Shown here piece after piece: positions 1 through 64,000 of a stretch of 64,000 nt of DNA. Within the stretch, counting starts at the first letter, position 1, and each line of letters starts with the position of its first letter. The notes under the pieces are model-generated. The model made no database searches. It saw only the letters and a list, made by a program, of their open reading frames with translations, and had not been told where the DNA came from. A program made the position numbers and the translations under genes. Source of the stretch: Bacteroidia bacterium (GTDB lineage Bacteria > Bacteroidota > Ignavibacteria > SZUA-365); contig JAOSJT010000001.1 of NCBI GenBank assembly GCA_027493955.1, positions 325,131 through 389,130 of the forward strand, given 5' to 3'.

Positions 1-1
1 C

Positions 2-865
2 GATGCCGTTATCGCCGGGGTGAATTTGGTGGAGGACGACCCGGAGGACACCACCGTCGGGTATGGAGGGCTCCCGAACGAGGACGGTGTGGTCGAACTC
101 GATTCCTGCGTGATGCACGGCCCGACAGGCAGGGGAGCGGGCGTCGCATCGCTGCGCAACATCAAGAATCCCTCACACGTCGCGAAAGTCGTGATGGAGC
201 GAACGGATCACGTTCTCATCGTCGGTGAGGGCGCGTTGCGCTTCGCGAAGGCGCATGGATTCCGCGAGGAGGATTTACTCACGGAACGCGCCCGGCGCGA
301 GTGGCTGGAGTGGAAAGAGCGCCTGAGCGACAAGGACGATTGGCTCCCACCGCATACCATCGATGACAAGGATATCGGTGCCCTGCGGCGTTACGATGCG
401 ACGCGGCATACCGGAACCATCAATTGCCTCGCAGTGAATGCTGCGGGCGACATCTCGGGCTGCACGACCACGAGCGGACTGGCGTTCAAGATTCCCGGAC
501 GTGTGGGGGATTCCCCGATTCTCGGCGCGGGATTGTATGTGGACAACGCCGTGGGCGCTGCGGGATCCACCGGACGCGGCGAAGCCAATCTCCTCGCATT
601 ATCCAGCTTCCTCATTGTCGAGCGCATACGCTCCGGCGACAGTCCCACGGATGCGTGTCTCTTTGCCTGTCGCCGCATCGCGGAACAGACAAAGATGAAG
701 CGCCTGCTGGACGACAAGGGACGTCCCCGCTTCAATGTAAATTTCTACGCGCTCAACAAGCTCGGTGCACATGGCGCAGCATCCCTGTGGTCCGGCTCGA
801 AATACGCAGTGAACGACGGAGGCGAAAGCCGACTGCTCGATTGTGCCGCACTCTATACACGATGA
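2..865 (+). CDS. N4-(beta-N-acetylglucosaminyl)-L-asparaginase / isoaspartyl peptidase family protein, 5' end missing
   Basis: The frame is open from base 2, so the gene starts outside the window; the GTG at 20 is internal. The visible part begins [14 protein letters not shown] and YGGLPNEDG, which are hallmarks of the Ntn-hydrolase asparaginase-2 family (aspartylglucosaminidase, IaaA). The autocleavage site that yields the N-terminal nucleophile Thr is recognisable at GTINCLAVN (Thr codon 416-418), followed by the conserved [13 protein letters not shown] and GSTGRGE segments that bind substrate. The family cleaves N-glycosyl-asparagine or isoaspartyl bonds after maturing into alpha and beta chains. 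About 287 codons are visible, so only a short N-terminal piece, possibly with a signal peptide, is missing. ruvB follows 61 bases downstream. Which substrate is used cannot be told from sequence. Confidence 0.9.
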
Positions 866-926
866 AACCAACGTCAACCGAAAAGTCCAACCCTTCACAT
901 TCGTACCATCGCTCACTGATCAACAG

Positions 927-1982
927 ATGACAGCCTCACGCCCCTCCGACCTGACCAGCCCCGATCCGCGGAACGGCGACCGCGACGCGGAAGCCACGCT
1001 CCGTCCGGTACGATTCGAAGATTTTGTCGGCCAGCAGAATATTGTGGACAACCTGCGGATTTTCATTCAGGCGGCACGACAACGCGGTGAAGCGCTCGAT
1101 CATGTGCTGCTCACAGGACCACCGGGACTGGGCAAAACCACGCTCGCGCATATCATTTCCAACGAAATGGGGGCTACTCTGCGCATGACGTCCGGACCGG
1201 TGCTGGACAAGCCGGGGGACCTTGCGGGATTGATCACCGGTCTCGAAGAAGGCGACGCCTTGTTTATTGATGAAATTCATCGTCTTTCTCCCGTGGTTGA
1301 GGAATACCTGTACTCGGCGATGGAAGATTACACGTTGGACATCATGATAGACTCGGGACCCAACGCTCGCAGCGTGCAGATCGACCTCAAGCCCTTCACA
1401 CTCATCGGCGCGACGACGCGCGCCGGTCTGCTGACGTCTCCGCTGCGTGCGCGCTTCGGTATCACCAATCGGCTGGATTACTACAACGTGGCGCAGCTCA
1501 CGCGCATCGTGATCCGTTCTGCGCGCATTCTGGGCATTGATATCGATGAGGAAAACGGTGCTACAGAAATCGCTCGCCGCTCCCGCGGTACGCCCCGCAT
1601 CGCCAACCGGCTCCTGCGCCGCGCAAGAGATTTTGCGCAAGTCATCGGCGATGGTATCATTACGCGCGACATCGCGGACCATGCGCTGAATGCGCTCGAA
1701 GTGGATGAGCACGGTCTCGATGAAATGGACAAGCGCATACTTGCCTGCATTCTGGACAAGTACGGAGGCGGCCCTGTCGGACTCAACACACTCGCTATCG
1801 CTGTCGGTGAGGAGCCGGGCACCATCGAAGAGGTGTACGAACCCTACCTGATACAGGAGGGCTATGTGCAGCGTACGCCCCGCGGCCGGGAATTGACTCC
1901 TGTGGGATATCGTCTGCTCGGACGTCAACCCCGGGGGGGACGGACGCAACCCGGGCTATTCAGCGAGGATGTGCAGCCGTGA
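927..1982 (+). CDS. ruvB: Holliday junction branch migration helicase RuvB
   Basis: RuvB is the hexameric AAA+ motor that, with RuvA, drives branch migration of Holliday junctions during recombinational repair. Counting from the ATG at 927 (351 aa), Walker A is GPPGLGKTT at residues 64-72, Walker B is FIDEIH around 113-118, sensor 1 lies in LIGATTRAG, and the arginine finger region is LRARFG. The C-terminal winged helix ([17 protein letters not shown]-like segment) binds DNA. The frame stays open upstream to 843, which would overlap the preceding gene; I chose 927 because family N-termini begin shortly before the RPxxFxDFVGQ segment, although no strong ribosome site precedes it. The stop overlaps the GTG start of lptC by four bases (GTGA), suggesting translational coupling. 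ruvA and ruvC are not adjacent. Confidence 0.97.
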
Positions 1983-2521
1983 GATCGATACTGCCGATGC
2001 TTGTATTATCCCTCGCGTTGCTTGTCGGCTGTGGTGAAAAGGTGAAGCCGCCCATACAGCGGGCAGGGACTGAGGAACAGAGCCCCGATCAGGAGAGCTG
2101 GAATTCCCGGGTGATATTTTCCGACTCCGGTCTGGTGCGCGCGGAGCTGTACGCGCGGCATATCCGCATGTACCGCGACCGTCGCGAGACACTGCTGGAC
2201 TCCGGCATTGTCGTGGATTTTTATGATCGCAACGAGCAGCATACCTCCCGTCTCACCGCACGCAGGGGGCGAGTGGATGACGAAACGAAAAACCTGGAAG
2301 CGTTCGAGGATGTCGTGTTTTCTTCGGACAGTGGCACCGTTGTGGAGACAGAGTACATTTTCTGGGACAATGCCTTGAAAGTGGTGCGGGGCGACCGTTT
2401 CGTGACGATCACATCGCCGAAGGAGCGTTTGCAGGGATACGGCTTCGAAGCCGATCAGGGATTGAAGAACTACACGGTATTCGGCAAAGTCAGCGGTGAA
2501 GCCGAGATCAAGAAAGAGTAA
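1979..2521 (+). CDS. lptC: LptC-like LPS export lipoprotein
   Basis: A 180-aa exported protein with a lipoprotein-type signal (hydrophobic stretch then LLVGC, Cys at about residue 18). The body matches the LptC/OstA-like beta-jellyroll pattern seen in Bacteroidota: [15 protein letters not shown], a stretch about converting a phenotype of beta strands such as [25 protein letters not shown], and an end in [21 protein letters not shown]. LptC sits in the inner-membrane LptB2FG complex and hands lipopolysaccharide to LptA across the periplasm. Here it is predicted to be lipid-anchored rather than held by an uncleaved transmembrane helix, as is common in this group. The GTG start overlaps the ruvB stop. 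No lptA or kdsC neighbour is present, so the assignment rests on sequence pattern alone. Confidence 0.82.
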
Positions 2522-2548
2522 CACAGCGTTTTCAGAGAAAGGAAGCAT

Positions 2549-3133
2549 ATGTCCGAAGCAATGCAACAGCGCTGCCCCTGGTGTGGCACCGATGCGCTGT
2601 ATGTCCGCTATCACGACGAGGAATGGGGTGTGCCGGTGCATGACGAGCGCAGGCTTTTCGAGATGCTCACGCTCGAAGGCGCGCAAGCCGGCTTGAGCTG
2701 GCTGACCGTTCTGCGGAAGCGCGAAAGCTACAGGGCTGCCTTCGACGGCTTCGATCCCGAACGCATCGCGCGCTACACAGACGCGCGCATCGCCACCCTG
2801 CTGGACGATCCCGGAATTATCCGCAATCGCCTCAAAGTGCATTCTACGGTAGGCAATGCCCGGGCATTGCTTGCGCTCAAAGATGCCGGTGCTTCCTTTC
2901 CGGAGCTTCTCTGGAGTTTCACGGGAGGCGGAACAAAACAGAACGCATTCACAACATTGTCCGAACTGCCCGCGCGCACAGCGGAATCCGATGCGATGAG
3001 CAAGGCGCTCAAGCAACTGGGGTTCAATTTCGTCGGCTCGACAATCTGTTATGCCTTCATGCAGGCCGTGGGTATGGTGAACGATCATCTCGTCACGTGT
3101 TTTCGCCATACAGCCTTGCACAACAAGCGATAA
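2549..3133 (+). CDS. tag: DNA-3-methyladenine glycosylase I
   Basis: 194 aa. Tag removes 3-methyladenine from alkylated DNA in base excision repair. The N-terminal CPWCGTDALYVRYHDEEWGVP is the classic start of the family, with the zinc-snap cysteine near residues 9-12; EGAQAGLSWLTVLRKRE and the substrate-pocket Glu/Trp follow. The C-terminal GFNFVGSTICYAFMQAVGMVNDH segment carries the second half of the zinc snap (Cys, His). A good ribosome site (GAAAGGAAG) lies 5-10 bases before the ATG at 2549. It is 27 bases after lptC and most likely co-transcribed with ruvB, giving a partial DNA-repair flavour to the operon. Length is normal for the family. Confidence 0.96.
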   Translation: MSEAMQQRCPWCGTDALYVRYHDEEWGVPVHDERRLFEMLTLEGAQAGLSWLTVLRKRESYRAAFDGFDPERIARYTDARIATLLDDPGIIRNRLKVHSTVGNARALLALKDAGASFPELLWSFTGGGTKQNAFTTLSELPARTAESDAMSKALKQLGFNFVGSTICYAFMQAVGMVNDHLVTCFRHTALHNKR

Positions 3134-3207
3134 TTTTTTCCGTACACCGGATACTTGCCGGAACAATCCGCATCATTACGCTACCGTCACACTCGTCAAG
3201 GTCCCGC

Positions 3208-4935
3208 ATGAAACACGTTTCGTTCATCCTCGCAATCGTCGTCCTCTCCTGGTGTTTCCCGGGGCAGCGAGCCGGCGCACAATTGGATACAGGCAAAATG
3301 AACGCTCTGCTCGATCAATATCATCGCGCGGGTGTATTCAACGGCGTGCTGCTCGTGGCGCAGGAAGACAGAATCATATTTCAGGCCGCGATCGGGGACG
3401 CCGATATGGAGTGGAAGCAGCCGAACGGCATCGATACACGCTTCCGCATCGGTTCCCTCACCAAGCAGTTCACCGCCGCGTTGCTTCTCTTGCTCATGGA
3501 GGATGGATTGATTGACGTTGAGGCACCGCTGCTCCGCTACATCCCTGAATATCCAAAGGAGCAGGCCGAGGGCGTCACGGTGCATCACCTGCTGACGCAT
3601 ACCTCAGGCATTCCGGGGTACACGGAGTTGCCGAATTTCATTCGCGAGATCATGCGGACGACGTACACGCGGGAAGAATTCATGAAGGTGTTCTCCGGTT
3701 TACCGCGGCAGTTCACTCCGGGCAGTGCGTTCCGTTACAGTAACTCCGGATATTATCTCCTTGGTGTCATAATCGAACGCGTGACCGGCAAATCCTACGA
3801 TCAGGTATTGCGTGAGCGGCTCACGCTCCCCCTGGGTCTGGACCATACCGGCTATGAGCACAATACCTCGATCATTCCCAACATGGCTCGCGGTTATCAA
3901 CGTATTCCCAACGGGTACGAACGCACACAGGCACTCGATTCCAGTGTGCCCTTTGCGGCAGGCATGCTCTACTCGACGGCAGGGGATTTGCTGCGTTGGA
4001 CACGACTGCTGCACACCGGCAAAGTGTTTGCGAAAAAGGAAACTCTGGAGATGATGATCACGCCGACTCATGACGGCTATGCGTGCGGACTGAAGATCTC
4101 CGCAATACCGGTCAAAGGGAGTACCGTGCGCAATATCCATCATTCAGGCGGAATCAACGGATTTTCGTCGCAGCTCTGGTATCTGCCGGACGAAACCTAC
4201 ACCATCGTCGCGCTGGATAACACCATGTCCAACGCCGGATTGGCAGCGGAGACGGCCTTCGCATTGCTGTATGATCTTCGGGCGCCCCTGTTCCGTTTCC
4301 CCATCTCCGAAGAGGTGGCTGCCATCATCGACACCGAGGGAGTCGACAAGGCGTTGATGCGCTATCGGGAATTGAAGGACAGCGCCGCCGAGCGTTACGA
4401 TTTTTCCGAGCAGGAACTCAACGGACTCGGCTACTACTACATGGGGAAAGGAAAGCTGGACATTGCGCAGCGGCTTCTCGCCCTCAATCTGGAAATGTTT
4501 CCCGATGCCTTCAATGCATGGGATAGCATGGGTGAGATCCACATGAACATGGGGAACAAGGACGAAGCGATCCGGCATTACCGCCGCGCACTCGAACTGA
4601 ATCCCGGCAGCGGGAACGCGATAGCGATGCTGAAAAAGTTGGGCGTGGAGGTCGAAACCGTGCCGGTCTCAGTGCCGGAATCCGTACTGGACAGCTATCT
4701 CGGACGCTATGAACTCCAGCCGGGCTTCGTCCTGACAGTGACGCGCGAGGGTACGCAACTCAGGATGCAGGCGACGGGTCAGCCGCGCGTGGACGTGTAT
4801 CCCGCCACGGAGACGAAGTTTTATCTGAAAGTTGTGGATGCGCAAGTGACGTTCGTGCGTGATGACAACGGCAGTGTGCATGAACTCATCCTGCATCAGG
4901 GCGGCAGGGATATGCCCGCCAAACGCATTCCGTGA
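3208..4935 (+). CDS. Exported serine hydrolase (class C beta-lactamase/PBP4* fold) with TPR segment
   Basis: 575 aa from the ATG at 3208, which gives a clean signal peptide (MKHVSFILAIVVLSWC, cut near AGAQ); the frame is open further upstream to 3097 but that part overlaps tag and has no signal character. The beta-lactamase-related domain spans roughly residues 35-400: SLTK at 83-86 is the SxxK nucleophile motif, YSN at 177-179 is the second motif, and HSGGINGF near 314 replaces KTG. Residues about 420-500 form two TPR-like helix pairs (LGYYYMGKGKLDIAQ, DSMGEIHMNMGNKDEA), and a small beta domain (about 505-575) ends the protein. Such proteins include D-amino-acid peptidases, esterases and LACTB-like enzymes; substrate is unknown. 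The stop overlaps the next gene by four bases. Confidence 0.9.
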   Translation: MKHVSFILAIVVLSWCFPGQRAGAQLDTGKMNALLDQYHRAGVFNGVLLVAQEDRIIFQAAIGDADMEWKQPNGIDTRFRIGSLTKQFTAALLLLLMEDGLIDVEAPLLRYIPEYPKEQAEGVTVHHLLTHTSGIPGYTELPNFIREIMRTTYTREEFMKVFSGLPRQFTPGSAFRYSNSGYYLLGVIIERVTGKSYDQVLRERLTLPLGLDHTGYEHNTSIIPNMARGYQRIPNGYERTQALDSSVPFAAGMLYSTAGDLLRWTRLLHTGKVFAKKETLEMMITPTHDGYACGLKISAIPVKGSTVRNIHHSGGINGFSSQLWYLPDETYTIVALDNTMSNAGLAAETAFALLYDLRAPLFRFPISEEVAAIIDTEGVDKALMRYRELKDSAAERYDFSEQELNGLGYYYMGKGKLDIAQRLLALNLEMFPDAFNAWDSMGEIHMNMGNKDEAIRHYRRALELNPGSGNAIAMLKKLGVEVETVPVSVPESVLDSYLGRYELQPGFVLTVTREGTQLRMQATGQPRVDVYPATETKFYLKVVDAQVTFVRDDNGSVHELILHQGGRDMPAKRIP

Positions 4936-5324
4936 GCACCGCCGATCAACACCTTCTGCACACTGCGGCGTCGCATCCCTGGCGTCGCGGCATTGCCATC
5001 ACCGCCTGGCGCGCGTCGTATGCGTATACTGTCCGCTTGCATTCCGGCGAGCATGTGACCGTAGTTCCGCGTGAAAGTGAGTGGCCCGGTTGGCAGTGGT
5101 GCGCCAATGCCGAAGGCGAGGAAGCTGGGTGCCCCGCAGTGCTGCTCGACCTCCGCGGTGACCGTGCCACCGTGCTGAACGATTACGATTCAACAGAACT
5201 CGATGTACGCGTCGGCGAGGCGTTGTTGCTCGGCGACCGGCAGGCGGGATGGGTATGGTGCAGAAGTGGCGATGGCAGTGAAGGATGGCTCCCCGATTCC
5301 TGTGTTGCGGAGCAGTCGTCATGA
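4932..5324 (+). CDS. Small SH3-like domain protein
   Basis: 130 aa starting at GTG 4932, overlapping the hydrolase stop (GTGA). Two SH3-like barrels can be traced: residues about 25-75 (ALLDLRG... preceded by HSGEHVTVV, WPGWQWC) and about 80-128 (GDRATVLNDYDSTELDVRVGEALLLG, AGWVWCRSGDGSEGWLPDSCV), the latter with the WxxGWxP-type pattern of variant SH3 domains. There is no signal peptide or membrane helix. The family appears in isolated small bacterial proteins of unknown role; peptide binding is a guess from the fold. It lies in a tight three-gene overlap (hydrolase, this gene, membrane protein), so the three are probably translated together. Confidence 0.72.
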   Translation: MSTADQHLLHTAASHPWRRGIAITAWRASYAYTVRLHSGEHVTVVPRESEWPGWQWCANAEGEEAGCPAVLLDLRGDRATVLNDYDSTELDVRVGEALLLGDRQAGWVWCRSGDGSEGWLPDSCVAEQSS

Positions 5325-5617
5325 CGCCACACACATCGCCGCTTCGCGCCTTGAGTGCGCCGTTTTTTGCCGCGGCGCTCCTGATCTTCGGTTTGTTGCT
5401 CTTTGTTGAGGAAATACGCCTGTATCGCGATCTCGAAATGGATGGCCCACTTGCGCTGGCTTGCTGGGGTCTGGCCATCCTCATCAGCGGTTATGCGATT
5501 TGGAAAAAAATCGGCAGCAGGGCGTTGAACATCATCCTCCTCGTATTGAATTTGCTGGTTCTCGGGCTGGTCCTCCTGCTGCTTGCTCTTCTTTCGGGAC
5601 CCATGCGCCTTTTTTAA
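5321..5617 (+). CDS. Small two- or three-helix membrane protein, unknown function
   Basis: 98 aa from the ATG at 5321, which overlaps the preceding stop as ATGA. Three hydrophobic stretches are visible: residues about 10-30 (FFAAALLIFGLLLFV), 42-60 (ALACWGLAILISGYAIW) and 67-92 (NIILLVLNLLVLGLVLLLLALL). No family recognised. The overlap with the SH3-like gene argues that it is real and coexpressed. It ends 26 bases before the convergent RqcH gene. Confidence 0.65.
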   Translation: MTPHTSPLRALSAPFFAAALLIFGLLLFVEEIRLYRDLEMDGPLALACWGLAILISGYAIWKKIGSRALNIILLVLNLLVLGLVLLLLALLSGPMRLF

Positions 5618-5642
5618 ACACAGGGCCTCTGCCCGGGATCCG

Positions 5643-7319
5643 TTACTCCTCGGACATGCCTTCAGGCAGCATCGGCTGCACCATGACCACTTTTTCGCGC
5701 TCCATAATCACCGAACCCGGCGCGGCGCCCTTCGGTTTACGCACGTATTTTTTTTCGGTGTAGGCGACAGGGACGTTTTTCGCATTGCGGTGTTTGCTAT
5801 AGTACGCCGCGATGGAAGCGGCCTGGCGGATCGCCTCTTTCGTCGGCTCGCCTTGCGCACTGCCCACTTTCAGCACCACATGCGAACCGCCCACACCACG
5901 GGCGTGAAACCAGATGTCATTGGGACGGGCGTGACGCACCGTCAGCGCGTCATTGTTCGCGCTGCTTTTCCCCGCCCATACCTCGAAGCCTCCCGCCACG
6001 ATAAAACGGCGAAAGGGGAAAGGATTCGTATCTCGTGTTCCTTTGTCCGTCAAACCTATCCTCCGGAGCAACGTGTGATGTTTTGCGAGCGTCTCCCGCA
6101 TCTCCGCCGCGTTCGAAACAAGAGTGCTCTCCGATATGAGTGTCCGGAGCTGGTCGTGCAGCTCCATCAACCATTTTCTGCGTACCGCGACGTACTCCAG
6201 GGAGGCACTCGCGCTCTGTGCCTTGCCGAAATACCGCTGTGCGTTTTCCAGTACGGTGCTGCCCGGTGTGAGTGGTATGCTCACGATCAGTCGGGGATCG
6301 ACGAAAAGATCCGGGACCAGCATGCGGTCATGCTGCGATGGTGTGTCGAGAAGGTGGATCATGAGCAGGTTGCCGAATTTCTTCCATTGTTCCGCCGATA
6401 GCTTCAAATCGCTTTCGGACGGAAGCAGAGATAGCTTTTTCTCCGCCTTATCCAACTCGCGTCCGGCGGCGCGGAGAACGCGGTCGCGCGTCGCGGTGAA
6501 GCCGCTCGCAGCCCAGCGATTCCGCACAAAGGTACTCAAACCCTCCAGCACATCGGCGCAGCGAAAGTGCTCGGAGTTCTCCACGTGCCGCAATGTGACA
6601 AGGGAAAATGCCGTCGGCACGCCGCCAGAGCTGTACACGTGTGACGCACCGGCGTGTAACTCCTCCCGCAGTTCCTCCATCACCTCCGGAAGTCGCTCCC
6701 ACGCGGGAGCAGCGCCGGTGGCTTCAGCTCTCTCGGCCGGCAGTGCGGCGCGAAAAAGAATTTCGCGGGCCAATGCTCCCTGCAGCCACGGTCGGAGCGC
6801 CTTCAATGTATTGAGAGGAGGGATAGAAGGTCCGGCATCCAACACGGAGCGTATCTCTCCTCGATCAGGGAAAGTGAAGTCGTTGCAATACCGCAGCGAA
6901 GCGGGGTGTACCGGCACACCGCCGCGCTTGAATTGGTCAAGCAGTTCACCCTGCGCATCATAGAGAAACAGGTTCCCCCGCGCGGGTATGAGCGAAGCAT
7001 ACAGGGTGCGGCCGCTGTCAAGTGCGATGCGCACGATTCGATCGTTCGACGCAATGGTGATGGACGCGAGCACATCGCCCGCGATGGAAGGAAAAAGATC
7101 GAGCGAGTTTTTTCTGGCTCGCGCGAGTTCCGTCTTTGGCAGGAGCCAGGTGAAATTGGGCTGCACCGACAGATGGAGATGGACGTCGTGACGCGACCCG
7201 GCGAGTTCCAGCAGCAGTTCTCCTTTTTGCTGTGTGAACACGGATACGATGCGCGATCCGCGCAGATGTTCGTCCAACGCGACGCATGCGGCTCTCCAGG
7301 TCAGCCAGTTTGAAAACAT
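5643..7319 (-). CDS. rqcH: Rqc2/RqcH homologue (NFACT family) of ribosome-associated quality control
   Basis: 558 aa. NFACT proteins bind stalled 50S subunits carrying peptidyl-tRNA and, in Bacillus, RqcH recruits tRNA-Ala to add a degradation-marking alanine tail. The N-terminal NFACT-N domain (about 1-180) includes HLHLSVQPNFTW and LIPARGNLFLYD; a central coiled-coil/HhH region follows (about 270-420); the NFACT-R domain carries GFEVWAGKSSANND and DIWFHARGVGGSHVVL (residues about 468-483), the most conserved part of the family. The protein ends without an obvious extra domain. Older annotations call such proteins fibronectin-binding proteins. It precedes nothing obvious in an operon; gpmI lies 73 bases upstream in the same orientation. 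Confidence 0.9.
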   Translation of the reverse strand: MFSNWLTWRAACVALDEHLRGSRIVSVFTQQKGELLLELAGSRHDVHLHLSVQPNFTWLLPKTELARARKNSLDLFPSIAGDVLASITIASNDRIVRIALDSGRTLYASLIPARGNLFLYDAQGELLDQFKRGGVPVHPASLRYCNDFTFPDRGEIRSVLDAGPSIPPLNTLKALRPWLQGALAREILFRAALPAERAEATGAAPAWERLPEVMEELREELHAGASHVYSSGGVPTAFSLVTLRHVENSEHFRCADVLEGLSTFVRNRWAASGFTATRDRVLRAAGRELDKAEKKLSLLPSESDLKLSAEQWKKFGNLLMIHLLDTPSQHDRMLVPDLFVDPRLIVSIPLTPGSTVLENAQRYFGKAQSASASLEYVAVRRKWLMELHDQLRTLISESTLVSNAAEMRETLAKHHTLLRRIGLTDKGTRDTNPFPFRRFIVAGGFEVWAGKSSANNDALTVRHARPNDIWFHARGVGGSHVVLKVGSAQGEPTKEAIRQAASIAAYYSKHRNAKNVPVAYTEKKYVRKPKGAAPGSVIMEREKVVMVQPMLPEGMSEE

Positions 7320-7392
7320 TCCGTTTGCTTCGCTTTGTCGGTACGTTCAGGAATTCGGCGACAGCAGGGCATCATCCGTTACAGAGAAAAGT

Positions 7393-9015
7393 TTACAGCA
7401 ATCGCACGAGCGAGGGTTCGTAATCATCGGGTTGTACATAGCCGAGCAAATTCATAATCGTCGCGGCGACATTCGCCAATCCCGGTTCCTCGATGACGGC
7501 AAGGGCATAGCTGTTGTATCCGCGGGCATCGAGTATGCAGAATGGGACAGGATTGAGCGTGTGACTGGTTTTGGGCAGTCGTTCTCCATTTTTTTCGGTA
7601 AACATTTCATCGGAATTTCCGTGATCCGCCGTGATGATGACGACGCCATTCAAGGCGAGCACGCGTTCCGTCAGACGACCAACGCAGGCGTCCACGGTCT
7701 CAATGGCGGTGATGGCCGGCTCGAGTTTGCCGCTATGTCCGACCATGTCGCCGTTCGCGAAATTGATGCGGCCGAATGTATACCCCTGTTCGAGGAGTTC
7801 CAGAGCCGCCGCGGTGATCTCATCCGCCTTCATCTTCGGCGCCTTGTCGAACTCGATTTTATCGGAAGGAATCTCGATGTACGTTTCCAGGGCCTCGTCA
7901 ATGTACCCGGAATTGTTGCCGTTCCAGAAATATGTCACATGTCCGTATTTTTGCGTTTCCGAGATGGCGAAGGAGCGCACCCCGGCAGCGCAGAGATACT
8001 GACCGATGGTGCGGTCGATGCTGGGCGGATTGACGAGGTAGCGTCGAGGTATATGCAGGTCGCCGTCATATTCCATCATCCCCGCGTAGTCAATATCCGG
8101 GAGGGGACCGCGTTCGAATTCAGTAAAATGGTCTTCCGTGAGCGCCCTTGAAATTTCGATGGCCCTGTCGCCGCGGAAATTGAAAAAAATCACCGAATCG
8201 CCGTCAATTATGGGGCCGACGGGGTTGCCTCCCTCATGGACAACGAAGGCATCCATATACTGATCGGTCATGGCGGGATCTTCATCATAAAAAGCGGATA
8301 CCGCTTCGGCCGCGCTACCGAAGGCACGGCCCACTCCGCGAACATGCGCGTTGTAGCCGCGTTCCACGATGCTCCAATCGGCATTATACCGGTCCATGGT
8401 TACTTTCATGCGACCACCTCCCGAGGCGATCCGATAATCGCATCCCTGCCGTTGCCGTATTTCCGAAAGTACACTCTCCAATTCGGAGATGTAGCGCAAA
8501 GCGGATTTCTCATCCACATCGCGACCGTCGAGCAGAGTATGGACTCGAACCTTTCGCACCCCGTCTTTCGCAGCCTGTTCAAGCATTGCGTAGAGATGAC
8601 GGATATGTGAATGTACGTTCCCATCCGAGAGCAAACCGATGAAGTGCAGGGTACCCGAGGACTGGTGTTTCGCGACAAAAGCGCGCCACACCTCATCCTC
8701 GAAAAGCGCGCCGCTGTCGATAGCCCGGTTGACAAGCTTGGCGCCCTGCTCAAAGATGCGGCCCGCGCCGAGAGCGTTATGACCCACCTCACTGTTGCCC
8801 ATATCATCTTCGCCGGGCAGTCCCACCGCAGGTCCGTGCGCTTTGAGCTGCGTGTACAGGCCTGTACTGAAATAGCGGTCCAGGTTGGGTTTCGTAGCGA
8901 GATGGATGGCATTGCCCGGATAGGGCTTGCCGATGCCGTATCCGTCCATGATGATGAGTAACAGTGGTCCGGAAGGTGGTGAATAGGTGTCGAGTGTATT
9001 GAGTGTCAGCGTCAT
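7393..9015 (-). CDS. gpmI: 2,3-bisphosphoglycerate-independent phosphoglycerate mutase
   Basis: 540 aa. Interconverts 3- and 2-phosphoglycerate in glycolysis/gluconeogenesis using two metal ions and a phosphoserine intermediate. The alkaline-phosphatase-like phosphatase domain starts with LLIIMDGYGIG (metal ligand Asp24); the nucleophile is Ser75 in DMGNSEVGH; the phosphotransferase domain contains HTLLDGRDVD and RYISELE. The C-terminal metal-binding segment reads FANGDMVGHSG and VVIITADHGNSDEM. Length fits the family. The upstream 385 bases separate it from a divergent gene. Confidence 0.97.
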   Translation of the reverse strand: MTLTLNTLDTYSPPSGPLLLIIMDGYGIGKPYPGNAIHLATKPNLDRYFSTGLYTQLKAHGPAVGLPGEDDMGNSEVGHNALGAGRIFEQGAKLVNRAIDSGALFEDEVWRAFVAKHQSSGTLHFIGLLSDGNVHSHIRHLYAMLEQAAKDGVRKVRVHTLLDGRDVDEKSALRYISELESVLSEIRQRQGCDYRIASGGGRMKVTMDRYNADWSIVERGYNAHVRGVGRAFGSAAEAVSAFYDEDPAMTDQYMDAFVVHEGGNPVGPIIDGDSVIFFNFRGDRAIEISRALTEDHFTEFERGPLPDIDYAGMMEYDGDLHIPRRYLVNPPSIDRTIGQYLCAAGVRSFAISETQKYGHVTYFWNGNNSGYIDEALETYIEIPSDKIEFDKAPKMKADEITAAALELLEQGYTFGRINFANGDMVGHSGKLEPAITAIETVDACVGRLTERVLALNGVVIITADHGNSDEMFTEKNGERLPKTSHTLNPVPFCILDARGYNSYALAVIEEPGLANVAATIMNLLGYVQPDDYEPSLVRLL

Positions 9016-9400
9016 TGCTTTCGTCAGAAATGGTGAAACGATAAAAAGCTCTATCTAAACAATGTAATGAAAAACGAAGTTCTCTCTGTGTGCTGTTCTG
9101 TCGCATACCGTTCCACGGCCTCCCGTGCATCGAACACCCACTCTCCGGGTCTCGCCCGCGAAAGTTGAAGCGCGATGGGTGCCTGCAACTCGTCGGGGTT
9201 CGATGGCGCAGGTCGCTCGCTTCTTTGAGGATTTGCGGGAGAGGGCGTTCACATCCTCGCTCCACTTGTTCGATGCGTCCATTGACCCGTCAATTCATGC
9301 CCCCGATTCGTGCGCACGATGTGCTCTCGAGACAATTGTTCTTTCAACAGAAGATGAAAATGCCTACATTGCGCGCACATACCACTGCAAGGATGCACCG
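9016..9400. other. Intergenic region between divergent genes
   Basis: 385 bases between the gpmI start and the secreted protein at 9401. The frame of the downstream gene is open through much of it (from 9125), but that stretch has no protein-like composition and no signal character, so I treat it as non-coding. Both promoters should lie here; I see no convincing -35/-10 pair. Confidence 0.5.
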
Positions 9401-10324
9401 ATGTCACGCTTCACCCTCACGCTGATGTCGCTGTTCCTCGTCATTTCGATTGCTGCAGGTCAGCAGACAGCGGATCCATCGTACAAGCCGATAGTCGGAG
9501 AAAGCGCTTTCTCGCCTGACAATGGTCCGGTCATTTTCATTGACGAGGCACACCATAACTTCCATACGGCCGGCGGCGGCTACAAGCCCTTCGCCGATCT
9601 GCTCCAGGCACATCACTGCACTATTCTGCCGTCACGGCAGGAGATCACACCCGAGCATTTGCGGAATTGCGATATTTTCGTCATCGCGAACGCGCTCGCC
9701 GCCCGCAATGTGCAGGAATGGTCGCTTCCCGTGGGCGAAGCTCTCGCGGAGGCAGAAATCGATGCACTGGATCATTGGGTCCGCGGAGGGGGGGCTTTGT
9801 TTCTGATCGCCGATCACATGCCCATGCCCGGTGCGGTGGCCCGGTTGGCGAAGCGATTTGGTGTCACGTTCAGTAATGGCTTCGCGATGTTCAAGGGCAT
9901 GCGGACGCGAGGATTGCTGTTCATCCGGGACAATGAGACACTGCTCAATCACTGGATCACCGACACGAAACTCGACGGTGTTCGGGTAGACTCTGTGGTG
10001 AGCTTCACGGGTTCGGCATTTCGCGTCGAGGTTTCGCACCGTCCATTGTTGATTTTCGGCGAGGATATGGTTTCGCTGGAACCGGAAACCGCCTGGGAGT
10101 TCACGGAAAGCACGAAACGTGTGAACATTGAAGGATGGCGCCAGGGCGCGGCATTTGAACATGGCAAGGGCCGGGTGGTGGTGTTTGGCGAGGCGGCGAT
10201 GTTCACCGCGCAGTACGGTGGACGCGGCACCATCCCCGTCGGTATGCACACTCCTGAAGGTGTACACAACGCACGTCTTCTGGTCAATATTATCCGTTGG
10301 CTGGCAAAACGTAACGTTGAATAG
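9401..10324 (+). CDS. Exported GATase-1-like (DUF4350-type) protein
   Basis: 307 aa from the ATG at 9401, chosen because it gives a signal peptide (hydrophobic LTLMSLFLVISIAAG, cut before QQTA) and an AAGGA ribosome site. The body has the Rossmann-like flavodoxin/GATase1 pattern of DUF4350 and ABC-type gliding-associated periplasmic domains: PVIFIDEAHHNFHT, then CDIFVIANALAARN, a long loop, and DHWVRGGGALFLIADHMPMPGA. A C-terminal GKGRVVVFGEAAMFTAQ and NARLLVNIIRWLA complete the fold. No catalytic Cys-His-Glu triad of true glutamine amidotransferases is apparent, so a binding role is more likely. The exact substrate is unknown. No operon partner; pta follows after 289 bases. Confidence 0.7.
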   Translation: MSRFTLTLMSLFLVISIAAGQQTADPSYKPIVGESAFSPDNGPVIFIDEAHHNFHTAGGGYKPFADLLQAHHCTILPSRQEITPEHLRNCDIFVIANALAARNVQEWSLPVGEALAEAEIDALDHWVRGGGALFLIADHMPMPGAVARLAKRFGVTFSNGFAMFKGMRTRGLLFIRDNETLLNHWITDTKLDGVRVDSVVSFTGSAFRVEVSHRPLLIFGEDMVSLEPETAWEFTESTKRVNIEGWRQGAAFEHGKGRVVVFGEAAMFTAQYGGRGTIPVGMHTPEGVHNARLLVNIIRWLAKRNVE

Positions 10325-10410
10325 AAGGTGGGTGACGGTTTGATGGAAACGAGGTGAAGAATGTACGACCTGCGACATACGTTCCGTGATTTGCTATGAC
10401 GTCTGTGCCC

Positions 10411-10426
10411 CCGGGCTGAAGCCCGG
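10411..10426. repeat. GC-rich inverted repeat (dispersed-type hairpin)
   Basis: CCGGGCT and AGCCCGG (10411-10426) pair almost without a loop. Sequences of the form CCGGGCTGAAGCCCGG occur widely as dispersed intergenic elements in bacterial genomes; no function is known to me. It sits 86 bases after the gene at 9401 and could also act as a weak transcription brake. Confidence 0.45.
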
Positions 10427-10550
10427 AAGTAGAGGAACTGTCGCCTTTCGGACTTCTCACCCTTCGCCCTTCACCTCCCCACGTTTGGTCAACCTCGGGC
10501 TGCGCTGCGTGTAACGTTCAACCTAAAAAATCACTCCTCAGTTTGATGTT

Positions 10551-10573
10551 ACCCGCGGGGCGGGTATTTTTAT
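10551..10573 (+). terminator. Probable Rho-independent terminator upstream of pta
   Basis: ACCCGC-GGG-GCGGGT followed by ATTTTTATT. A six-base-pair stem with a three-base loop and a T-rich tail, lying 227 bases after the preceding gene and 41 bases before pta. Either it ends the upstream transcript or it is a leader terminator for pta. Confidence 0.55.
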
Positions 10574-10613
10574 TGATGGACCTGTTCATCGTTTATTTAC
10601 CATCAGGACTGAC

Positions 10614-11600
10614 ATGAACCCCGCAACTTTTATCGACGATCTCAAGTCAAGAGCAAGAAATCTCAACAAGCACATTGTCTATCCCGACGCGACAGACGAA
10701 CGCGCGATCAAAGCGGCGCGCATCGTTACGGACGAGGGTATCGCCCGAATCACGCTGGTGGGATCCGAGGAGGCCATCCGCACCCAGGCGGCGGCGGCGG
10801 ATGTTTCCCTCGAAGGGATCTCCATTGTCGATCCCGCGAGTTCCGGGCACCGTGGCGCATTTGCCCAGCAGTACTTTGAACTTCGAAAAAGCAAAGGCAT
10901 GACCGAAGATGTCGCTGCGCAAACGGTTCTCCATCCGCTGTTCTTCGGTGACCTCATGGTGCGCAACGACATGGCCGACGGCAGCGTCGCCGGATCGCTA
11001 TCCACCACCGGCGATGTCATCAAAGCCGGTCTGCATTGTATCGGTTTGAAGGATGGAATCAAGACGGTCTCCAGTCTCTTCGTCATGAAATTCCCGGAGA
11101 AGATTTATGCCTTCGCGGACTGCGCCGTCATGCCGCTTCCCGATGCCGGCCAGCTTGCCGACATCACCATTTCCACTGCGGATAACTACGCGGCGCTGAC
11201 AGAAGAAACGCCTCTCGTCGCAATGCTCTCCTTCTCGACAAAGGGAAGCGCGAAGCATGAATTGATCGATAAAGTGCTGGAAGCGAAAGCCATCGTCGCG
11301 CAGCGCCGTCCGGACCTCAAGGTGGACGGTGAGATGCAGTTCGACGCTGCCATTATCCCGGCCATCGGACAGAAAAAAGCACCGGGAAGCGAAATCGCAG
11401 GCAATGCCAACGTTCTGGTTTTTCCTGATCTGCAATCGGGCAACATCGGCTACAAAATTGCGGAACGCCTCGGCGGTGCCGAAGCTCTCGGACCCATCGT
11501 CCAGGGACTCGCACGCCCCGCCTACGATCTTTCGCGAGGCTGTTCGGTAAACGACATCGTCGTCACGACCGTATTCAACGCCGTCATGGGCGCGGTGTAG
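10614..11600 (+). CDS. pta: Phosphate acetyltransferase
   Basis: 328 aa, the short single-domain form of the enzyme. It converts acetyl-CoA and phosphate to acetyl phosphate and CoA in acetate metabolism, normally with AckA, which is not in the window. Family features: [17 protein letters not shown] at the N-terminus, LRKSKGMT (substrate-binding loop), [41 protein letters not shown] and the C-terminal [23 protein letters not shown], which is the most diagnostic block. The ATG at 10614 follows ACTGAC with no strong Shine-Dalgarno, which is usual in this lineage. A phosphate butyryltransferase would lack several of these segments, so pta is favoured. Confidence 0.95.
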
Positions 11601-11610
11601 CGAAGAGGAG

Positions 11611-11735
11611 AGCAGAGAGCACGTTCGCACGTTACTCGAAGCTCCGCACAGGGGCCCGGCTGCGGTTCAGGTGTTGCGAATTCAGATCGTTGCACAACCA
11701 TTCGTGACGCACGCGCGTACTCTCAGCTCTCTGCT
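11611..11735. repeat. Intergenic segment bounded by perfect 10-bp inverted repeats
   Basis: AGCAGAGAGC at 11611-11620 and its exact complement GCTCTCTGCT at 11726-11735 bound 105 bases that fill the whole space between the pta stop and the tatD start. The layout resembles a small MITE-like insertion, but there is no visible target-site duplication, and chance or a long-range stem are alternatives. Confidence 0.35.
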
Positions 11736-12419
11736 ATGTTCTATAACATTCACACACATACGGACCACGGCTCGCAAGATTGCATAAGCATCGTGAACGT
11801 CGCTGTTCGGAACGGCGAGGTCGAACTGCCGGACTCGTTCTGCAGCGTGGGTGTTCATCCCTCGCACGTCGGGAATGAGACGCTGAGCGCATCGCTGCAC
11901 GCGGTCGGCCGCCTCGCATCGAATCCTACCGTCATAGCCATAGGAGAATGCGGTATTGATCGTGCCATTTCTACTGGTATCGATGTGCAAATTCAGGCGT
12001 TTCTCGCCCAGGTACACATCGCCGAGCGCGTGTGCAAACCCCTGATCCTGCACTCTGTTCGCAGTGGTTCCGACATCCTCTCCCTGCGTCGATCATGTGA
12101 TCCTTCTATTCCCTGGGTAGTCCATGGGTATGCGGGAAACCCGGACATGGCGGAGCGACTAATGTCGAAAGGCATTCTCCTGTCGTTCGGGGCCGCGCTG
12201 CTCGACCCGAAGAGGAAAACCGCGGACGTGTTTCGTCTCATGCCGCTCGACAGAATTTTTCTGGAAACCGACGAAAGCGATGTCGATATTGCCCGGGTGT
12301 ACGAAGGGGCCGCTCTGCTTCGTGGAATGAGCGTCGCCATGCTGGCCGACGTCATCGGTGCCAGTGTCGCAAGAACTTTTCCCGGTATCGACCAGATGCA
12401 AGACGGGGCGCGACCTTGA
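11736..12419 (+). CDS. TatD-family metal-dependent hydrolase
   Basis: 227 aa, somewhat shorter than the usual 250-260. TatD proteins are TIM-barrel DNases/phosphoesterases with two metals. The ligands are all visible: HTHTDH at residues 6-11, GECGID (Glu) around 71-76, LHS around 107, VHGYAGN around 130, and ETDESD (Asp) near 200. The short N-terminal form starting FYNIHTHTDH is typical of Bacteroidota members. The substrate in vivo is unknown; DNA repair or quality control have been proposed for relatives. The gene starts directly after the inverted repeat arm at 11735, so the ribosome site lies within that arm (GCTCTCTGCT), which is not Shine-Dalgarno-like. Confidence 0.88.
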   Translation: MFYNIHTHTDHGSQDCISIVNVAVRNGEVELPDSFCSVGVHPSHVGNETLSASLHAVGRLASNPTVIAIGECGIDRAISTGIDVQIQAFLAQVHIAERVCKPLILHSVRSGSDILSLRRSCDPSIPWVVHGYAGNPDMAERLMSKGILLSFGAALLDPKRKTADVFRLMPLDRIFLETDESDVDIARVYEGAALLRGMSVAMLADVIGASVARTFPGIDQMQDGARP

Positions 12420-12492
12420 CGCGGCGGTTTTGTGCGCGTCTGCCCGGCAGTCGGAAAATGCAGTAACGAAAAACACCTACAGAAAGAATGCT

Positions 12493-13257
12493 ATGATGGA
12501 TTTTCCCCAGTGGATGGAGCGTACGCAGTTGCTCCTCGGTGATCAGGTCCTGGAGCGCTTTCATTCGGCGCACGTCCTTGTCGTGGGTCTCGGAGGCGTG
12601 GGCGCGTATGCGGCCGAGCAACTGTGCCGCGCCGGGATCGGCAGCATGACCATTGCCGATGGCGACACCGTGCAGCCTGGGAATCGCAACAGACAATTAC
12701 CGGCATTGCGCAGTACCGAAGGGCAATTGAAAGCGGAAGTGATGGCAGAACGCCTGCTCGACATCAATCCGGAATTGAAGCTGCGCGTGCTTCCGGAGTT
12801 CATTCGCGACGAGGCCTTGCAACGCCTGATGGCGGAAGCTGCAGACTATGTCGTCGATGCCATCGATACGCTCTCCCCGAAGGTCTGGCTCATAGAACAC
12901 GCGCTGCGTAACGGGCATCGCGTCGTCAGCTCACTGGGAGCGGGTGGAAAAACCGATCCGACGCTCGTGCGCATAGATGATATCGAACGCTCGCATCACT
13001 GCCGCCTCGGGAAAATGCTGCGCAAACGTCTCCACCGACTCGGCGTGCGCAGGGGGGTGACAGTTGTGTACTCGACTGAGGGAATAGCGCCCGAAGCGAT
13101 GCAGGCGGTGGACGACGAGCGGAATAAAAAAACCATCGTCGGAACCATCTCCTACATGCCTCCGCTCTTCGGCTGTCTCTGCGCTTCCGTGGTGTTGCGG
13201 GCATTGGCGGACGATGTACGTGCACCCGACGCCGCGTCGATGCAGGCACCTGCATGA
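12493..13257 (+). CDS. tcdA: tRNA threonylcarbamoyladenosine dehydratase (TcdA/CsdL-type ThiF enzyme)
   Basis: 254 aa from the ATG at 12493 (a second ATG follows at once); the frame is open upstream but overlaps tatD. TcdA uses ATP to cyclise t6A to ct6A at position 37 of ANN-decoding tRNAs. The E1-like Rossmann fold is clear: VLVVGLGGVGAYAAEQLCRAG (nucleotide loop, about residues 32-52), DGDTVQPGNRNRQ (adenylate binding), DAIDTLSPKV, and GAGGKTDPT. GlyAlaGly and the R-N-R-Q block are characteristic of TcdA rather than MoeB or ThiF. An AGAAAG ribosome-site-like sequence precedes the start. It is followed by a strong hairpin. Confidence 0.9.
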   Translation: MMDFPQWMERTQLLLGDQVLERFHSAHVLVVGLGGVGAYAAEQLCRAGIGSMTIADGDTVQPGNRNRQLPALRSTEGQLKAEVMAERLLDINPELKLRVLPEFIRDEALQRLMAEAADYVVDAIDTLSPKVWLIEHALRNGHRVVSSLGAGGKTDPTLVRIDDIERSHHCRLGKMLRKRLHRLGVRRGVTVVYSTEGIAPEAMQAVDDERNKKTIVGTISYMPPLFGCLCASVVLRALADDVRAPDAASMQAPA

Positions 13258-13264
13258 AAAGAGA

Positions 13265-13294
13265 GGCCCCGTGCGGATACCTTCGCACGGGGCC
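13265..13294. terminator. Strong hairpin between convergent genes
   Basis: GGCCCCGTGCG (13265-13275) and CGCACGGGGCC (13284-13294) make a perfect 11-bp stem with an 8-base loop, placed 8 bases after the tcdA stop and 33 bases before the stop of the convergent barrel gene. There is no T-tract on either side, so it is a hairpin that may stop or stabilise both transcripts, not a textbook intrinsic terminator. Confidence 0.6.
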
Positions 13295-13326
13295 CGGAGT
13301 TCGGCGGACAAGCCGACGTCAGCTCT

Positions 13327-14963
13327 TTAGAAGGGACGTGAGAATCGTATGATGAAATTCGGGGATTCGCCTCTGTCCAACCGCCACGCCGCGCCGATAC
13401 GGAAGTCGCCATTCGCTGAACCCAGAGCGATGCCCGCGTCGGATTTCCAGGTGTCGAAGCTCATGTCGCTGCTAAAAGATGCGTCATAGGATCCGTTGCG
13501 TACATCACGTGTGACGATGGGGGCAATATCATTCGTTGCGCCGGCGTCAAAGAACAGGATGATGTTCGTGTTGCGAAGGACGTTTTTCGCCCAGCCCCGC
13601 GCATTGCCCGCGATGCTGCTCCTGATGATGAACTCGCTGTTGAACAACGCCATGTGCGAGCCGCTGAATTCCTTGAAACGGTACCCGGGAAGTGTACCAG
13701 GGCCGCCCAGCTCGAATTGCCGTTGCACGGGAACGATACCGTCGCTCATGCCCGCACGAGCGCGGACGTTCAGGCTCAAGTGCTCATTCAGAGGCTGGTA
13801 GCGGCGAATATCCACCGTGAGCTGACTGAATTCGAAATCACCCTTTGCGGTGCCGCCTGCTTTCTCAAAAAGGAGCTGTGCATCCCAACCACGTGATCTG
13901 TCCGTGAGTGACGGCAAGGTATGTATCCCTCCCGACACAACGAAACTGTTGAGATTCCCGTCGTTGATGAGGGGATTGACACGGAAGGTTTTATCTCCGC
14001 CGAAAACGGACCAGTTCGTCGCGCGATTCATGCCGCGGTAGGTGTCATGTACGTAGCCCAACGAAGCGCGCAGATTCATGCCCTCGTCTCCCCTGAGATA
14101 CCACGATGCGGAAACGGTATAGCCGCGTCGCTCGAAGTAGTCGAGGAAATCCTCGCGGGCGATGATGGACGTCCAGGTGTTTTCATCTCTGTCGAAACGC
14201 CATTCATCCTTCGAGTCGGTAAAGCTGTGCCCCTCACCGCCGATTTCAAGAATCTGATTCTCGAAATAGAAGGGGAGGTACAGGCCCAGACTATAGCGCC
14301 AGGTATGATTCGCAAAACCATAGCCTAACGATCCGGTGCTCACCAGCCAGGGTTTGCTGTGCCAGTACAGACGCTTTACCTGCGCAAGACCGATGTACAC
14401 GCCTTCGACGCGATTGTACCGGAAGAATGTTTCGTGAAGGCGTGAGGAGAGAGGAAACATCCACGGGAAATTCCCGGGGAATTTCTGGAAAAAGTTTTCG
14501 CTGAAATCGAACTGGTTCTCCTCGTCGCCTGAGCGCTTCCACCAGCTCCACTCACCATCGTCGCCGCCATCTTCCTCACCCCACGCATCACCCCAGCCGT
14601 CCCCCAATCGCCCCATCCGTCGGAGTCGCCGCCGCGATTCGCGATTTCGGCGTCAAGCGAATCAACGCGCGCTTCGATCTCACTGAGGCGGCCTTCGATA
14701 CTCTCGATACGCGTTGCGCGCTCCGGACTTTCCGCGCTTCCGCGTTCGGATTCCAACTGTTCACGCAGGTCACGGACCTGATCGAGCAGTTCGCGCTGCA
14801 ACTGTTTCATTTCGATGACCGCAGCACTGTCCGCGGGATCTGGCTCTGTCTGTGCGATAACGTACTTCGGAGCGAATAAAAGGAAAAAGAGAGCGAGAGC
14901 GGATACGAGATGCAATGTCCCGAACAGTCTCATGGCCAGCCTCTGAATTGATGAAAGTTTCAT
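13327..14963 (-). pseudogene. Outer-membrane beta-barrel protein with N-terminal coiled coil, interrupted by a frameshift
   Basis: The first frame (from ATG at 14963) encodes a signal peptide (LHLVSALALFFLLFA, cut near VIAQ) and a coiled coil (MKQLQRELLDQVRDLREQL, IESIEGRLSEIEARVDSLD). At about residue 119 the frame must shift at a run of five G on the coding strand (plus-strand C at 14601-14605): with one more G the reading GDSDGWGDWG continues as DGWGDAWGEEDGG into the second frame, which ends at 13327. The second part is a 16-strand-like surface-antigen barrel: VEGVYIGLAQVKRLYW, many alternating aromatic strands, LGGPGTLPGYRFKEFSG (Omp85/BamA-type signature) and a C-terminal FIIRFSRPF. Corrected length would be about 545 aa. 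As read, the first frame stops at 14376 after about 195 aa. A sequencing or assembly error in the homopolymer, phase variation or a true mutation are all possible. Confidence 0.75.
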
Positions 14964-15103
14964 AGCCCAATTATACGAAGAGCGAAGGAAAATGTTCGCT
15001 TCTCGCGCTGATTTTTTCCACGAATGCGTCCCCGATGCACGGATGCCACTGTACCGTGAACCCCCCTTGTCATTACGCGCCGCGAGGCGTCCTTTCGAAC
15101 ATG

Positions 15104-15132
15104 AAAAAAAAATCCCGCCACGCGGGCGGGAT
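15104..15132 (-). terminator. Rho-independent terminator of the gene at 15152-15970
   Basis: On the minus strand ATCCCGCC, loop CGCGT, GGCGGGAT is followed by nine T. The eight-base stem and long T-tract begin 19 bases after the stop of the upstream gene; this is the clearest intrinsic terminator in the window. Confidence 0.9.
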
Positions 15133-15151
15133 GGTGCGGAAGGTATCCGGA

Positions 15152-15970
15152 TTATTTCTGCGCCAGTTCCAGTTTCATGGTGGCGTTGGAAGTGACGGGT
15201 ACGCGCATGTTCATACTGGAAACAACGATGACCTGATCGCTGGTGGTTTCCATATCGATCTCGACAAGCAGGCCTTCGGCGGGCGCGTAATAGATTGTGC
15301 CTTTCGATTCCTGTGTCCCGTTGATGTTCATTTCCTGATCTCCTCTGATCATCGTCCCTTCGACTTTGGCTTCGGATTCGGTGGCGATCATGAGGCACTC
15401 ATAGTTCCCGACTTTTTTCTTGCCCGTCACTTTGAAGCTGCTGTTTGTCGTGACATAGGTTTTCGCATCGCCGCGTCCGGAGGTATCCTGACGCGTCCTC
15501 GTCCAACTGCCTCCTTCGGTGAGCTGCTCCATATCGAGTTTCGGCAGTAAATCGGTGATGCGCTGCAGGATGTTCGCGGCGGGGCCATCGAGGGACTTGG
15601 CGCTGTTGGTATCCACATCCACGACATCACCCATGGGGTCGAAGACGTAATTGACCGATTTGCCGGCAAAATCATTGCCCAGTGTCTGTGTGCTATTGTT
15701 TGCTTCGATGACAATGAGGGCATTTTCAATTTTGGCTGTTGCGGCCATATTCCCGTTTTCGAGTACATCGGTGATACTGATGACGGTACTGACCATGGAC
15801 TCGTTGTTGCTTGTCATGGACTGACCCTGGACTTCCTGAATGGTCATGCCGGTCTCTTCGAGGATATACCGGTAGTCCTTGCCTTTTTCGTAGCGATACA
15901 GCTTGTCCTGTGCCTGTCCTGTCGATGCGAGAAGCGCGACGAGAAGAAGGGCGGAAAGAAGTTGTTTCAT
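15152..15970 (-). CDS. Secreted protein of unknown function (DUF6263-like)
   Basis: 272 aa with a textbook signal peptide (LLSALLLVALLASTGQAQ). The mature part is beta-rich: YRYEKGKDYRYILEE at the start, then a repeated pattern of strands with polar faces (SMVSTVISITDVLENGNMAATAKIEN), VFDPMGDVVDVD, a GSWTRTRQDTSG block and IYYAPAEGLLVEIDME near the end. This is the general layout of the DUF6263 family found in Bacteroidota periplasm or envelope, but I assign it only by pattern. The next upstream gene (15989-16861) encodes a protein of the same plan (GDSWTE, GTLYVSLDSGLPIEMEV), so the two look like diverged tandem paralogues, 18 bases apart and probably co-transcribed. Function unknown. Confidence 0.75.
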   Translation of the reverse strand: MKQLLSALLLVALLASTGQAQDKLYRYEKGKDYRYILEETGMTIQEVQGQSMTSNNESMVSTVISITDVLENGNMAATAKIENALIVIEANNSTQTLGNDFAGKSVNYVFDPMGDVVDVDTNSAKSLDGPAANILQRITDLLPKLDMEQLTEGGSWTRTRQDTSGRGDAKTYVTTNSSFKVTGKKKVGNYECLMIATESEAKVEGTMIRGDQEMNINGTQESKGTIYYAPAEGLLVEIDMETTSDQVIVVSSMNMRVPVTSNATMKLELAQK

Positions 15971-15988
15971 GATGTCTCCGACAGGATT

Positions 15989-16861
15989 TTATTGTGGGAT
16001 GAATTCAAGCGTGGTAATGGTGGAAATCGAGGACGGTATGACGGTATTCTGTCCTCCGAACAATGCGCGGGTATTCTCTTTTTCCGAGCGTACCTCCATC
16101 TCAATAGGCAGACCTGAGTCCAGTGACACGTACAGTGTGCCGTCAATGCTGCCTTGTTCTTCGGAGAATTCCTCGAGGGAAGGGAAGAGGATTTTTTCTT
16201 CCATGAAAAGCTGACCCCGCCACTGAATTTTCAGACATTCGATTCCCATTTTTGTGCTGCGCTCTGCCACCGAATAGGTCGTGGCGTTGGCGATGTGCCG
16301 CACACCGTTCCCGCGACCGAGCTGCGGCAGTTCCTTGCTCGGATAGAGTGTATCGCTTGCGCTTTCCGTCCATGAATCGCCGATTCCGAGGGGACGCATT
16401 GGAAGGACGGGGAGGATGGCGGCACGTTGTGCGAACAGCGCGTCGCCGCCGGGCAATCCCAGCAGGGCTTCTGCGCGGAGCGGGACGGTCGGGATCGTGG
16501 ATTCCACCTTGCCGGACGGCGAGATGCGTACCCGCACAGGTTTGCGTGTCAGGATATTTTCCGGATCGATCTGCCTGCCGGAGGCAAGGGCATCGCGCTC
16601 TTCAACGACGGCTGTGTCCTGACGGAAAAGGAATTGCACGCCGGAAATGCCGGCCTCCTCGATTTCGATCGTGAAATAGCGCGTCGTCTTCTTTTCGAAC
16701 TTTGTGCTCCGACCGTCGTTGGTCTGTGCGAGTGCGCTGGTTTGTTCGGTCTGTTTGAACTTCCAGATACTGCCCGGTTTCACGTTGTAGCTGAGCTGAA
16801 CCGTTTGCGCGGCAGCCGCAAAGCCTGACAGAACAAAGAGCAGTGGAAGAAGAACCTTCAT
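15989..16861 (-). CDS. Secreted protein, paralogue of the adjacent DUF6263-like protein
   Basis: 290 aa from the ATG at 16861, chosen because it opens a signal peptide (KVLLPLLFVLSGFAAAAQT); the frame continues upstream to 16987 without signal-like content. The mature protein begins VQLSYNVKPGSIWKFKQTEQ, comparable with YRYEKGKDYRY of its neighbour, and shares a mid-protein GDSWTESASDTL and a late GTLYVSLDSGLPIEMEVRSE. It ends ITTLEFIPQ. No enzyme motif is present. The pair is closed downstream by the terminator at 15104-15132, so this gene is likely the first of a two-gene operon. A role in the envelope is inferred from export only. Confidence 0.7.
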   Translation of the reverse strand: MKVLLPLLFVLSGFAAAAQTVQLSYNVKPGSIWKFKQTEQTSALAQTNDGRSTKFEKKTTRYFTIEIEEAGISGVQFLFRQDTAVVEERDALASGRQIDPENILTRKPVRVRISPSGKVESTIPTVPLRAEALLGLPGGDALFAQRAAILPVLPMRPLGIGDSWTESASDTLYPSKELPQLGRGNGVRHIANATTYSVAERSTKMGIECLKIQWRGQLFMEEKILFPSLEEFSEEQGSIDGTLYVSLDSGLPIEMEVRSEKENTRALFGGQNTVIPSSISTITTLEFIPQ

Positions 16862-17002
16862 GGAGCGGGTGGGGTAATCGAAAAATTGCATCATCAAAAA
16901 AGATACGAAAGTGACGAACGGAAAAGAATCCCTTATTCGGGAACCCCGCCGTTCAACAGAGCAACGCCGTATAATGTTTCGGAACAACTCCGAAGAGCAT
17001 GT

Positions 17003-18739
17003 TCAGTGTTTGTCCCCGTAGGTCCACACTTTTTTCCCGCCCACCCAGGTAGCCATGACGCGGATGTTGAGAAACTCCTCCACCGGGGTAGTGATCAAAT
17101 CATTGGAAACGATCACGAAATCGGCGTATTTCCCGACCTCCAGACTGCCCAGATCCTTCTCCATCCCTGCTGCACGAGCGGCCCAGATGGTAAACGCCCG
17201 CACCGCGTCCGTGCGTGACATACGCTGCGACGAATACCAGCCGTCACGGTAGCGCGCGGCGGATCGAGGCACTGTCTTGTCGATTTGGAACCAGGTTTCG
17301 ATGTCGTCCTGCGTGCGCGGCCTGCCTTGTGCATCCACGCGAAACGCCGCGGCATAGACGCCTTGCAGCGGATCGGGCCGCTCTACGGGGAAATCACTAC
17401 CGCCGGGTATCCACGTACCGGCGCTGATCAGTGACGCCCACGCATACGCGTTTGCGACGCGTTGAGCGCCCAGCCGGGCTTCTGCCCAGTACATGTCGCT
17501 CGTGCAATGCGTCGGCTGCATGGAAGGGATTACACCCAGCGCGGGGAAGCGGGGGATGTCTTCGGGAGCGATCACTTGCGCATGTTCGACACGCAGCGGC
17601 GGACCGGAGCGTGGAACGCTTTTCTGTGCTGCTTCAAAGGCGTCGAGCACCATTCGTACAGCGGCGTCGCCGATGGCGTGGACGCATACCTGGAGCTGCT
17701 TCGCGAGAGCTTTCGTCGTTTCCCGGACAATACGTTCTTTTGTCGTGATCGGAATACCGCTGTTCCCCGGATCATCGGCGTACTCTTCGAGAAGCCACGC
17801 ACCACGGGACCCGAGGGCGCCGTCGGCATAGAGTTTGAGGCCCGCGATAGTGAGTTGCTGCTCGCCATACACCGTCCGCCCTTCCTCAAGGAGATTTTCC
17901 CACATGCTCCCGGTACCGTCCACGTAACCCACAACGCGGAACGGGAAGGCGTCGTCGTCAATGAGTTTTCGTATGGCGCGCACATGCTCTTCGCGCAGGC
18001 CCATGTCGTGCATACCGGTCATACCGAGTGCGAGACATTGTTTCACTGCGGAGGCAAAGGCGGTCTGCAATTCGGCGTCGGTTCTTGCCGGGATGTGCTG
18101 CCGTACCAATTCGATGGCATTGTCCAGAAGGATACCGGTCGCAACGCCTTTCGCATCTCTCATGATGCGGCCGCCTTCCGGATCCGGTGTTTCGTTCGTG
18201 ATTCCGCTGAGTTCCAAGGCGCGTGTGTTGACCCAGGCGGCATGCCCGTCTACGCGGGACAGAAACACGGGTTTATCGGCAACGACGGAGTCGAGTTGCC
18301 CCGCTGTGGGGAATACCTTCTCCGGCCAATCGTTCTGGTCCCAGCCGCGCCCGCGTATCCACTCGCCCTGTCCGGCCGCCAGCGCATGTTCACGGATACG
18401 CTCGAGGGCATCACCGACGCTGGTGGTTCCGTGGAGGAGCAGGATGAGCGCTTCCTCGCCGAGTCCGGCCAGATGTGCGTGTGCATCGATGAAGCCGGGA
18501 TACAACTGTGCCCCGCCCATATTGATCGTCTCATCGGGATTCCATGCAGCGAGTATTTGCTCATTTTCGCCAATAGCCACAATGCGACCATCCTCGATGG
18601 CCATAGCGTTGGCCAGAGGGAGGTCGGGATTCATCGTGTGGATTTCGGCGTTATAAATGACGAGTTCGCAGCCCTCGCGAGGGTCGCAGGCAGTGAGAAT
18701 CAAGAGACAGACTGCAAAGGTGTTGAATAAATGTCGCAT
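17003..18739 (-). CDS. Lipoprotein amidohydrolase of the YtcJ family
   Basis: 578 aa from the ATG at 18739. The start gives a lipoprotein signal (FAVCLLILTAC, Cys at about 17). The amidohydrolase TIM barrel follows: LVIYNAEIHTMN (N-terminal beta sandwich), YPGFIDAHAHLAGLG with the HxH metal pair, DGHAAWVNTRALELSG, LKLYADGALGSRGAWLLEEY, VCVHAIGDAA, RVEHAQVI, and IPGGSDFPVE with the metal-binding Asp; the C-terminal GSLEVGKYADFVIVSND closes the composite sandwich. These are the hallmarks of the YtcJ/AepA-like amidohydrolase-3 group, whose substrates are mostly unknown N-acyl or formamide compounds. Membrane anchoring suggests it works in the periplasm. It is divergent from the large fusion protein at 18894; their promoters share the 154-base gap. 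Confidence 0.9.
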   Translation of the reverse strand: MRHLFNTFAVCLLILTACDPREGCELVIYNAEIHTMNPDLPLANAMAIEDGRIVAIGENEQILAAWNPDETINMGGAQLYPGFIDAHAHLAGLGEEALILLLHGTTSVGDALERIREHALAAGQGEWIRGRGWDQNDWPEKVFPTAGQLDSVVADKPVFLSRVDGHAAWVNTRALELSGITNETPDPEGGRIMRDAKGVATGILLDNAIELVRQHIPARTDAELQTAFASAVKQCLALGMTGMHDMGLREEHVRAIRKLIDDDAFPFRVVGYVDGTGSMWENLLEEGRTVYGEQQLTIAGLKLYADGALGSRGAWLLEEYADDPGNSGIPITTKERIVRETTKALAKQLQVCVHAIGDAAVRMVLDAFEAAQKSVPRSGPPLRVEHAQVIAPEDIPRFPALGVIPSMQPTHCTSDMYWAEARLGAQRVANAYAWASLISAGTWIPGGSDFPVERPDPLQGVYAAAFRVDAQGRPRTQDDIETWFQIDKTVPRSAARYRDGWYSSQRMSRTDAVRAFTIWAARAAGMEKDLGSLEVGKYADFVIVSNDLITTPVEEFLNIRVMATWVGGKKVWTYGDKH

Positions 18740-18760
18740 ATTGATGAAATATTTCGTAAC

Positions 18761-18768
18761 CAAATATA
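18761..18768 (-). promoter_or_regulatory. TAnnTTTG-type -7 box for the amidohydrolase gene
   Basis: Minus-strand TATATTTG, 22 bases before the start codon at 18739, matches the Bacteroidota -7 consensus TAnnTTTG. No clear TTTG -33 partner was found, so confidence is modest. Confidence 0.4.
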
Positions 18769-18815
18769 ACGATTCGGTGTCACATTGAGGTAATACCGGG
18801 TACCCGAAAATATCC

Positions 18816-18844
18816 TTGACCGCCGCGCGTCGCGGGCGTATACT
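18816..18844 (+). promoter_or_regulatory. Sigma70-like promoter for the peptidase/propeller/Omp85 gene
   Basis: TTGACC (18816-18821), a 17-base GC-rich spacer and TATACT (18839-18844). This would start transcription near 18851 and leave a leader of about 43 bases before the ATG at 18894. The fit to the general sigma70 consensus is very good. Confidence 0.7.
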
Positions 18845-18893
18845 ACCAGATGATGCGTAAACACCACACATCCATCCTCCCTCGGGAATCGCT

Positions 18894-21800
18894 ATGAAGA
18901 ACGCCATGTCACGAATCTTTCTCGCCGCCGTCCTGCTGAGCCTTGCATCCATGACGATGCACGGTCAGTATTTCGGAAAGAACAAGGTACAATACACGAA
19001 ATTCAACTGGTATTACATACAAAGCGAACATTTCGACGTCTATTTTGCCGATGAGGGGTACGATATCGCGAGTTTCACCGCTTACGCGGCCGAAGATGCG
19101 TTGCAGAGCATTCAACGCACGGTGCAGTACCGCATCACCTCACGTATTCCCATCATCGTGTACAATTCCCACAACGATTTTCAGCAGACCAATGTCGTGG
19201 GTATCTATCTTGAAGAGGGTATCGGCGGCGTGACGGAGCTGTTCAAAAATCGTGTCGTCATCCCGTTCGAGGGCTCCTATGCGAAGTTCCGGCACGTCAT
19301 CCATCACGAGCTCGTACATGCCGTGATCAACGACATGTTCTATGGCGGTTCGTTGCAAGCGGCGCTCACGAACCGTATCCGTCTCGTGTTGCCTCTGTGG
19401 ATGAACGAAGGATTGGCGGAATACGAGTCCCTCTCCGGCTGGGACAATGATTCCGATATGTTCCTCCGTGATGCCGTGACGTCCAATTACCTTCCACCCA
19501 TTCCGTATCTCGGCGGCTATTTCGCCTATCGCGGCGGTCAGTCCGTCTGGTGGTACATCGCTGAAAAGTACGGCGAAAAGAAGGTCGGGGACGTGCTCAA
19601 CAACATCCGCACATCACGAAGTCTGGATGCCGGATTGAAGAAATCTATTGGACTGACGCTCGAAGAGCTTTCGGAACGCTGGATGAATGAGCAAAAAAAA
19701 CTGTACTACCCCGACGTCGCCAAGAGGGAATCCCCGCGTGATTACGCCAAGCGCCTGACCGACCACCGGAAGAGCGGTGCGTTTTACAATACCAGCCCCG
19801 CTATCTCTCCGACCGGGGACAGGATAGCGTTTCTCAGCAATCGCGACGATTATTTCAGTTTGTTCGTCATGTCCGCGATCGATGGCGGTGGTGTACGCAA
19901 ACTCGTGGAAGGCACGAACACGAATGACTTCGAGGATCTCAACCTCCTCACGCCGGGTCTGTCCTGGTCGCCTGACGGAAAGAAGCTCGCCCTCGCGTCC
20001 AAGGCAGGCGCCAGCGACGCGGTGAGCATCATCGATGCGGAGACGGGCAACTACGAACAACTTCCCATACGGCGCAATGGCATTTCAGCGGTGCAGTGGT
20101 CGCCTGATGGTCGTTTCCTCGCCTTCATCGGCAATTCGCCGAAGCAGTCCGACGTATTCGTGTACGACATGGAGACCAAGGGAGAACGCAATTTGACCAA
20201 CGATGTGTTCTCCGATGCGCAGCCGTACTGGTCGCCCGACGGCAACTGGGTGTATTTCGTGTCCGATCGCGGAGATTTTCTCAATGGCACCTCGACCCCG
20301 GTGGGTTTCAACATGCACGAGCATGACTACTCGCAAAACGATATCTATCGCGTAAACGTGTCGAGCGGTCTTGTGGAACGCATCACCGCCACTCCGGACG
20401 CATCGGAAGGCTTCCCGATTCCCGATCCGTCGCATCAGCGATTGCTGTTCATTTCCGACCGTAACGGCATCAACAATCTGTATGTGAAAGACCTTGCAGG
20501 CGGGAAGGAGTATCCGGTAACGAATTCATTGTCCGGTATCTATCAGATGTCACTGACGGCGGACGGAAACAAGCTCGCGTTTTCGTCCATGTTTGAAGCC
20601 GGCTTTGATATTTTCCTGCTGAAATCTCCTTTCGAGCTGCAGGAACTCGCGGAGCTCGAGAAGGCGGAATATCTACGTCGCGGTGACGGGGTGTCGGACA
20701 GGACCGTTGTCGCCGAACACATGGCGGACACGAGCGCCGTGAACGCCGGAGAGCTTCACGAGCACAGCGAGGATGTGCAGATTGCGCTTGGACCGCAGGA
20801 GAGTGAGAAACCCGCGCTTGCGGACAGCGCCAGGCAGAGCGGACGTATGCTCTTCGGTTCCGATCTCGGCGGCATGAGCAAGGAGCAGGCACGCCGGGCT
20901 TTTACCCTGGGAAAGACGCAGACGGAGGATGGTGAATTCATCATCAACAAGTACAAACTGAGTTTCTCCGCAGACCTGGTGTATGGAAATGCGGGATACA
21001 GCACGTTTTATGGTGTGCTTGGAACGACACAGATGGCCTTCAGCGACATGCTCGGCGATCATCAGCTGGTGTTTCTCACGAATCTCATCGGCGATTTGAA
21101 GAACAGTGATTATGCGCTGGCATATTATTATCTTCCGGGCCGCATTGACTGGGGTATTCAGGGATTCCACAGCGCGCGCTTCCTGCTTTCATACACCGGA
21201 GGCTTGTATGATGATCTCTACCGGTATCGGCAATACGGAGCCAGCCTCTTCGGCGCCTATCCCTTCGACAAGTTCCGCCGTCTCGAAGGAACGCTGACGT
21301 TCATGAATATTTCGTCCGAGAACCTGAATGACGCCAACGTTCCGCTCACCGAACGCACACTGATAATTCCCAATATCGGGTACGTGCATGACAATACGCT
21401 CTGGGGCATGTGGGCGCCGGTACGCGGGTCGCGGTACGAAGCGAGGGTATTCGGCAGTCCCGGGCTGGGGAGTTCCACACTCACGTTCATGTCCACTACA
21501 GCCGACTACCGGACGTACTGGAAGTTCTGGGATGATTTTTCCTTCGTGCTTCGTGGTTCCGGTGGCGCGAGCTTCGGCGCAAATCCCCAGCGTTTCTTTA
21601 TCGGTGGAACGGATAACTGGATCAACCGCACGTTCGAGAACGGACGCATTCCCATCGAAAACGAAGAGGACTTCGCGTTTTTGCAGGCGGCGCTGCCGAT
21701 GCGCGGCTACAATTACAACGCGCGCATTTCCACCAAGTACCTGCTCGGCAACACCGAGCTGCGCTTTCCTGTCGTGAAATATTTTCTCGGTGGAATTTTA

Positions 21801-22055
21801 CCCTACATTTTGCAGACCGTCAATGGGGCCATCTTCCTGGATGTCGGCGCGGCATTCGATCATTTCAGTGACTTCAAGGGTTTCGGCCGGAATCAGGACG
21901 GCATGATCGTAAATCAGGATTTGCTCGTCGGCACCGGCGTGGGCGCGCGTATGTGGTTCCTCGGCTTCCCGATCAAATTCGACGTCGCGTGGGGGCATAC
22001 GGGAAGCGGCTTCACGAGTCCGAAGTATTATTTCTCTCTCGGCGGAGACTTCTAG
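18894..22055 (+). CDS. Outer-membrane fusion: gluzincin peptidase-like domain, TolB-type propeller, Omp85-type barrel
   Basis: 1053 aa. Order of parts: signal peptide (RIFLAAVLLSLASM, cut near HGQ); residues about 35-290 a peptidase-MA-like gluzincin domain with HHELVH (zinc ligands His138 and His142, Glu139 catalytic) and the third-ligand segment WMNEGLAEYE (about 169-178); residues about 300-590 a WD40/PD40 propeller with repeated SWSPDGKKLALAS, WSPDGRFLAFIG, YWSPDGNWVYFVSDRG blocks as in TolB; a linker (about 600-690); and residues about 700-1053 a beta barrel with the Omp85/surface-antigen pattern (RFFIGGTDNWINRTF, GNTELRFPVVKY, GTGVGARMWFLGFPIKFDVAWGH) ending in GGDF. It should sit in the outer membrane with peptidase and propeller in the periplasm. 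Relatives are seen in this phylum group but their job is unknown. It has its own promoter at 18816. Confidence 0.88.
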   Translation: MKNAMSRIFLAAVLLSLASMTMHGQYFGKNKVQYTKFNWYYIQSEHFDVYFADEGYDIASFTAYAAEDALQSIQRTVQYRITSRIPIIVYNSHNDFQQTNVVGIYLEEGIGGVTELFKNRVVIPFEGSYAKFRHVIHHELVHAVINDMFYGGSLQAALTNRIRLVLPLWMNEGLAEYESLSGWDNDSDMFLRDAVTSNYLPPIPYLGGYFAYRGGQSVWWYIAEKYGEKKVGDVLNNIRTSRSLDAGLKKSIGLTLEELSERWMNEQKKLYYPDVAKRESPRDYAKRLTDHRKSGAFYNTSPAISPTGDRIAFLSNRDDYFSLFVMSAIDGGGVRKLVEGTNTNDFEDLNLLTPGLSWSPDGKKLALASKAGASDAVSIIDAETGNYEQLPIRRNGISAVQWSPDGRFLAFIGNSPKQSDVFVYDMETKGERNLTNDVFSDAQPYWSPDGNWVYFVSDRGDFLNGTSTPVGFNMHEHDYSQNDIYRVNVSSGLVERITATPDASEGFPIPDPSHQRLLFISDRNGINNLYVKDLAGGKEYPVTNSLSGIYQMSLTADGNKLAFSSMFEAGFDIFLLKSPFELQELAELEKAEYLRRGDGVSDRTVVAEHMADTSAVNAGELHEHSEDVQIALGPQESEKPALADSARQSGRMLFGSDLGGMSKEQARRAFTLGKTQTEDGEFIINKYKLSFSADLVYGNAGYSTFYGVLGTTQMAFSDMLGDHQLVFLTNLIGDLKNSDYALAYYYLPGRIDWGIQGFHSARFLLSYTGGLYDDLYRYRQYGASLFGAYPFDKFRRLEGTLTFMNISSENLNDANVPLTERTLIIPNIGYVHDNTLWGMWAPVRGSRYEARVFGSPGLGSSTLTFMSTTADYRTYWKFWDDFSFVLRGSGGASFGANPQRFFIGGTDNWINRTFENGRIPIENEEDFAFLQAALPMRGYNYNARISTKYLLGNTELRFPVVKYFLGGILPYILQTVNGAIFLDVGAAFDHFSDFKGFGRNQDGMIVNQDLLVGTGVGARMWFLGFPIKFDVAWGHTGSGFTSPKYYFSLGGDF

Positions 22056-22262
22056 ACCACAGAAAAGACAGAAAACCACAGAAAAGACAGAAAAACACAG
22101 AAGAACGCAGAACACGCAGAAAAGACAGAACACGCAGAAAAGACAGAAGACGTGGAGAACGCAGAGAGCGCAGAACTCAGAGAGCGAAGAACACAGAACG
22201 CGCAGAGAACGCAGAGAGCGCTGAACACGCAGAAAAATCAGGACACGCAGCAAACTACAGGA
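22056..22262. repeat. Degenerate CRCAGA-rich simple repeat
   Basis: About 200 bases directly after the stop at 22055 consist almost only of variants of CACAGAAAAGA, ACGCAGA and GAGAGCGCAGA on the plus strand, almost without T. The complement reads as CTCTGCGTTCTCTGCG-type sequence, a widely scattered intergenic repeat class that often yields spurious Cys/Leu/Phe-rich reading frames, one of which spans 21798-22295 here. I regard it as non-coding. Confidence 0.75.
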
Positions 22263-22530
22263 ACAAGGGGATACCACAGTGTCGGGGAGGGGCATGAAGA
22301 TTACTGAGCGATACAGGACAGCAGTCTGATCCCGGAAGTGGTCGAGGTGTTTCGATGTTGTGATCCCGGCTGGAGAGGGATGTGATGATGATTACGGGCG
22401 CCGATGATGGCGCCCGTTGTGCTTCGGTGAGGTTGTTGTGTGTATATTGGATTATGGTGCGGTGACATCAGGAGACGGTGGCGCATCGAGATTCTCCATC
22501 AGGCATTTTTTCAACGTGAGCGGATTGGAC

Positions 22531-23544
22531 ATGAGTACATATGGCGTGGCGGTGCTTGGTGCGACCGGACTTGTCGGGCGCATGATGCTGCGTGTATTGG
22601 AGGAGCGGAACTTTCCGGTGCGCGAACTGCGGGTGTTGGCGAGCGAGCGTTCCGCTGGAAGCACGGTGCGTTTCCGGGATAGCGAGTGCGTCGTCGCTCC
22701 GGTTACCCCCGATGCTTTCGATGGAGTGGATATAGCGCTTTTTTCCGCCGGTGGTACGGCGAGCAAGGAATGGGCGCCGGTTGCCGTTCAGCATGGCGCA
22801 GTGGTCATCGACAATAGCAGCGCATGGCGCATGGATCCGGACGTACCGCTGGTGGTCCCGGAAGTCAATCCGCACGCGATCCCCGACTTGCAGCCGCGCA
22901 TCATCGCAAATCCGAACTGCAGTACGATACAGATGGTCGTGGCGCTCAGGCCATTACAGGCGCAGTATGGTGTGAAGCGGGTATTCGTTTCGACCTATCA
23001 GGCGGTGAGCGGGGCAGGGCAGAAGGGGCTCGATCAGTTTCATTCCGAGCGTGCCGGACTTGAACCGGAGTCGGCTGTGTTTCCGCACAGGATTTCCGGG
23101 AATGCCATTCCGCACATCGCGGCGTTTTTGGAGAACGGGTTTACCGTCGAAGAAATGAAAATGGTGCATGAGACGCGGAAGATTCTCGAGCTGCCCGAAC
23201 TGCCGGTGTCGGTTACCTGTGTCCGAGTGCCGGTTCCCAACGCGCACAGTGAAGCGGTGCATGTGGAATTGGAACGCGATTTCGTGCTGGACGAGGTACG
23301 GAACGCGCTTGCGGGCACACCGGGTATCGTACTCCTCGATGAGCCCGAGAACCATCTGTACCCGCTCGCTCGCACAGTGTCCGGTCGTGATGAGGTGTTT
23401 GTCGGTCGGCTGCGCCGTGATCCGGCGCTGCCTCACGGCCTGGCGATGTGGATCGTGTCCGATAATGTGCGCAAGGGTGCGGCAACGAATGCGGTACAGA
23501 TCGCGGAGCTCTGGTCGAACATGAAGTTAAACGTTAAAGGTTAA
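22531..23544 (+). CDS. asd: Aspartate-semialdehyde dehydrogenase
   Basis: 337 aa from the ATG at 22531; the frame is open to 22417 but the Rossmann fold starts right after this ATG (YGVAVLGATGLVGRMMLRVLEE). The enzyme reduces aspartyl phosphate to aspartate semialdehyde in the Lys/Thr/Met/diaminopimelate pathways. The NADP loop is GATGLVG, the catalytic cysteine is Cys130 in ANPNCSTIQM, and the acyl-enzyme site also uses RISGNAIPHIAAF, then RVPVPNAHSEAVHVELER with the active-site His. Length is normal. The last codons (reading LNVKG then TAA) lie inside the first copy of a 99-bp tandem repeat, so the present C-terminus may have been altered by the repeat. It stands alone, not with other lysine or threonine genes. 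Confidence 0.96.
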   Translation: MSTYGVAVLGATGLVGRMMLRVLEERNFPVRELRVLASERSAGSTVRFRDSECVVAPVTPDAFDGVDIALFSAGGTASKEWAPVAVQHGAVVIDNSSAWRMDPDVPLVVPEVNPHAIPDLQPRIIANPNCSTIQMVVALRPLQAQYGVKRVFVSTYQAVSGAGQKGLDQFHSERAGLEPESAVFPHRISGNAIPHIAAFLENGFTVEEMKMVHETRKILELPELPVSVTCVRVPVPNAHSEAVHVELERDFVLDEVRNALAGTPGIVLLDEPENHLYPLARTVSGRDEVFVGRLRRDPALPHGLAMWIVSDNVRKGAATNAVQIAELWSNMKLNVKG

Positions 23545-23727
23545 ACGTTAAACGATGCTGTAGTATGAAACACTGCAGACGATGAAAACGGCCGAGCGCC
23601 GCTGGGAAATGGAAATCGTACATCGTTGAACGTTAAAGGATAAACGTTACACGATGCAGTTGTATGAAACGCTGCAGACGATGAAAACGACCGAGCGCCG
23701 CTGGTACATTGATTTCGTACATAGTAC
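23530..23727. repeat. Two tandem copies of a 99-bp direct repeat
   Basis: Copy 1 at 23530-23628 and copy 2 at 23629-23727 begin AACGTTAAAGG and share GTATGAAAC, CTGCAGACGATGAAAACG and CGAGCGCCGCTGG with about nine tenths of positions identical by eye. The first copy overlaps the last five codons of asd. The stretch also contains TTAAACGTTAAAC-type short repeats. Confidence 0.85.
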
Positions 23728-23732
23728 ATCCT

Positions 23733-24077
23733 TCACTGCCGGAGCTTCGGATTGTCGCGATGTCGATTGGCATCGCGTTGCGTTTTTTTCTCGAGGTTGC
23801 GATGCAGAGCCGAAGTGAGATCCACGCCGGTTTGGTTCGCGAGGCAGAGAAGCACGAACAGGACATCCGCGAATTCATCGGCGAGATCTCGGGCTGAGTC
23901 GGATTCTTTGAAGGATTGCTCGCCATACATGCGTGCGATGAGACGTGCGACCTCACCGACTTCCTCGACGAGCAGCGCCATATTCGTCAGCTCGTTGAAA
24001 TAGCGTACACCGGTGGACGAGATCCATTCGTCAACCATACGCTGGGCATCGCGGAGGGAGATATCGGAATCCTGCAT
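23733..24077 (-). CDS. MazG-like nucleotide pyrophosphohydrolase
   Basis: 114 aa, one MazG domain. The EExxE metal-binding motif is at residues 38-42 (LLVEEVGEVARLIAR) and the ExxD motif at 68-71 (LADEFADVLFVLLCLAN), which coordinate Mg2+ for hydrolysis of non-canonical or excess NTPs to NMP and PPi. The short single-domain form resembles MazG-like proteins that are often thought to clean nucleotide pools. The C-terminus (KKTQRDANRHRDNPKLRQ) is basic. It is transcribed away from folE's 3' end; the two genes are on the same strand with 131 bases between, which hold a repeat/terminator-like region. Confidence 0.88.
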   Translation of the reverse strand: MQDSDISLRDAQRMVDEWISSTGVRYFNELTNMALLVEEVGEVARLIARMYGEQSFKESDSARDLADEFADVLFVLLCLANQTGVDLTSALHRNLEKKTQRDANRHRDNPKLRQ

Positions 24078-24100
24078 GACGGGCTTTTTTTTGGTGAGGG

Positions 24101-24203
24101 GTAAAGAGTAAAGCGTAAAGGGGGAGAGGTGAAAAGGTGAAATGGTGAATAGGTAAAAAGGGTAAGAGGTAATGCCTTCCTCTTTACCCTTAACCCTTTA
24201 CCG
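24101..24203. repeat. GGTRAA-type short repeats with imperfect inverted repeat
   Basis: The plus strand carries GTAAAGAGTAAAGCGTAAAG, then GGTGAAAAGGTGAAATGGTG, and later the complement type CTTTACCCTTAACCCTTTACC. The parts near 24152-24169 and 24178-24202 can pair imperfectly. On the minus strand this lies directly after the folE stop and its T-rich arm could serve as a terminator; it also looks like remains of a simple-repeat family similar in style to the TTAAACG repeats after asd. Confidence 0.5.
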
Positions 24204-24208
24204 ATTTT

Positions 24209-24910
24209 CTACACCTCGCTCAACGACACATAGCGAAGGAACTCGTTACGCATCTGCGCGTCCTTGAAGCGTCCGCTGTATTCGGAGGTGATGGTGCTGC
24301 TGTGCGTATCCTGAATGCCGCGGGCGGCGACGCAGAAATGCTTGGCGTCAATCAGCACGGCCACATCCTCGGTATCCAGCGCACGTTTCATTTCCTCGGC
24401 GATCTGCATGGTAAGGCGCTCCTGCACCTGGGGCCTGCGGGAGTAATAGTCCACGATGCGGTTTATTTTCGAGAGTCCGATCACGGTGCCGGTGGAAACG
24501 TACGCGACATGTGCGCGGCCGACGATAGGAAGGAAGTGATGCTCACAGGTGGTGTGCACCATGATGTTCTTTTCCACGAGCATCTCGCCGTATTTGAATT
24601 TGTTCTCGAAGACTTTCGGTAGCGGCTTGTTTTTCGGATCCAACCCGTTGAAGATTTCCCGGACGAACATTTTTGCGACGCGATGCGGGGTGCCCCGCAG
24701 ACTGTCGTCGGTCAGGTCAAGGCCGAGAGTGAGCATGATGTGCTCGAAATGCCGCTCGATGATGCGCATTTTCTCTTCGTCATTGAGTGCGAAGGCGTCA
24801 TCGCGCAGTGGTGTGTCTGTCGAGGTGGCGATGTGCATATCGCCCGTGAGGATGAGGTCGGAAAGGTCGTGGATGTTCGGGTGTGTATGAGCAGTGCCGT
24901 TGGTTTTCAT
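24209..24910 (-). CDS. folE: GTP cyclohydrolase I
   Basis: 233 aa from the ATG at 24910; the frame extends upstream to 24985 but those codons encode an unrelated hydrophobic stretch. FolE converts GTP to dihydroneopterin triphosphate, the first step of tetrahydrofolate (and some queuosine and biopterin) synthesis. Zinc ligands are visible in TTCEHHFLPIVGRAHVAYV (Cys122, His125) and AKHFCVAARG (Cys); the substrate pocket includes KINRIVDYYSRRPQVQERLT and the family ending STITSEYSG. The N-terminal 40 residues are a variable extension. No other folate genes lie nearby. Confidence 0.96.
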   Translation of the reverse strand: MKTNGTAHTHPNIHDLSDLILTGDMHIATSTDTPLRDDAFALNDEEKMRIIERHFEHIMLTLGLDLTDDSLRGTPHRVAKMFVREIFNGLDPKNKPLPKVFENKFKYGEMLVEKNIMVHTTCEHHFLPIVGRAHVAYVSTGTVIGLSKINRIVDYYSRRPQVQERLTMQIAEEMKRALDTEDVAVLIDAKHFCVAARGIQDTHSSTITSEYSGRFKDAQMRNEFLRYVSLSEV

Positions 24911-25088
24911 GGCTGTCTCTGATGTTTGCGAGATGATGAGAAAAAGCAATATCGCGATGCTTGAACAACCTCGACGTTTCGGCAACAGTTCCCCGAATAT
25001 TGGCGAAATCGGATTTTATTTGGGAGGGAATCGTTTCGCAGGTACGTGTGTTTGATTCTCGTGGCGCAACGAGCCATATTATTGTATT

Positions 25089-25439
25089 ATGAAACACAGT
25101 CTGCTTCGATTATCACGCATTCGCCGCATCGCGAGCGCACTCCTGGGAGTGTACTCGTTGCTCTTGCTGTTGAATGCCGTGCATGAGCATCATTTCTGTG
25201 TGCCCCCTCCTTTCGCCGAATTACGGGAACCTCTCGCGGGCAAGTCACACGCACATGTTCACGGTGCGGCCGAGTGTCCGCTTCACCTGTTGTTCTCCAA
25301 TCCGGTTCTCACGTCCAGCTTTGACTTTCCATCCATAAAAAGCATTGCCTCTGATGGGATACTGCTTTGTCCTGAAGGCACTGTTTTTCTCCGTGTACGT
25401 TTTCTTCACCCTGCCCTGCGCGCTCCCCCGACTGCGTGA
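25089..25439 (+). CDS. Small His-rich exported or membrane-anchored protein upstream of a TonB receptor
   Basis: 116 aa. A basic N-terminus and a hydrophobic stretch (IASALLGVYSLLLLLNAV) are followed by HEHHFCVPPP, then SHAHVHGAAECPLHLL, so the mature part has paired His and Cys like other small proteins in metal-acquisition loci. No enzyme domain is seen. A TATTATTG box immediately upstream may be part of the promoter. It opens a probable three-gene operon with a lipoprotein and a ZnuD-like receptor. A metal-binding or metal-sensing role is inference from composition and neighbours. Confidence 0.6.
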   Translation: MKHSLLRLSRIRRIASALLGVYSLLLLLNAVHEHHFCVPPPFAELREPLAGKSHAHVHGAAECPLHLLFSNPVLTSSFDFPSIKSIASDGILLCPEGTVFLRVRFLHPALRAPPTA

Positions 25440-25458
25440 TCATTCCTGAATACCGCCA

Positions 25459-25487
25459 TTGACTCAATCGATACGGGGTGTATCGAT
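25459..25487 (+). promoter_or_regulatory. Inverted repeat within a possible promoter
   Basis: ATCGATAC-GGGGT-GTATCGAT (25467-25487), a perfect 8-bp inverted repeat, overlaps a TTGACT (25459-25464) and TATCGA spaced by 16-17 bases. It could be a promoter with an operator for the lipoprotein gene at 25535. Unproven. Confidence 0.4.
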
Positions 25488-25534
25488 GAGGTTGTTACTG
25501 TGTGTATCAAGAACATTATCACAAGGGCATTTTC

Positions 25535-25987
25535 ATGCGTTCACATACAATTCTCGGCTTTCTTGCGCTTTCCTTCTTCGTGTTGACCATCACCGGTTGC
25601 GAGGATGATCATGTACACCCTGCCGGTGATCATTTCGAGGCGATCGGGGTTGTGCTGTACCGTGGTGACACGGCCGTGTTCTCTATTCTTCGCGGAGTGA
25701 CCGGCGATACGCTCAGCATCGCGTCCGGAGTGACGGGTGAAGATTACGACGTCCGCTTCTATGATGCTGACGAACGTATCGTGGAGGCCGATGACGACCA
25801 CTCCACTCTCGGGTGGGAAATCGGCGACAGCTCGCTGCTCGAAGTGGTCCAGGATCCCGGCAAGGAAGGAAAGTTCGAATTCCGTCTCCGGGGGAAGGCA
25901 GCCGGGAGCACCACTCTGGAGTTGCAGATACTGCATGAAGGTCATGCGGACTTCCGATCCGGAAAGATCCCGGTCCGCGTCCGGTGA
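25535..25987 (+). CDS. Lipoprotein with His/Asp-rich N-terminus
   Basis: 150 aa from the ATG at 25535. The signal ends in a lipobox (FFVLTITGC, Cys at about 21) and the mature protein starts EDDHVHPAGDHFEA, rich in His and Asp. The rest is an Ig-like beta fold (VVLYRGDTAVFSIL, WEIGDSSLLEVVQ, FEFRLRGKAAGSTTLELQILHEGHAD). Such a fold with an acidic and His tail could capture divalent metal near the receptor. The stop overlaps the receptor GTG by four bases (GTGA), a strong sign that they are one functional unit. No family name can be given. Confidence 0.75.
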   Translation: MRSHTILGFLALSFFVLTITGCEDDHVHPAGDHFEAIGVVLYRGDTAVFSILRGVTGDTLSIASGVTGEDYDVRFYDADERIVEADDDHSTLGWEIGDSSLLEVVQDPGKEGKFEFRLRGKAAGSTTLELQILHEGHADFRSGKIPVRVR

Positions 25988-28254
25988 GAACCGATTGCCT
26001 CATCGTTCAAAGCAGGTGCGTGAAGGTGCTCCGGCTGTTCGCTCTGCCCACGCTGTTCCTGCTTATCATTCACAGTGCGGCCGCGCAGACTTCGAGTCTG
26101 CGCGGCGTCGTGCTGCATTCGGAGAGCGGTGTACCGGTTCCGCACGCGCATATTCTTCTTCAACCAAAAACACCCGGGAGCGGCACGCCCCAGTCGCAGT
26201 CCGCAGATGAGCAGGGTGTTTTCCACATCAGGAATATCGCCGCGACGGGGTGGACGCTGCGCGTCACCCGGGCCGGGTACAGACCGCAGACCATCGACGT
26301 CCAGGTGCCTGCAGATGAGGAACGCAACGTCATCATGTATCTCACCGAAGTTCCGTATGAGACGCGCCCCATCATCGTGACGGGGACGCACCGTCACAGC
26401 GGCCCCGGACACGATGAGGAACTCGGCAGTGTGCTTCGCGGCAAGGAACTGGACCGGGAGTTGGGTCTCTCCCTGGCGGCGACATTGAAAAATGAAGTCG
26501 GTATTGCCATGCGGAGCATGGGCCCGGCACCCGCACGACCGGTGGTTCGTGGCCTCGGTGGCGACCGCGTCTTTCTCGCCGAGGACGGGATAAAGACGGT
26601 CGATTTGTCCTCAACATCTCCGGATCATGCTGTCACCATCGAGCCTTTCGGGGCGGAACGTATCGAAGTGCTCCGGGGCCCGCGCATACTGACGAAAAGT
26701 CCGGTGACCATCGGTGGAATGGTAAATGTGGTACGCCACGACATTCCTATCGACATGCATCAGGATGTGATCGGTTCTTTCGGGTTGTACGGTGAGACGG
26801 CGAATCGCGGGTATCTCGCGTCGTTGGGTACCGAAGCGCCGGCGGGTCCGCTGTTGCTGCGCGGTGACATCAGCCGTCGCGAAACCGGCGATGTACGGAC
26901 GCCGGTCGGTAATCTCGGAAATTCCTATTCGCGCACACTGAATTTCGCGTTGGGAGGCAGCATGATTCGTGAGCAGGGTATGATCGGTGTTGCACAGCGC
27001 CACTACACGTTGAGCTACGGTGTACCGGGCGGTTTCGTCGGTGCGCACCCGCGGGGCGTGAACATTGAAATGGAGAGACGGCAAAGCAGCGCAAAAGGGA
27101 GTCTGAATATGCATTCGGATTTTCTCCATGACATCCAGCTTACGGCTGCTCGCACATATTATCGTCACAAGGAATTCGAAGCCAGCGGCCTCATCGGTTC
27201 CGAGTTTCTGATCGTGGATTGGCAGGCGGGTATGACACTGAACCATCACGCGATCGGGATTGTGGATGAGGGCTTGATCGGCGTCTCCGCGTCGCATCGT
27301 GACGTCACCTTCGGTGGTTTCGTTTTTACGGTGCCGGCTGTTTCGTGGTCCCTGGCGCCATACGTGTATGAGCGCTTCCATCTCGGGGCATTCAATCTCG
27401 AAGCGGCTCTGCGACTGAATCATGACGTGATATCACCGGTCACGGAAAAAAAGGATACTCGAATCGGACATATACGCGAGCGCAGCTTTACGACCTGGTC
27501 TGCATCGGTATCCGCACTGTATCCGCTTACGGACATTGTACGGGTAGGGGCAAATGTATCCAGATCCTCACGCGTCCCGACCATCGAGGAATTGTATTCC
27601 GAAGGACCGCACCTGGCGGCGTATTCCTACGAGGTAGGTAATCCGGACCTCGGCGAGGAACATGGCATTGGCACCGAATTGTTCGTGACACACAAATACG
27701 ACGGTTTTTCCTGGACGCTGACCACGTTCCGGAATCTTCTGACATCCTACATCATCCCGCGCAACAGCGGAGAAATCAACTACAGCACGTTTCTTCCCAT
27801 TTACCGGACAGTGGGTGTAGAAGCACTTCTGTACGGTCTGGAAGGGCAACTGGCGTGGGCGATCAGTGAACAGGTCCTGTTCGATCTATCGGTTGCCTAT
27901 ACACAGGGGAGCATCGGCGACGACGGAGATCCACTCCCGCAAATCCCGCCGCTGAAAGCACGGGGCGCATTGAGCTGGAGAAGCGGTTCGTGGCAGCTGG
28001 GTCTGTCGATGGATGCGGCAGCTGCCCAGCATCGCGTGGATACCTTCGAGGAAGCGACAGCCGGCTATACCGTCGTGAACGCGTTTGTGCAATACACACG
28101 CATCACCGGTGGCTGGATACATAATCTGTCGTTGAACGGAGACAACCTTTTCGATCGCGAGTATCGCAATCATCTTTCGCGCGTGAAAAGCATTCTCCCC
28201 GAAGCGGGCATCAATGTACGGGCGACGTACAAGCTGCATTTTTCGTGGATGTAA
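25984..28254 (+). CDS. TonB-dependent receptor, ZnuD-like (predicted metal uptake)
   Basis: Up to 756 aa. The GTG at 25984 overlaps the previous stop; a second GTG at 26020 (residue 13) gives an equally good signal peptide (VLRLFALPTLFLLII). Residues about 37-122 are a carboxypeptidase-regulatory-like beta sandwich; the plug follows with SMGPAPARPVVRGLGGDRV (about 178-196) and SSTSPDHAVTIEPFGAERIEVLRGP, which closely match the Zn receptor ZnuD and its relatives (RGL-G-R, SPDHAV). The barrel runs to the C-terminal ATYKLHFSWM. Its operon partners are His-rich, in line with zinc or other divalent metal uptake. Siderophore or other cargo is not excluded. Energy would come from TonB-ExbBD, not in the window. 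Confidence 0.82.
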   Translation: MRTDCLIVQSRCVKVLRLFALPTLFLLIIHSAAAQTSSLRGVVLHSESGVPVPHAHILLQPKTPGSGTPQSQSADEQGVFHIRNIAATGWTLRVTRAGYRPQTIDVQVPADEERNVIMYLTEVPYETRPIIVTGTHRHSGPGHDEELGSVLRGKELDRELGLSLAATLKNEVGIAMRSMGPAPARPVVRGLGGDRVFLAEDGIKTVDLSSTSPDHAVTIEPFGAERIEVLRGPRILTKSPVTIGGMVNVVRHDIPIDMHQDVIGSFGLYGETANRGYLASLGTEAPAGPLLLRGDISRRETGDVRTPVGNLGNSYSRTLNFALGGSMIREQGMIGVAQRHYTLSYGVPGGFVGAHPRGVNIEMERRQSSAKGSLNMHSDFLHDIQLTAARTYYRHKEFEASGLIGSEFLIVDWQAGMTLNHHAIGIVDEGLIGVSASHRDVTFGGFVFTVPAVSWSLAPYVYERFHLGAFNLEAALRLNHDVISPVTEKKDTRIGHIRERSFTTWSASVSALYPLTDIVRVGANVSRSSRVPTIEELYSEGPHLAAYSYEVGNPDLGEEHGIGTELFVTHKYDGFSWTLTTFRNLLTSYIIPRNSGEINYSTFLPIYRTVGVEALLYGLEGQLAWAISEQVLFDLSVAYTQGSIGDDGDPLPQIPPLKARGALSWRSGSWQLGLSMDAAAAQHRVDTFEEATAGYTVVNAFVQYTRITGGWIHNLSLNGDNLFDREYRNHLSRVKSILPEAGINVRATYKLHFSWM

Positions 28255-28313
28255 CAGCAGGCACGGAAGATCGTCGCTGCGGCGGGTGTCGGCGCACAGC
28301 TGTTCCTCAACAT

Positions 28314-30929
28314 TCAGAATGCGAATCCACTGATAAGATCGAAACGCAGACCTTCACTCGACGCAGCCACATTTGCGCTGATCGTAAAATCGTCTGAAAC
28401 GGGAGCGAGCCACGCTCCGCCTCCGAAAGATGCGTGCCAGCGCGAAGACCGCTCACCGCGCTGCCATACACGTCCGCTCTCGGCGAATGCAAGAGCACCG
28501 AGCCGCGAGGGGAACAGGAAGAAAACATCCGTTACGCCGACGCGAAGTTCCGCCGCAGCGAAGAGGGAGGACGCACCCGCGAAGCGGTTCTTCTCGAAGC
28601 CGCGCGCATTCTCGATACCACCGAGAAACGCGGAAGCGAAAAACGGCGCCTCGCCGTCCACGCGTCTGCCACAAAGGCGGAGCGCGAGTGCGGCATGTGA
28701 TACTGACGGTGTACTCAGGTAATACCGCAGGTCGGCTCCGATACTCGTCCAGCGCTCCTTCGCATCATAGGCGTCGGGAACGACGGTTGCGTCGCACTGG
28801 AAAAAGGCCCCGGCTCGTGGCCACATCGGATGATCCCTGCTGTCGTAGCGGGCAACGGCGCCACCCTCAAGAAAAAACATCCTGTCGTAGCCGTACGGTC
28901 GTTCGATTGACAGATAACTTTCCTCGTCGTCAAGATCATGTGCCACGAAGCGGGCTTCGCCTCTGAGGGTGAGCGTCAGTTCCGGCAGCGGCTGCAGGGA
29001 GATCGAAGGCGCGATCTGCAGCTCGTTCTGCCTGACGCTGTATGTGAAGTTGCGGTCCTCGCGCAGACGGGTTTCATTCCCCATGCCGAAATAATTGAGA
29101 ACCTCGAAGGTCGTGAACAGCGCGTCCACGCGCACCGTAGCCGCATCGAAGGGTAAGCGAAAATCCGCGGCAGCCCGCACATCGACATTGGCCGTCATGG
29201 GTGCAATACCCGCCACCAGACTCACCTCCGCCGCGTGCGGCACACGCGCAAAGCCATAGCGTGTGTATGTTGCGCCGCCTCCGATGAGCACACCCAGGTC
29301 GGCATTGTAATTTCCGTGCAGAGCGGGAAAAACCATGCTTCCCCAATCGCGGTACTTCCGCTCGAACGCGTATTCCAGCGAGTCCGCGCGCGCATCGTTT
29401 CGTACGATATGAACGTTCCTCCTGGCGTTGAAACGACTTTTCTTCCCCGCATCTATGAAGGCGATACGTGCGCCCGGACCCGGCTGCGGCCTGAGCAATG
29501 ATTCACGACAGTATATTCGTACCGCCTCGGCGGTAAAGCTGTCCTCACCGGGACCCCCTATCGCGATGATACCGATATGCGCATCCGTAGATCCTCGGAC
29601 CAGCACCGAATCGTCGCCGCCGTTGCAGTAGATCCGGATCTCGTCTGTGCAGCCATCGCCGAAGTGGCGATGAAACAACCGCTGCTCGGGCCGCATTCGT
29701 CTGAACACCGATACCGCAATCGCGTCGTTTCCGAGTCTGTCGATGATCACGAGATCGTCTTTGTCGCTGAGGTGTATGTCTACCTCCTGCGCGAGAACGC
29801 GGTAGAATTCGTCTGCCGCCTGAGGCAGGGCGTTGCGACGGGCTTGTAGCGTCGCCAGCAGGTCTTGAGCCTTTTCACCGTGCAACTCCTCGGGTAACTC
29901 GTTGACGGCGGCATGCAGAACGCTGTCCGTCAATACCGACTGCAGTTCCGTTGCAAGAGAATCGAAAAGTGTGCGGTCCGCTTCAGCAAGGAAACGGCGG
30001 TCGAGATGTCTCCCGCTCCAGGTGAGATAGGCCATGCCCGGATATTCCGGATCACAACTCTCGATCTGCGGTACAATCACGGTGATCAGCCAGGGCGCGA
30101 TGCCGTCATAGCGGGCAAACACCTGATCTCTGTCCCTGGGAATGGGATGCCATTCGCGCTTCGATCCCTCGTCGAATCGTGCCCATCTCCATTGGTCATA
30201 GTGTCGGTCCCAGTCGCCGAGAAACACATCCATCAATCGGGCTTTGAGATAGGATGCCGTGTGCACGACATCCTCGTTGTCACGGTCGAGCCTGCGGATC
30301 AGAGCCGGGGTTCCGGAGATTTTCTCCGCTCCTGCGAAGGCGCTGTCGTCGAATTCATTCTCATCCGGATGAATTTCTATAAATCCCGCCAGGCCGCCGA
30401 ATTCCTCGCGGTACGGACCCAGAAGCTCGTCGTCGGGCAGCAGCACGAGTGTGGGATCGGCCTGGAGTATGCGTGCAGCCCGCAGGAGCGGTGCGGCAAC
30501 GAGTGCGGCGTAGGGATGGGACGAGGCGATCATGTCCTGCGTCACGGAGGCGACGAAAGTTTCGCGCAATTCCTCGGGAAGAACGGCGACGGGATTCTTA
30601 TCGAGAGAGCGGAATTTGTATTGCACACCGTCCGCGCCACGAAAACGCAAAGACGCGGTTTGGAAACCGCCTCCGCGCTTGAGCGGTGTGAGACCACCCG
30701 CGCTGCGACGGAGGTCGAGTACGGGCACGCGGAGTGGTGTCGTCCACACGTCCCTCCACAGATCTCCGAACAGCCAGCGGTGCAATGGACCCGCACCGTA
30801 CATCACGCCCGCCGCGTGAAACCTGGTCGTGTCCGGTTGCGAGATCAGCGGCTGTGCCGCACAGCGTGTCACAGAGCTGAGCGATACGGCTATGAAGCAG
30901 ATGAAGAGTTTTGGCATGAGATATCGCAT
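28314..30929 (-). CDS. Outer-membrane fusion: HipA/CotH-like kinase-fold domain with Omp85-type barrel
   Basis: 871 aa from the ATG at 30929 (preceded by GGGAG). A signal peptide (LFICFIAVSLSSV, cut near CAAQ) is followed by a domain at residues about 75-430 with atypical-kinase marks: FRSLDKNPV (Lys candidate), a helix-rich lobe (SSHPYAALVAAPLLRAA), GDWDRHYDQWRWA at 238-250 and IPRDRDQVFARYDG at 263-276, which parallel the GN/DxDRH and Asp-x-Asp metal segments of CotH, HipA and Fam20 kinases. A beta-rich part (about 440-530) precedes a D15/surface-antigen barrel (about 560-871) with FLGGIENARGFEKNRFAG and a C-terminal GLRFDLISGFAF. In Bacteroidota similar domains occur with metallophosphoesterases. 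Kinase activity is untested inference. Confidence 0.75.
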   Translation of the reverse strand: MRYLMPKLFICFIAVSLSSVTRCAAQPLISQPDTTRFHAAGVMYGAGPLHRWLFGDLWRDVWTTPLRVPVLDLRRSAGGLTPLKRGGGFQTASLRFRGADGVQYKFRSLDKNPVAVLPEELRETFVASVTQDMIASSHPYAALVAAPLLRAARILQADPTLVLLPDDELLGPYREEFGGLAGFIEIHPDENEFDDSAFAGAEKISGTPALIRRLDRDNEDVVHTASYLKARLMDVFLGDWDRHYDQWRWARFDEGSKREWHPIPRDRDQVFARYDGIAPWLITVIVPQIESCDPEYPGMAYLTWSGRHLDRRFLAEADRTLFDSLATELQSVLTDSVLHAAVNELPEELHGEKAQDLLATLQARRNALPQAADEFYRVLAQEVDIHLSDKDDLVIIDRLGNDAIAVSVFRRMRPEQRLFHRHFGDGCTDEIRIYCNGGDDSVLVRGSTDAHIGIIAIGGPGEDSFTAEAVRIYCRESLLRPQPGPGARIAFIDAGKKSRFNARRNVHIVRNDARADSLEYAFERKYRDWGSMVFPALHGNYNADLGVLIGGGATYTRYGFARVPHAAEVSLVAGIAPMTANVDVRAAADFRLPFDAATVRVDALFTTFEVLNYFGMGNETRLREDRNFTYSVRQNELQIAPSISLQPLPELTLTLRGEARFVAHDLDDEESYLSIERPYGYDRMFFLEGGAVARYDSRDHPMWPRAGAFFQCDATVVPDAYDAKERWTSIGADLRYYLSTPSVSHAALALRLCGRRVDGEAPFFASAFLGGIENARGFEKNRFAGASSLFAAAELRVGVTDVFFLFPSRLGALAFAESGRVWQRGERSSRWHASFGGGAWLAPVSDDFTISANVAASSEGLRFDLISGFAF

Positions 30930-31210
30930 CGGTGCTGATCTCCCGCGGAAGAAGGACGCAATCAGAGCAATATACGGTGAGCGGATGTCATTCGCGACCA
31001 ACCGGCATCGGTCGTGCCTGGACGGAGGATTTGGTCGTGTCCGGAGATTCAGACACTGCGGGAGACGGCGACTACCGCTGCGGTTTGCAGAGTTGCATGG
31101 TTTTCTCGTGTGAGCGTTTCATGTTCTGCCGTTCGCGCTTCGGTCATGGCTGTTGAATGGCGTCGGGCATGGATGTATTTTCCGGAATGTTCATTGCCCG
31201 ATCACACCGG

Positions 31211-32062
31211 ATGAGACTATGCATCGCTGTTCCCGCACGGAACGCGCTGCTTGCGCTGTTCCTCCTATTTGCTGTTCCCGCGGCGCAGGGAATGGACGAC
31301 AGCACGCGTGTCCGTCCGGATGTGTTGGACACCGTCTGGAAAGATGCGGGCATTGTATGGGAGGACGGTATAGCCTGGCTGCTTGCGCCGCTGTCATTCT
31401 CGGACAACGACTGGCTGCTGACAGGCGGCATCGGTGCGGCAACCATCGGTGTGTACACCGCGGATGGCGATATACGCGCGATTATGCGGCGCAATCAAAA
31501 CAGCGGCTGGTATGATGCGGCGAGCGTCGCGAACGAAGGAGGTCGGGTATTCTGGGCACAGACACTCACAGGCGCGTTGTATCTCCCCGGTTTGGTATTC
31601 GGCATAGACGAGCTGCGTGTTACCGGGCGCATGCTCGGGCAGACCTTGATGTACTCCGGCGCCGTCACCATGGCGGTGCGCATCATTCTGGGGAGGGACA
31701 GGCCGTATGCGGAGCTGGGGCCCAGGTCATTCGGTTGGATGGAACTCGGCAATGCTGAACAGGCTATGCCTTCCGGTCATACGACGGTCGCATTCTCGAT
31801 TGCATCGATTCTGTCCCGCCGTATACGGCACCCGGCAGCGACCGTTCTCCTCTATCTGGCGGCAACCGCCACAGGTATGGCGCGCATGTATCACGATCAG
31901 CACTGGGCATCGGATGTGCTGCTTGGCGCGGTGATCGGCCACACAGCCGGTATGTATGTCGCTGCGAGAGAGGAGGCGCGCGATCAGGGGAAGGGGGATG
32001 AATCGAAAACATGGAGCGTCCTTCCATCACCGGGAGGCGTGGTGCTACAGTACCGATTTTAA
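31211..32062 (+). CDS. PAP2-family phosphatase, exported or membrane-bound
   Basis: 283 aa from the ATG at 31211, which gives a signal peptide (NALLALFLLFAVPAA); an earlier in-frame ATG at 31157 lacks it. The three acid-phosphatase motifs are present: RIILGRDRPY, AMPSGHTTVAFS and ARMYHDQHWASDVLLG (the Arg, His, Asp catalytic set of PAP2). Several hydrophobic segments suggest membrane embedding. Relatives dephosphorylate lipid phosphates such as undecaprenyl pyrophosphate, phosphatidylglycerol phosphate or phosphatidic acid; which one here is unknown. It is 13 bases ahead of sixA and likely begins the phosphate-related run PAP2, sixA, ppk1. Confidence 0.87.
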   Translation: MRLCIAVPARNALLALFLLFAVPAAQGMDDSTRVRPDVLDTVWKDAGIVWEDGIAWLLAPLSFSDNDWLLTGGIGAATIGVYTADGDIRAIMRRNQNSGWYDAASVANEGGRVFWAQTLTGALYLPGLVFGIDELRVTGRMLGQTLMYSGAVTMAVRIILGRDRPYAELGPRSFGWMELGNAEQAMPSGHTTVAFSIASILSRRIRHPAATVLLYLAATATGMARMYHDQHWASDVLLGAVIGHTAGMYVAAREEARDQGKGDESKTWSVLPSPGGVVLQYRF

Positions 32063-32075
32063 CATAGAGGAAGTT

Positions 32076-32576
32076 ATGAAGCGATTATTGATGGTCCGTC
32101 ACGCAAAATCCTCATGGGATGAGGCGTATGTGTCCGATTTCGAACGCCCACTCAACAAGCGCGGCCGCCGCGACGCACCGCTCATGGGCGCCGTGTTGCG
32201 TAATCAGCAGGTGGACGTACAGTACCTGCGCTCCAGTCCCGCTGTACGCGCGCTCACCACGGCACGTTTGCTCGCCGAGGAGTTGTCGTTTCCGCTCGCG
32301 AATATTGTGACAGACGACAGCATGTATGGCGCCAGCGCCTTGACCCTCCAATCCATCATCCGCGCTATCCCTGACAGCGTCGCCCATGCCATGATCGTTG
32401 GTCACAATCCCGGCATGCACGCCCTGGCGGAGACGCTGGTTGATTTTCGGGAGGTCAACTTGCCCACCTGCGGAATAGTTTGTGCGGATTTCCCGGTTGA
32501 CAGCTGGGCACAGGTAGGGAAGGGGACGGGGCGTCTCGCTTTTTACGAATACCCGAAGCGTCATACACGCGATTGA
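32076..32576 (+). CDS. sixA: SixA-type phosphohistidine phosphatase
   Basis: 166 aa, histidine-phosphatase superfamily. The RHG-type motif is LLMVRHAKSSW with nucleophile His9; RSSPAVRALTTARLL and the second catalytic His in MIVGHNPGMH complete the site. SixA acts on phosphohistidine in proteins (in E. coli, on ArcB or the nitrogen phosphotransferase system). A strong ribosome site (AGAGGAAG) precedes ATG 32076. It sits between PAP2 and ppk1; ppk1 has a phosphohistidine intermediate, so a functional link is conceivable but not shown. SixA-like genes often neighbour ppk in various bacteria, to my general knowledge. Confidence 0.9.
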   Translation: MKRLLMVRHAKSSWDEAYVSDFERPLNKRGRRDAPLMGAVLRNQQVDVQYLRSSPAVRALTTARLLAEELSFPLANIVTDDSMYGASALTLQSIIRAIPDSVAHAMIVGHNPGMHALAETLVDFREVNLPTCGIVCADFPVDSWAQVGKGTGRLAFYEYPKRHTRD

Positions 32577-32622
32577 GGACCGGAAGCAATCCCGTTCCCG
32601 TCGAGTCACACGGAAGGAGAAT

Positions 32623-34728
32623 ATGAAGGTCGACGCCACATTCATTGATCGCGAGCTGAGTTGGATCAGTTTCAACGGGAGGGTCCTGCAGGAGGCCGCC
32701 GACACACAGGTGCCCTTGTACGAGAGGCTGAAATTTCTGGCGATTTTTTCCTCAAATCTCGACGAGTACTTTCGTGTGCGCGTTGCCGGTCTGCGCAGCC
32801 TGCTTTCACTCGGGAAGAAAAAGCAGAAAGCGATGGAAATTGACCCCGCCGCGTTGCTGCGGCTGATATACCGCGAAGTGGACCGGCAGCAGCAGCTTTT
32901 CGGAGAGGTGTTCCGTGATCTTCTTCCCCGGCTCGCTGCCGTGGGAACGCCGCTGGTGCAAAGTTCCGCGTTGTCGGAACAGCAACGGGAATGGCTTTTG
33001 CACTATGCGCGGCGGACGTTGTTGCCGCTTCTCGATTGCGCTGCTCTCGGTAAAAACGCGGAAACGGATTTTTTCCGGAATCGCGTTCTGTATCTGGTCC
33101 TTCGTATTCGCCGGGAGGACGGGCCTCCCTCGTTGGAACGGGTGGAAATACCCACCGATAGACACCCGCGTTTTGTCGAACTGCCGGAAGAGGAAGGTCA
33201 GCGTCCTGTCGTGTTTCTCGACGATGTGGTCCGTCTGATCCTGCCCGACCTGTACCCCGGCGCGACATCCATCGAGGCCTGGTCGGTAAAGTTGAACCGG
33301 GACGCGGATTTACGCATCGAGGACGAGTTCAGCGGCGACCTGGTGAAAAAAATCCGTGAAGCGCTGAAATTGCGTGAGTCGGGAGTGCCATCGCGATTTT
33401 TGTACGATCCGGAGATGCCGAACGAGGTACTACGCCGGGTGCGCCGGGCGTGTGGACTCGCGAAGGAGGACCTGTTTCCGGGGGGACGGTATCATAATTA
33501 TTTTGATTTTTTCTCCTTTCCGCAAGCTTCCCGCGAGGATCTGCGAGACAGGCCGCAACCACCGCTCGCATATACACCGTTCGAGCGAAGTGCTTCGCTC
33601 TTCGAGGCCGTTGCTGTGCGGGATCATTTGCTGCATTTCCCGTACCAGCGCTTCGACTACGTCGCCCGCTGGTTGGAGGAGGCCGCATTGGACGATGCGG
33701 TGAGCGAGATCTGCATCACGCTGTACCGCATCGCCGGAAATTCGCGCATCGCACAGGCGCTGCTGGAGGCCGTGCGGCGCGGTAAACGGGTGTTCGTCTT
33801 CATGGAAATCAAGGCACGTTTCGATGAGGAAGCAAATCTCCAGTGGGCGGACACACTGAAGGAAGCGGGCGCGAGCATCGCCTACAGCATCCCGGGACTC
33901 AAAGTGCACGCAAAACTTTTCCATATCCTCCGTACGGAGCAGGGACAGGAAAAGGGATACGCGTATCTCGGCACCGGAAATTTCAATGAAAAAACCGCCG
34001 CGCTGTATGCGGATCACGGGTTGTTTACCGCCGATGCGGAAATCACGGCGGACGTTGAACAAGTCTTCACCCTTCTGAAGGATGGTCAGGGGGATATTAA
34101 TTTCGACACGCTGCTCGTGGCGCAATACAATTTACGCGACGGCATCACCGAGCGCATCGCCAGGGAACGCGAAAAGGCGCGCGCAGGAAAGCCATGTTCC
34201 ATCATCATGAAGATGAACAGTCTCGAAGATCCAAAGATTGCGCGACGACTGCTGGCGGCCGCAAAAGACGGTGTGCCCGTGCGACTTCTGGTGCGTGGCA
34301 TCTGTGTGCTCGTTCCCGAAGAGCACGACGACGACGGAGTACTGACGGCAACGAGCGTCATCGACCGCTATCTTGAACACGCGCGGGTCTACATATTCGG
34401 CCGCGGTGAGGAGGAAGAAATCTGGCTCTCCTCGGCGGACATGATGCGCAGGAATTTGAATCGTCGCATCGAGGTGGCCTTTCCGATTCGGGATCCACGG
34501 CTGAAGGCGCAGCTCCGGCGCATCATCGAAATACAGCGCGCGGACTGCGTGAAAGCGCGTCGCCTCACAGCCGGGATGAGCAACCAGTACGTGCACTGCG
34601 AGGGCGGCGAACCGCTTCGATCTCAGGAGGAAATCTACCTTTTCCTTCAGACGTCATCCACGGAGCCTGGACATAGTCAGCTTGACGGAGAGAGACTGAC
34701 GCCGACAGACAGCATTGGACGGGATTGA
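32623..34728 (+). CDS. ppk1: Polyphosphate kinase 1
   Basis: 701 aa. PPK1 builds polyphosphate from ATP through a phosphohistidine. The N-domain starts DRELSWISFNGRVLQEA and ERLKFLAIFSSNLDEYFRVRV; catalytic His429 lies in GLKVHAKLF, with GTGNFNEKTAALYADHGLFT and SSADMMRRNLNRRIEVAFPI as ATP- and metal-binding blocks. The ribosome site AAGGAG precedes ATG 32623. Gene order sixA, ppk1, HD-effector on one strand with short gaps suggests co-transcription. Polyphosphate supports stress survival, and any signalling link to the downstream HD protein is inference. Confidence 0.97.
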   Translation: MKVDATFIDRELSWISFNGRVLQEAADTQVPLYERLKFLAIFSSNLDEYFRVRVAGLRSLLSLGKKKQKAMEIDPAALLRLIYREVDRQQQLFGEVFRDLLPRLAAVGTPLVQSSALSEQQREWLLHYARRTLLPLLDCAALGKNAETDFFRNRVLYLVLRIRREDGPPSLERVEIPTDRHPRFVELPEEEGQRPVVFLDDVVRLILPDLYPGATSIEAWSVKLNRDADLRIEDEFSGDLVKKIREALKLRESGVPSRFLYDPEMPNEVLRRVRRACGLAKEDLFPGGRYHNYFDFFSFPQASREDLRDRPQPPLAYTPFERSASLFEAVAVRDHLLHFPYQRFDYVARWLEEAALDDAVSEICITLYRIAGNSRIAQALLEAVRRGKRVFVFMEIKARFDEEANLQWADTLKEAGASIAYSIPGLKVHAKLFHILRTEQGQEKGYAYLGTGNFNEKTAALYADHGLFTADAEITADVEQVFTLLKDGQGDINFDTLLVAQYNLRDGITERIAREREKARAGKPCSIIMKMNSLEDPKIARRLLAAAKDGVPVRLLVRGICVLVPEEHDDDGVLTATSVIDRYLEHARVYIFGRGEEEEIWLSSADMMRRNLNRRIEVAFPIRDPRLKAQLRRIIEIQRADCVKARRLTAGMSNQYVHCEGGEPLRSQEEIYLFLQTSSTEPGHSQLDGERLTPTDSIGRD

Positions 34729-34787
34729 ATCATGCCCGGGCAAAACGTACATTTCCTGATCGGTTCTGATTTTTACGGAGGCACACC

Positions 34788-36062
34788 GTGCAGCATCATC
34801 TGACAAAACTCGCCGCAGACCATGTACGCACCCTGTTCGGAGATCGTCTGACACCCGCGTACAGTTATCACAACTGGGACCACACGGTGGCCGTCGTCGC
34901 CGAGGCTAAGGTCATCGGCGAGCGATGCGGACTGAGCGAGGAAGACATGCTGGCGGTTGAGCTTGCGGCCTGGTTTCACGATGCGGGAGTGACGGAAACC
35001 TACATCCACCACGAAGCACGGAGCGCCGAACTTGCAGCGGCGTTTTTGCGCGAGTATGGGTATCCTTCCGATCGCATCGAGGTTGTGCGGTATTGCATCC
35101 TCGCCACCGACCTGACCACAAGCCCAAGGACGCTGGCGGAGCAGGTGCTCTGCGACGCGGACATGGTTCATCTCGCTTCGGAGGAATTCTGGGAGCATGC
35201 GGATGCACTGCGCGGGGAGTGGCAGGTTCTTCTCGGCCACACCTACACCGACGAGCAATGGATGAGCAAGCAAATAGACTTCATGAAAGCGCGGCAGTTT
35301 CATACCGAGGCCGCACGCGAGTATCACGAGGAGGGCCTTGCGCGCAACATTCGTAAGCTGGAAAAAAAATTCCGTAAAAGGTACGGTGGAGACGACTTGA
35401 AGGAACCGAACGAGAAGAAAAAGAAGTCGCTACACACATCCGACAACGAGGATGCGGTGACCGGGAAGGAGAAAAAATCCGACAAAGTGAAGGACGATTT
35501 CCTTGGCCGCGGTGACAGGGGAGTGGAGACCATGTTCCGCACCACGTCGCGGAATCACGTGGAATTCAGTTCCATGGTGGACAGCAAAGCCAACATCATG
35601 ATCAGCATCAACGCGCTGGTGATCTCCGTGGTTATCAGTGTACTGTTCCGCAAACTGGACAGCAATCCCTATATGGCGATTCCGACATTCATTTTTCTCG
35701 GTGTCTGTCTCACCACCATCGTGTACGCCGTGCTGGCGTCCCGGCCCAAGGTCACGAGCGGTATTTTCACCCGCGACGACATCACGCACAAGCGCGCGAA
35801 TCTGCTCTTCTTCGGGAACTTCCACAGGATGTCGCTGGAGGATTTCGAGTGGGGAATGAAGGAAATGCTCAAGGACAAGGAGTACCTGTACGGCAGCATG
35901 ATCAGGGATTTTTACTATCTTGGCAGCGTGCTCGGAAAAAAATATCAGTACCTCCGCATCTCCTACAACGTGTTCATGTACGGCTTCGTGGCGTCGATCA
36001 TTATTTACGTGCTCATGTTTCTGATCACGTCGCAGAATCCGATGGACATGCTGCCGTGGTAG
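34788..36062 (+). CDS. HD-domain phosphohydrolase fused to a Pycsar-type (DUF5706) membrane effector domain
   Basis: 424 aa from GTG 34788 with GGAGG seven bases before it. Residues about 1-190 form an HD domain: YHNWDHT (His28/His32), WFHDAG (His64-Asp65), CDADMVHLA (Asp123/125). A strongly charged linker (about 200-245, KEPNEKKKKS) leads to residues 246-424, which match the Pycsar effector pattern: VDSKANIMISINALVISVVISV (TM helix 268-287), a second TM at about 296-318, and a third at about 393-413, with a soluble segment between. In Pycsar, PycTM effectors are switched on by cCMP or cUMP and damage the inner membrane during phage infection; HD fusions with this domain occur widely. No cyclase gene is nearby. 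It is in line with ppk1, so either a defence effector or a nucleotide/polyphosphate-linked membrane sensor is possible. Confidence 0.82.
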   Translation: MQHHLTKLAADHVRTLFGDRLTPAYSYHNWDHTVAVVAEAKVIGERCGLSEEDMLAVELAAWFHDAGVTETYIHHEARSAELAAAFLREYGYPSDRIEVVRYCILATDLTTSPRTLAEQVLCDADMVHLASEEFWEHADALRGEWQVLLGHTYTDEQWMSKQIDFMKARQFHTEAAREYHEEGLARNIRKLEKKFRKRYGGDDLKEPNEKKKKSLHTSDNEDAVTGKEKKSDKVKDDFLGRGDRGVETMFRTTSRNHVEFSSMVDSKANIMISINALVISVVISVLFRKLDSNPYMAIPTFIFLGVCLTTIVYAVLASRPKVTSGIFTRDDITHKRANLLFFGNFHRMSLEDFEWGMKEMLKDKEYLYGSMIRDFYYLGSVLGKKYQYLRISYNVFMYGFVASIIIYVLMFLITSQNPMDMLPW

Positions 36063-36157
36063 GAGCGGTGAGTTCATACAGATCAAGCAGTTCGGCGCGC
36101 CGCGGATGCGACATTCTGGACCGACGAGGGACTGCTCACCATTGGCGTCCTACAGAA

Positions 36158-36346
36158 GACAATCGTATTTCTTTTCGTGATGAACAGACGGCATCCAGGA
36201 ACGATGATTTCGTTTCGGGCACCCCGGCAGAGCGAATCGCACTCGTCTGATCGCTCACAAAGGAAATTCTGTCGCTGACCGGGAAATACGACGCTGAACG
36301 AAGATTACAGAGACATAGTACTCGCGTTATCCGACGAGAAGGTTAG
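36158..36346 (+). pseudogene. Remnant of a small protein that pairs with nucleotidyltransferases
   Basis: The frame reads NRISFRDEQTASRNDDFVSG, then TPAERIALV, an in-frame TGA at 36248, and continues SLTKEILSLTGKYDAERRLQRH to a TAG at 36344. From memory of the family, intact versions read ERxALVWPLT at that point, so TGG to TGA would explain the break, and they end RLQRHVxRVxRR. No start codon is present at the expected place. The next remnant overlaps its end, as in intact pairs of this type, which some treat as toxin-antitoxin-like modules. Confidence 0.55.
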
Positions 36347-36485
36347 CTTTCTCCTTGTCGGTGCGTTTGCTATGGCCCACGATGGCTATCAACAGGCTAT
36401 GATGAGAATAGCCAATTATTCGTTTACCAGAGAACATTGCGCCAGCCGGGAGCATACCAATCGGCCGGCGTTTCTCATCGGGTGA
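36294..36485 (+). pseudogene. Remnant of a nucleotidyltransferase (DUF6036/AbiEii-like)
   Basis: Overlapping the former remnant in another frame, the sequence reads LNEDYRDIVLALSDEKVSFL, then LVGAFAMAHDGYQQA, which mirrors the N-terminus of small nucleotidyltransferases (DFRDLLxxLxxxxVxYLLVGGYAxxxHGxxRATGDID). The first codon is CTG where ATG would be expected, and after HDGYQQA (36398) the similarity stops; the TGDID catalytic part is missing and an unrelated tail runs to TGA at 36483. Both pieces look like a decayed two-gene module left behind the HD-effector gene. Confidence 0.55.
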
Positions 36486-36512
36486 AGACGGCCGAAGCAG
36501 GGGAGTACGTGA

Positions 36513-38531
36513 TCAGTAGCGAATCACACGCTTGCTGTGACGTTCGCCATGCAGCGTGCTGCTGAGGGTAATATGATAGACACCACGCTGTGGAAGCGTG
36601 ATGCGGAAGCGGTCGGAAGCGGTGGAGGGTTCGAAAACAGCTGAATGAAGCTGCCGTCCCCAGAGGTCGTGTACAGTGATATGCCAGGATCCCGCTGAGC
36701 AGCGAAGCCAGGTGCTTTCGCCATCCACCACGGGATTGGGATACAACTCCACGCTCGAAGCCAGAGCTTCCCGGCCGGCAACGGGTGCGCTGAGCACAAA
36801 GCTGTCGTCGCTGACCTTGATGGTGTTGTTTTCATAGAACAGGTAGCAGCGGCCTTTGAACGAAACAGCCTGGCGTATGCCGGCAGGTGCAACGGCCACA
36901 AGGCTCCCATCCTGAAGACGGTAAAACCGCCCGTCGCGGGTGACGAGCAATAAATGATCCCGAAAATGAATCAAACTTGCGGTCTCGCCCGTGGCGGGAC
37001 GCTCCCAGAGCGGTTGCCCGGTCTCGAAATTCATGGCGACGACGCGACCATCTCCGAGCAGCACGGCGATTCTATTCGAGTACGAAAGGTCAATGAGCTT
37101 GTAGCGTCGTACGGAAGTCATCCAGAAATGCGTGTGGGTGCCGGTTTCCGGTTCATACATATCCAGCATACCATCCGGTACCCACATGAACAAGCGACCT
37201 TCGGAACTTGCGAGTAGTGCGCGTTTAGCAAATATGGAAATGAACCCTTCGGATGTATAGCGATACACATATGGGACCCAGGAAATGAACAACAGGCTGT
37301 CATTGACAACGATGACATCCGTACCAAACAAATCCAATGCATATCGTGAATTGATGACATCATACCCCTGTATCAATACACGGTCGGTCTTTGCGACGGT
37401 GATCACCGAATCTTTGTACATCGTGGGCGGCGGCTTTCCGAGTGCATTATCAAAGCGATTTTTCAGCCTTCGCACCTTCAATCCGTCGTATTCAAACAGT
37501 CCGCCGTTACTCCAAAGCAGCATACGATCTTCCGTCGTCTCCACGTTATATACAGGTGCTTCGTACAAGCCATTTCCGTGCCAGACGAGGTCATCGCCGG
37601 CATACATGTATTTGAACAACCCGCCGTTGCGATCCGACAAAACCAGATACTCCGGATGTATACTGTAGATACGCGCAGGTCGTATCCCGGTGGTCTTCGT
37701 GGAGTCCAGCCGAGCGATCTCACGTACAACGCCGGATTCAATATTCACCTTGAACAGACGGCATTGGTCGGCATAATTTTCCGCTACATACATCCATCCA
37801 TCACGTTCCATCGCGCTGAAAATGACAACTGCAGGGTCAAACCCGATATGCAACATCCGAAACTCATACGTGAAGATATTGAATAATTCTATACCTAGGA
37901 GGCCTACACTAAAAAGATACGATCCTCCAACGATACCCTCGGAAGTGGTTGGTGTCAGATAGGACAAACCGAAATCTCCGAAGACTTTCTTTATCCTCGT
38001 GCCGTCAATAGAAATAATATGCAATATGTCTTGCATGATATACAGAGTATCCCGGACAAGCGCTACACGATGAATAGGATAGGGTACTGCCATGCTGCCT
38101 CCGAAGTCCACCCGATGGAGTATTTCCCTGCTCCGGATATCGTAAACGACAAAACTATTTTGATTGACGATTGCGAGTGTATCACCATAGAATGCTGCGT
38201 TGCGGTACAATGAATCATACAAGCTTTCATGCAGCTGAAGTCTCTCGCCCGTCGCTCTGACGCGCAATTCCATCATTGGAAGGAGAAACTCGTAGCGCTC
38301 CGTATGAATGATATCACTGATTCTGTACCCTGAGTAGTCGACATCCGGTAACCACGAATCGTGATCGGAATCATAGACGTACACATTGCCGGAATCCGTC
38401 AGAAGCCTTGTCTTGTCATAGGTCATGTACCGCTTCGGCGATACCCAATTGACAAGATTGATGTCTTGCCATTGTGACGATGCCTGGATCGTCATAATGA
38501 GAAATACTACAAAAATGGTTATACGGCTCAT
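36513..38531 (-). CDS. T9SS-secreted beta-propeller-like protein
   Basis: 672 aa from the ATG at 38531 (MSRITIF; an ATG two codons earlier is also possible). After a signal peptide (FVVFLIMTIQASSQ) the body is a long run of propeller-like strands (GNVYVYDSDHDSW, MFIWVPDG-like, LLVTRDGRFYRLQDG) without enzyme motifs. The last 75 residues are a type A T9SS sorting domain: SSVELYPNPVVDG, ITVHDLWGRQL, RGVYHITLSS, ending KRVIRY. It should thus be exported by T9SS to the surface. Its coding sequence is visibly richer in A and T than its neighbours, which may mark later acquisition. Function unknown. Confidence 0.8.
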   Translation of the reverse strand: MSRITIFVVFLIMTIQASSQWQDINLVNWVSPKRYMTYDKTRLLTDSGNVYVYDSDHDSWLPDVDYSGYRISDIIHTERYEFLLPMMELRVRATGERLQLHESLYDSLYRNAAFYGDTLAIVNQNSFVVYDIRSREILHRVDFGGSMAVPYPIHRVALVRDTLYIMQDILHIISIDGTRIKKVFGDFGLSYLTPTTSEGIVGGSYLFSVGLLGIELFNIFTYEFRMLHIGFDPAVVIFSAMERDGWMYVAENYADQCRLFKVNIESGVVREIARLDSTKTTGIRPARIYSIHPEYLVLSDRNGGLFKYMYAGDDLVWHGNGLYEAPVYNVETTEDRMLLWSNGGLFEYDGLKVRRLKNRFDNALGKPPPTMYKDSVITVAKTDRVLIQGYDVINSRYALDLFGTDVIVVNDSLLFISWVPYVYRYTSEGFISIFAKRALLASSEGRLFMWVPDGMLDMYEPETGTHTHFWMTSVRRYKLIDLSYSNRIAVLLGDGRVVAMNFETGQPLWERPATGETASLIHFRDHLLLVTRDGRFYRLQDGSLVAVAPAGIRQAVSFKGRCYLFYENNTIKVSDDSFVLSAPVAGREALASSVELYPNPVVDGESTWLRCSAGSWHITVHDLWGRQLHSAVFEPSTASDRFRITLPQRGVYHITLSSTLHGERHSKRVIRY

Positions 38532-38729
38532 GTGCATGTAAAGACCGTGGTGTTTCGTTACACGAGAGATAGCGGCCGCTTACTATTATTTATAAACAGT
38601 GACGCGCCTGCACCAGGATGAACGGACAATCTGCACGTCAACAGGTGGCAATATGCTGACAATACGAATGAATCGCAATCATCTGTGGAAAAATGGAATC
38701 AACGACGAGAGATCAATACTGCGGTTTTA

Positions 38730-38759
38730 CAATACAAATCGCGGACAGGAATGTCCGCG
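38730..38759 (-). terminator. Terminator after the NHL-type lipoprotein gene
   Basis: On the minus strand CGCGGACA-TTCC-TGTCCGCG is followed by ATTTGTATTG. The eight-base-pair stem ends the probable six-gene operon that runs from 48834 down to 38777. The surrounding gap (38532-38776, 245 bases) shows nothing else. Confidence 0.7.
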
Positions 38760-38776
38760 CCCGTATTTAATGTAGC

Positions 38777-39862
38777 TCACCGCAGGTCGGTGGACAGCAC
38801 GAAGCGCAGCACGCGATTGTTGCCTGTATCGGCGATGTAGAGTATGCGGTCGAACCAGGCCACGCCTTCGGGAGCCCGGAACTGCGCCGCTCCGCCGAAG
38901 GCCTGCGAAATGAAGCCGGAGGAATTGAACGCGAAGAGACTGTCTCGCCCGGCATCGATCACGAATACATTACCGGCGCCGTCTGTCGCGACATCCTCCG
39001 GTCTGTCAAACAACCCGACGCGCAGAAAGTCGATGCTGCCGTCTCGCGCCGGTGTATAGAACGATTCCCATTGCGTGACGTCGCCTGTGGTGCGCTGCGT
39101 GATCCATTGCATGCGGAACAGCGATTTCTCGCCGCGCTGTGTGATCAGGAAGTCGTTACTGTTTCGTCGGAAGGTGGCGATACCCGTCGGCTGTGTCAAT
39201 GTCGCCAGGCCGGTGCCGTCTATCGCCATGCCGGGCCACTCGACCCGGGGCCGGAGCTGATCATTGCGATCGAACAGCATCACGGCATCGTCGGGATCGA
39301 CCGGGCTGTTGTTATTGGGTCCCATACGCGTGACGTAATAGCTGTTGTTGTGCAGCACGGCGACACCCGTGTAGCGCCTGTTGATATTCAGAGGATCCCA
39401 ATATACCCTGCGTATGGTCGCACGGGTTATATCGTGACCCGCTCCGACGAGGTCGACGCGGTAGACGGCCCCGTAGGTCACCGATTGTCCGCCAATCGTA
39501 GTGTCGAATTCGCCGCATACGAGAAGCTGCATGCGATAATCCTGCGCAATGGCGGTGGGACGCGGAATACGCTGACTGCTTCCTACGACGACGCCGGAGA
39601 GATCGAGCATGGTGACGCGATTCGCTCCCCGCTCGGCGACGAAGAGGAAGGGCTCGAAACCGACGTGTATATCCGCCGGTTCGCTGAAGCCACCCCACAC
39701 GGGTTGCTGAAGCACGTAGGATGTATCACCGAAGACTTCGGGCGGAGTGATGCTGCCGAGTTCTTTCGTGTCGAATGTATCGCCGCAGCGTACGAAGAGC
39801 AACAGCGCGGCGGAGATGGCCACGACGGTGAGTGAAGCTGTATACTTCGTGTTTATATTCAT
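38777..39862 (-). CDS. Lipoprotein with NHL-type six-bladed propeller
   Basis: 361 aa. Lipoprotein signal (VVAISAALLLFVRC, Cys at about 26). NHL-like repeats are visible: FLFVAERGANRVTMLDLSG, RPEDVATDGAGNVFVIDAGR, APEGVAWFDRILYIADTGNNR, each with the N-R or G-x-D turn of this fold. Propellers of this kind bind proteins or ligands and lack catalytic residues here. It is last in the operon, one base after the PorV-like gene stop, and closed by a terminator. Attachment to the outer membrane is predicted. A helper role for the exported machinery of the operon is a guess. Confidence 0.8.
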   Translation of the reverse strand: MNINTKYTASLTVVAISAALLLFVRCGDTFDTKELGSITPPEVFGDTSYVLQQPVWGGFSEPADIHVGFEPFLFVAERGANRVTMLDLSGVVVGSSQRIPRPTAIAQDYRMQLLVCGEFDTTIGGQSVTYGAVYRVDLVGAGHDITRATIRRVYWDPLNINRRYTGVAVLHNNSYYVTRMGPNNNSPVDPDDAVMLFDRNDQLRPRVEWPGMAIDGTGLATLTQPTGIATFRRNSNDFLITQRGEKSLFRMQWITQRTTGDVTQWESFYTPARDGSIDFLRVGLFDRPEDVATDGAGNVFVIDAGRDSLFAFNSSGFISQAFGGAAQFRAPEGVAWFDRILYIADTGNNRVLRFVLSTDLR

Positions 39863-39863
39863 T

Positions 39864-40868
39864 CTACATTCCCAACCGTATGGTCAGCCGATGCACACCG
39901 CCGAGGCGGCCGAATTCCGCGAACGAGTAGTCGAAACCCGCCTTTACGTCGCCAACCGGAGCGAGTACTCCGGCACCCGCCGTGATTCCTTCTTCATCGA
40001 CATTGAGTTTGTAGCCGACGCGGATGTGAAACAGTTCGTTCCAGGCGTATTCCGCACCCAGGGCGAGGTTTTCGCTGTTGTCGTTCGGATGATTGAGCTG
40101 AACCGATGTGGTGATGCGATTCACTTCATCCTGCAGCGGCTCGAAAGCGAAACCGATGCGGAACAGCGTCGGAGGCGAAAATTCCTGGAAATCCGAGAGC
40201 GTTTCGCGACGCGGCAATATGACGCTCCCCTCCGGCGAAACATTTCCACCGAAATTCGATACCACGACCGAAAAGCGCGTCGAGCCTAGTCCAGTGCGAT
40301 AATACGTGCCGAGGTCAATCATGAACGCACGGGTTTTCAGGACGTCAATCGTTTCCTCGACATACCGCACCGTGGCGCCGAAAGAAAATTGCTCGGTCAG
40401 TGCGCGGGCGTAACTGAGCCCCAGGGCAATGTCGCCGTAGGAAAAATACCGTCCAGTCCCGAAAGGCTGCGTCTCGGTGGTGACCTCCATGTCGTCGGTG
40501 TGAAGGGACAGGAAGGACACACCCACGGCATCGGCGGGGGAGAGGCGGTACACAGCACCAATAAACTCATGCCGGAGATCCACCAGCCAGTTGGTGTGCG
40601 TGAACATAATCTGATGTCCCTGGAACTGTACCAGGCCGGCGGGATTGTATTGCAAGGCGGAGGCATCGTCCGCAAGGGCGACGAAGGATTCGGCCATACC
40701 GGCCGCGCGCGCACTGGAACCGATTTTCAGAAACTGCAGCGACGAGATGCCGGCCCGCTGACCGCCAAGCAACGGAATGAGCTGGGCTTCCGCCGTTGCG
40801 TACAGGAGCGGCAGCCAGACGGCGATCAGCCCGGCAGCGGAGAGTGTACGAAATAGTCGTCGTCTCAT
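39864..40868 (-). CDS. PorV/PorQ-family outer-membrane barrel protein
   Basis: 334 aa, signal peptide (SAAGLIAVWLPLLYATAEAQ). The N-terminal SSLQFLKIGSSARAAGMAESFVALADDASALQYNPAGL is the unmistakable start of the PorV/PorQ (UPF0164-like) family, a FadL-like barrel. In T9SS, PorV shuttles cargo from the translocon SprA to the attachment complex and PorQ binds PorZ. The rest gives amphipathic strands ending GGVHRLTIRLGM. It overlaps the TonB receptor gene by four bases. Members of this family are numerous in the phylum, so it may be a paralogue rather than the core PorV. Confidence 0.87.
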   Translation of the reverse strand: MRRRLFRTLSAAGLIAVWLPLLYATAEAQLIPLLGGQRAGISSLQFLKIGSSARAAGMAESFVALADDASALQYNPAGLVQFQGHQIMFTHTNWLVDLRHEFIGAVYRLSPADAVGVSFLSLHTDDMEVTTETQPFGTGRYFSYGDIALGLSYARALTEQFSFGATVRYVEETIDVLKTRAFMIDLGTYYRTGLGSTRFSVVVSNFGGNVSPEGSVILPRRETLSDFQEFSPPTLFRIGFAFEPLQDEVNRITTSVQLNHPNDNSENLALGAEYAWNELFHIRVGYKLNVDEEGITAGAGVLAPVGDVKAGFDYSFAEFGRLGGVHRLTIRLGM

Positions 40869-43708
40869 AATTTGATCGAAAATCCTGCGCGGATGTTTCG
40901 CGGCGCGAGGTATCGCGCGGGGTTGTAGGGATACGGATTGAGAGGCGCCTGAAGGTCGGGATACAAGGGATCGTTCCAGCCGGTCGGGGTCGCATCTCCG
41001 TATTCGTATGCGCGACCTGTGACGGGATTGATGATGGTCGCATTCTGATTATTGAAGAGATTGCTCACCTCCACCGTGATGCTGAACTCCATGCCCGCAA
41101 GACGCACACGGCGATCAATGCTCAAATCGGAGGAGAACCAGTATTCGCCTGTCTCTGCGTAAATGTTATTGCGGTCTGTGGTGTAGACGGCTCTGCCGGA
41201 AACCGGATCATAGCCGACGAGCAACTGCGGCGTGTAGCGCTTTCCGCTTTGGTAGAACAGGCGCAGGTATACGCTCATGTCTTCGAACAATCCGATACCC
41301 AAAGGGTCGTCGCCGGGGGCGATGTAATAGCTGCCGGACACCGAGGCCTGAATCGGACGATCCCAGATCAGGTAGTTTTCACGAATGCTCTCCTCGAGGT
41401 CGCCGCGCTGCACCAGGGCCCCTTCGTCGGCGGACGAGCTCTTTCCCGTCGCGATCGTGTATACAAAGCTGGCCGTGCCGCGAAAGGCCTGTCCGATGCG
41501 CTTCTTGTATTCCAGTTCCACGCCGCGTGTACGGGCATAGTCCTGATTGACATAGGTGATGAAGCTGCCGCCGGAAAACCGCGAACTGCTGATTTTCGCT
41601 GACCGTGTGCTGACGTAATCAAAAATATCCTTGTAATACGCGGTGACGGTCAGCACGTCGTTTTCGGTAAACTGATTGCGTAGCCCCAACTCGTAGGCGA
41701 CGGTCGTTTCCGGATCGAGATCCGGGTTGCCGAATTTCTGGAAGGTGGACTTCGCGCTGGCGGGATTCAGTTTTGCGTAGACGAATTGCGGTCGCGGGCG
41801 CTTGCTGAAATGACCATAGGAGAAAAACAGCGTCTGATTGTCCGATATCGGGTGCGAAATCCCGAGCCGCGGGCTGATGCGCGCTTTGAAGCGCTGTCCG
41901 AACAGCCCAAAGGTGTTGTCCATATACGATTCACGAATGGATTCGGGGATGGTGACGACCTCGGGATTGTTCACGGCGTCGTCCACATATTTACCCGGCA
42001 TCCACCAGTCCAGCCGCAAACCGAAATTGAGTACCATGCCGCTGAAATTCACATTGTTCTGCGCGTACATAGCACCGTATGCGGGATGGACGGTGTAAAT
42101 GTCGTTGTTCAATCCCAGTTCTCCCAACCAGGGTTTATAAATGTCCACAACCTGCATTTCACCGAACGTCCCCTCGATGCCGCTTTTAAATTTGCTGCGC
42201 TCGCTGAGATTGCTGGTATAGTCCAGTTTCACTGTTGTGTTGATAGCGTGATGGTCATGCCAGGTATACCCGTTCCCGGTATCCCAGAAACCATCGCCGG
42301 GCACCACACCCACGGAATCTCTGTCGAGGTTGTAGTAGTCAACGGGAAAGGTGATGAGGTCCTTGGGCTCCTCGTACTCCGTCCAGTTTTTTCCGTTGGC
42401 GTCGGCGCGGAGATTGGTGTAGAAGCGGCTGAGGCGTATTTCGTAAAAGGACCGGTTGCTGACGGTGTGCGTCCAGCTCAGCGTATGAAAAATGGTGTTG
42501 TGCGTGTAGGTATTTGCGTTGTCCAGAATGTTCTGGAACTCGAACTGGTAGCCCGGACTGGGTTCCACATATTCCAGGTTAGTTTGCAGAGACTGCGAAT
42601 TCTGATTGATGCTCACGCTCTGATTGTAGGAATACCGCAGCTTCATTGTCGGCGTGAAGGCCCAGGTGACCTTTCCGAGCCAGAACCAATTGTTGTCCTG
42701 TCGGGGTGCGTAACGCGTTCCACCGAAGGTGCTTGAATAGAGCTGCTTCGCCGTGGCTTCACGGAACTCGCCGGTGAGTTGTCCTCCGCGGACGACAGGC
42801 GCCAGACGCGTAAACGCATCGGAGAAACCGGCATAGGCATTACCGAAAACGGAAATTTTTCCCGGGAGGGACAGACCGATCGCCGGCAGGAGGAAGCTGC
42901 TGATGGGTTCGGGACCTCCAAGAGATACCTCCGTGATATCCGAGTTCCAGTTGGAGCGTGTATCACTGTTGAAACCCAGGTTGTCCCGTTTGTAGCCGAG
43001 ATAGAAGGAATACTGATCCTCTGCGTCGCGCGTGGTGACGTTCACGATACCCGACGTGGCCTGCCCGTATTCGGCGTTGAAGCCACCCGTGATCACTTCG
43101 AGTTCCTGGATCGAGGATGCGCTCAATTGCAGACCGAAGCCGGTACCGGCGAGCGGATCCTGCACGGACACACCATCGAGCAGGAACGCGTTTTCATGCG
43201 TCCGTCCGCCGCGGATATGAATACCCTCATCGGATTTCACTACGCCCGTCTGCTGCGACACCACGTCGCGCACGTTCTCAATCACGGCGACTTCGATGTC
43301 GTCTGCTGTGACCGTGCGCGAACTCGATGTCTGTTCGATGTCGAGAAGAGGTTTTTGTCCGATGATGACAACTTCCTCACCGAGGGCGAGAATTGCTTCC
43401 TCCATCTCGAGATCTATGACGACCCGCTGTCCGGCCTGTACCTTGACGCCGGTTTTCTGGATTTTTTTATATCCGATCAGGGACACGGCGAGCGTGTATT
43501 CTCCGGGATTGATTTCCCGGATGGAGTATCGTCCGTTCACATCCGTGGCGGCACCGTAGTACGTTCCTGACACGAGGACGTTTACCCCGATCAGAGTCTC
43601 GCCCGTACGGGAATCCTTGATTTTTCCGGAAATCTCGCCTTTGTTCTGTCCCACCAACGGGGAGGCGAGACAGAACAGCATCAAGACCAGAGTGCTGCGG
43701 TTGATCAT
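40865..43708 (-). CDS. TonB-dependent receptor with carboxypeptidase-regulatory N-domain
   Basis: 947 aa from the ATG at 43708, chosen because it starts a signal peptide (LVLMLFCLASPLVGQ) and lies one base after the stop of the preceding gene; the frame goes on upstream to 43996 without signal-like residues. Residues about 20-105 are the carboxypeptidase-D regulatory-like domain (GEISGKIKDSRTGETLIGVN, GRYSIREINPGEYTL). The plug carries VIENVRDVVSQQTGVV, IHIRGGRTHENAFLLDGVSV and VNVTTRDAE. The barrel ends NPARYLAPRNIRAGFSIKL. Such receptors import glycans or peptides or act with T9SS. Here the neighbours are a M4 peptidase and lipoproteins, so peptide or protein use is a reasonable guess. No SusD-like gene is present. 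Confidence 0.9.
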   Translation of the reverse strand: MINRSTLVLMLFCLASPLVGQNKGEISGKIKDSRTGETLIGVNVLVSGTYYGAATDVNGRYSIREINPGEYTLAVSLIGYKKIQKTGVKVQAGQRVVIDLEMEEAILALGEEVVIIGQKPLLDIEQTSSSRTVTADDIEVAVIENVRDVVSQQTGVVKSDEGIHIRGGRTHENAFLLDGVSVQDPLAGTGFGLQLSASSIQELEVITGGFNAEYGQATSGIVNVTTRDAEDQYSFYLGYKRDNLGFNSDTRSNWNSDITEVSLGGPEPISSFLLPAIGLSLPGKISVFGNAYAGFSDAFTRLAPVVRGGQLTGEFREATAKQLYSSTFGGTRYAPRQDNNWFWLGKVTWAFTPTMKLRYSYNQSVSINQNSQSLQTNLEYVEPSPGYQFEFQNILDNANTYTHNTIFHTLSWTHTVSNRSFYEIRLSRFYTNLRADANGKNWTEYEEPKDLITFPVDYYNLDRDSVGVVPGDGFWDTGNGYTWHDHHAINTTVKLDYTSNLSERSKFKSGIEGTFGEMQVVDIYKPWLGELGLNNDIYTVHPAYGAMYAQNNVNFSGMVLNFGLRLDWWMPGKYVDDAVNNPEVVTIPESIRESYMDNTFGLFGQRFKARISPRLGISHPISDNQTLFFSYGHFSKRPRPQFVYAKLNPASAKSTFQKFGNPDLDPETTVAYELGLRNQFTENDVLTVTAYYKDIFDYVSTRSAKISSSRFSGGSFITYVNQDYARTRGVELEYKKRIGQAFRGTASFVYTIATGKSSSADEGALVQRGDLEESIRENYLIWDRPIQASVSGSYYIAPGDDPLGIGLFEDMSVYLRLFYQSGKRYTPQLLVGYDPVSGRAVYTTDRNNIYAETGEYWFSSDLSIDRRVRLAGMEFSITVEVSNLFNNQNATIINPVTGRAYEYGDATPTGWNDPLYPDLQAPLNPYPYNPARYLAPRNIRAGFSIKL

Positions 43709-43709
43709 G

Positions 43710-45188
43710 TTATTGAACACCGAATTCATTTCGGAAAATGCCATGAATGAGACTTCCAACAGTACCGTCCCCGTCGAAGCGGTGAAGCGGAATGCCGAAG
43801 AGAATAAAGCGGCTGTCGCCACTGCGTACGGCGACAACGGGTCTGCCGGACCAGCGTGAGTTCTCTTCGAAACGGTAGATGTTCTTTGCGTTGATTTTTC
43901 GGGACAGTTCCCGGATAAATGCCACTGGTACGCCCTGTGCGTCGCGCCGGAGAGTCGGATAACCCGGAGACTCAGCGTCCGCCTCGACGCGTACACCGGC
44001 CGGGACGAAGGTGATGGGCGTGGGACTCAAACTGTCGATGGGGGCAAAATCGGTGATGCCTCCGCGCGGATCGATGGCGCTTTCAGGAAAGGAGGCTGTG
44101 TACAAAATGTATCCGCCGCTACGCTGAAACTCCGGCAGACTGAGCTGGGCTACATCGATGGTGGGTGTGTTATCGGCATACCAGATAACGTAGCGGAACA
44201 GTTTCAGCGTTTCGATGAACGTAGGATTGATGTACGGCGGCAGATATTTCCCCCTCGCCGTGGAGGAGGATCCGGTACGGATATCGAAGACGTCCGCACG
44301 CCGAAATTTTCCCCCGAAAAGGGTGTCTGTGATACTGCGGTAAAAAGCACCCGAAGCGTCCGCGGGTCCGTAGTCGTCGACGACAAGGAGCTCGGAAGAT
44401 GGTTTCTTCACATACCAACTCCCCGTGCTGTCCGGCATGCGCATGATGCGACTTTCGGCTCCGGCGATATCAATCGCCTTCAGATAAAACACATTTCTCC
44501 CCTCGCGGAGACCATCCTTTTCATGCAGGGTAAGGAAGGTGGTGCTGCGCGGGAGGATGCGCCAGGAGGCCGGATCGAGGGTATCATTGAGCGCGTAGCG
44601 GTATTCGCGTATGGTTTCATTGCCGTCGAGATCGGAACCGAACCAGGAAAACGAGGCTACGGTGAACGTGGTATCCGGAACCTCGCTGCCGCGAATGAAG
44701 CTGACTTCAGGCGGCGAATTGGTGATAGGATAGCGAATATCCGCGGGTGTGGGGTCGGCGGCGCCAAGATCGATGAACGGTTCGCCTTCATCCCATCGTC
44801 CGTTGTTGTTACGATCCGAAAAGGGCTCGGCACCCAACGGACCGTCAGCATCGTAGCGGCCGTTTCCCTGATCATCCACGGCGCGTACCCAGAAAGAATA
44901 GGTGGTGTCAGCACCGGAGAGACGCAGCGCAAATACGCTGTCGTTTTTTGTGGTAAACGTCCAGTTCGTATTGTCGAAGCTGATGAGGTATCCCGCCACA
45001 AAACCATCCGGATCGTCGCCCCACCAATGCACATGCTGCCTGCTCGTGCTTGTGCGCAGCTCGCCGTCGGGTTGCAGCGCCAACCAGGTTTCCGGAGGCA
45101 AGTTTGCATTCGGTGTATCGTTGATCGAGTCCGAGCATGCAGCAAGCAGCAGGACAAACGGCAGTATGGCAAACAGTGGTTTCTTCAT
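43710..45188 (-). CDS. Lipoprotein with fibronectin-like repeats and an EF/dockerin-like loop
   Basis: 492 aa. Lipobox LLLAAC (Cys at 18). The text of strands fits Fn3/Ig-like modules: WWGDDPDGFVAGYLISFDN, YSFWVRAVDDQGNGRYDADG, SWFGSDLDGNETIREYRYALND, FYLKAIDIAGAESR. SDRNNNGRWDEGEPFID is a calcium-binding-like Asp/Asn loop. The last 200 residues (LLVVDDYGPADASG onward) look like a GATase1-like Rossmann domain (FRYVIWYAD, YILYTASFPESA, FILFGIPLHRFDG). Such proteins are common next to M4 or TonB genes in these bacteria. Gap to the TonB gene is one base and to the M4 gene ten bases, so co-transcription is nearly certain. Confidence 0.75.
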   Translation of the reverse strand: MKKPLFAILPFVLLLAACSDSINDTPNANLPPETWLALQPDGELRTSTSRQHVHWWGDDPDGFVAGYLISFDNTNWTFTTKNDSVFALRLSGADTTYSFWVRAVDDQGNGRYDADGPLGAEPFSDRNNNGRWDEGEPFIDLGAADPTPADIRYPITNSPPEVSFIRGSEVPDTTFTVASFSWFGSDLDGNETIREYRYALNDTLDPASWRILPRSTTFLTLHEKDGLREGRNVFYLKAIDIAGAESRIMRMPDSTGSWYVKKPSSELLVVDDYGPADASGAFYRSITDTLFGGKFRRADVFDIRTGSSSTARGKYLPPYINPTFIETLKLFRYVIWYADNTPTIDVAQLSLPEFQRSGGYILYTASFPESAIDPRGGITDFAPIDSLSPTPITFVPAGVRVEADAESPGYPTLRRDAQGVPVAFIRELSRKINAKNIYRFEENSRWSGRPVVAVRSGDSRFILFGIPLHRFDGDGTVGSLIHGIFRNEFGVQ

Positions 45189-45198
45189 ACGGATCGGA

Positions 45199-48100
45199 TT
45201 ATTGTGCCAGCACCATACGGCGTGTCAGGATGCTCCCGTCGCTTTGAAGGCGATAGAGATACACGCCGGAGGGCAGAGATATCCCGGTGGCGTCGCGTCC
45301 ATCCCACATGGTGGTGTGCTGTCCCTTGTCCAGGACCCCGTCTGCCAGAGTCTTGACCGTGCGCCCGAGCATGTCGTGCACCGTCAGCTTCGCGTGTGCC
45401 CGCTGCGCGATGGTGAAACTGATCCGCGTGGAGGGATTGAATGGATTGGGATAATTTTGCGCGAGTTCCATGCCGATGGGGAGCAGTGCCGGGGATTCGA
45501 CGGAAACCGGACGTGTGCCGGTGCGGAACCATACGGGGAAGGTTGCTTCAGCAATGAAACCGACGGGGTTTCCTGTGGCGGTCACCGCGTCATCGGCCAT
45601 GGGAGTATTAAACACGATGTCCCGTGTATCCGAGCGGACAAAGGACAGGATTTTGTCGTTTCCCGAGAACGTGGGATAACCGAACGTGCCGGACGGTATC
45701 TCCGCGAGTGGATTGGGCTCACGAGTGAGCAAATCCATCGTCATCACCCACGCGGTACCGCTTACGGGGAATTGCACGTCGAAGGTGATGACGGATTGCT
45801 TCGTCTCCGCCCAGCTTGGATTACCGATGTTGATTTCCGGTTCTTGTGGGAAAACGCGATCAATGCGTCCTGTGCCGAAGCCTGCGCTGTTTTTATCCCA
45901 GAAATCGAGCGTATTGATGTCCCAAAATCCGTAACTCACCTGTCCGACGGTGATTTCGTTATACGCATCGAAGATCAGTGTCCGTCCGTCAAGACTGAAA
46001 TCCAGGGCGTCCGCGAAGACAGCGGTATTGGGAATTTCCGTCCCCGTATAGGTTGGAGTATAGACCGGGAAATCCTGTGTCACCATTGTCGGGCCGGACA
46101 GATCGATGCCATAAATCATGGCGCCGGGAAGGATGGACGTAATGGCGAGTTGCTGTCCTCCGCGATTAATCGCAACGGAATTCCATACACCCGACGCGTC
46201 AAGCACCTGCTCATTGGGTGCCCCCGCCAGTGCGATGGCGCGAATATTGAACTCATCGTCCACGAAAACGGCCATCGTTCCGTCATCGGAAATGCTCGGT
46301 CGGCTCCAGATGCCGGAATAGGATATGGAGCTGAAATCGTTCTGATCGGTTCCGGGCGGAGTCACTATCCAGAGCGGTGCGGGTAAGAAAGGATCGGTGT
46401 TGACAAAGAGCATACGATCAGTACCCGCGACGGGCGGATAATCGACCGGTTTGCCTGTCCCGCTGCCGTCGGTGATACCGACCTGATCGCAGGCACTCGC
46501 ACAGGCGAGGGCTTCGGCGCTGCCGTACAGTTCTTCCGCGGAGCGAATTATAGCCAAGCGGAAATCTATAAAGCGCGCCTGGCGGGTGAGTTTCGTGGTA
46601 AGCGCGCGATACATGATGCGCTCTGTCTTTTCACGTCCGATTTGCTGCGCAAGCAGATATGCCGCGTGATTGGGAATGCCGCTGTTTATGTGGACACCGC
46701 CGTTGTCCTGGTCTTCGGGTAAATTCTGAAACTCGTTCATGTGTTTCGGCTGCCACGCGGGCGAACCCTGCGATGCGCCATTGTGCGGATCCTCGAGACT
46801 GCGTGCGGCTCCGCTCGGGAACACGCTTCCCGGCTTGGTGATATCTTCGGCGAACGTCCAATCGTCTCTGTCCACCATCATGGCAAAAATATCACTGAAC
46901 GATTCGTTCAACGCTCCGGACTGATTGCGGTATTCCAAGCCGGCGGAGAATTCGGTCACGCCATGGGTGAACTCATGCGCCGCCATATCCAGCGCTTTCG
47001 CGAAGGGCTCGAACAGGCTTCCGCCATTTCCATACGAGATGAATTGTCCGTTCCAGAACGCATTCTCCATGGCTGTACCGCCCATGGTCACGTTGACGAT
47101 GGAAATAATCGACCCGCCTTTGTTGTCGAGCGAATTACGGTTGTGCGTTGTCCGGTAGTACTCGTACACCAGCCCGGCATGATGATGCGCCGACACGGAA
47201 GATGGATCACTCCAGGTGTTGGCACCGGAAACGACGTGCGTGATGTTTTTCAAATCCGTGTTATTCGCTGTGAGCGTGAGGATGGTACCGTAGGTCGCAT
47301 TCGGAAATACGGAATTGGCCGCATTGAACATAGGCCTGGTGGCGTCTATCATGAAATAGGTGCCACCCACATCGTAGGTGTCGAGCGTCACAGTGGCGCC
47401 GTGCAAATCGGTGGCTTGTGCTTTTACCGGTCCATCCGCGCAAATGGTGTTAAATGCGCTCAGCACCAAACCGCTTTCGGCATCGACAACGCACTGCCAG
47501 CGGTCCGCCGGGGAGGGGCGCAACTCAATACTGAACACGGCGCGAAGCCCTCCATCATGCTCAGCGTAGGCCTGACGTATGACAGGCGTCGAATCCCAGG
47601 AAAGGCCGGCAGGAAGATCGGTGTCGTGTCCATGCAGCCGGGGTGCGATATGCTCTTCAGCGGTCGTCAGCGCTTCACGCTCCGTCAGCACAAACGTGCC
47701 GGAGACGGGTACGTCGAGCGCCGCGAGACGGCCCATGAACAAATCCATATCTCCCGCTGCGGTCACCCCGCAGATTGCTTCCTTGCCAAGTACCGGCAGT
47801 CCGTTTCGCAGTTGCGAAAAACGAAGGTGCGTGCGGCCTGTCTCGTCCGTATGGCTCGAGGTCAGGGTCAGGGCTTCCGCGTCCGCATCAAGGGCAAGGA
47901 GTGATGCGAAGCGACGGAAAAACTCTCTCACGGTTCTTTCGTGCACAGTGCTTCCCGCAGCCGTACTCATCGAGCGCTGCAGGGGCTTGCCGGTGATGCT
48001 GATGGGGACCCTGCCGGATTCATCCCAGGTGACGTGAAGCCCTGGGGTCTGATCGTACAGTCTGCTATAGGCGAGGATTTGATCGATACCGAGCCCTCGC

Positions 48101-48318
48101 ACCCTCGAGAGTGCGCTGTGGCGGGCGAGCACGTCATTGGACTGTTTCCAGGACTGGAATCGCTCACCTATAGATGAGACATCCACGTCGCCGGAGACGG
48201 CCTTTTTATGTGCATCAATCACACGCTGCTTCGACAGTCCCTGCGCTGCTGCGGAGAGGGAAAACAGGCACAGGACAATGGTCAATGCGCTGATGCGGAA
48301 AAATGTATGACTCGTCAT
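45199..48318 (-). CDS. T9SS-secreted M4 (thermolysin-like) metallopeptidase
   Basis: 1039 aa from the ATG at 48318, with GAGG eight bases upstream. Signal peptide (ALTIVLCLFSLSAAAQ); FTP/PepSY-type propeptide (about 30-290) ending before ATDLHGATVTLDTY; catalytic domain with HEFTHG (His448, Glu449, His452) and NESFSDIFA (Glu472), plus NGGVHINSGIPNHAAYL (active-site His). After residue 600 a PD40/propeller-like part follows (ISYSGIWSRPSISDDGTMAVF, YPTFSGNDKILSFVRSD). The C-terminus is a FlgD/T9SS sorting domain: GMELAQNYPNPFNPSTRISF, LTVHDMLGRTVKTLADG, SGVYLYRLQSDG. It is thus a secreted zinc endopeptidase, activated by loss of the propeptide. Confidence 0.95.
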   Translation of the reverse strand: MTSHTFFRISALTIVLCLFSLSAAAQGLSKQRVIDAHKKAVSGDVDVSSIGERFQSWKQSNDVLARHSALSRVRGLGIDQILAYSRLYDQTPGLHVTWDESGRVPISITGKPLQRSMSTAAGSTVHERTVREFFRRFASLLALDADAEALTLTSSHTDETGRTHLRFSQLRNGLPVLGKEAICGVTAAGDMDLFMGRLAALDVPVSGTFVLTEREALTTAEEHIAPRLHGHDTDLPAGLSWDSTPVIRQAYAEHDGGLRAVFSIELRPSPADRWQCVVDAESGLVLSAFNTICADGPVKAQATDLHGATVTLDTYDVGGTYFMIDATRPMFNAANSVFPNATYGTILTLTANNTDLKNITHVVSGANTWSDPSSVSAHHHAGLVYEYYRTTHNRNSLDNKGGSIISIVNVTMGGTAMENAFWNGQFISYGNGGSLFEPFAKALDMAAHEFTHGVTEFSAGLEYRNQSGALNESFSDIFAMMVDRDDWTFAEDITKPGSVFPSGAARSLEDPHNGASQGSPAWQPKHMNEFQNLPEDQDNGGVHINSGIPNHAAYLLAQQIGREKTERIMYRALTTKLTRQARFIDFRLAIIRSAEELYGSAEALACASACDQVGITDGSGTGKPVDYPPVAGTDRMLFVNTDPFLPAPLWIVTPPGTDQNDFSSISYSGIWSRPSISDDGTMAVFVDDEFNIRAIALAGAPNEQVLDASGVWNSVAINRGGQQLAITSILPGAMIYGIDLSGPTMVTQDFPVYTPTYTGTEIPNTAVFADALDFSLDGRTLIFDAYNEITVGQVSYGFWDINTLDFWDKNSAGFGTGRIDRVFPQEPEINIGNPSWAETKQSVITFDVQFPVSGTAWVMTMDLLTREPNPLAEIPSGTFGYPTFSGNDKILSFVRSDTRDIVFNTPMADDAVTATGNPVGFIAEATFPVWFRTGTRPVSVESPALLPIGMELAQNYPNPFNPSTRISFTIAQRAHAKLTVHDMLGRTVKTLADGVLDKGQHTTMWDGRDATGISLPSGVYLYRLQSDGSILTRRMVLAQ

Positions 48319-48339
48319 GATGGACCTCACGGTTTCTGA

Positions 48340-48834
48340 CTACGGAATATCGGAATCTATTGGTTGGGTCGAACGGAGAGAATCGATGAGTATTTCAAGC
48401 TTTTCGATCAGCGGTCGCAGCTGTTCTGGCGTCGATGGGGACGCACGCCAGAGGCCAGGCCATGCGAAACGGTACAACAGTTCGCCGGAAGAGACCTCCA
48501 GCGTAGCCGTCATGTTTCCGGTTTCGTACTGACGTACTTCGGGAAGATTGCATTGGTAGGTGGTATGTAAAAGGTCTCGATATGCATCGCTGTCAAGGGC
48601 ACCGACACGACTGGAGTCGCGTTTGCTGGCAGCGAAACCACGCCATGCGTATACGTTACCCTCCGCGTCAATGGTGTATCCGACAAACTGACCGGTGACG
48701 CCACCGCCTTCCGAAATGCTGATCACGGTCGGAGGGTAGGTGTTTTTTTCGGTTTTCCCGCAGTTGCAACAGCCGCCGACGAGAAGACCGGGCAATAGAA
48801 CAAATGGAAGCAGTATGCGAGAAAGTACACGCAT
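48340..48834 (-). CDS. Small lipoprotein, first gene of the peptidase/receptor operon
   Basis: 164 aa. The signal ends at LLVGGCCNCGK (lipidated Cys near 22) and is followed by a beta-rich body (VISISEGGGVTGQFVGYTID, VYAWRGFAASKRDSS) and an amphipathic helix near the end (PEQLRPLIEKLEILIDSLR). The distribution of residues recalls small peptidase-inhibitor or protease-adjacent lipoproteins, but I recognise no family. It stops 21 bases before the M4 peptidase start and is read with it. A possible role is protecting the cell from, or assisting, the M4 protease; this is inference from position. Confidence 0.65.
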   Translation of the reverse strand: MRVLSRILLPFVLLPGLLVGGCCNCGKTEKNTYPPTVISISEGGGVTGQFVGYTIDAEGNVYAWRGFAASKRDSSRVGALDSDAYRDLLHTTYQCNLPEVRQYETGNMTATLEVSSGELLYRFAWPGLWRASPSTPEQLRPLIEKLEILIDSLRSTQPIDSDIP

Positions 48835-48871
48835 CGGGTCAGTGTATCCTTAAAAGAACAGAGAAGCGGGT

Positions 48872-48933
48872 GCGTTGCCGCGATCGTCGGCAACGCGATA
48901 ATGATGGGCGGCGGATGTTCGCATCCGCCGCCC
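48872..48933 (-). terminator. Two hairpins between the OB-fold protein gene and the peptidase operon
   Basis: A 9-bp stem at 48872-48896 (GCGTTGCCG and CGGCAACGC) and a 12-bp stem at 48906-48933 (GGGCGGCGGATG, loop TTCG, CATCCGCCGCCC) lie after the stop at 48943 on the minus strand. Neither has a T-tract, but the second, with a stable TTCG-type tetraloop, is a strong transcript-end or mRNA-stabilising hairpin. Confidence 0.6.
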
Positions 48934-48942
48934 TGAAACAGG

Positions 48943-51060
48943 TTACCTGGTGATGATCATGCGACCGGTACGCAGTCCTGCGCTCCCTGACAGCATGTAC
49001 ATGTACATGCCGGAAGGAAGGGCGGGGGCCGTGAAACGCACCGTTACGGTACCGGCATCCATCGGCCCATCGAGCAACGTCGCGACGCTGCGGCCGGTGA
49101 CGTCATACACACGAAGGGTGACGTGTTCGCGCAGCGGCAGCTCGAAGCGAATGGAAGTACCTTCCGCGGCACGGAAGGGGTTCGGGTAGTTCTGATCCAG
49201 TTTCATTGACGTGGGATGGCCTGCGACATGCTCCACCGACGTGACGACATTGATGAAATCGTCCTCATCACGCGGCAACAGTTTCCAGTTGCTGAAGGAG
49301 AAGTACATCACGCCGGTCAGGGACTCGATGGCGGTGCCGGGACGCAAGTAAATGAGATTTGTGTCGGTGGAATCAAGCGTGTACACGTTATCCCAGGTCC
49401 CTGCATCGTCAACGCGCATATTGCCGTTGGTGTCGTTGAACAAAAACTCGCCAAAGTTCCCCGTTGGGGCATCGGCATTGATACTGGTGACGGTTCCTGG
49501 ACCGAATTTGGTGAGCATGCCTTCCCACTGCTCGGCGAAGGGATCACCGTCCTTGACAACGGCCGTGGCAAAATCACCTGTCGAGAGCTGAAGCGCAGCC
49601 GGGAGCGGAGCTGTACCGTGATCCGTCGTGACGCTTGCATTACCGACTGCAGTCACGTTGAAGCGCTCCTCAACGACGCCCGTAATGGTCACATCCTGAC
49701 CAATAACGAGATTTCTGATGCTTTCGTCGCCGCGCAGCATAATGCCGCTCCAGGCGTTGATGCCATCCTGCATGAACACCATGCCGAGATCCGTACTGCC
49801 CGCGATGATAACGCCGCGCAGTGTGACCTGTCCGCCGATAGCGCCGGAATTGCCGTTCAGGAAGGGCGTATACTGCACGTCGCGGATGCGCAGTGCTCCG
49901 TCGCGCACGATGAAGAACGGCTTCCCGAGGCGGGTGTCGCCGGGGAATGCCGTGGTCTCGTTGTCATTGTCGGTTGCTTCGACGTAGTACCAAATCACAT
50001 CTTCATCACTCTGCGCAGGGATCACTCCCGTCGCGATCATCGAAGCGTCATCGTAGGTCATGGTGATGCGATCAATTTCGGAATCGCCCATGCCGTAAAT
50101 CAGAACGACGTTACTGATGCTGCCGTCCGGGTTGGTGTCCTCGACCTTACAGGTGACGGTCACCGCTTGCGTTGAGTTCGGGATGCTGATGTCGCGTCCG
50201 AGATTGCTCACCGCGGGCGGGAAGGAGCCGACAGTGATGTCGCCGGGATACAACGGAGCGATGACAATACCCTGACCCGATGATGTGATGACACCACGGA
50301 TTGCGGTGATCGTCGTACCGGTTGTCGGAGGTGCCCAATTCGGATTGAAGCCCTGCGACCCACCACGGAAGTAGATGCTCTGATCGTACACACCGATGGA
50401 ATTGCCATTGCCGTCCTCGATCGTCCAGGTATACCGTCCGGTGGAGGTGTTCTGCGTCACGGATCCGACTTTGGCGCCCTCGATCACCACATACGCACCT
50501 TCCCATTGCTGCGCCTCGGGCTTTCCGGTGAGGGGACCGCCGTTGACGAGATCGCTGAGGAGAATTTTGGTCGGATCAGGGCGCTTTCCGAGATCATCGA
50601 GAATTTCGACCATCGCGTCGGCATTCCAGCGTCCGCTCAGAATGCCTATTTCGAATTGTGTCGTCGAAAAATACTGGGTAACGACACCGGTCACCCGAAC
50701 GACATAGCCGGTATCGACCGCGGTGACGAGAATGGCGTTCGAAGCGGTAGAATCCGAGGCGCGAACATTCAGCCCACTCCAGGCGCCACCCGCTTCATCC
50801 ATGAGATACATGGTGAAGCCATTTCCAAGGGCAAACAGGGTGGGGCCGCCCGCTGAAATGCGCGGGGCGGCGTACACCACTCCGGTCACGGTAATGGTAT
50901 CGCCCACATACGGCGAATTTTGATTCCCGGCGGCGAGGGTATCCGGATGAACCTCCTGAATCTGTCGTATGGTCAATGTGTCAGAATTGACCTGTGCTGT
51001 TGTCTGAGATACCGAGAACAGCAGCGAAAATAGTACGATTGACGTAAAATAATACTTCAT
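48943..51060 (-). CDS. T9SS-secreted protein with repeated OB-fold-like (DUF5689-type) domains
   Basis: 705 aa. Signal peptide (IVLFSLLFSVSQTTAQ). Three related modules each read GDTITVTGVVYA, GQVTLRGVIIAGS or VRVTGVVTQYF with a paired MYLMDEAGGAWSGLNV or FMQDGINAWSGIMLRG, the pattern of OB-fold nucleic-acid-like domains often attached to secreted nucleases; no nuclease is present here. An Ig-like piece (VEDTNPDGSISNVVLIYG) lies between. The last 85 residues are a T9SS sorting domain (LDQNYPNPFRAAEGTSIRFE, VYDVTGRSVATLLDG, PSGMYMYMLSG). Gap to the upstream gene (51074) is 13 bases, so they are co-transcribed. Function unknown; surface or biofilm binding is possible. Confidence 0.8.
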   Translation of the reverse strand: MKYYFTSIVLFSLLFSVSQTTAQVNSDTLTIRQIQEVHPDTLAAGNQNSPYVGDTITVTGVVYAAPRISAGGPTLFALGNGFTMYLMDEAGGAWSGLNVRASDSTASNAILVTAVDTGYVVRVTGVVTQYFSTTQFEIGILSGRWNADAMVEILDDLGKRPDPTKILLSDLVNGGPLTGKPEAQQWEGAYVVIEGAKVGSVTQNTSTGRYTWTIEDGNGNSIGVYDQSIYFRGGSQGFNPNWAPPTTGTTITAIRGVITSSGQGIVIAPLYPGDITVGSFPPAVSNLGRDISIPNSTQAVTVTCKVEDTNPDGSISNVVLIYGMGDSEIDRITMTYDDASMIATGVIPAQSDEDVIWYYVEATDNDNETTAFPGDTRLGKPFFIVRDGALRIRDVQYTPFLNGNSGAIGGQVTLRGVIIAGSTDLGMVFMQDGINAWSGIMLRGDESIRNLVIGQDVTITGVVEERFNVTAVGNASVTTDHGTAPLPAALQLSTGDFATAVVKDGDPFAEQWEGMLTKFGPGTVTSINADAPTGNFGEFLFNDTNGNMRVDDAGTWDNVYTLDSTDTNLIYLRPGTAIESLTGVMYFSFSNWKLLPRDEDDFINVVTSVEHVAGHPTSMKLDQNYPNPFRAAEGTSIRFELPLREHVTLRVYDVTGRSVATLLDGPMDAGTVTVRFTAPALPSGMYMYMLSGSAGLRTGRMIITR

Positions 51061-51073
51061 TAAAAACTCCTAA

Positions 51074-53155
51074 CTATTTGATAATGACGAACTTGCCGCG
51101 TTTTATATCTCCGGTGTCTTTATTTTCGACGGTAAAGAGGTAGAGACCGGTTGCAACCGCCTGATCGCTGTCTGAGATCAAATCCCAGGCATGCTCACCG
51201 CCAGCGAAGGTTTGCGTTCCATCCGAGTAACGAGCGAACCAACGGATCTCTTCGCCATTCGAGGCATCTGCATCATGCTGCATTGTTTTTACAAGGTCAC
51301 CCGCCATAGTAAACACGCGGATCTCCGCGCGCGCGGGCAGATTGGCGAAATACAGCTTGCGTTCGCGTTCACCGGAGCCATCCCACAAAGCGGAGGCGTA
51401 ATAGGGATTCGGATACACCCGGGGTTCCGCGTTCACGGTTTCCGTTGGTGTAGTACCCGGCAGCACACGTCTGGCATTTTGAAGCCGGCTGCTCTCAAGG
51501 CTCTCTACGTTATTGACGGGATCGCCCCCGTCGAAAGCGGTAACCGAGTACACATACTGCCAGCCGTTGAGCTGATTGGGAACACGGAGATGGTAGCGAT
51601 ACTCGGCCGGATCGCCCTCGAAGGACACCGGAGCCGCAAGGCGTACAGCATCGAATCCCGTGTTGTAGAACAATGCATTTCCCGGAAGATCGTATTCGCC
51701 GGCAAGAATGAAGCTCTCCGAAAGCACCGTACCTTGATTCAAATCCGCACCGGGATTGGTACGGTAGACGCGATAGCCCTCGAAATCCTTTTTCCCGGAT
51801 ATAGGGTCAATCGATGATTCGGCCCGATCATCCCAATAAATGCTCACGGCTTGATTCTCAGGGATGATTTTCACTCTTGGGGCCGTAGGGGGAGCAGGGA
51901 GAACATAGCGCGTCAGTTTGCCGTCGCCGTTCAAATCCTCACCCGGATCGAGCACATTGTTGCGATTCTTGTCCTCACCGTCGTACGCCTGTTGCGCAAA
52001 GCTCCGACCGCGAAAGAGGTTCGCTTTTGCCGCTTCGGTGTCGTCAGGCGTTGCGTCGCTGCCGGCCTTTTTTGCGCAGATCACAGCAAAAACAGTGTTG
52101 ACGGTTTCACCCGGTTGCACCGCGCGAAATGGTCCTGTACTCAGGAGGACAGAGCGGTTGGAGGGGGACTTCAGCGTCGGATATTCCGTGCGTGGTAACC
52201 CGACGGCCATTTTTTCATAGCGTTCACGATCATTCTCCGGAGAAAAATAGACCGGATCGGTGGTGTTTCGGAATTGCCAGGTGTTGAAAACACTTTTTGC
52301 GCCGAGTGAATCGCTTCCGTCGGGTTTAGGGCCATAGCGCTGAATAGGTGTACTGCCGAGTACGGCGAGACCGATATAGCTTTCGGTGAAGCCCGGATCG
52401 CCATCCACATCGAATTCATAGGCGAGACGCAGCGAATCCACATAGCCATTCCCCCCGCGGGCAAAGAACGCGGAACCGCGAGGCGGAGAGATATTGGTGT
52501 TTCTGACCACCATATCTATCCACACACCGACGTACAGGCTGTCGAGAACAGTTCGGGAATGATTTGTTATCGAGTAGTTGAGAATGACGAAATTTTCGGC
52601 AAAGGAAAAATTCCACGCATACGCCTCCATTCGCACAGCTACCCCCAACGGATTCGTATGCTCTGGAATGGTGACGCTGCTGCCGGGGACAATCAGGTTG
52701 GAATCGGTGAATTCCGCAACAAAATCCTGATGACTAATGGCATCGGGGCTATAAAAGCGGGAGTCCGTTAAAGTAGATCGTTCTTCAGTCCGCGATCCTT
52801 GCGCATTCGTGAACTCAAAACCGGCGGCAACATCACGCACGGAGCTCACATCAACGGCACCGCTGGAAACGAAGGGCCCCGCACTTCCACGAAATGCTCC
52901 CAGCCACAAACCTCCCGAGAAGAGATGCTCGATTCCGGATCCGGCCGGATACTCACAATTCGGTTGTGATGGCCACCGATTGAAGCCGTGTCCCAGCGTC
53001 CCAAAATTCGACAGAGTTAACCGTACACTACCCACGCTGGTAAATTTCGATTCATCGTCATCCAGCGATTTACGGAACGAGGCGGGGCTGCCCGGTTGCT
53101 GCTGGGCCAACGCCGTACTTCCGGCGAGAAGCAGAAAAAAGATCACACGCTTCAA
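51074..53155 (-). CDS. T9SS-secreted protein with fibronectin-like part and sorting domain
   Basis: About 693 aa if translation starts at the TTG at 53155, which begins a good signal peptide (KRVIFFLLLAGSTALAQ); the frame runs upstream to 53302, and a GTG at 53146 is another option, so the start is uncertain. The body has a conserved N-part (FTSVGSVRLTLSNFGTLGHGFN) seen in other secreted proteins of this group, a long beta-rich stretch and a fibronectin-like module (AVSIYWDDRAESSIDPISG, FEGYRVYRT). The C-terminus shows PRVYPNPYYASALWDG, IRVFTMAGDLVKTM and GLYLFTVENKDTGDIKRGKF, a T9SS/FlgD-like sorting domain. It opens the two-gene unit with 48943-51060. No enzyme motif. Confidence 0.78.
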   Translation of the reverse strand: MKRVIFFLLLAGSTALAQQQPGSPASFRKSLDDDESKFTSVGSVRLTLSNFGTLGHGFNRWPSQPNCEYPAGSGIEHLFSGGLWLGAFRGSAGPFVSSGAVDVSSVRDVAAGFEFTNAQGSRTEERSTLTDSRFYSPDAISHQDFVAEFTDSNLIVPGSSVTIPEHTNPLGVAVRMEAYAWNFSFAENFVILNYSITNHSRTVLDSLYVGVWIDMVVRNTNISPPRGSAFFARGGNGYVDSLRLAYEFDVDGDPGFTESYIGLAVLGSTPIQRYGPKPDGSDSLGAKSVFNTWQFRNTTDPVYFSPENDRERYEKMAVGLPRTEYPTLKSPSNRSVLLSTGPFRAVQPGETVNTVFAVICAKKAGSDATPDDTEAAKANLFRGRSFAQQAYDGEDKNRNNVLDPGEDLNGDGKLTRYVLPAPPTAPRVKIIPENQAVSIYWDDRAESSIDPISGKKDFEGYRVYRTNPGADLNQGTVLSESFILAGEYDLPGNALFYNTGFDAVRLAAPVSFEGDPAEYRYHLRVPNQLNGWQYVYSVTAFDGGDPVNNVESLESSRLQNARRVLPGTTPTETVNAEPRVYPNPYYASALWDGSGERERKLYFANLPARAEIRVFTMAGDLVKTMQHDADASNGEEIRWFARYSDGTQTFAGGEHAWDLISDSDQAVATGLYLFTVENKDTGDIKRGKFVIIK

Positions 53156-53571
53156 GGAATACCCGTCGTTGATTGTACCAATTTGATTCTGAAGATTCTG
53201 CCGCTTCTTGTGAGCTTTCAAGGTAGAAATGCGGGCGTAGAAAAGCAAAAAAACGATGGAATGCGGAGATGAGGTGCTCGCAGCTAACCTGTTATAATTC
53301 AATTCTTTACGGGTTTCACTATCATCCTGTCCTGTGGACGTTTCATCGTGCTCAAGAGAATGACAAGCTTCATGGGAAGGACAGAACAGTGCTTCACATC
53401 ATACATTGCATTGCTGTATGTAATGCGGTCAACTGTCAGTGCCCCTGCCTGATCCTGCGCTTCGATGGGGGAGAGACGAGGCATCCCGCCATTTTTGACT
53501 TACGAAGCAGGGCCAAAATCGGTAATTTTTATGTTGAAATTTCTTAACCATGTTCAATTTGGGAGCATTGC
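53156..53571. other. Intergenic region between divergent genes
   Basis: 416 bases upstream of both the secreted protein gene (minus) and the RAYT-like gene (plus). A TATAAT at 53293-53298 has no convincing -35 partner. A TTGGGAG ribosome site lies just before ATG 53572. I see no gene or repeat here. Confidence 0.5.
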
Positions 53572-54408
53572 ATGGGAAGCACAGGACAATTCAATCAAAA
53601 GCGTTTGCCGGATCACGATTACTCGGAGCCGGGGACCTATCATCTGCGTTTCGACGTCGACAAGCACGGTGCGGTACTCGGCACGATGAACAAGGGAGTG
53701 ATGACACTCAACACCTTCGGCGAGTTGCTGCTGGGAGTGCTCGGTGTCGCGCTGCAGGTATTCACGTGTCTTCGCATCGACGCGATGGACATTCGACCGC
53801 GCTGCGTCGAGTTTGTGGTCACAATCGATTCGTGGCGAAAGCCATTCATTTCCCGTTTCATCGAATGGTTCGACAAGTGGCTGTATCGTCGCCAGATGAC
53901 CATTTCGGCGTTCGCGGGATATGTGAAAATGAACAGCGCGCGCCGCATCAACAGCGCGCGCGGAGGGAGCGGGACGCATTTCTGGACACTCGGGTACAAG
54001 GATCGCGTGCTGACGGATCCAGATGAGATCGAGCGAGTGTGCGCACGACTGGATGTGCGCTTCCGTCGCGTGCGCTGCTCACTGCGCTCCGAAGAGGTCG
54101 GTGCACAGAATGTACAGGTGCAAAGCTTTTCATCGGCCATGTTGAGCGGCTTGCGGAAGGTGTTCGGGGCATTGTGCGGCGGCGCAGACGTGGTTAGGCT
54201 TCCGGAGGCAGAGGAGTTGCCGTGCGACACGATGCTGCTGGGCCGGGCGCTGTTTCTGAACAACTCGCTGTTGCGGCCGTTGACCGGAATTTTTGGTAAC
54301 AGGGAAGCGACAGGAGGAGAGAGTGTGCCCGGAGGTCTCACGCGAGTGCCGTTGATCTGGTCTGTGGGTCCAGGTAGGATTTTTCTGAAAGAGCCCGGTA
54401 ATAGTTGA
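53572..54408 (+). CDS. RAYT-like transposase (REP-associated) with lost catalytic residues
   Basis: 278 aa, preceded by GGGAG. The first 165 residues follow the RAYT/IS200-like Y1 transposase plan: LPDHDYSEPGTYHLRF, LGTMNKGVMTLNTFGELL, IRPRCVEFVV, FAGYVKMNSARRINSARGG and HFWTLGYKDRVLTDPDEIERV. In working members the strand ending FVVMPNHLH gives the HUH metal pair; here the matching residues (about 81-88) read FVVTIDSW. The motif WQxxxYEHxIR that holds the nucleophile Tyr reads WTLGYKDRVLT, with Lys143 at the expected Tyr. The final 110 residues resemble nothing I know. It therefore looks like a diverged, probably non-cutting relative kept as an intact reading frame. Palindromic repeats lie 210 bases downstream. 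Confidence 0.65.
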   Translation: MGSTGQFNQKRLPDHDYSEPGTYHLRFDVDKHGAVLGTMNKGVMTLNTFGELLLGVLGVALQVFTCLRIDAMDIRPRCVEFVVTIDSWRKPFISRFIEWFDKWLYRRQMTISAFAGYVKMNSARRINSARGGSGTHFWTLGYKDRVLTDPDEIERVCARLDVRFRRVRCSLRSEEVGAQNVQVQSFSSAMLSGLRKVFGALCGGADVVRLPEAEELPCDTMLLGRALFLNNSLLRPLTGIFGNREATGGESVPGGLTRVPLIWSVGPGRIFLKEPGNS

Positions 54409-54530
54409 CGGGCAGCATTGAGTTGTAATCCTGCGAAGGCGGGTTTGGGAAGCGGATATCCCGGGTCGGCGAGCGGCTGAGCGGGGAGGCGGAGCGTGGG
54501 GTGACGGATGAATTGCGTGGGGTGTAGGAT

Positions 54531-54554
54531 GGGGAGGAGGGGTTGGGAGGCGGG
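54531..54554 (+). other. G-quadruplex-type motif in a G-rich intergenic stretch
   Basis: Four G runs: 54531-54534, 54539-54542, 54545-54547 and 54552-54554, with loops of 4, 2 and 4 bases. The surrounding 54470-54610 is strongly G-skewed on the plus strand and contains no gene. Confidence 0.5.
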
Positions 54555-54618
54555 AGTTTGGCAGCGTTGGGTGAAATGGGAGGCAACGGAGGGCAGTATC
54601 TGGTACTTTGGGGCATTG

Positions 54619-54803
54619 ATTTCGATTCATGAATCGATTTTAGGAAACCGAGAAGCCCCCCCTCAATTTCGATTCATGAATCGATTTTAGGACACCGAGA
54701 AGCTACCCCCTCAATTTCGATTCATGAATCGATTTTAGGACACCGAGAAGCTACCCCGCTCAATTTCGATTCATGAATCGATTTTAGGAAACCAAGAAGC
54801 CCC
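54619..54803. repeat. Array of four REP-like palindromic repeats
   Basis: Four copies of a unit with the perfect 16-bp palindrome TCGATTCATGAATCGA at 54622-54637, 54669-54684, 54717-54732 and 54766-54781 (spacing 47, 48 and 49), each followed by TTTTAGGA(A/C)ACC(G/A)AGAAGC and a C-rich linker. They lie between the RAYT-like gene and glnS, the expected place for REP elements tied to a RAYT. The remaining gap to glnS (54804-54927) shows no other feature. Confidence 0.85.
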
Positions 54804-54927
54804 CCGCGCTCCGACTGTTTCAAACCCCTATGCTCTCTCCTCCTAAAACGCTATCTTACCTCTTCCTCCCGCATCACGCTGGACCCTAGCACGAACCGTC
54901 GATACCAACAGACTCAAACCGGATACC

Positions 54928-56613
54928 ATGCCACAAAACGATACCCCTGCAACCAGCAACTTCATTAAGCAAATCATTAACGAACATGAACGAACCGGCC
55001 GCTTCGGAGCCCGTGTCCATACACGCTTCCCGCCGGAACCAAACGGCTACCTCCATATCGGCCACGCGAAATCCATCTGCCTGAACTTCGGTATCGCACG
55101 GGAGTACGGTGGCCTCTGCAATCTGCGCTTCGACGATACGAACCCGGTGAAAGAAGATACGGAATACGTGGATTCCATAAAGGAGGATATCCGCTGGCTG
55201 GGATTTGACTGGGAAGACCGAGAATACTATGCCTCCGACTACTTCGAGACGCTCTACGGTTATGCAGAGCAACTCATCCTCGCCGATAAGGCCTTTGTCT
55301 GCGATCTCTCGGCGGAGGAAATTCGCCAGCATCGCGGAACGCTCACCGAAGCAGGCCGCAATAGCCCCTACCGCAATCGCGCCGTGGATGAAAATCTCGA
55401 TCTTTTCCGCCGTATGCGTGCCGGTGAATTTCCCGATGGATCCCGTACCCTGCGTGCGAAAATCGATATGACCTCGCCCAATCTCAATATGCGCGATCCC
55501 GTCATGTACCGTATCCTCCGCGCCGAACACCACCGTACCGGTAATGACTGGTGTATCTATCCGACCTATGACTGGGCGCACGGACAGAGCGACTCCATCG
55601 AAGGTATTACCCATTCCATCTGCACATTGGAATTTGAAGATCACCGGCCGCTCTACGATTGGTTTATTGATCAATTGGGCATCCATCACCCGCAGCAGAT
55701 AGAATTTGCACGCCTCAACCTGACCTACACGGTGATGAGTAAACGCAAGCTGCTCCGGCTCGTCCAGGATGGTATTGTTGATGGCTGGGACGATCCTCGC
55801 ATGCCCACTATCTCCGGCTTGCGTCGCCGTGGCTTCACCCCGGCTTCGCTCCGCGATTTCGCGGACCGTATCGGGGTTGCAAAGAAGGAAAGCACCATCG
55901 ACGTCGCGCTGCTTGAACACTGTGTTCGGGAGGACCTGAATAAACATGCCACCCGCGTCATGGCGGTACTGAATCCGCTCAAAGTGGTCATCACGAATTA
56001 TCCCGAAGGGCAAGTTGAGCATCTGGAAGCGGTGAATAATCCTGAAGATGAATCCCACGGCAAGCGCGATCTGCCATTCTCACGTGAACTCTACATCGAA
56101 CGCGAGGACTTCATGGAGGATCCTCCGAAGAAGTTTTTCCGTTTGTCGCCCGGGAGCGAAGTGCGACTGCGATACGCGTACATCATCCGCTGCGACGAGG
56201 TGGTCAAGGACGCACACGGCTATATCACTGAACTCCGCTGCTCCTACGATGCGGAAACGAAGAGCGGATCCTCAAACAGCGGCCGAAAAGTCAAGGGCAC
56301 CATTCACTGGGTGTCTGTCGAACACGCAGTCACCGCGGACGTGCATCTGTACGAAGCACTGTTCCCCGTAGAGAATCCGGACGACGTACCGGAAGGGCAG
56401 GACTTCCTCTCCAATCTCGATACAAACTCGCATCGCGTCATTTCTGCCTTTGTGGAGCCGAGTCTCGCCACCGCCGCGCCCGGCGATCGTTTTCAATTCG
56501 AGCGTGTCGGGTATTTTTGTGTCGATTCAAAGCATTCGCTGCCGGGCAAACCGGTGTTTAACCGCACGGTGACGCTGCGGGATACTTGGGCGAAAATCGC
56601 GCAAAACACCTGA
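54928..56613 (+). CDS. glnS: Glutaminyl-tRNA synthetase
   Basis: 561 aa. Class I synthetase that charges tRNA-Gln directly. [21 protein letters not shown] holds the HIGH motif (43-46); [20 protein letters not shown] is specific to GlnRS/GluRS; VMSKRKL holds the KMSKS-type loop at about 272. The C-terminal anticodon-binding beta barrels follow ([20 protein letters not shown]). GlnRS is found in a subset of bacteria, including many Bacteroidota; together with gltX here it implies direct Gln-tRNA formation instead of the amidotransferase route. The upstream repeats (54619-54803) sit in its promoter region. An epimerase gene follows 210 bases later with nothing recognisable between. Confidence 0.97.
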
Positions 56614-56823
56614 TCTCGGTATCTGGGCTCGCTGCATGATGCGCACTGCAGGTGACGGAATATCCCTGTCCACGCCGTCCCGGGCCTCGCAGCGGAGCAC
56701 GCCTCCAGCCATGAAACGCCCACGACAGGCATGTGAATACAGGGATGGAAATGCGACGCTGCAAACAGTAATGCGGGTAGTGAAACACACACCTGCATCA
56801 ACATCACCGAAGTACATAGCCGT

Positions 56824-57807
56824 ATGATTATCTCAGTTACCGGAGGAACAGGTTTTATCGGCAGTCATCTCATCGACAGACTGCTGGAACAGGGGCATGA
56901 GGTGCGCGCTCTCACCCGCCGTAGCAGCAATCTGCGATGGCTCGAAGGCAAGCCCGTGAAACTCGTGGAGGGTGATGTGCGCGACGCCTCATCGCTTCAG
57001 ACGTTGCTCGACGGGGCGGACGTCGTGTACCACATCGCCGGTGTCGTCAAAGCGCGGGATCGTCAGGGGTATTTCGACGGCAACGTCAAAGCAACACAGA
57101 ATATGCTTGAAGCAGCGCATCGCTTCGCTCCGGGGCTGCGGCGCTTCCTCTATGTGAGCAGCCAGACGGCCGCGGGACCATCAACCTCTCTCGATCGTCC
57201 GGTGCGGGAAGACGATACACCGCATCCCATCACCACATATGGGGAAAGCAAATGGGCAGCGGAGCAGTTGGTCCATGAATGGCGCGACCGCTTGCCTTGG
57301 ACCATCGTGCGTCCGCCAGCTGTGTATGGTCCGCGTGACACGGAAATCTACATTTATTTCCAGGCGATATCCCGTGGACTGAATTCCATCATCGGTTTCG
57401 ACGACAAACGCCTGAGTCTTGTGCATTCACACGATCTCGTCCGCGGCATCATGCTTGCAGCCGAAGCCGGGCATAGCGTCGGAGAAACCTACTTCATCGC
57501 CAGCGAGGAATTCTATTCCTGGCCGCAGGTCGGTCGCATCACCGCTGCGGCGCTGAACAAACGTTTCGTCACACTGCGTCTGCCGCATATGCTTGTGTAT
57601 TCCGTGGCAGCCGTGGCGCAGTCCGTGGCAGCGCTGCAACGCAAGGCGGCGACGCTCAATCTCGAGAAAGCTCGCGATATCACTCAGCGCTATTGGACGT
57701 GTGACATTTCGAAAGCGGTGAAGGAACTGGGCTATCGTCAGGAAATGCCCATCGATAAGGGAATAGCAAATACCGTTGCGTGGTACCGCGAGCAGAAATG
57801 GCTCTGA
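56824..57807 (+). CDS. NAD-dependent epimerase/dehydratase (extended SDR)
   Basis: 327 aa. Rossmann start IISVTGGTGFIGSHLIDRLLE with the GxxGxxG loop at residues 6-12, DVRDASSLQTLLDGADVVYH, then the catalytic region YVSSQTAAGPS and YGESKWAAEQ with the YxxxK pair. RPPAVYGPRD is the substrate-domain signature. Relatives act on nucleotide sugars, dihydroflavonol-like compounds or steroids; residues after 250 (VYSVAAVAQSVAALQRKAATL) give a possible short membrane-facing helix seen in sterol- or hopanoid-related members. The exact substrate is unknown. It converges with nadD, three bases between stops. Confidence 0.88.
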   Translation: MIISVTGGTGFIGSHLIDRLLEQGHEVRALTRRSSNLRWLEGKPVKLVEGDVRDASSLQTLLDGADVVYHIAGVVKARDRQGYFDGNVKATQNMLEAAHRFAPGLRRFLYVSSQTAAGPSTSLDRPVREDDTPHPITTYGESKWAAEQLVHEWRDRLPWTIVRPPAVYGPRDTEIYIYFQAISRGLNSIIGFDDKRLSLVHSHDLVRGIMLAAEAGHSVGETYFIASEEFYSWPQVGRITAAALNKRFVTLRLPHMLVYSVAAVAQSVAALQRKAATLNLEKARDITQRYWTCDISKAVKELGYRQEMPIDKGIANTVAWYREQKWL

Positions 57808-57810
57808 CCA

Positions 57811-58401
57811 TCAGGACCTGGGATTTCGGTAGAGGCCCTGACTTTCGATGTATATCTGTACGGTCCAGGGTACGAGATACTGTATCGAGGCACCTGCGGC
57901 GACCCGCTGGCGGATATCTGTCGAAGAAATTTCGACGAGCGGCATGGTAAACCGCTGCGCCGAATCCGCAAATGCATGCTGCGCGTCGCCGGGCGAATGA
58001 CCCGGTCTTCCGGCGACACACAAATGCGCAAGTCCGGCGATGACTTCAGGGTTTTTCCATAAGTGGAAATCCCGGAACGTGTCTTCTCCCATCAACAGAA
58101 ACAACGTATCCTCCGCGTACCGTTCGGCCAGGTACCGAACGGTGTCTACGGAATACGACGTTTCCTCGCGTAATGCCTCCCAGTACTCGCCTCGGAACTT
58201 CCTGTTGTCCGAGAGTGCCAGTTCCACCATCTCGCACCTCAGCGCGGCTGGAAGCATATCCTCGTGGTTTTTGAAAGGGGATACATATGCGGGAACAAAG
58301 AGCACGACATCGAGCCCGAGTTGATCCGCCGCGCTTTGCGCGAGCAGCAGATGTCCGAGATGCGGGGGATTAAAGGTGCCGCCGTAAATGCCGATGTTCA
58401 T
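57811..58401 (-). CDS. nadD: Nicotinate-nucleotide adenylyltransferase
   Basis: 196 aa. NadD adenylylates nicotinate mononucleotide in NAD synthesis. GGTFNPPHLGHLLLAQ (residues 7-22) contains the HxGH nucleotidyltransferase signature; FVPAYVSPFK, LLMGEDTFRDFHLWKNPE and the ISSTDIRQRVAAG block near the end are family-specific. It overlaps the preceding glycosyltransferase by four bases and belongs to a gltX, GT2, nadD unit on the minus strand. Confidence 0.96.
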   Translation of the reverse strand: MNIGIYGGTFNPPHLGHLLLAQSAADQLGLDVVLFVPAYVSPFKNHEDMLPAALRCEMVELALSDNRKFRGEYWEALREETSYSVDTVRYLAERYAEDTLFLLMGEDTFRDFHLWKNPEVIAGLAHLCVAGRPGHSPGDAQHAFADSAQRFTMPLVEISSTDIRQRVAAGASIQYLVPWTVQIYIESQGLYRNPRS

Positions 58402-59306
58402 ACGTCTTGCCTGCGAGCGTGTTGTCGTTCACTTGTGCGGGAAAAGATCGCGATCTGTTTCAGCAACTGCCGCACGTCGCTGAGCAGCATTGTGCCGCGT
58501 ACGGCGGCGATGGAAAATTTCGCGATAAGATAGACTTTCAGGGCAGAGAACTGCGCGAAGGAATTGTAACGCGCATAGTATCGCAGCTGCTCGCGCCGAT
58601 ACGCGCGGACGATTTCAGGATTCGCTTGCGGATCGGAGCCCCCGCCGAAATGCACCATCGCCGAGGCCGGCTGGCATGCCACCTTGTAACCGGCCGTGCG
58701 GACACGACGGCACAGATCGACATCCTCAAAATAAAAATAGAACGATTCATCGAAACCACCGACGGCCTCCCACGCCTCGCGTCGTATCAACATCACGGCT
58801 CCGGTAATCCAGTCCGCGTCGCGCATTGCTGTTGTGGCACGCTCCCTGTCCAGCACGATACCTCCCGCGCGGCTGCGCCTCTGCCGTCCGCGCTCACGGA
58901 ACTCGCTGCCAAGATCAGGATCATCTCCCCATGATAGTTGGAAACGTCCGTCGGGAAAGCGCAGCATCGGTCCCAGTACACCGACCTCCGGATGCGCATC
59001 CATCGTTTCCCGTAACGCTTCCACCGAACCCGCAGGTATATCCAGATCGTTGTTCAAAATCAATATGTATCTGCCACGCGCAAGAGCCGCACCGGCATTG
59101 CAGGCCGCACCGTACCCGCGGCTGTGTTCGATGCGAAGCACGCGTGTTCGAGGGGCTTCGCGCAGCGCGGCGGCTGGAGAAGATGATGAAGCGTTATCCA
59201 CGACGATGCACTCGAGCTCCGTATCGCGCACGGAGAGGAGACACTCCAGCACATGCGATGTGTACTCCGCTTTGCCGAAATGAATGATGATGGCGCTGAT
59301 GTCCAC
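58398..59306 (-). CDS. Family 2 glycosyltransferase
   Basis: 302 aa. GT-A fold: SAIIIHFGKAEYTSHVLECL, ECIVVDNASSSSPAA, GYGAACNAGAALARGRYILI and LNNDLDIP with the metal-binding DxD-like Asp. FPDGRFQLSW, WITGAVMLIRREAWEAVGGF and DESFYFYFEDVDLCRRV (catalytic ED) are typical of rhamnosyl- or galactofuranosyl-type GT2 enzymes of cell-surface polysaccharides. The C-terminal 50 residues are basic. It starts 12 bases after the gltX stop and overlaps nadD. Donor and acceptor are unknown. Confidence 0.92.
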   Translation of the reverse strand: MDISAIIIHFGKAEYTSHVLECLLSVRDTELECIVVDNASSSSPAAALREAPRTRVLRIEHSRGYGAACNAGAALARGRYILILNNDLDIPAGSVEALRETMDAHPEVGVLGPMLRFPDGRFQLSWGDDPDLGSEFRERGRQRRSRAGGIVLDRERATTAMRDADWITGAVMLIRREAWEAVGGFDESFYFYFEDVDLCRRVRTAGYKVACQPASAMVHFGGGSDPQANPEIVRAYRREQLRYYARYNSFAQFSALKVYLIAKFSIAAVRGTMLLSDVRQLLKQIAIFSRTSERQHARRQDV

Positions 59307-59318
59307 GGCTCGCCCGGC

Positions 59319-60761
59319 TCAGGACAGTTGCGCGGCCGCTCGCGCGATGCACATGTCGCGTCCGAGTATTTCGGCCGTGGTGCCGAGGTCCGGACCATGC
59401 GGGGCACCGGTGAGCGCGATGCGAATAGGCCCGAAGAGCGCTTTGCCCTTTATTCCGCTTTCCTTCTGAATGTCGGATATCATGGCCTTGATTGCGGGCG
59501 CGGTCCACTCGCCGGGTGCCTTCGCTTTCGCGAGGAAATCACGCAACACCTGTCGCGAGATTTCGGAGTCGAGAATGTCACGGGATTCCGCGTCATCAAT
59601 GATAATGGGAGAGGAACTGAACGGCCGCAGCAGGGGAGCAATATCCGAAGGCAAGGACAGGTAGCTGCTCAGCAGCGTCGTGATGGAGATGCAGCGCGCC
59701 GTATCGGCGGTGTCGATGCCCGCTTCCGCCAGCCACGGCTGACAGATGTTCACGAGTGTTTCGGCGGGCAGAGATCGTACATACTGCGCATTGAACCATT
59801 GGAGCTTGTCGATGTCGAATACGGCACCGGCCTTGCTCACGCGATCCAGCGTGAAGTCACGCTCCAGATCGTGCAACGTGAACAATTCCCTGTCATCGCC
59901 GGGATTCCACCCAAGCAGGGCGACAAAATTGATCAACGCTTCAGGTAAATAGCCCTTGGCGCGGTAGTCCTCCACAGCGACATCGCCCTGGCGCTTGCTC
60001 AGCTTGCTCCTGTCCTGATTCAACAGCAATGGCAGATGCGCAAATTGCGGCGCATCCCATCCGAAACAGTCGTACAACAGCAAATGCTTCGGTGTGGAAG
60101 GCAACCACTCCTCCCCGCGAATCACGTGGGTTACGCGCATGTGATGATCATCCACGACATTGGCCAGATGATACGTGGGGAAGCCATCGCTCTTGAGCAG
60201 CACCTGATCGTCGATTACCTCGTACGCAACGGAGATCTCACCGCGCACCAGATCGGTGAATTGCATAGTTCCGAGCAACGGTACTTTCAGACGCACCGTG
60301 AAGCTGCAATCACTCTCGAGCTTCTCACGAATCTCCGACTCGCTGAGCGACCGGCAGGTCCGGTCATAGGATGCATCCTGCTTCGCTTCGATCTGCCTGT
60401 TGCGCGAACGCTCCAGGTCTTCGGGTGTACAGAAACACCGGTAGGCCTTGCCCTCCGCGAGAAGCTGATCGACGTGCTGCCGATACAGCTCGGTGCGCTC
60501 GGATTGGATATAGGGCCCGTATGGCCCCCCGTTGCGCGGTCCCTCATCGAAGGTAATGCCTGCCCACTCCAGCGTATCGAGGAGGTTTTCGACGGCGCCC
60601 TCGACATAGCGGCTTCTGTCTGTGTCCTCAATGCGCAGAATCGTGCGTCCCCCATGATGCCGGGCGAACAGATGGTTATACAGTGCGGTGCGAAGGCCGC
60701 CCACATGCAGAAAACCGGTGGGACTGGGGGCGAAGCGGACGCGAATATCGGATGTGCTCAT
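59319..60761 (-). CDS. gltX: Glutamyl-tRNA synthetase
   Basis: 480 aa. RFAPSPTGFLHVGGLRTALY is the HIGH-type motif (residues 9-28), GRTILRIEDTDRSRYVEGAV follows, and KLSKRQGDVAVEDY holds the KMSKS loop. The C-terminal half is the alpha-helical anticodon-binding cage of bacterial GluRS. It charges tRNA-Glu, and its product also feeds tetrapyrrole synthesis. First gene of the unit with GT2 and nadD. The 272 bases upstream separate it from the divergent DUF4256 gene. Confidence 0.97.
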   Translation of the reverse strand: MSTSDIRVRFAPSPTGFLHVGGLRTALYNHLFARHHGGRTILRIEDTDRSRYVEGAVENLLDTLEWAGITFDEGPRNGGPYGPYIQSERTELYRQHVDQLLAEGKAYRCFCTPEDLERSRNRQIEAKQDASYDRTCRSLSESEIREKLESDCSFTVRLKVPLLGTMQFTDLVRGEISVAYEVIDDQVLLKSDGFPTYHLANVVDDHHMRVTHVIRGEEWLPSTPKHLLLYDCFGWDAPQFAHLPLLLNQDRSKLSKRQGDVAVEDYRAKGYLPEALINFVALLGWNPGDDRELFTLHDLERDFTLDRVSKAGAVFDIDKLQWFNAQYVRSLPAETLVNICQPWLAEAGIDTADTARCISITTLLSSYLSLPSDIAPLLRPFSSSPIIIDDAESRDILDSEISRQVLRDFLAKAKAPGEWTAPAIKAMISDIQKESGIKGKALFGPIRIALTGAPHGPDLGTTAEILGRDMCIARAAAQLS

Positions 60762-61033
60762 AATGATTGTTGCGATACTGTTCCAAAACTTCTAATATAC
60801 GTCGTCAATGAATACCGTGCCCGAAACACACCCCGTCAACATGCGGGCGTCGGACATGATACGCAAACACATCTCGCGCACCTGCGAAAATCCTTCGGAT
60901 TCGCGCTGAGGCAGAGACGGCACCGGGACGCAAGACACAGGTATCGCCGGGCAGCCATTTCGCGCATCGTTACTGCCGCTGGTGCACCGGCGTCCGGAGT
61001 CTCCTAAACACATACACACAGGAATCACGTACG

Positions 61034-61603
61034 ATGAATACACGCAAAAAGAGCAGTCTGAACGCGGAGCAGCGTGCTGCGCTTCTCGAAACCCTGCGGC
61101 TTCGCTTCCATGCCAACATGCGGCGTCACACCGGTTTGGAATGGCAGCCGATTCATGATCGGCTCAAGAGCAATCCGGAAAAACTGTGGTCTCTGCACGA
61201 GATGGAACGCACCGGCGGTGAGCCGGATGTGATCGGTTACGACTCCGACAGCGATTCCTACATCTTCTGTGACTGTTCGCCCGAGAGCCCGGTCGGTCGG
61301 CGCAGCGCGTGCTACGATTCCGAAGCGCAACAATCCCGAAAGGAACACGCGCCCGAACACAATGCTGTGGATTTCGCCGCCGCGATGGGGGTCGAGCTTC
61401 TGACGGAGGAACAGTACCATACGCTGCAGACCATAGGACCCTTCGACATGAAAACATCGAGCTGGCTGAAAACGCCGCCAGAGCTGCGGGCGCTTGGCGG
61501 AGCCATTTTCGGCGACTATCGCTATGGCCGTGTCTTCATCTATCATAATGGCGCGCAATCATACTATGCCGCCAGGGCGTTTCGCGGACTGTTGATGCTC
61601 TGA
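61034..61603 (+). CDS. DUF4256 family protein
   Basis: 189 aa. The frame matches DUF4256 proteins across its length: LLETLRLRFHANMRRHTGLE, SLHEMERTGGEPDVIGYDSD, FCDCSPESPVGRRSACYDSE, AAMGVELLTEEQYHTLQTIG and FDMKTSSWLKTPPELRALGG. No catalytic function is known for the family; there is no signal peptide or membrane helix, so it is cytosolic. Start at ATG 61034 follows ACGTACG without strong Shine-Dalgarno. No operon partner. Confidence 0.88.
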   Translation: MNTRKKSSLNAEQRAALLETLRLRFHANMRRHTGLEWQPIHDRLKSNPEKLWSLHEMERTGGEPDVIGYDSDSDSYIFCDCSPESPVGRRSACYDSEAQQSRKEHAPEHNAVDFAAAMGVELLTEEQYHTLQTIGPFDMKTSSWLKTPPELRALGGAIFGDYRYGRVFIYHNGAQSYYAARAFRGLLML

Positions 61604-62215
61604 GGTTTACTCTGCAGCAGAAACAACCCTGCAACATCCGAATGTGGAAATGTGGGTTGCGTCGTGCAGGGTATCCATCGCTCCACCCATGCTGAGCATC
61701 AAACCGTGTGGACACCGCGCAACGTTGAGATCGATGACAATCCGACCACACGGGTGAAGAAACCACAGAGATTTTTTACCATGAAGAGACGGTTACAGGC
61801 GTCTTGACGCTGTTTATGTGCACAAGAAGAGAGGGGAGTTCCGCAGTATCCGTCGTGCACACAGAGCCGAGCGTTCGAAGAACGATTGCTCCTCAACACA
61901 GTGGCCTACGCGGTATCGTTTTTCAAGCTCACCCGCTGAGTACGACTTCGAATATTTCTCGGCATTGACCACTGGTAGCGATAATCCAGAATTCGGAATC
62001 CTATGAGTCTCATGCCCCGGCATTTTACTCAGGTCGTTGTCGAATCTGCACCTCGATTGCGGATACCGTGAACACAGCTGTCGCAGGAGCAGTGGAAAAA
62101 AAATCTTGACGATGCTGACCTGAACCGTAATTCTCTCTCAAAACGTTGCGCGGTGATTACGCATTGGGGCATCCTGCGAGTTGCACCGGCATGCCGGCTG
62201 CATCAACCGTCGCAA
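61604..62215. other. Gene-poor region before the toxin-antitoxin pair
   Basis: 612 bases with no frame I can support. Small features only: ACCCTGCA and TGCAGGGT (61626-61633, 61665-61672) may form a weak hairpin after the DUF4256 gene; a TTGACG...TAATTC pair near 62108-62135 resembles a promoter but has no gene behind it; and CCGGCATGCCGG at 62186-62197 is a palindrome. Confidence 0.5.
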
Positions 62216-62266
62216 AGCGGCATTGCAATGCCGCTTGACAGTGAACCTGTTTACGGACTATATTTG
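62216..62266 (+). promoter_or_regulatory. Palindromic operator-like site and promoter of the toxin-antitoxin pair
   Basis: A perfect 20-base palindrome AGCGGCATTGCAATGCCGCT (62216-62235) abuts TTGACA (62235-62240), an 18-base spacer, and TATATT (62259-62264); reading on gives TATATTTG, which also fits the TAnnTTTG box. Transcription would start near 62273, just before the ribosome site AGGAGA and the ATG at 62287. Phd/YefM antitoxins repress their own promoters through such palindromes. Confidence 0.65.
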
Positions 62267-62286
62267 GTCATGCTAGGAGAATCGTC

Positions 62287-62565
62287 ATGAAACTGTCTCA
62301 TCAAATCAAACCGATCAGTTATTTGAAAGCCCATGCGGCGGAAATCGTGCGGAATATGTCCGCACAGGATGGACCCCTGATTATCACACAGAACGGCGAA
62401 GCGAAGGTTGTGATGCAGGACATCGAAAGCTATGAACAAGCACAAGAGACCATGGCCCTGCTGAAGATTCTCGCCCTTGGCGCGCGACAAGTCGAGGAAG
62501 GCAAGGTTCAGCCGGCCGGTGATGTTATAAGGCAGCTTCGGAACCGGAGCAAGAAACACAAATGA
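62287..62565 (+). CDS. Phd/YefM-family antitoxin
   Basis: 92 aa, ribosome site AGGAGA. KPISYLKAHAAEIVRNMSA then PLIITQNGEAKVVMQDIESYEQ is the Phd/YefM DNA-binding domain that also binds the toxin through its C-terminal tail. The gene overlaps the toxin by four bases (ATGA at 62562). The pair sits behind a strong promoter with a palindrome, consistent with autoregulation. Confidence 0.92.
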   Translation: MKLSHQIKPISYLKAHAAEIVRNMSAQDGPLIITQNGEAKVVMQDIESYEQAQETMALLKILALGARQVEEGKVQPAGDVIRQLRNRSKKHK

Positions 62566-62888
62566 CCTGCCGCGTACTCCTCACCGATGATGCGTCCCGC
62601 GATCTCGAGGAATTGTATGACTACATCGAATTCCACGACGCGCCGGCAAGGGCGGAATATGTGCTCGGTAAGATTGAGGAAGCCATCGCGAAGCTTGCGG
62701 AAAATCCGGAGCGGGGAGCATACCCGAAGGAATTGTTGGCAATAGGTCTTCGCGATTACCGCGAGATTTTTTTCAAGCCCTACAGGATAATCTACCGGCT
62801 CAGCTCCAGGCAGGTGCACATTATGCTCATCACCGATGGCCGACGTGATATGCAGGCAGTACTGCAGCGACGGTTGCTGCATGCATGA
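62562..62888 (+). CDS. ParE/RelE-superfamily toxin
   Basis: 108 aa. The ParE-like fold is clear: LLTDDASRDLEELYDYIEFH, LGKIEEAIAKLAENPERGAY, PKELLAIGLRDYREIFFKPY, RIIYRLSSRQVHIMLITDGR and a basic end RRDMQAVLQRRLLHA. ParE toxins poison DNA gyrase and RelE toxins cut mRNA on ribosomes; the sequence here fits ParE better, because the RelE catalytic Lys/Arg set is not evident. It is neutralised by the overlapping antitoxin gene. Both genes look complete. Confidence 0.9.
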   Translation: MTCRVLLTDDASRDLEELYDYIEFHDAPARAEYVLGKIEEAIAKLAENPERGAYPKELLAIGLRDYREIFFKPYRIIYRLSSRQVHIMLITDGRRDMQAVLQRRLLHA

Positions 62889-63222
62889 TCTGGACTCCGT
62901 GCCCCGCAATGCGTTTGCGTGATGTGCGATGTATTGCCACGTGAGGAAACGAATTGCATCATCACCTGTGAACCTCCGCTGCGAAACACACAAGGGAAAA
63001 GCATACAGAATCTCTGATGAAGGTCTCGTCTATGGAGGGTGTCAATGTCAGCGATCCCTTTGGGAACCCGACCGGCTCCTTCAAAACAGGTTCAGGGATA
63101 TGGCATAGATGGTACGACTGGTGACGAGCGCTCGCTTTCAAAGCGCAGTTTTTCGTTATGCGGAAAACCAACGGGGACGCAGCCATTGCGTCCCGTTATA
63201 CAAGCGATACGACGTTGCGCGT
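62889..63222. other. Unassigned region
   Basis: 334 bases between the toxin and the ahcY remnant. Short open frames exist but none resembles a known protein. I see no repeat or promoter of note. Confidence 0.45.
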
Positions 63223-63469
63223 TTACGTACCCGCCCTGTAGTCGTTCATGTAGGCGAGCTGCTCTGGGGTGAGCTTGTCGATTTTGTGGCCCATGGTGGC
63301 GAGCTTCAATTTCGCGATGTTCTGATCCTGCTCGTCGGGGATGTCGTGCACGGCGATATCGAGGCGCTTGCCCTTTTTGGTGAGCTCGGCAATGCGGAGC
63401 TACGAAAGGAACTGATTGGCGAAGCTCAGGTCCATCATTTCCGAACTACGACCTTCGGCTTCAGCGATG
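63223..63469 (-). pseudogene. 3' remnant of an adenosylhomocysteinase gene
   Basis: The minus-strand frame reads AEAEGRSSEMMDLSFANQFL, an in-frame TAG at 63400-63402, then LRIAELTKKGKRLDIAVHDI, PDEQDQNIAKLKLATMGHKI and DKLTPEQLAYMNDYRAGT to TAA at 63223. This follows the C-terminal part of S-adenosylhomocysteine hydrolase (AEGHPxxVMDxSFANQ, ExxRLKLxxMGxxIDxLTxEQxxYLxxYxxGT). Nothing upstream of AEAEGR belongs to the enzyme; the catalytic and NAD-binding parts are gone. The remnant probably came from a rearrangement beside a functional copy elsewhere. Confidence 0.65.
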
Positions 63470-63583
63470 CCATACGTGCATGCGGAACAACTGTTCCTGG
63501 ATACGGATCTTGTCAGATACTGGGATCCAACGCGGTGTTTCACACAAACCTTTGTGCTAAACTGTGTGCAAATTGAGGAAGTA

Positions 63584-63781
63584 TTGCCGACGAACCTGTC
63601 GATTGATGACAAACTGATCAATGCGGCTCAGAGGCTGGGGAAGCTTCGGACAAAGAAAGAGGTGGTGACGACGGCCTTGCAGTTTCTCACTGCTTAAAAA
63701 AAACGGTCGAAACCACTCAAATTGTTCGAAACCGTCGATTTAGATTCTACCTGCGACTACTGGAGAGCTCGCAAGGGATGA
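63584..63781 (+). pseudogene. VapB-type antitoxin gene with an internal stop
   Basis: A TTG at 63584 behind GAGGAAGTA opens PTNLSIDDKLINAAQRLGKL then RTKKEVVTTALQFLTA, a VapB (DUF2191-type) antitoxin N-half. A TAA at 63695 breaks it, yet the same frame continues KKRSKPLKLFETVDLDSTCD YWRARKG-like residues to TGA at 63779, giving the usual 65-residue length. One base change (such as CAA or GAA to TAA) before the A-run would explain the stop. The end overlaps the vapC start as ATGA, the standard layout. Confidence 0.6.
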
Positions 63782-63972
63782 AAGTCCAGATCGATATCTG
63801 TGTCTGGTCGGGCGTACTTCTCCGTCGCGACCATCTGCATTTGTTGACCGCTCTTCGCAGCGATGTGAAAGTTTTTTGCCGGGTAAGACACTTCGGACTA
63901 TTGCCACGGAGGTGCCTTGGGAGGAACGGCACAAAGGATCAATCAGATGAAGAAGAAGGCGGCACCGTTTGA
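63778..63972 (+). pseudogene. Remnant of a VapC PIN-domain toxin
   Basis: ATG 63778 reads MKVQIDICVWSGVLLRRD, which copies the PIN-domain opening MKVLVDTSVWSxALRR with the first catalytic Asp kept but DTSVW changed to DICVW. From residue about 20 the sequence no longer looks like a PIN domain and it stops after 64 residues at 63970-63972, about half the normal length, so the toxin is almost certainly dead. Confidence 0.55.
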
Positions 63973-64000
63973 GAATACTAGAGCTGCGCAAGCCATGGTT
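63947..64000 (+). CDS. Start of an unknown gene, cut by the window end
   Basis: An ATG at 63947 behind AAAGGA (nine bases upstream) opens MKKKAAPFENTRAAQAMV and is still open at base 64000. Only 18 codons are visible, too few to name a product. It overlaps the 3' end of the vapC remnant in another frame. Confidence 0.35.
   Translation, partial: MKKKAAPFENTRAAQAMV

Follow-up and report, generated by a model that had tools for sequence, protein, structure and literature searches.

What becomes of a transposase-like protein once the residues of its chemistry are gone, and is it still tied to the palindromes beside it? The question is raised by a gene in the 64,000-nt stretch of DNA analysed here (the window), which encodes a 278-aa protein with the overall sequence plan of RAYTs (TnpAREP). 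An earlier note on the window had reported that this protein has neither an HUH motif nor a nucleophilic tyrosine and ends in a tail of about 110 residues, all of which we confirmed at 53572-54408. The note had also placed four palindrome-bearing units some 210 bases downstream, and TCGATTCATGAATCGA indeed recurs there at 54622, 54669, 54717 and 54766. Its author wavered between a domesticated and a dead RAYT whose repeats remain, possibly with a retained DNA-binding role.

The cassette and its paralogues

The host genome (G000) is 5.24 Mb on one contig. Searching it with the window protein returned 18 places at E values up to 10, corresponding to about 15 paralogues in three lineages plus remnants. 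Lineage A has five loci: the window copy, copies of 94%, 81% and 56% identity, and the frameshifted L040, which counts as two of the 18 places. The nine loci of lineage B are 33-40% identical to the window protein and include L044, in which the third codon counted from the shared start is a stop; lineage C is a single locus, L050. The last two places, at chance-level score, are an ordinary RAYT (L051) and a truncated fossil (L054), and a further remnant, L055, is an N-terminal piece fused to two palindromes. ORFs are intact in most copies, and the A and B cassettes occupy unrelated loci. The damaged copies L040 and L044 together with the remnants L054 and L055 indicate that decay also occurs. 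The window cassette contains the following features.

53492..53571, + strand: left part of the cassette, from alignment of upstream regions between copies
53492-53501, + strand: promoter-like TTTTTGACTT, common to part of lineage A (upstream alignment)
53561-53565, + strand: ribosome-binding site GGGAG (upstream alignment)
53572..54408, + strand: RAYT-derived protein of lineage A, 278-aa ORF with RAYT-like plan
53794..53811, + strand: codons R75-P-R-C-V-E80, counterpart of M-P-N/D-H-x-H in RAYTs, HUH lost (alignment with intact RAYTs)
54046..54048, + strand: codon R159, approximate position of the RAYT catalytic Tyr of YIxxN (alignments including L099 and L065)
54076..54405, + strand: C-terminal tail of about 110 residues, present in lineages A and B, with conserved LLGRxLFL and GPxRI
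54409..54621, + strand: G-rich, C-poor 3' spacer from stop codon to first palindrome
54459..54486, + strand: imperfect stem-loop with 5-bp outer helix, 4-bp inner helix and 5-nt loop (RNAalifold on the 3' spacer alignment)
54611..54802, no strand: tandem array of four palindrome-bearing units of 47-49 bp
54622..54637, no strand: palindrome 1, TCGATTCATGAATCGA, 213 nt past the stop
54669..54684, no strand: palindrome 2, TCGATTCATGAATCGA
54717..54732, no strand: palindrome 3, TCGATTCATGAATCGA
54766..54781, no strand: palindrome 4, TCGATTCATGAATCGA
54803..54927, no strand: C-rich flank (GC skew)

Similarity between copies begins about 25-120 bp 5' of the matched ORF starts. Inspection by eye failed to fix the exact ends of the element or its target-site duplications. 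Over the stretch that begins with the ribosome-binding site and ends with the second palindrome, L042 and L043 share 98.7% identity, but they differ upstream. This pattern suggests gene conversion, at least once, and high identity is therefore no proof of recent movement. Neither the whole window protein nor its tail was assigned to a family in Pfam, NCBIfam or PHROGs, and an Rfam search gave no match. The minus strand of the window at 48943-53302 carries two large secreted-protein-like ORFs, one of them with an LDQNYPNPF-type C-terminal region of the kind found in type IX secretion sorting signals.

The genome also encodes transposase-like proteins outside the three lineages. L051 (G000:C1:887839-888300), with MPNHIH and YIRNNP, lies beside a classic REP, GTAGAGACGCCCGGCCGGGCGTCTCTAC. 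L062/L200 (G000:C1, about 1.005 Mb) is an HUH-intact RAYT in a 335-aa open frame, with a long low-complexity insertion between its HUH and Tyr halves. L053 (G000:C1:4215650-4215988) scores above the Pfam cut-off for Y1_Tnp, carries NHVH and YISNQ..HH, and resembles subclass 1.2 of the TnpAY1 survey (PMC6006769).

Fold, descent and the catalytic positions

We modeled the core of the window protein (residues 1-179) with AlphaFold2 on an alignment of 26 sequences including RAYTs, and obtained a pLDDT of 80.6. The top 30 Foldseek matches of this model were all Y1 transposases, with E values down to 4e-6. In VIA-align comparisons spanning residues 13-171, the core matched IS608 (2a6o) with a Z score of 13.9 and TnpAREP bound to its REP hairpin (4er8) with a Z score of 13.0 over 126 residues. 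A structural match to Y1 transposases, on which the earlier note had made its reading depend, was thus found, and the core has the Y1-transposase fold in a model that leans toward RAYTs because RAYTs were in the alignment used to build it. The sequence by itself also aligns with RAYTs, the window protein being 29% identical to L099. The full-length model built without an alignment reached a pLDDT of 32, and a PDB profile search by sequence gave chance matches alone (Disks large, E 0.1). In a maximum-likelihood tree, A, B and C form one clade (99/97) that is sister (98/98) to the RAYTs L099 (JACZJN010000004.1, genome G005) and L065 from the same taxonomic family, a placement that shows descent from RAYTs. 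These closest relatives differ from the family in having intact HUH and Tyr motifs, MPDHVH and YIxxNA.

Alignment with intact RAYTs identified R75-P-R-C-V-E80 as the counterpart of the HUH motif, with H78 changed to C and H80 to E; the replacement had earlier been assigned to TIDSW (residues 84-88). In RAYTs the catalytic Tyr belongs to the YIxxNP motif and corresponds to Y115 of E. coli TnpAREP (PMC8266576); its aligned position is about R159 rather than Lys-143, the residue formerly proposed, which sits upstream in a WxxxYxDR motif. One alignment (A4) moves the Tyr column two residues along, to D161, and no Tyr is present under either placement. A MAFFT alignment that placed the YIxxN helix at tail residue 225 was rejected, as lineage C (VRDLMRGDP) and spacing back the direct alignment. 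HUH-equivalent residues read RPRCVE in lineage A (RPTSIE in L039), RPSEVE in B and LPASAH in C, so that the second His, absent from A and B, is retained in C (H80). The Tyr and the Asn four residues past it, which in TnpAREP supplies the third ligand of the metal (PMC6006769), are replaced by R..R in A, E..E in B and L..D in C. No lineage retains the first His of HUH, the Tyr or the Asn downstream of it. Position 78 varies in A and B (C/S/E), E80, R106, R107, K119 and Y117 are invariant across both, and the conserved Y17, K119 and W138 are shared by RAYTs in general. As no lineage of the clade has the first His or the Tyr, these residues were most simply lost before it split, and amplification of the family would most simply have followed their loss.

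Selection, palindromes and the 3' stem-loop

Pairwise dN/dS values between paralogues were calculated by the Nei-Gojobori method for core and tail separately. For the window copy paired with L037, the paralogue closest to it, the core ratio is 0.06 (8.5 nonsynonymous and 37.5 synonymous changes); over intact pairs, recent copies included, it is about 0.05-0.3, and tail ratios are 0.14-0.65. The L042/L043 pair is too alike to be judged. These ratios place the core under strong purifying selection, with the qualification that, where copies are mobile, selection acting on the source copies alone can also bring the ratio under 1. In helix 114-127, nine of the 14 residues are invariant; by comparison with the TnpAREP work (PMC8266576), this helix is the putative equivalent of the one that contacts REP.

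The exact 16-mer TCGATTCATGAATCGA occurs nine times in the 5.24-Mb genome versus zero for its backwards control. All nine copies adjoin lineage A paralogues and none lies away from A genes, which argues that the repeat is not a product of chance. Each lineage has a palindrome of its own: TCGATTCATGAATCGA in A, GGCGATACATGAATCGCC with a 45-bp period in B and GGGAGCTTCATGGAACGCCC with a 37-bp period in C. The first palindrome of 14 out of 14 A and B copies lies 204-226 nt past the first base of the stop codon, and in lineage A it is 97% identical between copies versus 30-45% for the flanking 16-nt blocks. Palindromes are found on both sides of the gene solely in lineage C (L050). In A and B they lie 3' of the gene alone; upstream alignments revealed no palindrome at the left end of these cassettes, which are not flanked by inverted REPs. 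B-type palindromes occur at 113 places genome-wide at up to two mismatches, versus one for the control. B and C palindromes are found near the genes and also in gene-less arrays, C-type arrays amounting to dozens of units and reaching up to 25 units each. The earlier note had reckoned that its reading would fail if the repeat had no further copies, and the genome-wide counts did not bear out such an absence.

Gene-less head-to-tail C-type arrays with a 37-bp period and up to 25 units are located at G000:C1:783083-783990 (L194), 2117662-2118124 (L196), 4095449-4095838 (L197) and 3967071-3967237 (L198), with no RAYT-like ORF within the stretches examined. At L093, L094, L095 and L052 (G000:C1 3.435, 4.369, 4.783 and 2.626 Mb), B-type palindromes lie inside gene-less repeat units of about 118-151 bp.

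The palindrome core TTCATGAA is common to the family and the sister RAYT L099. In the sister genome G005, GTAGGGCGGATTCATGAATCCGCCC is found at many loci including the surroundings of its RAYT (17 forward and 13 reverse matches). The host genome has zero GTAG-tagged palindromes of the TTCATGAA core, and the repeats of the family carry no GTAG tag. The GTAG tag directs cleavage; its mutation in one TnpAREP impairs cleavage, not binding (PMC8266576). As single-stranded DNA, the sister REP GTAGGGCGGATTCATGAATCCGCCC forms a hairpin of -13.7 kcal/mol versus -3.7 kcal/mol for the A palindrome. The much weaker A hairpin makes a duplex, operator-like binding site more likely, and the palindromes would now probably be bound as duplex sites.

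Beyond what had been reported before, the analysis brought out the paralogues and a conserved stem-loop between gene and array. RNAalifold, run on a sequence-based alignment of the 3' spacers with a single structure chosen, placed the stem-loop 39-50 nt past the stop in the copies measured, with 94.9% of cells paired versus 42-53% when the structure was slid. Covariation was 0.406 versus 0.230 (sd 0.037) after shuffling, and 0 of 500 shuffles scored as high. All 14 genomic matches of a covariance model belong to A or B genes, with a single one for each gene (in the window, 54445-54502 at 59.6 bits), and lineage C and the HUH relatives gave no match. Single-sequence folding energies are unremarkable (z 0 to -2.5), and the support comes from covariation. 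Frequent G-U pairs and scarce A-C mismatches suggest that the stem-loop belongs to the sense strand. A G-quadruplex was rejected as a common spacer feature, the G3 motif being present in four of 14 copies. GC skew swings across the array from the highest 100-bp value of the window (54501) to the lowest (54801), and a G-rich, C-poor spacer followed by a C-rich flank is the average over all 14 A and B copies. The next-highest 100-bp value in the window, +0.67, is at 24051-24150.

Known systems, rival readings and meaning

The family shares with RAYT/TnpAREP and its REPs (the REPtron; E. coli TnpAREP, 4er8) the Y1 fold, the sequence plan and a gene beside a cognate palindrome that recurs elsewhere in the genome. 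It differs in its missing first HUH His, catalytic Tyr and downstream Asn, in palindromes that have no GTAG and lie on the 3' side only (A and B), in its extra C-terminal tail and 3' stem-loop, and in its copy number: RAYTs are reported to be single-copy and unable to move themselves (PMC3116915), whereas about 15 paralogues are present here. IS200/IS605 elements have an intact TnpA and subterminal hairpins at both ends, unlike the window copy with neither HUH nor Tyr nor a left-end palindrome. Several TnpAY1 subclasses (Quentin et al. 2018, PMC6006769) have extra C-terminal domains, as the family does. That survey retained 722 of 924 proteins, those with both HuH and Y motifs (PMC6006769), so descendants devoid of the motifs were filtered out. 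The repeats resemble REP/BIME/REPIN sequences in being short extragenic palindromes in many copies linked to a RAYT gene, but they are head-to-tail tandem units of 37-48 bp with a symmetric dyad and no GTAG, and the exact A type is restricted to gene neighborhoods. No other family member turned up in 84,980 species genomes, in viral contigs or in plasmids, the species genomes and viral contigs being scanned with motif patterns that distant members could escape; 395 genomes of the phylum yielded no full-length member. The literature searched, limited in extent, contained no description of a multicopy RAYT lineage devoid of catalysis.

We favor, with a probability of about two in three, a reading in which the genes are lineage-specific, multicopy RAYT (TnpAREP) descendants that lost cleavage once and were kept as a palindrome-recognizing, non-cleaving protein. 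HUH/Tyr chemistry would have been lost before A, B and C split, and the protein would thereafter have been kept for recognition, binding being deduced from ancestry and co-conservation. Each copy forms a cassette that runs from promoter to ORF, then to a sense-strand stem-loop about 50 nt past the stop (A, B) and the lineage's own palindrome about 215 nt past it, the latter often multiplied into a tandem array; the protein may also bind the stem-loop of its own transcript. The spread copies, the selection and the fixed-distance palindromes together suggest an ex-transposase that now serves as a DNA-binding-only partner of its repeats. Copying of the cassettes by the protein's own HUH chemistry appears unlikely; candidate routes are intact RAYTs acting in trans, or duplication and gene conversion driven by replication or recombination. 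A bolder version, in our judgment less likely than not, holds that this is a mobile family that has no transposase active site yet proliferates, in which a cleavage-dead RAYT binds lineage-specific palindromes set at a fixed distance behind its gene, a structured 3' RNA is present, and host replication, recombination or a trans-acting RAYT does the copying.

The proteins could also be domesticated host regulators, nucleoid or transcription factors acting on arrays near many genes and spread through host benefit, as the many gene-less arrays (among the 113 B-type places and dozens of C-type units) and the purifying selection might indicate. Neighboring genes, read informally, show no common theme, however, and exact A palindromes solely beside A genes look self-directed, making such a role rather unlikely. 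We consider it a little harder to accept that the cassettes are passengers moved in trans by L051, L062 or the IS200-like L053, with an encoded protein that modulates the process or is neutral: HUH/Tyr-intact RAYTs are available in the genome and the cassettes do sit at unrelated loci, but L051 adjoins a different, GTAG-tagged REP, the A and B cassettes have neither a left-end palindrome nor GTAG, and core ratios of 0.05-0.3 are not expected of a neutral protein.

A protein that is still a recombinase, its active site rebuilt from residues such as E80 and further conserved polar ones, and that moves its own cassette would explain amplification after HUH/Tyr loss, the purifying selection and the five residues invariant in A and B. 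It is improbable given Arg, Glu or Leu at the Tyr position and Arg, Glu or Asp at the Asn position, a variable position 78, H80 in place of E80 in lineage C, the conservation of Y17, K119 and W138 across RAYTs generally, and the missing GTAG tag. We give least credence, very little indeed, to a relic: an inactive RAYT that serves no purpose today and whose repeats are left over. L040, L044, L054 and L055 are broken or truncated as a relic would be, yet the window copy is under strong purifying selection, most ORFs are intact, the rise to about 15 copies most simply came after the loss, and palindrome and stem-loop are maintained where flanks have diverged. Of the earlier alternatives, the dead RAYT is thus disfavored, and the RAYT-derived protein devoid of catalysis with a possible DNA-binding role fits the Y1 fold, the clade, the residue losses and the conserved palindromes.

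The proposed non-cleaving palindrome recognizer would bear on why RAYTs persist. RAYTs have been described as single-copy and catalytically intact, with GTAG-tagged REPs; here the catalytic residues are lost and the repeats have no GTAG, yet fold and palindrome core persist, purifying selection continues and copy number has risen. Surveys that demand both HuH and Y motifs miss such descendants. The family may thus be a natural case of separation of function: if the protein still binds its palindromes, selection in this lineage would be keeping binding alone, not cleavage.
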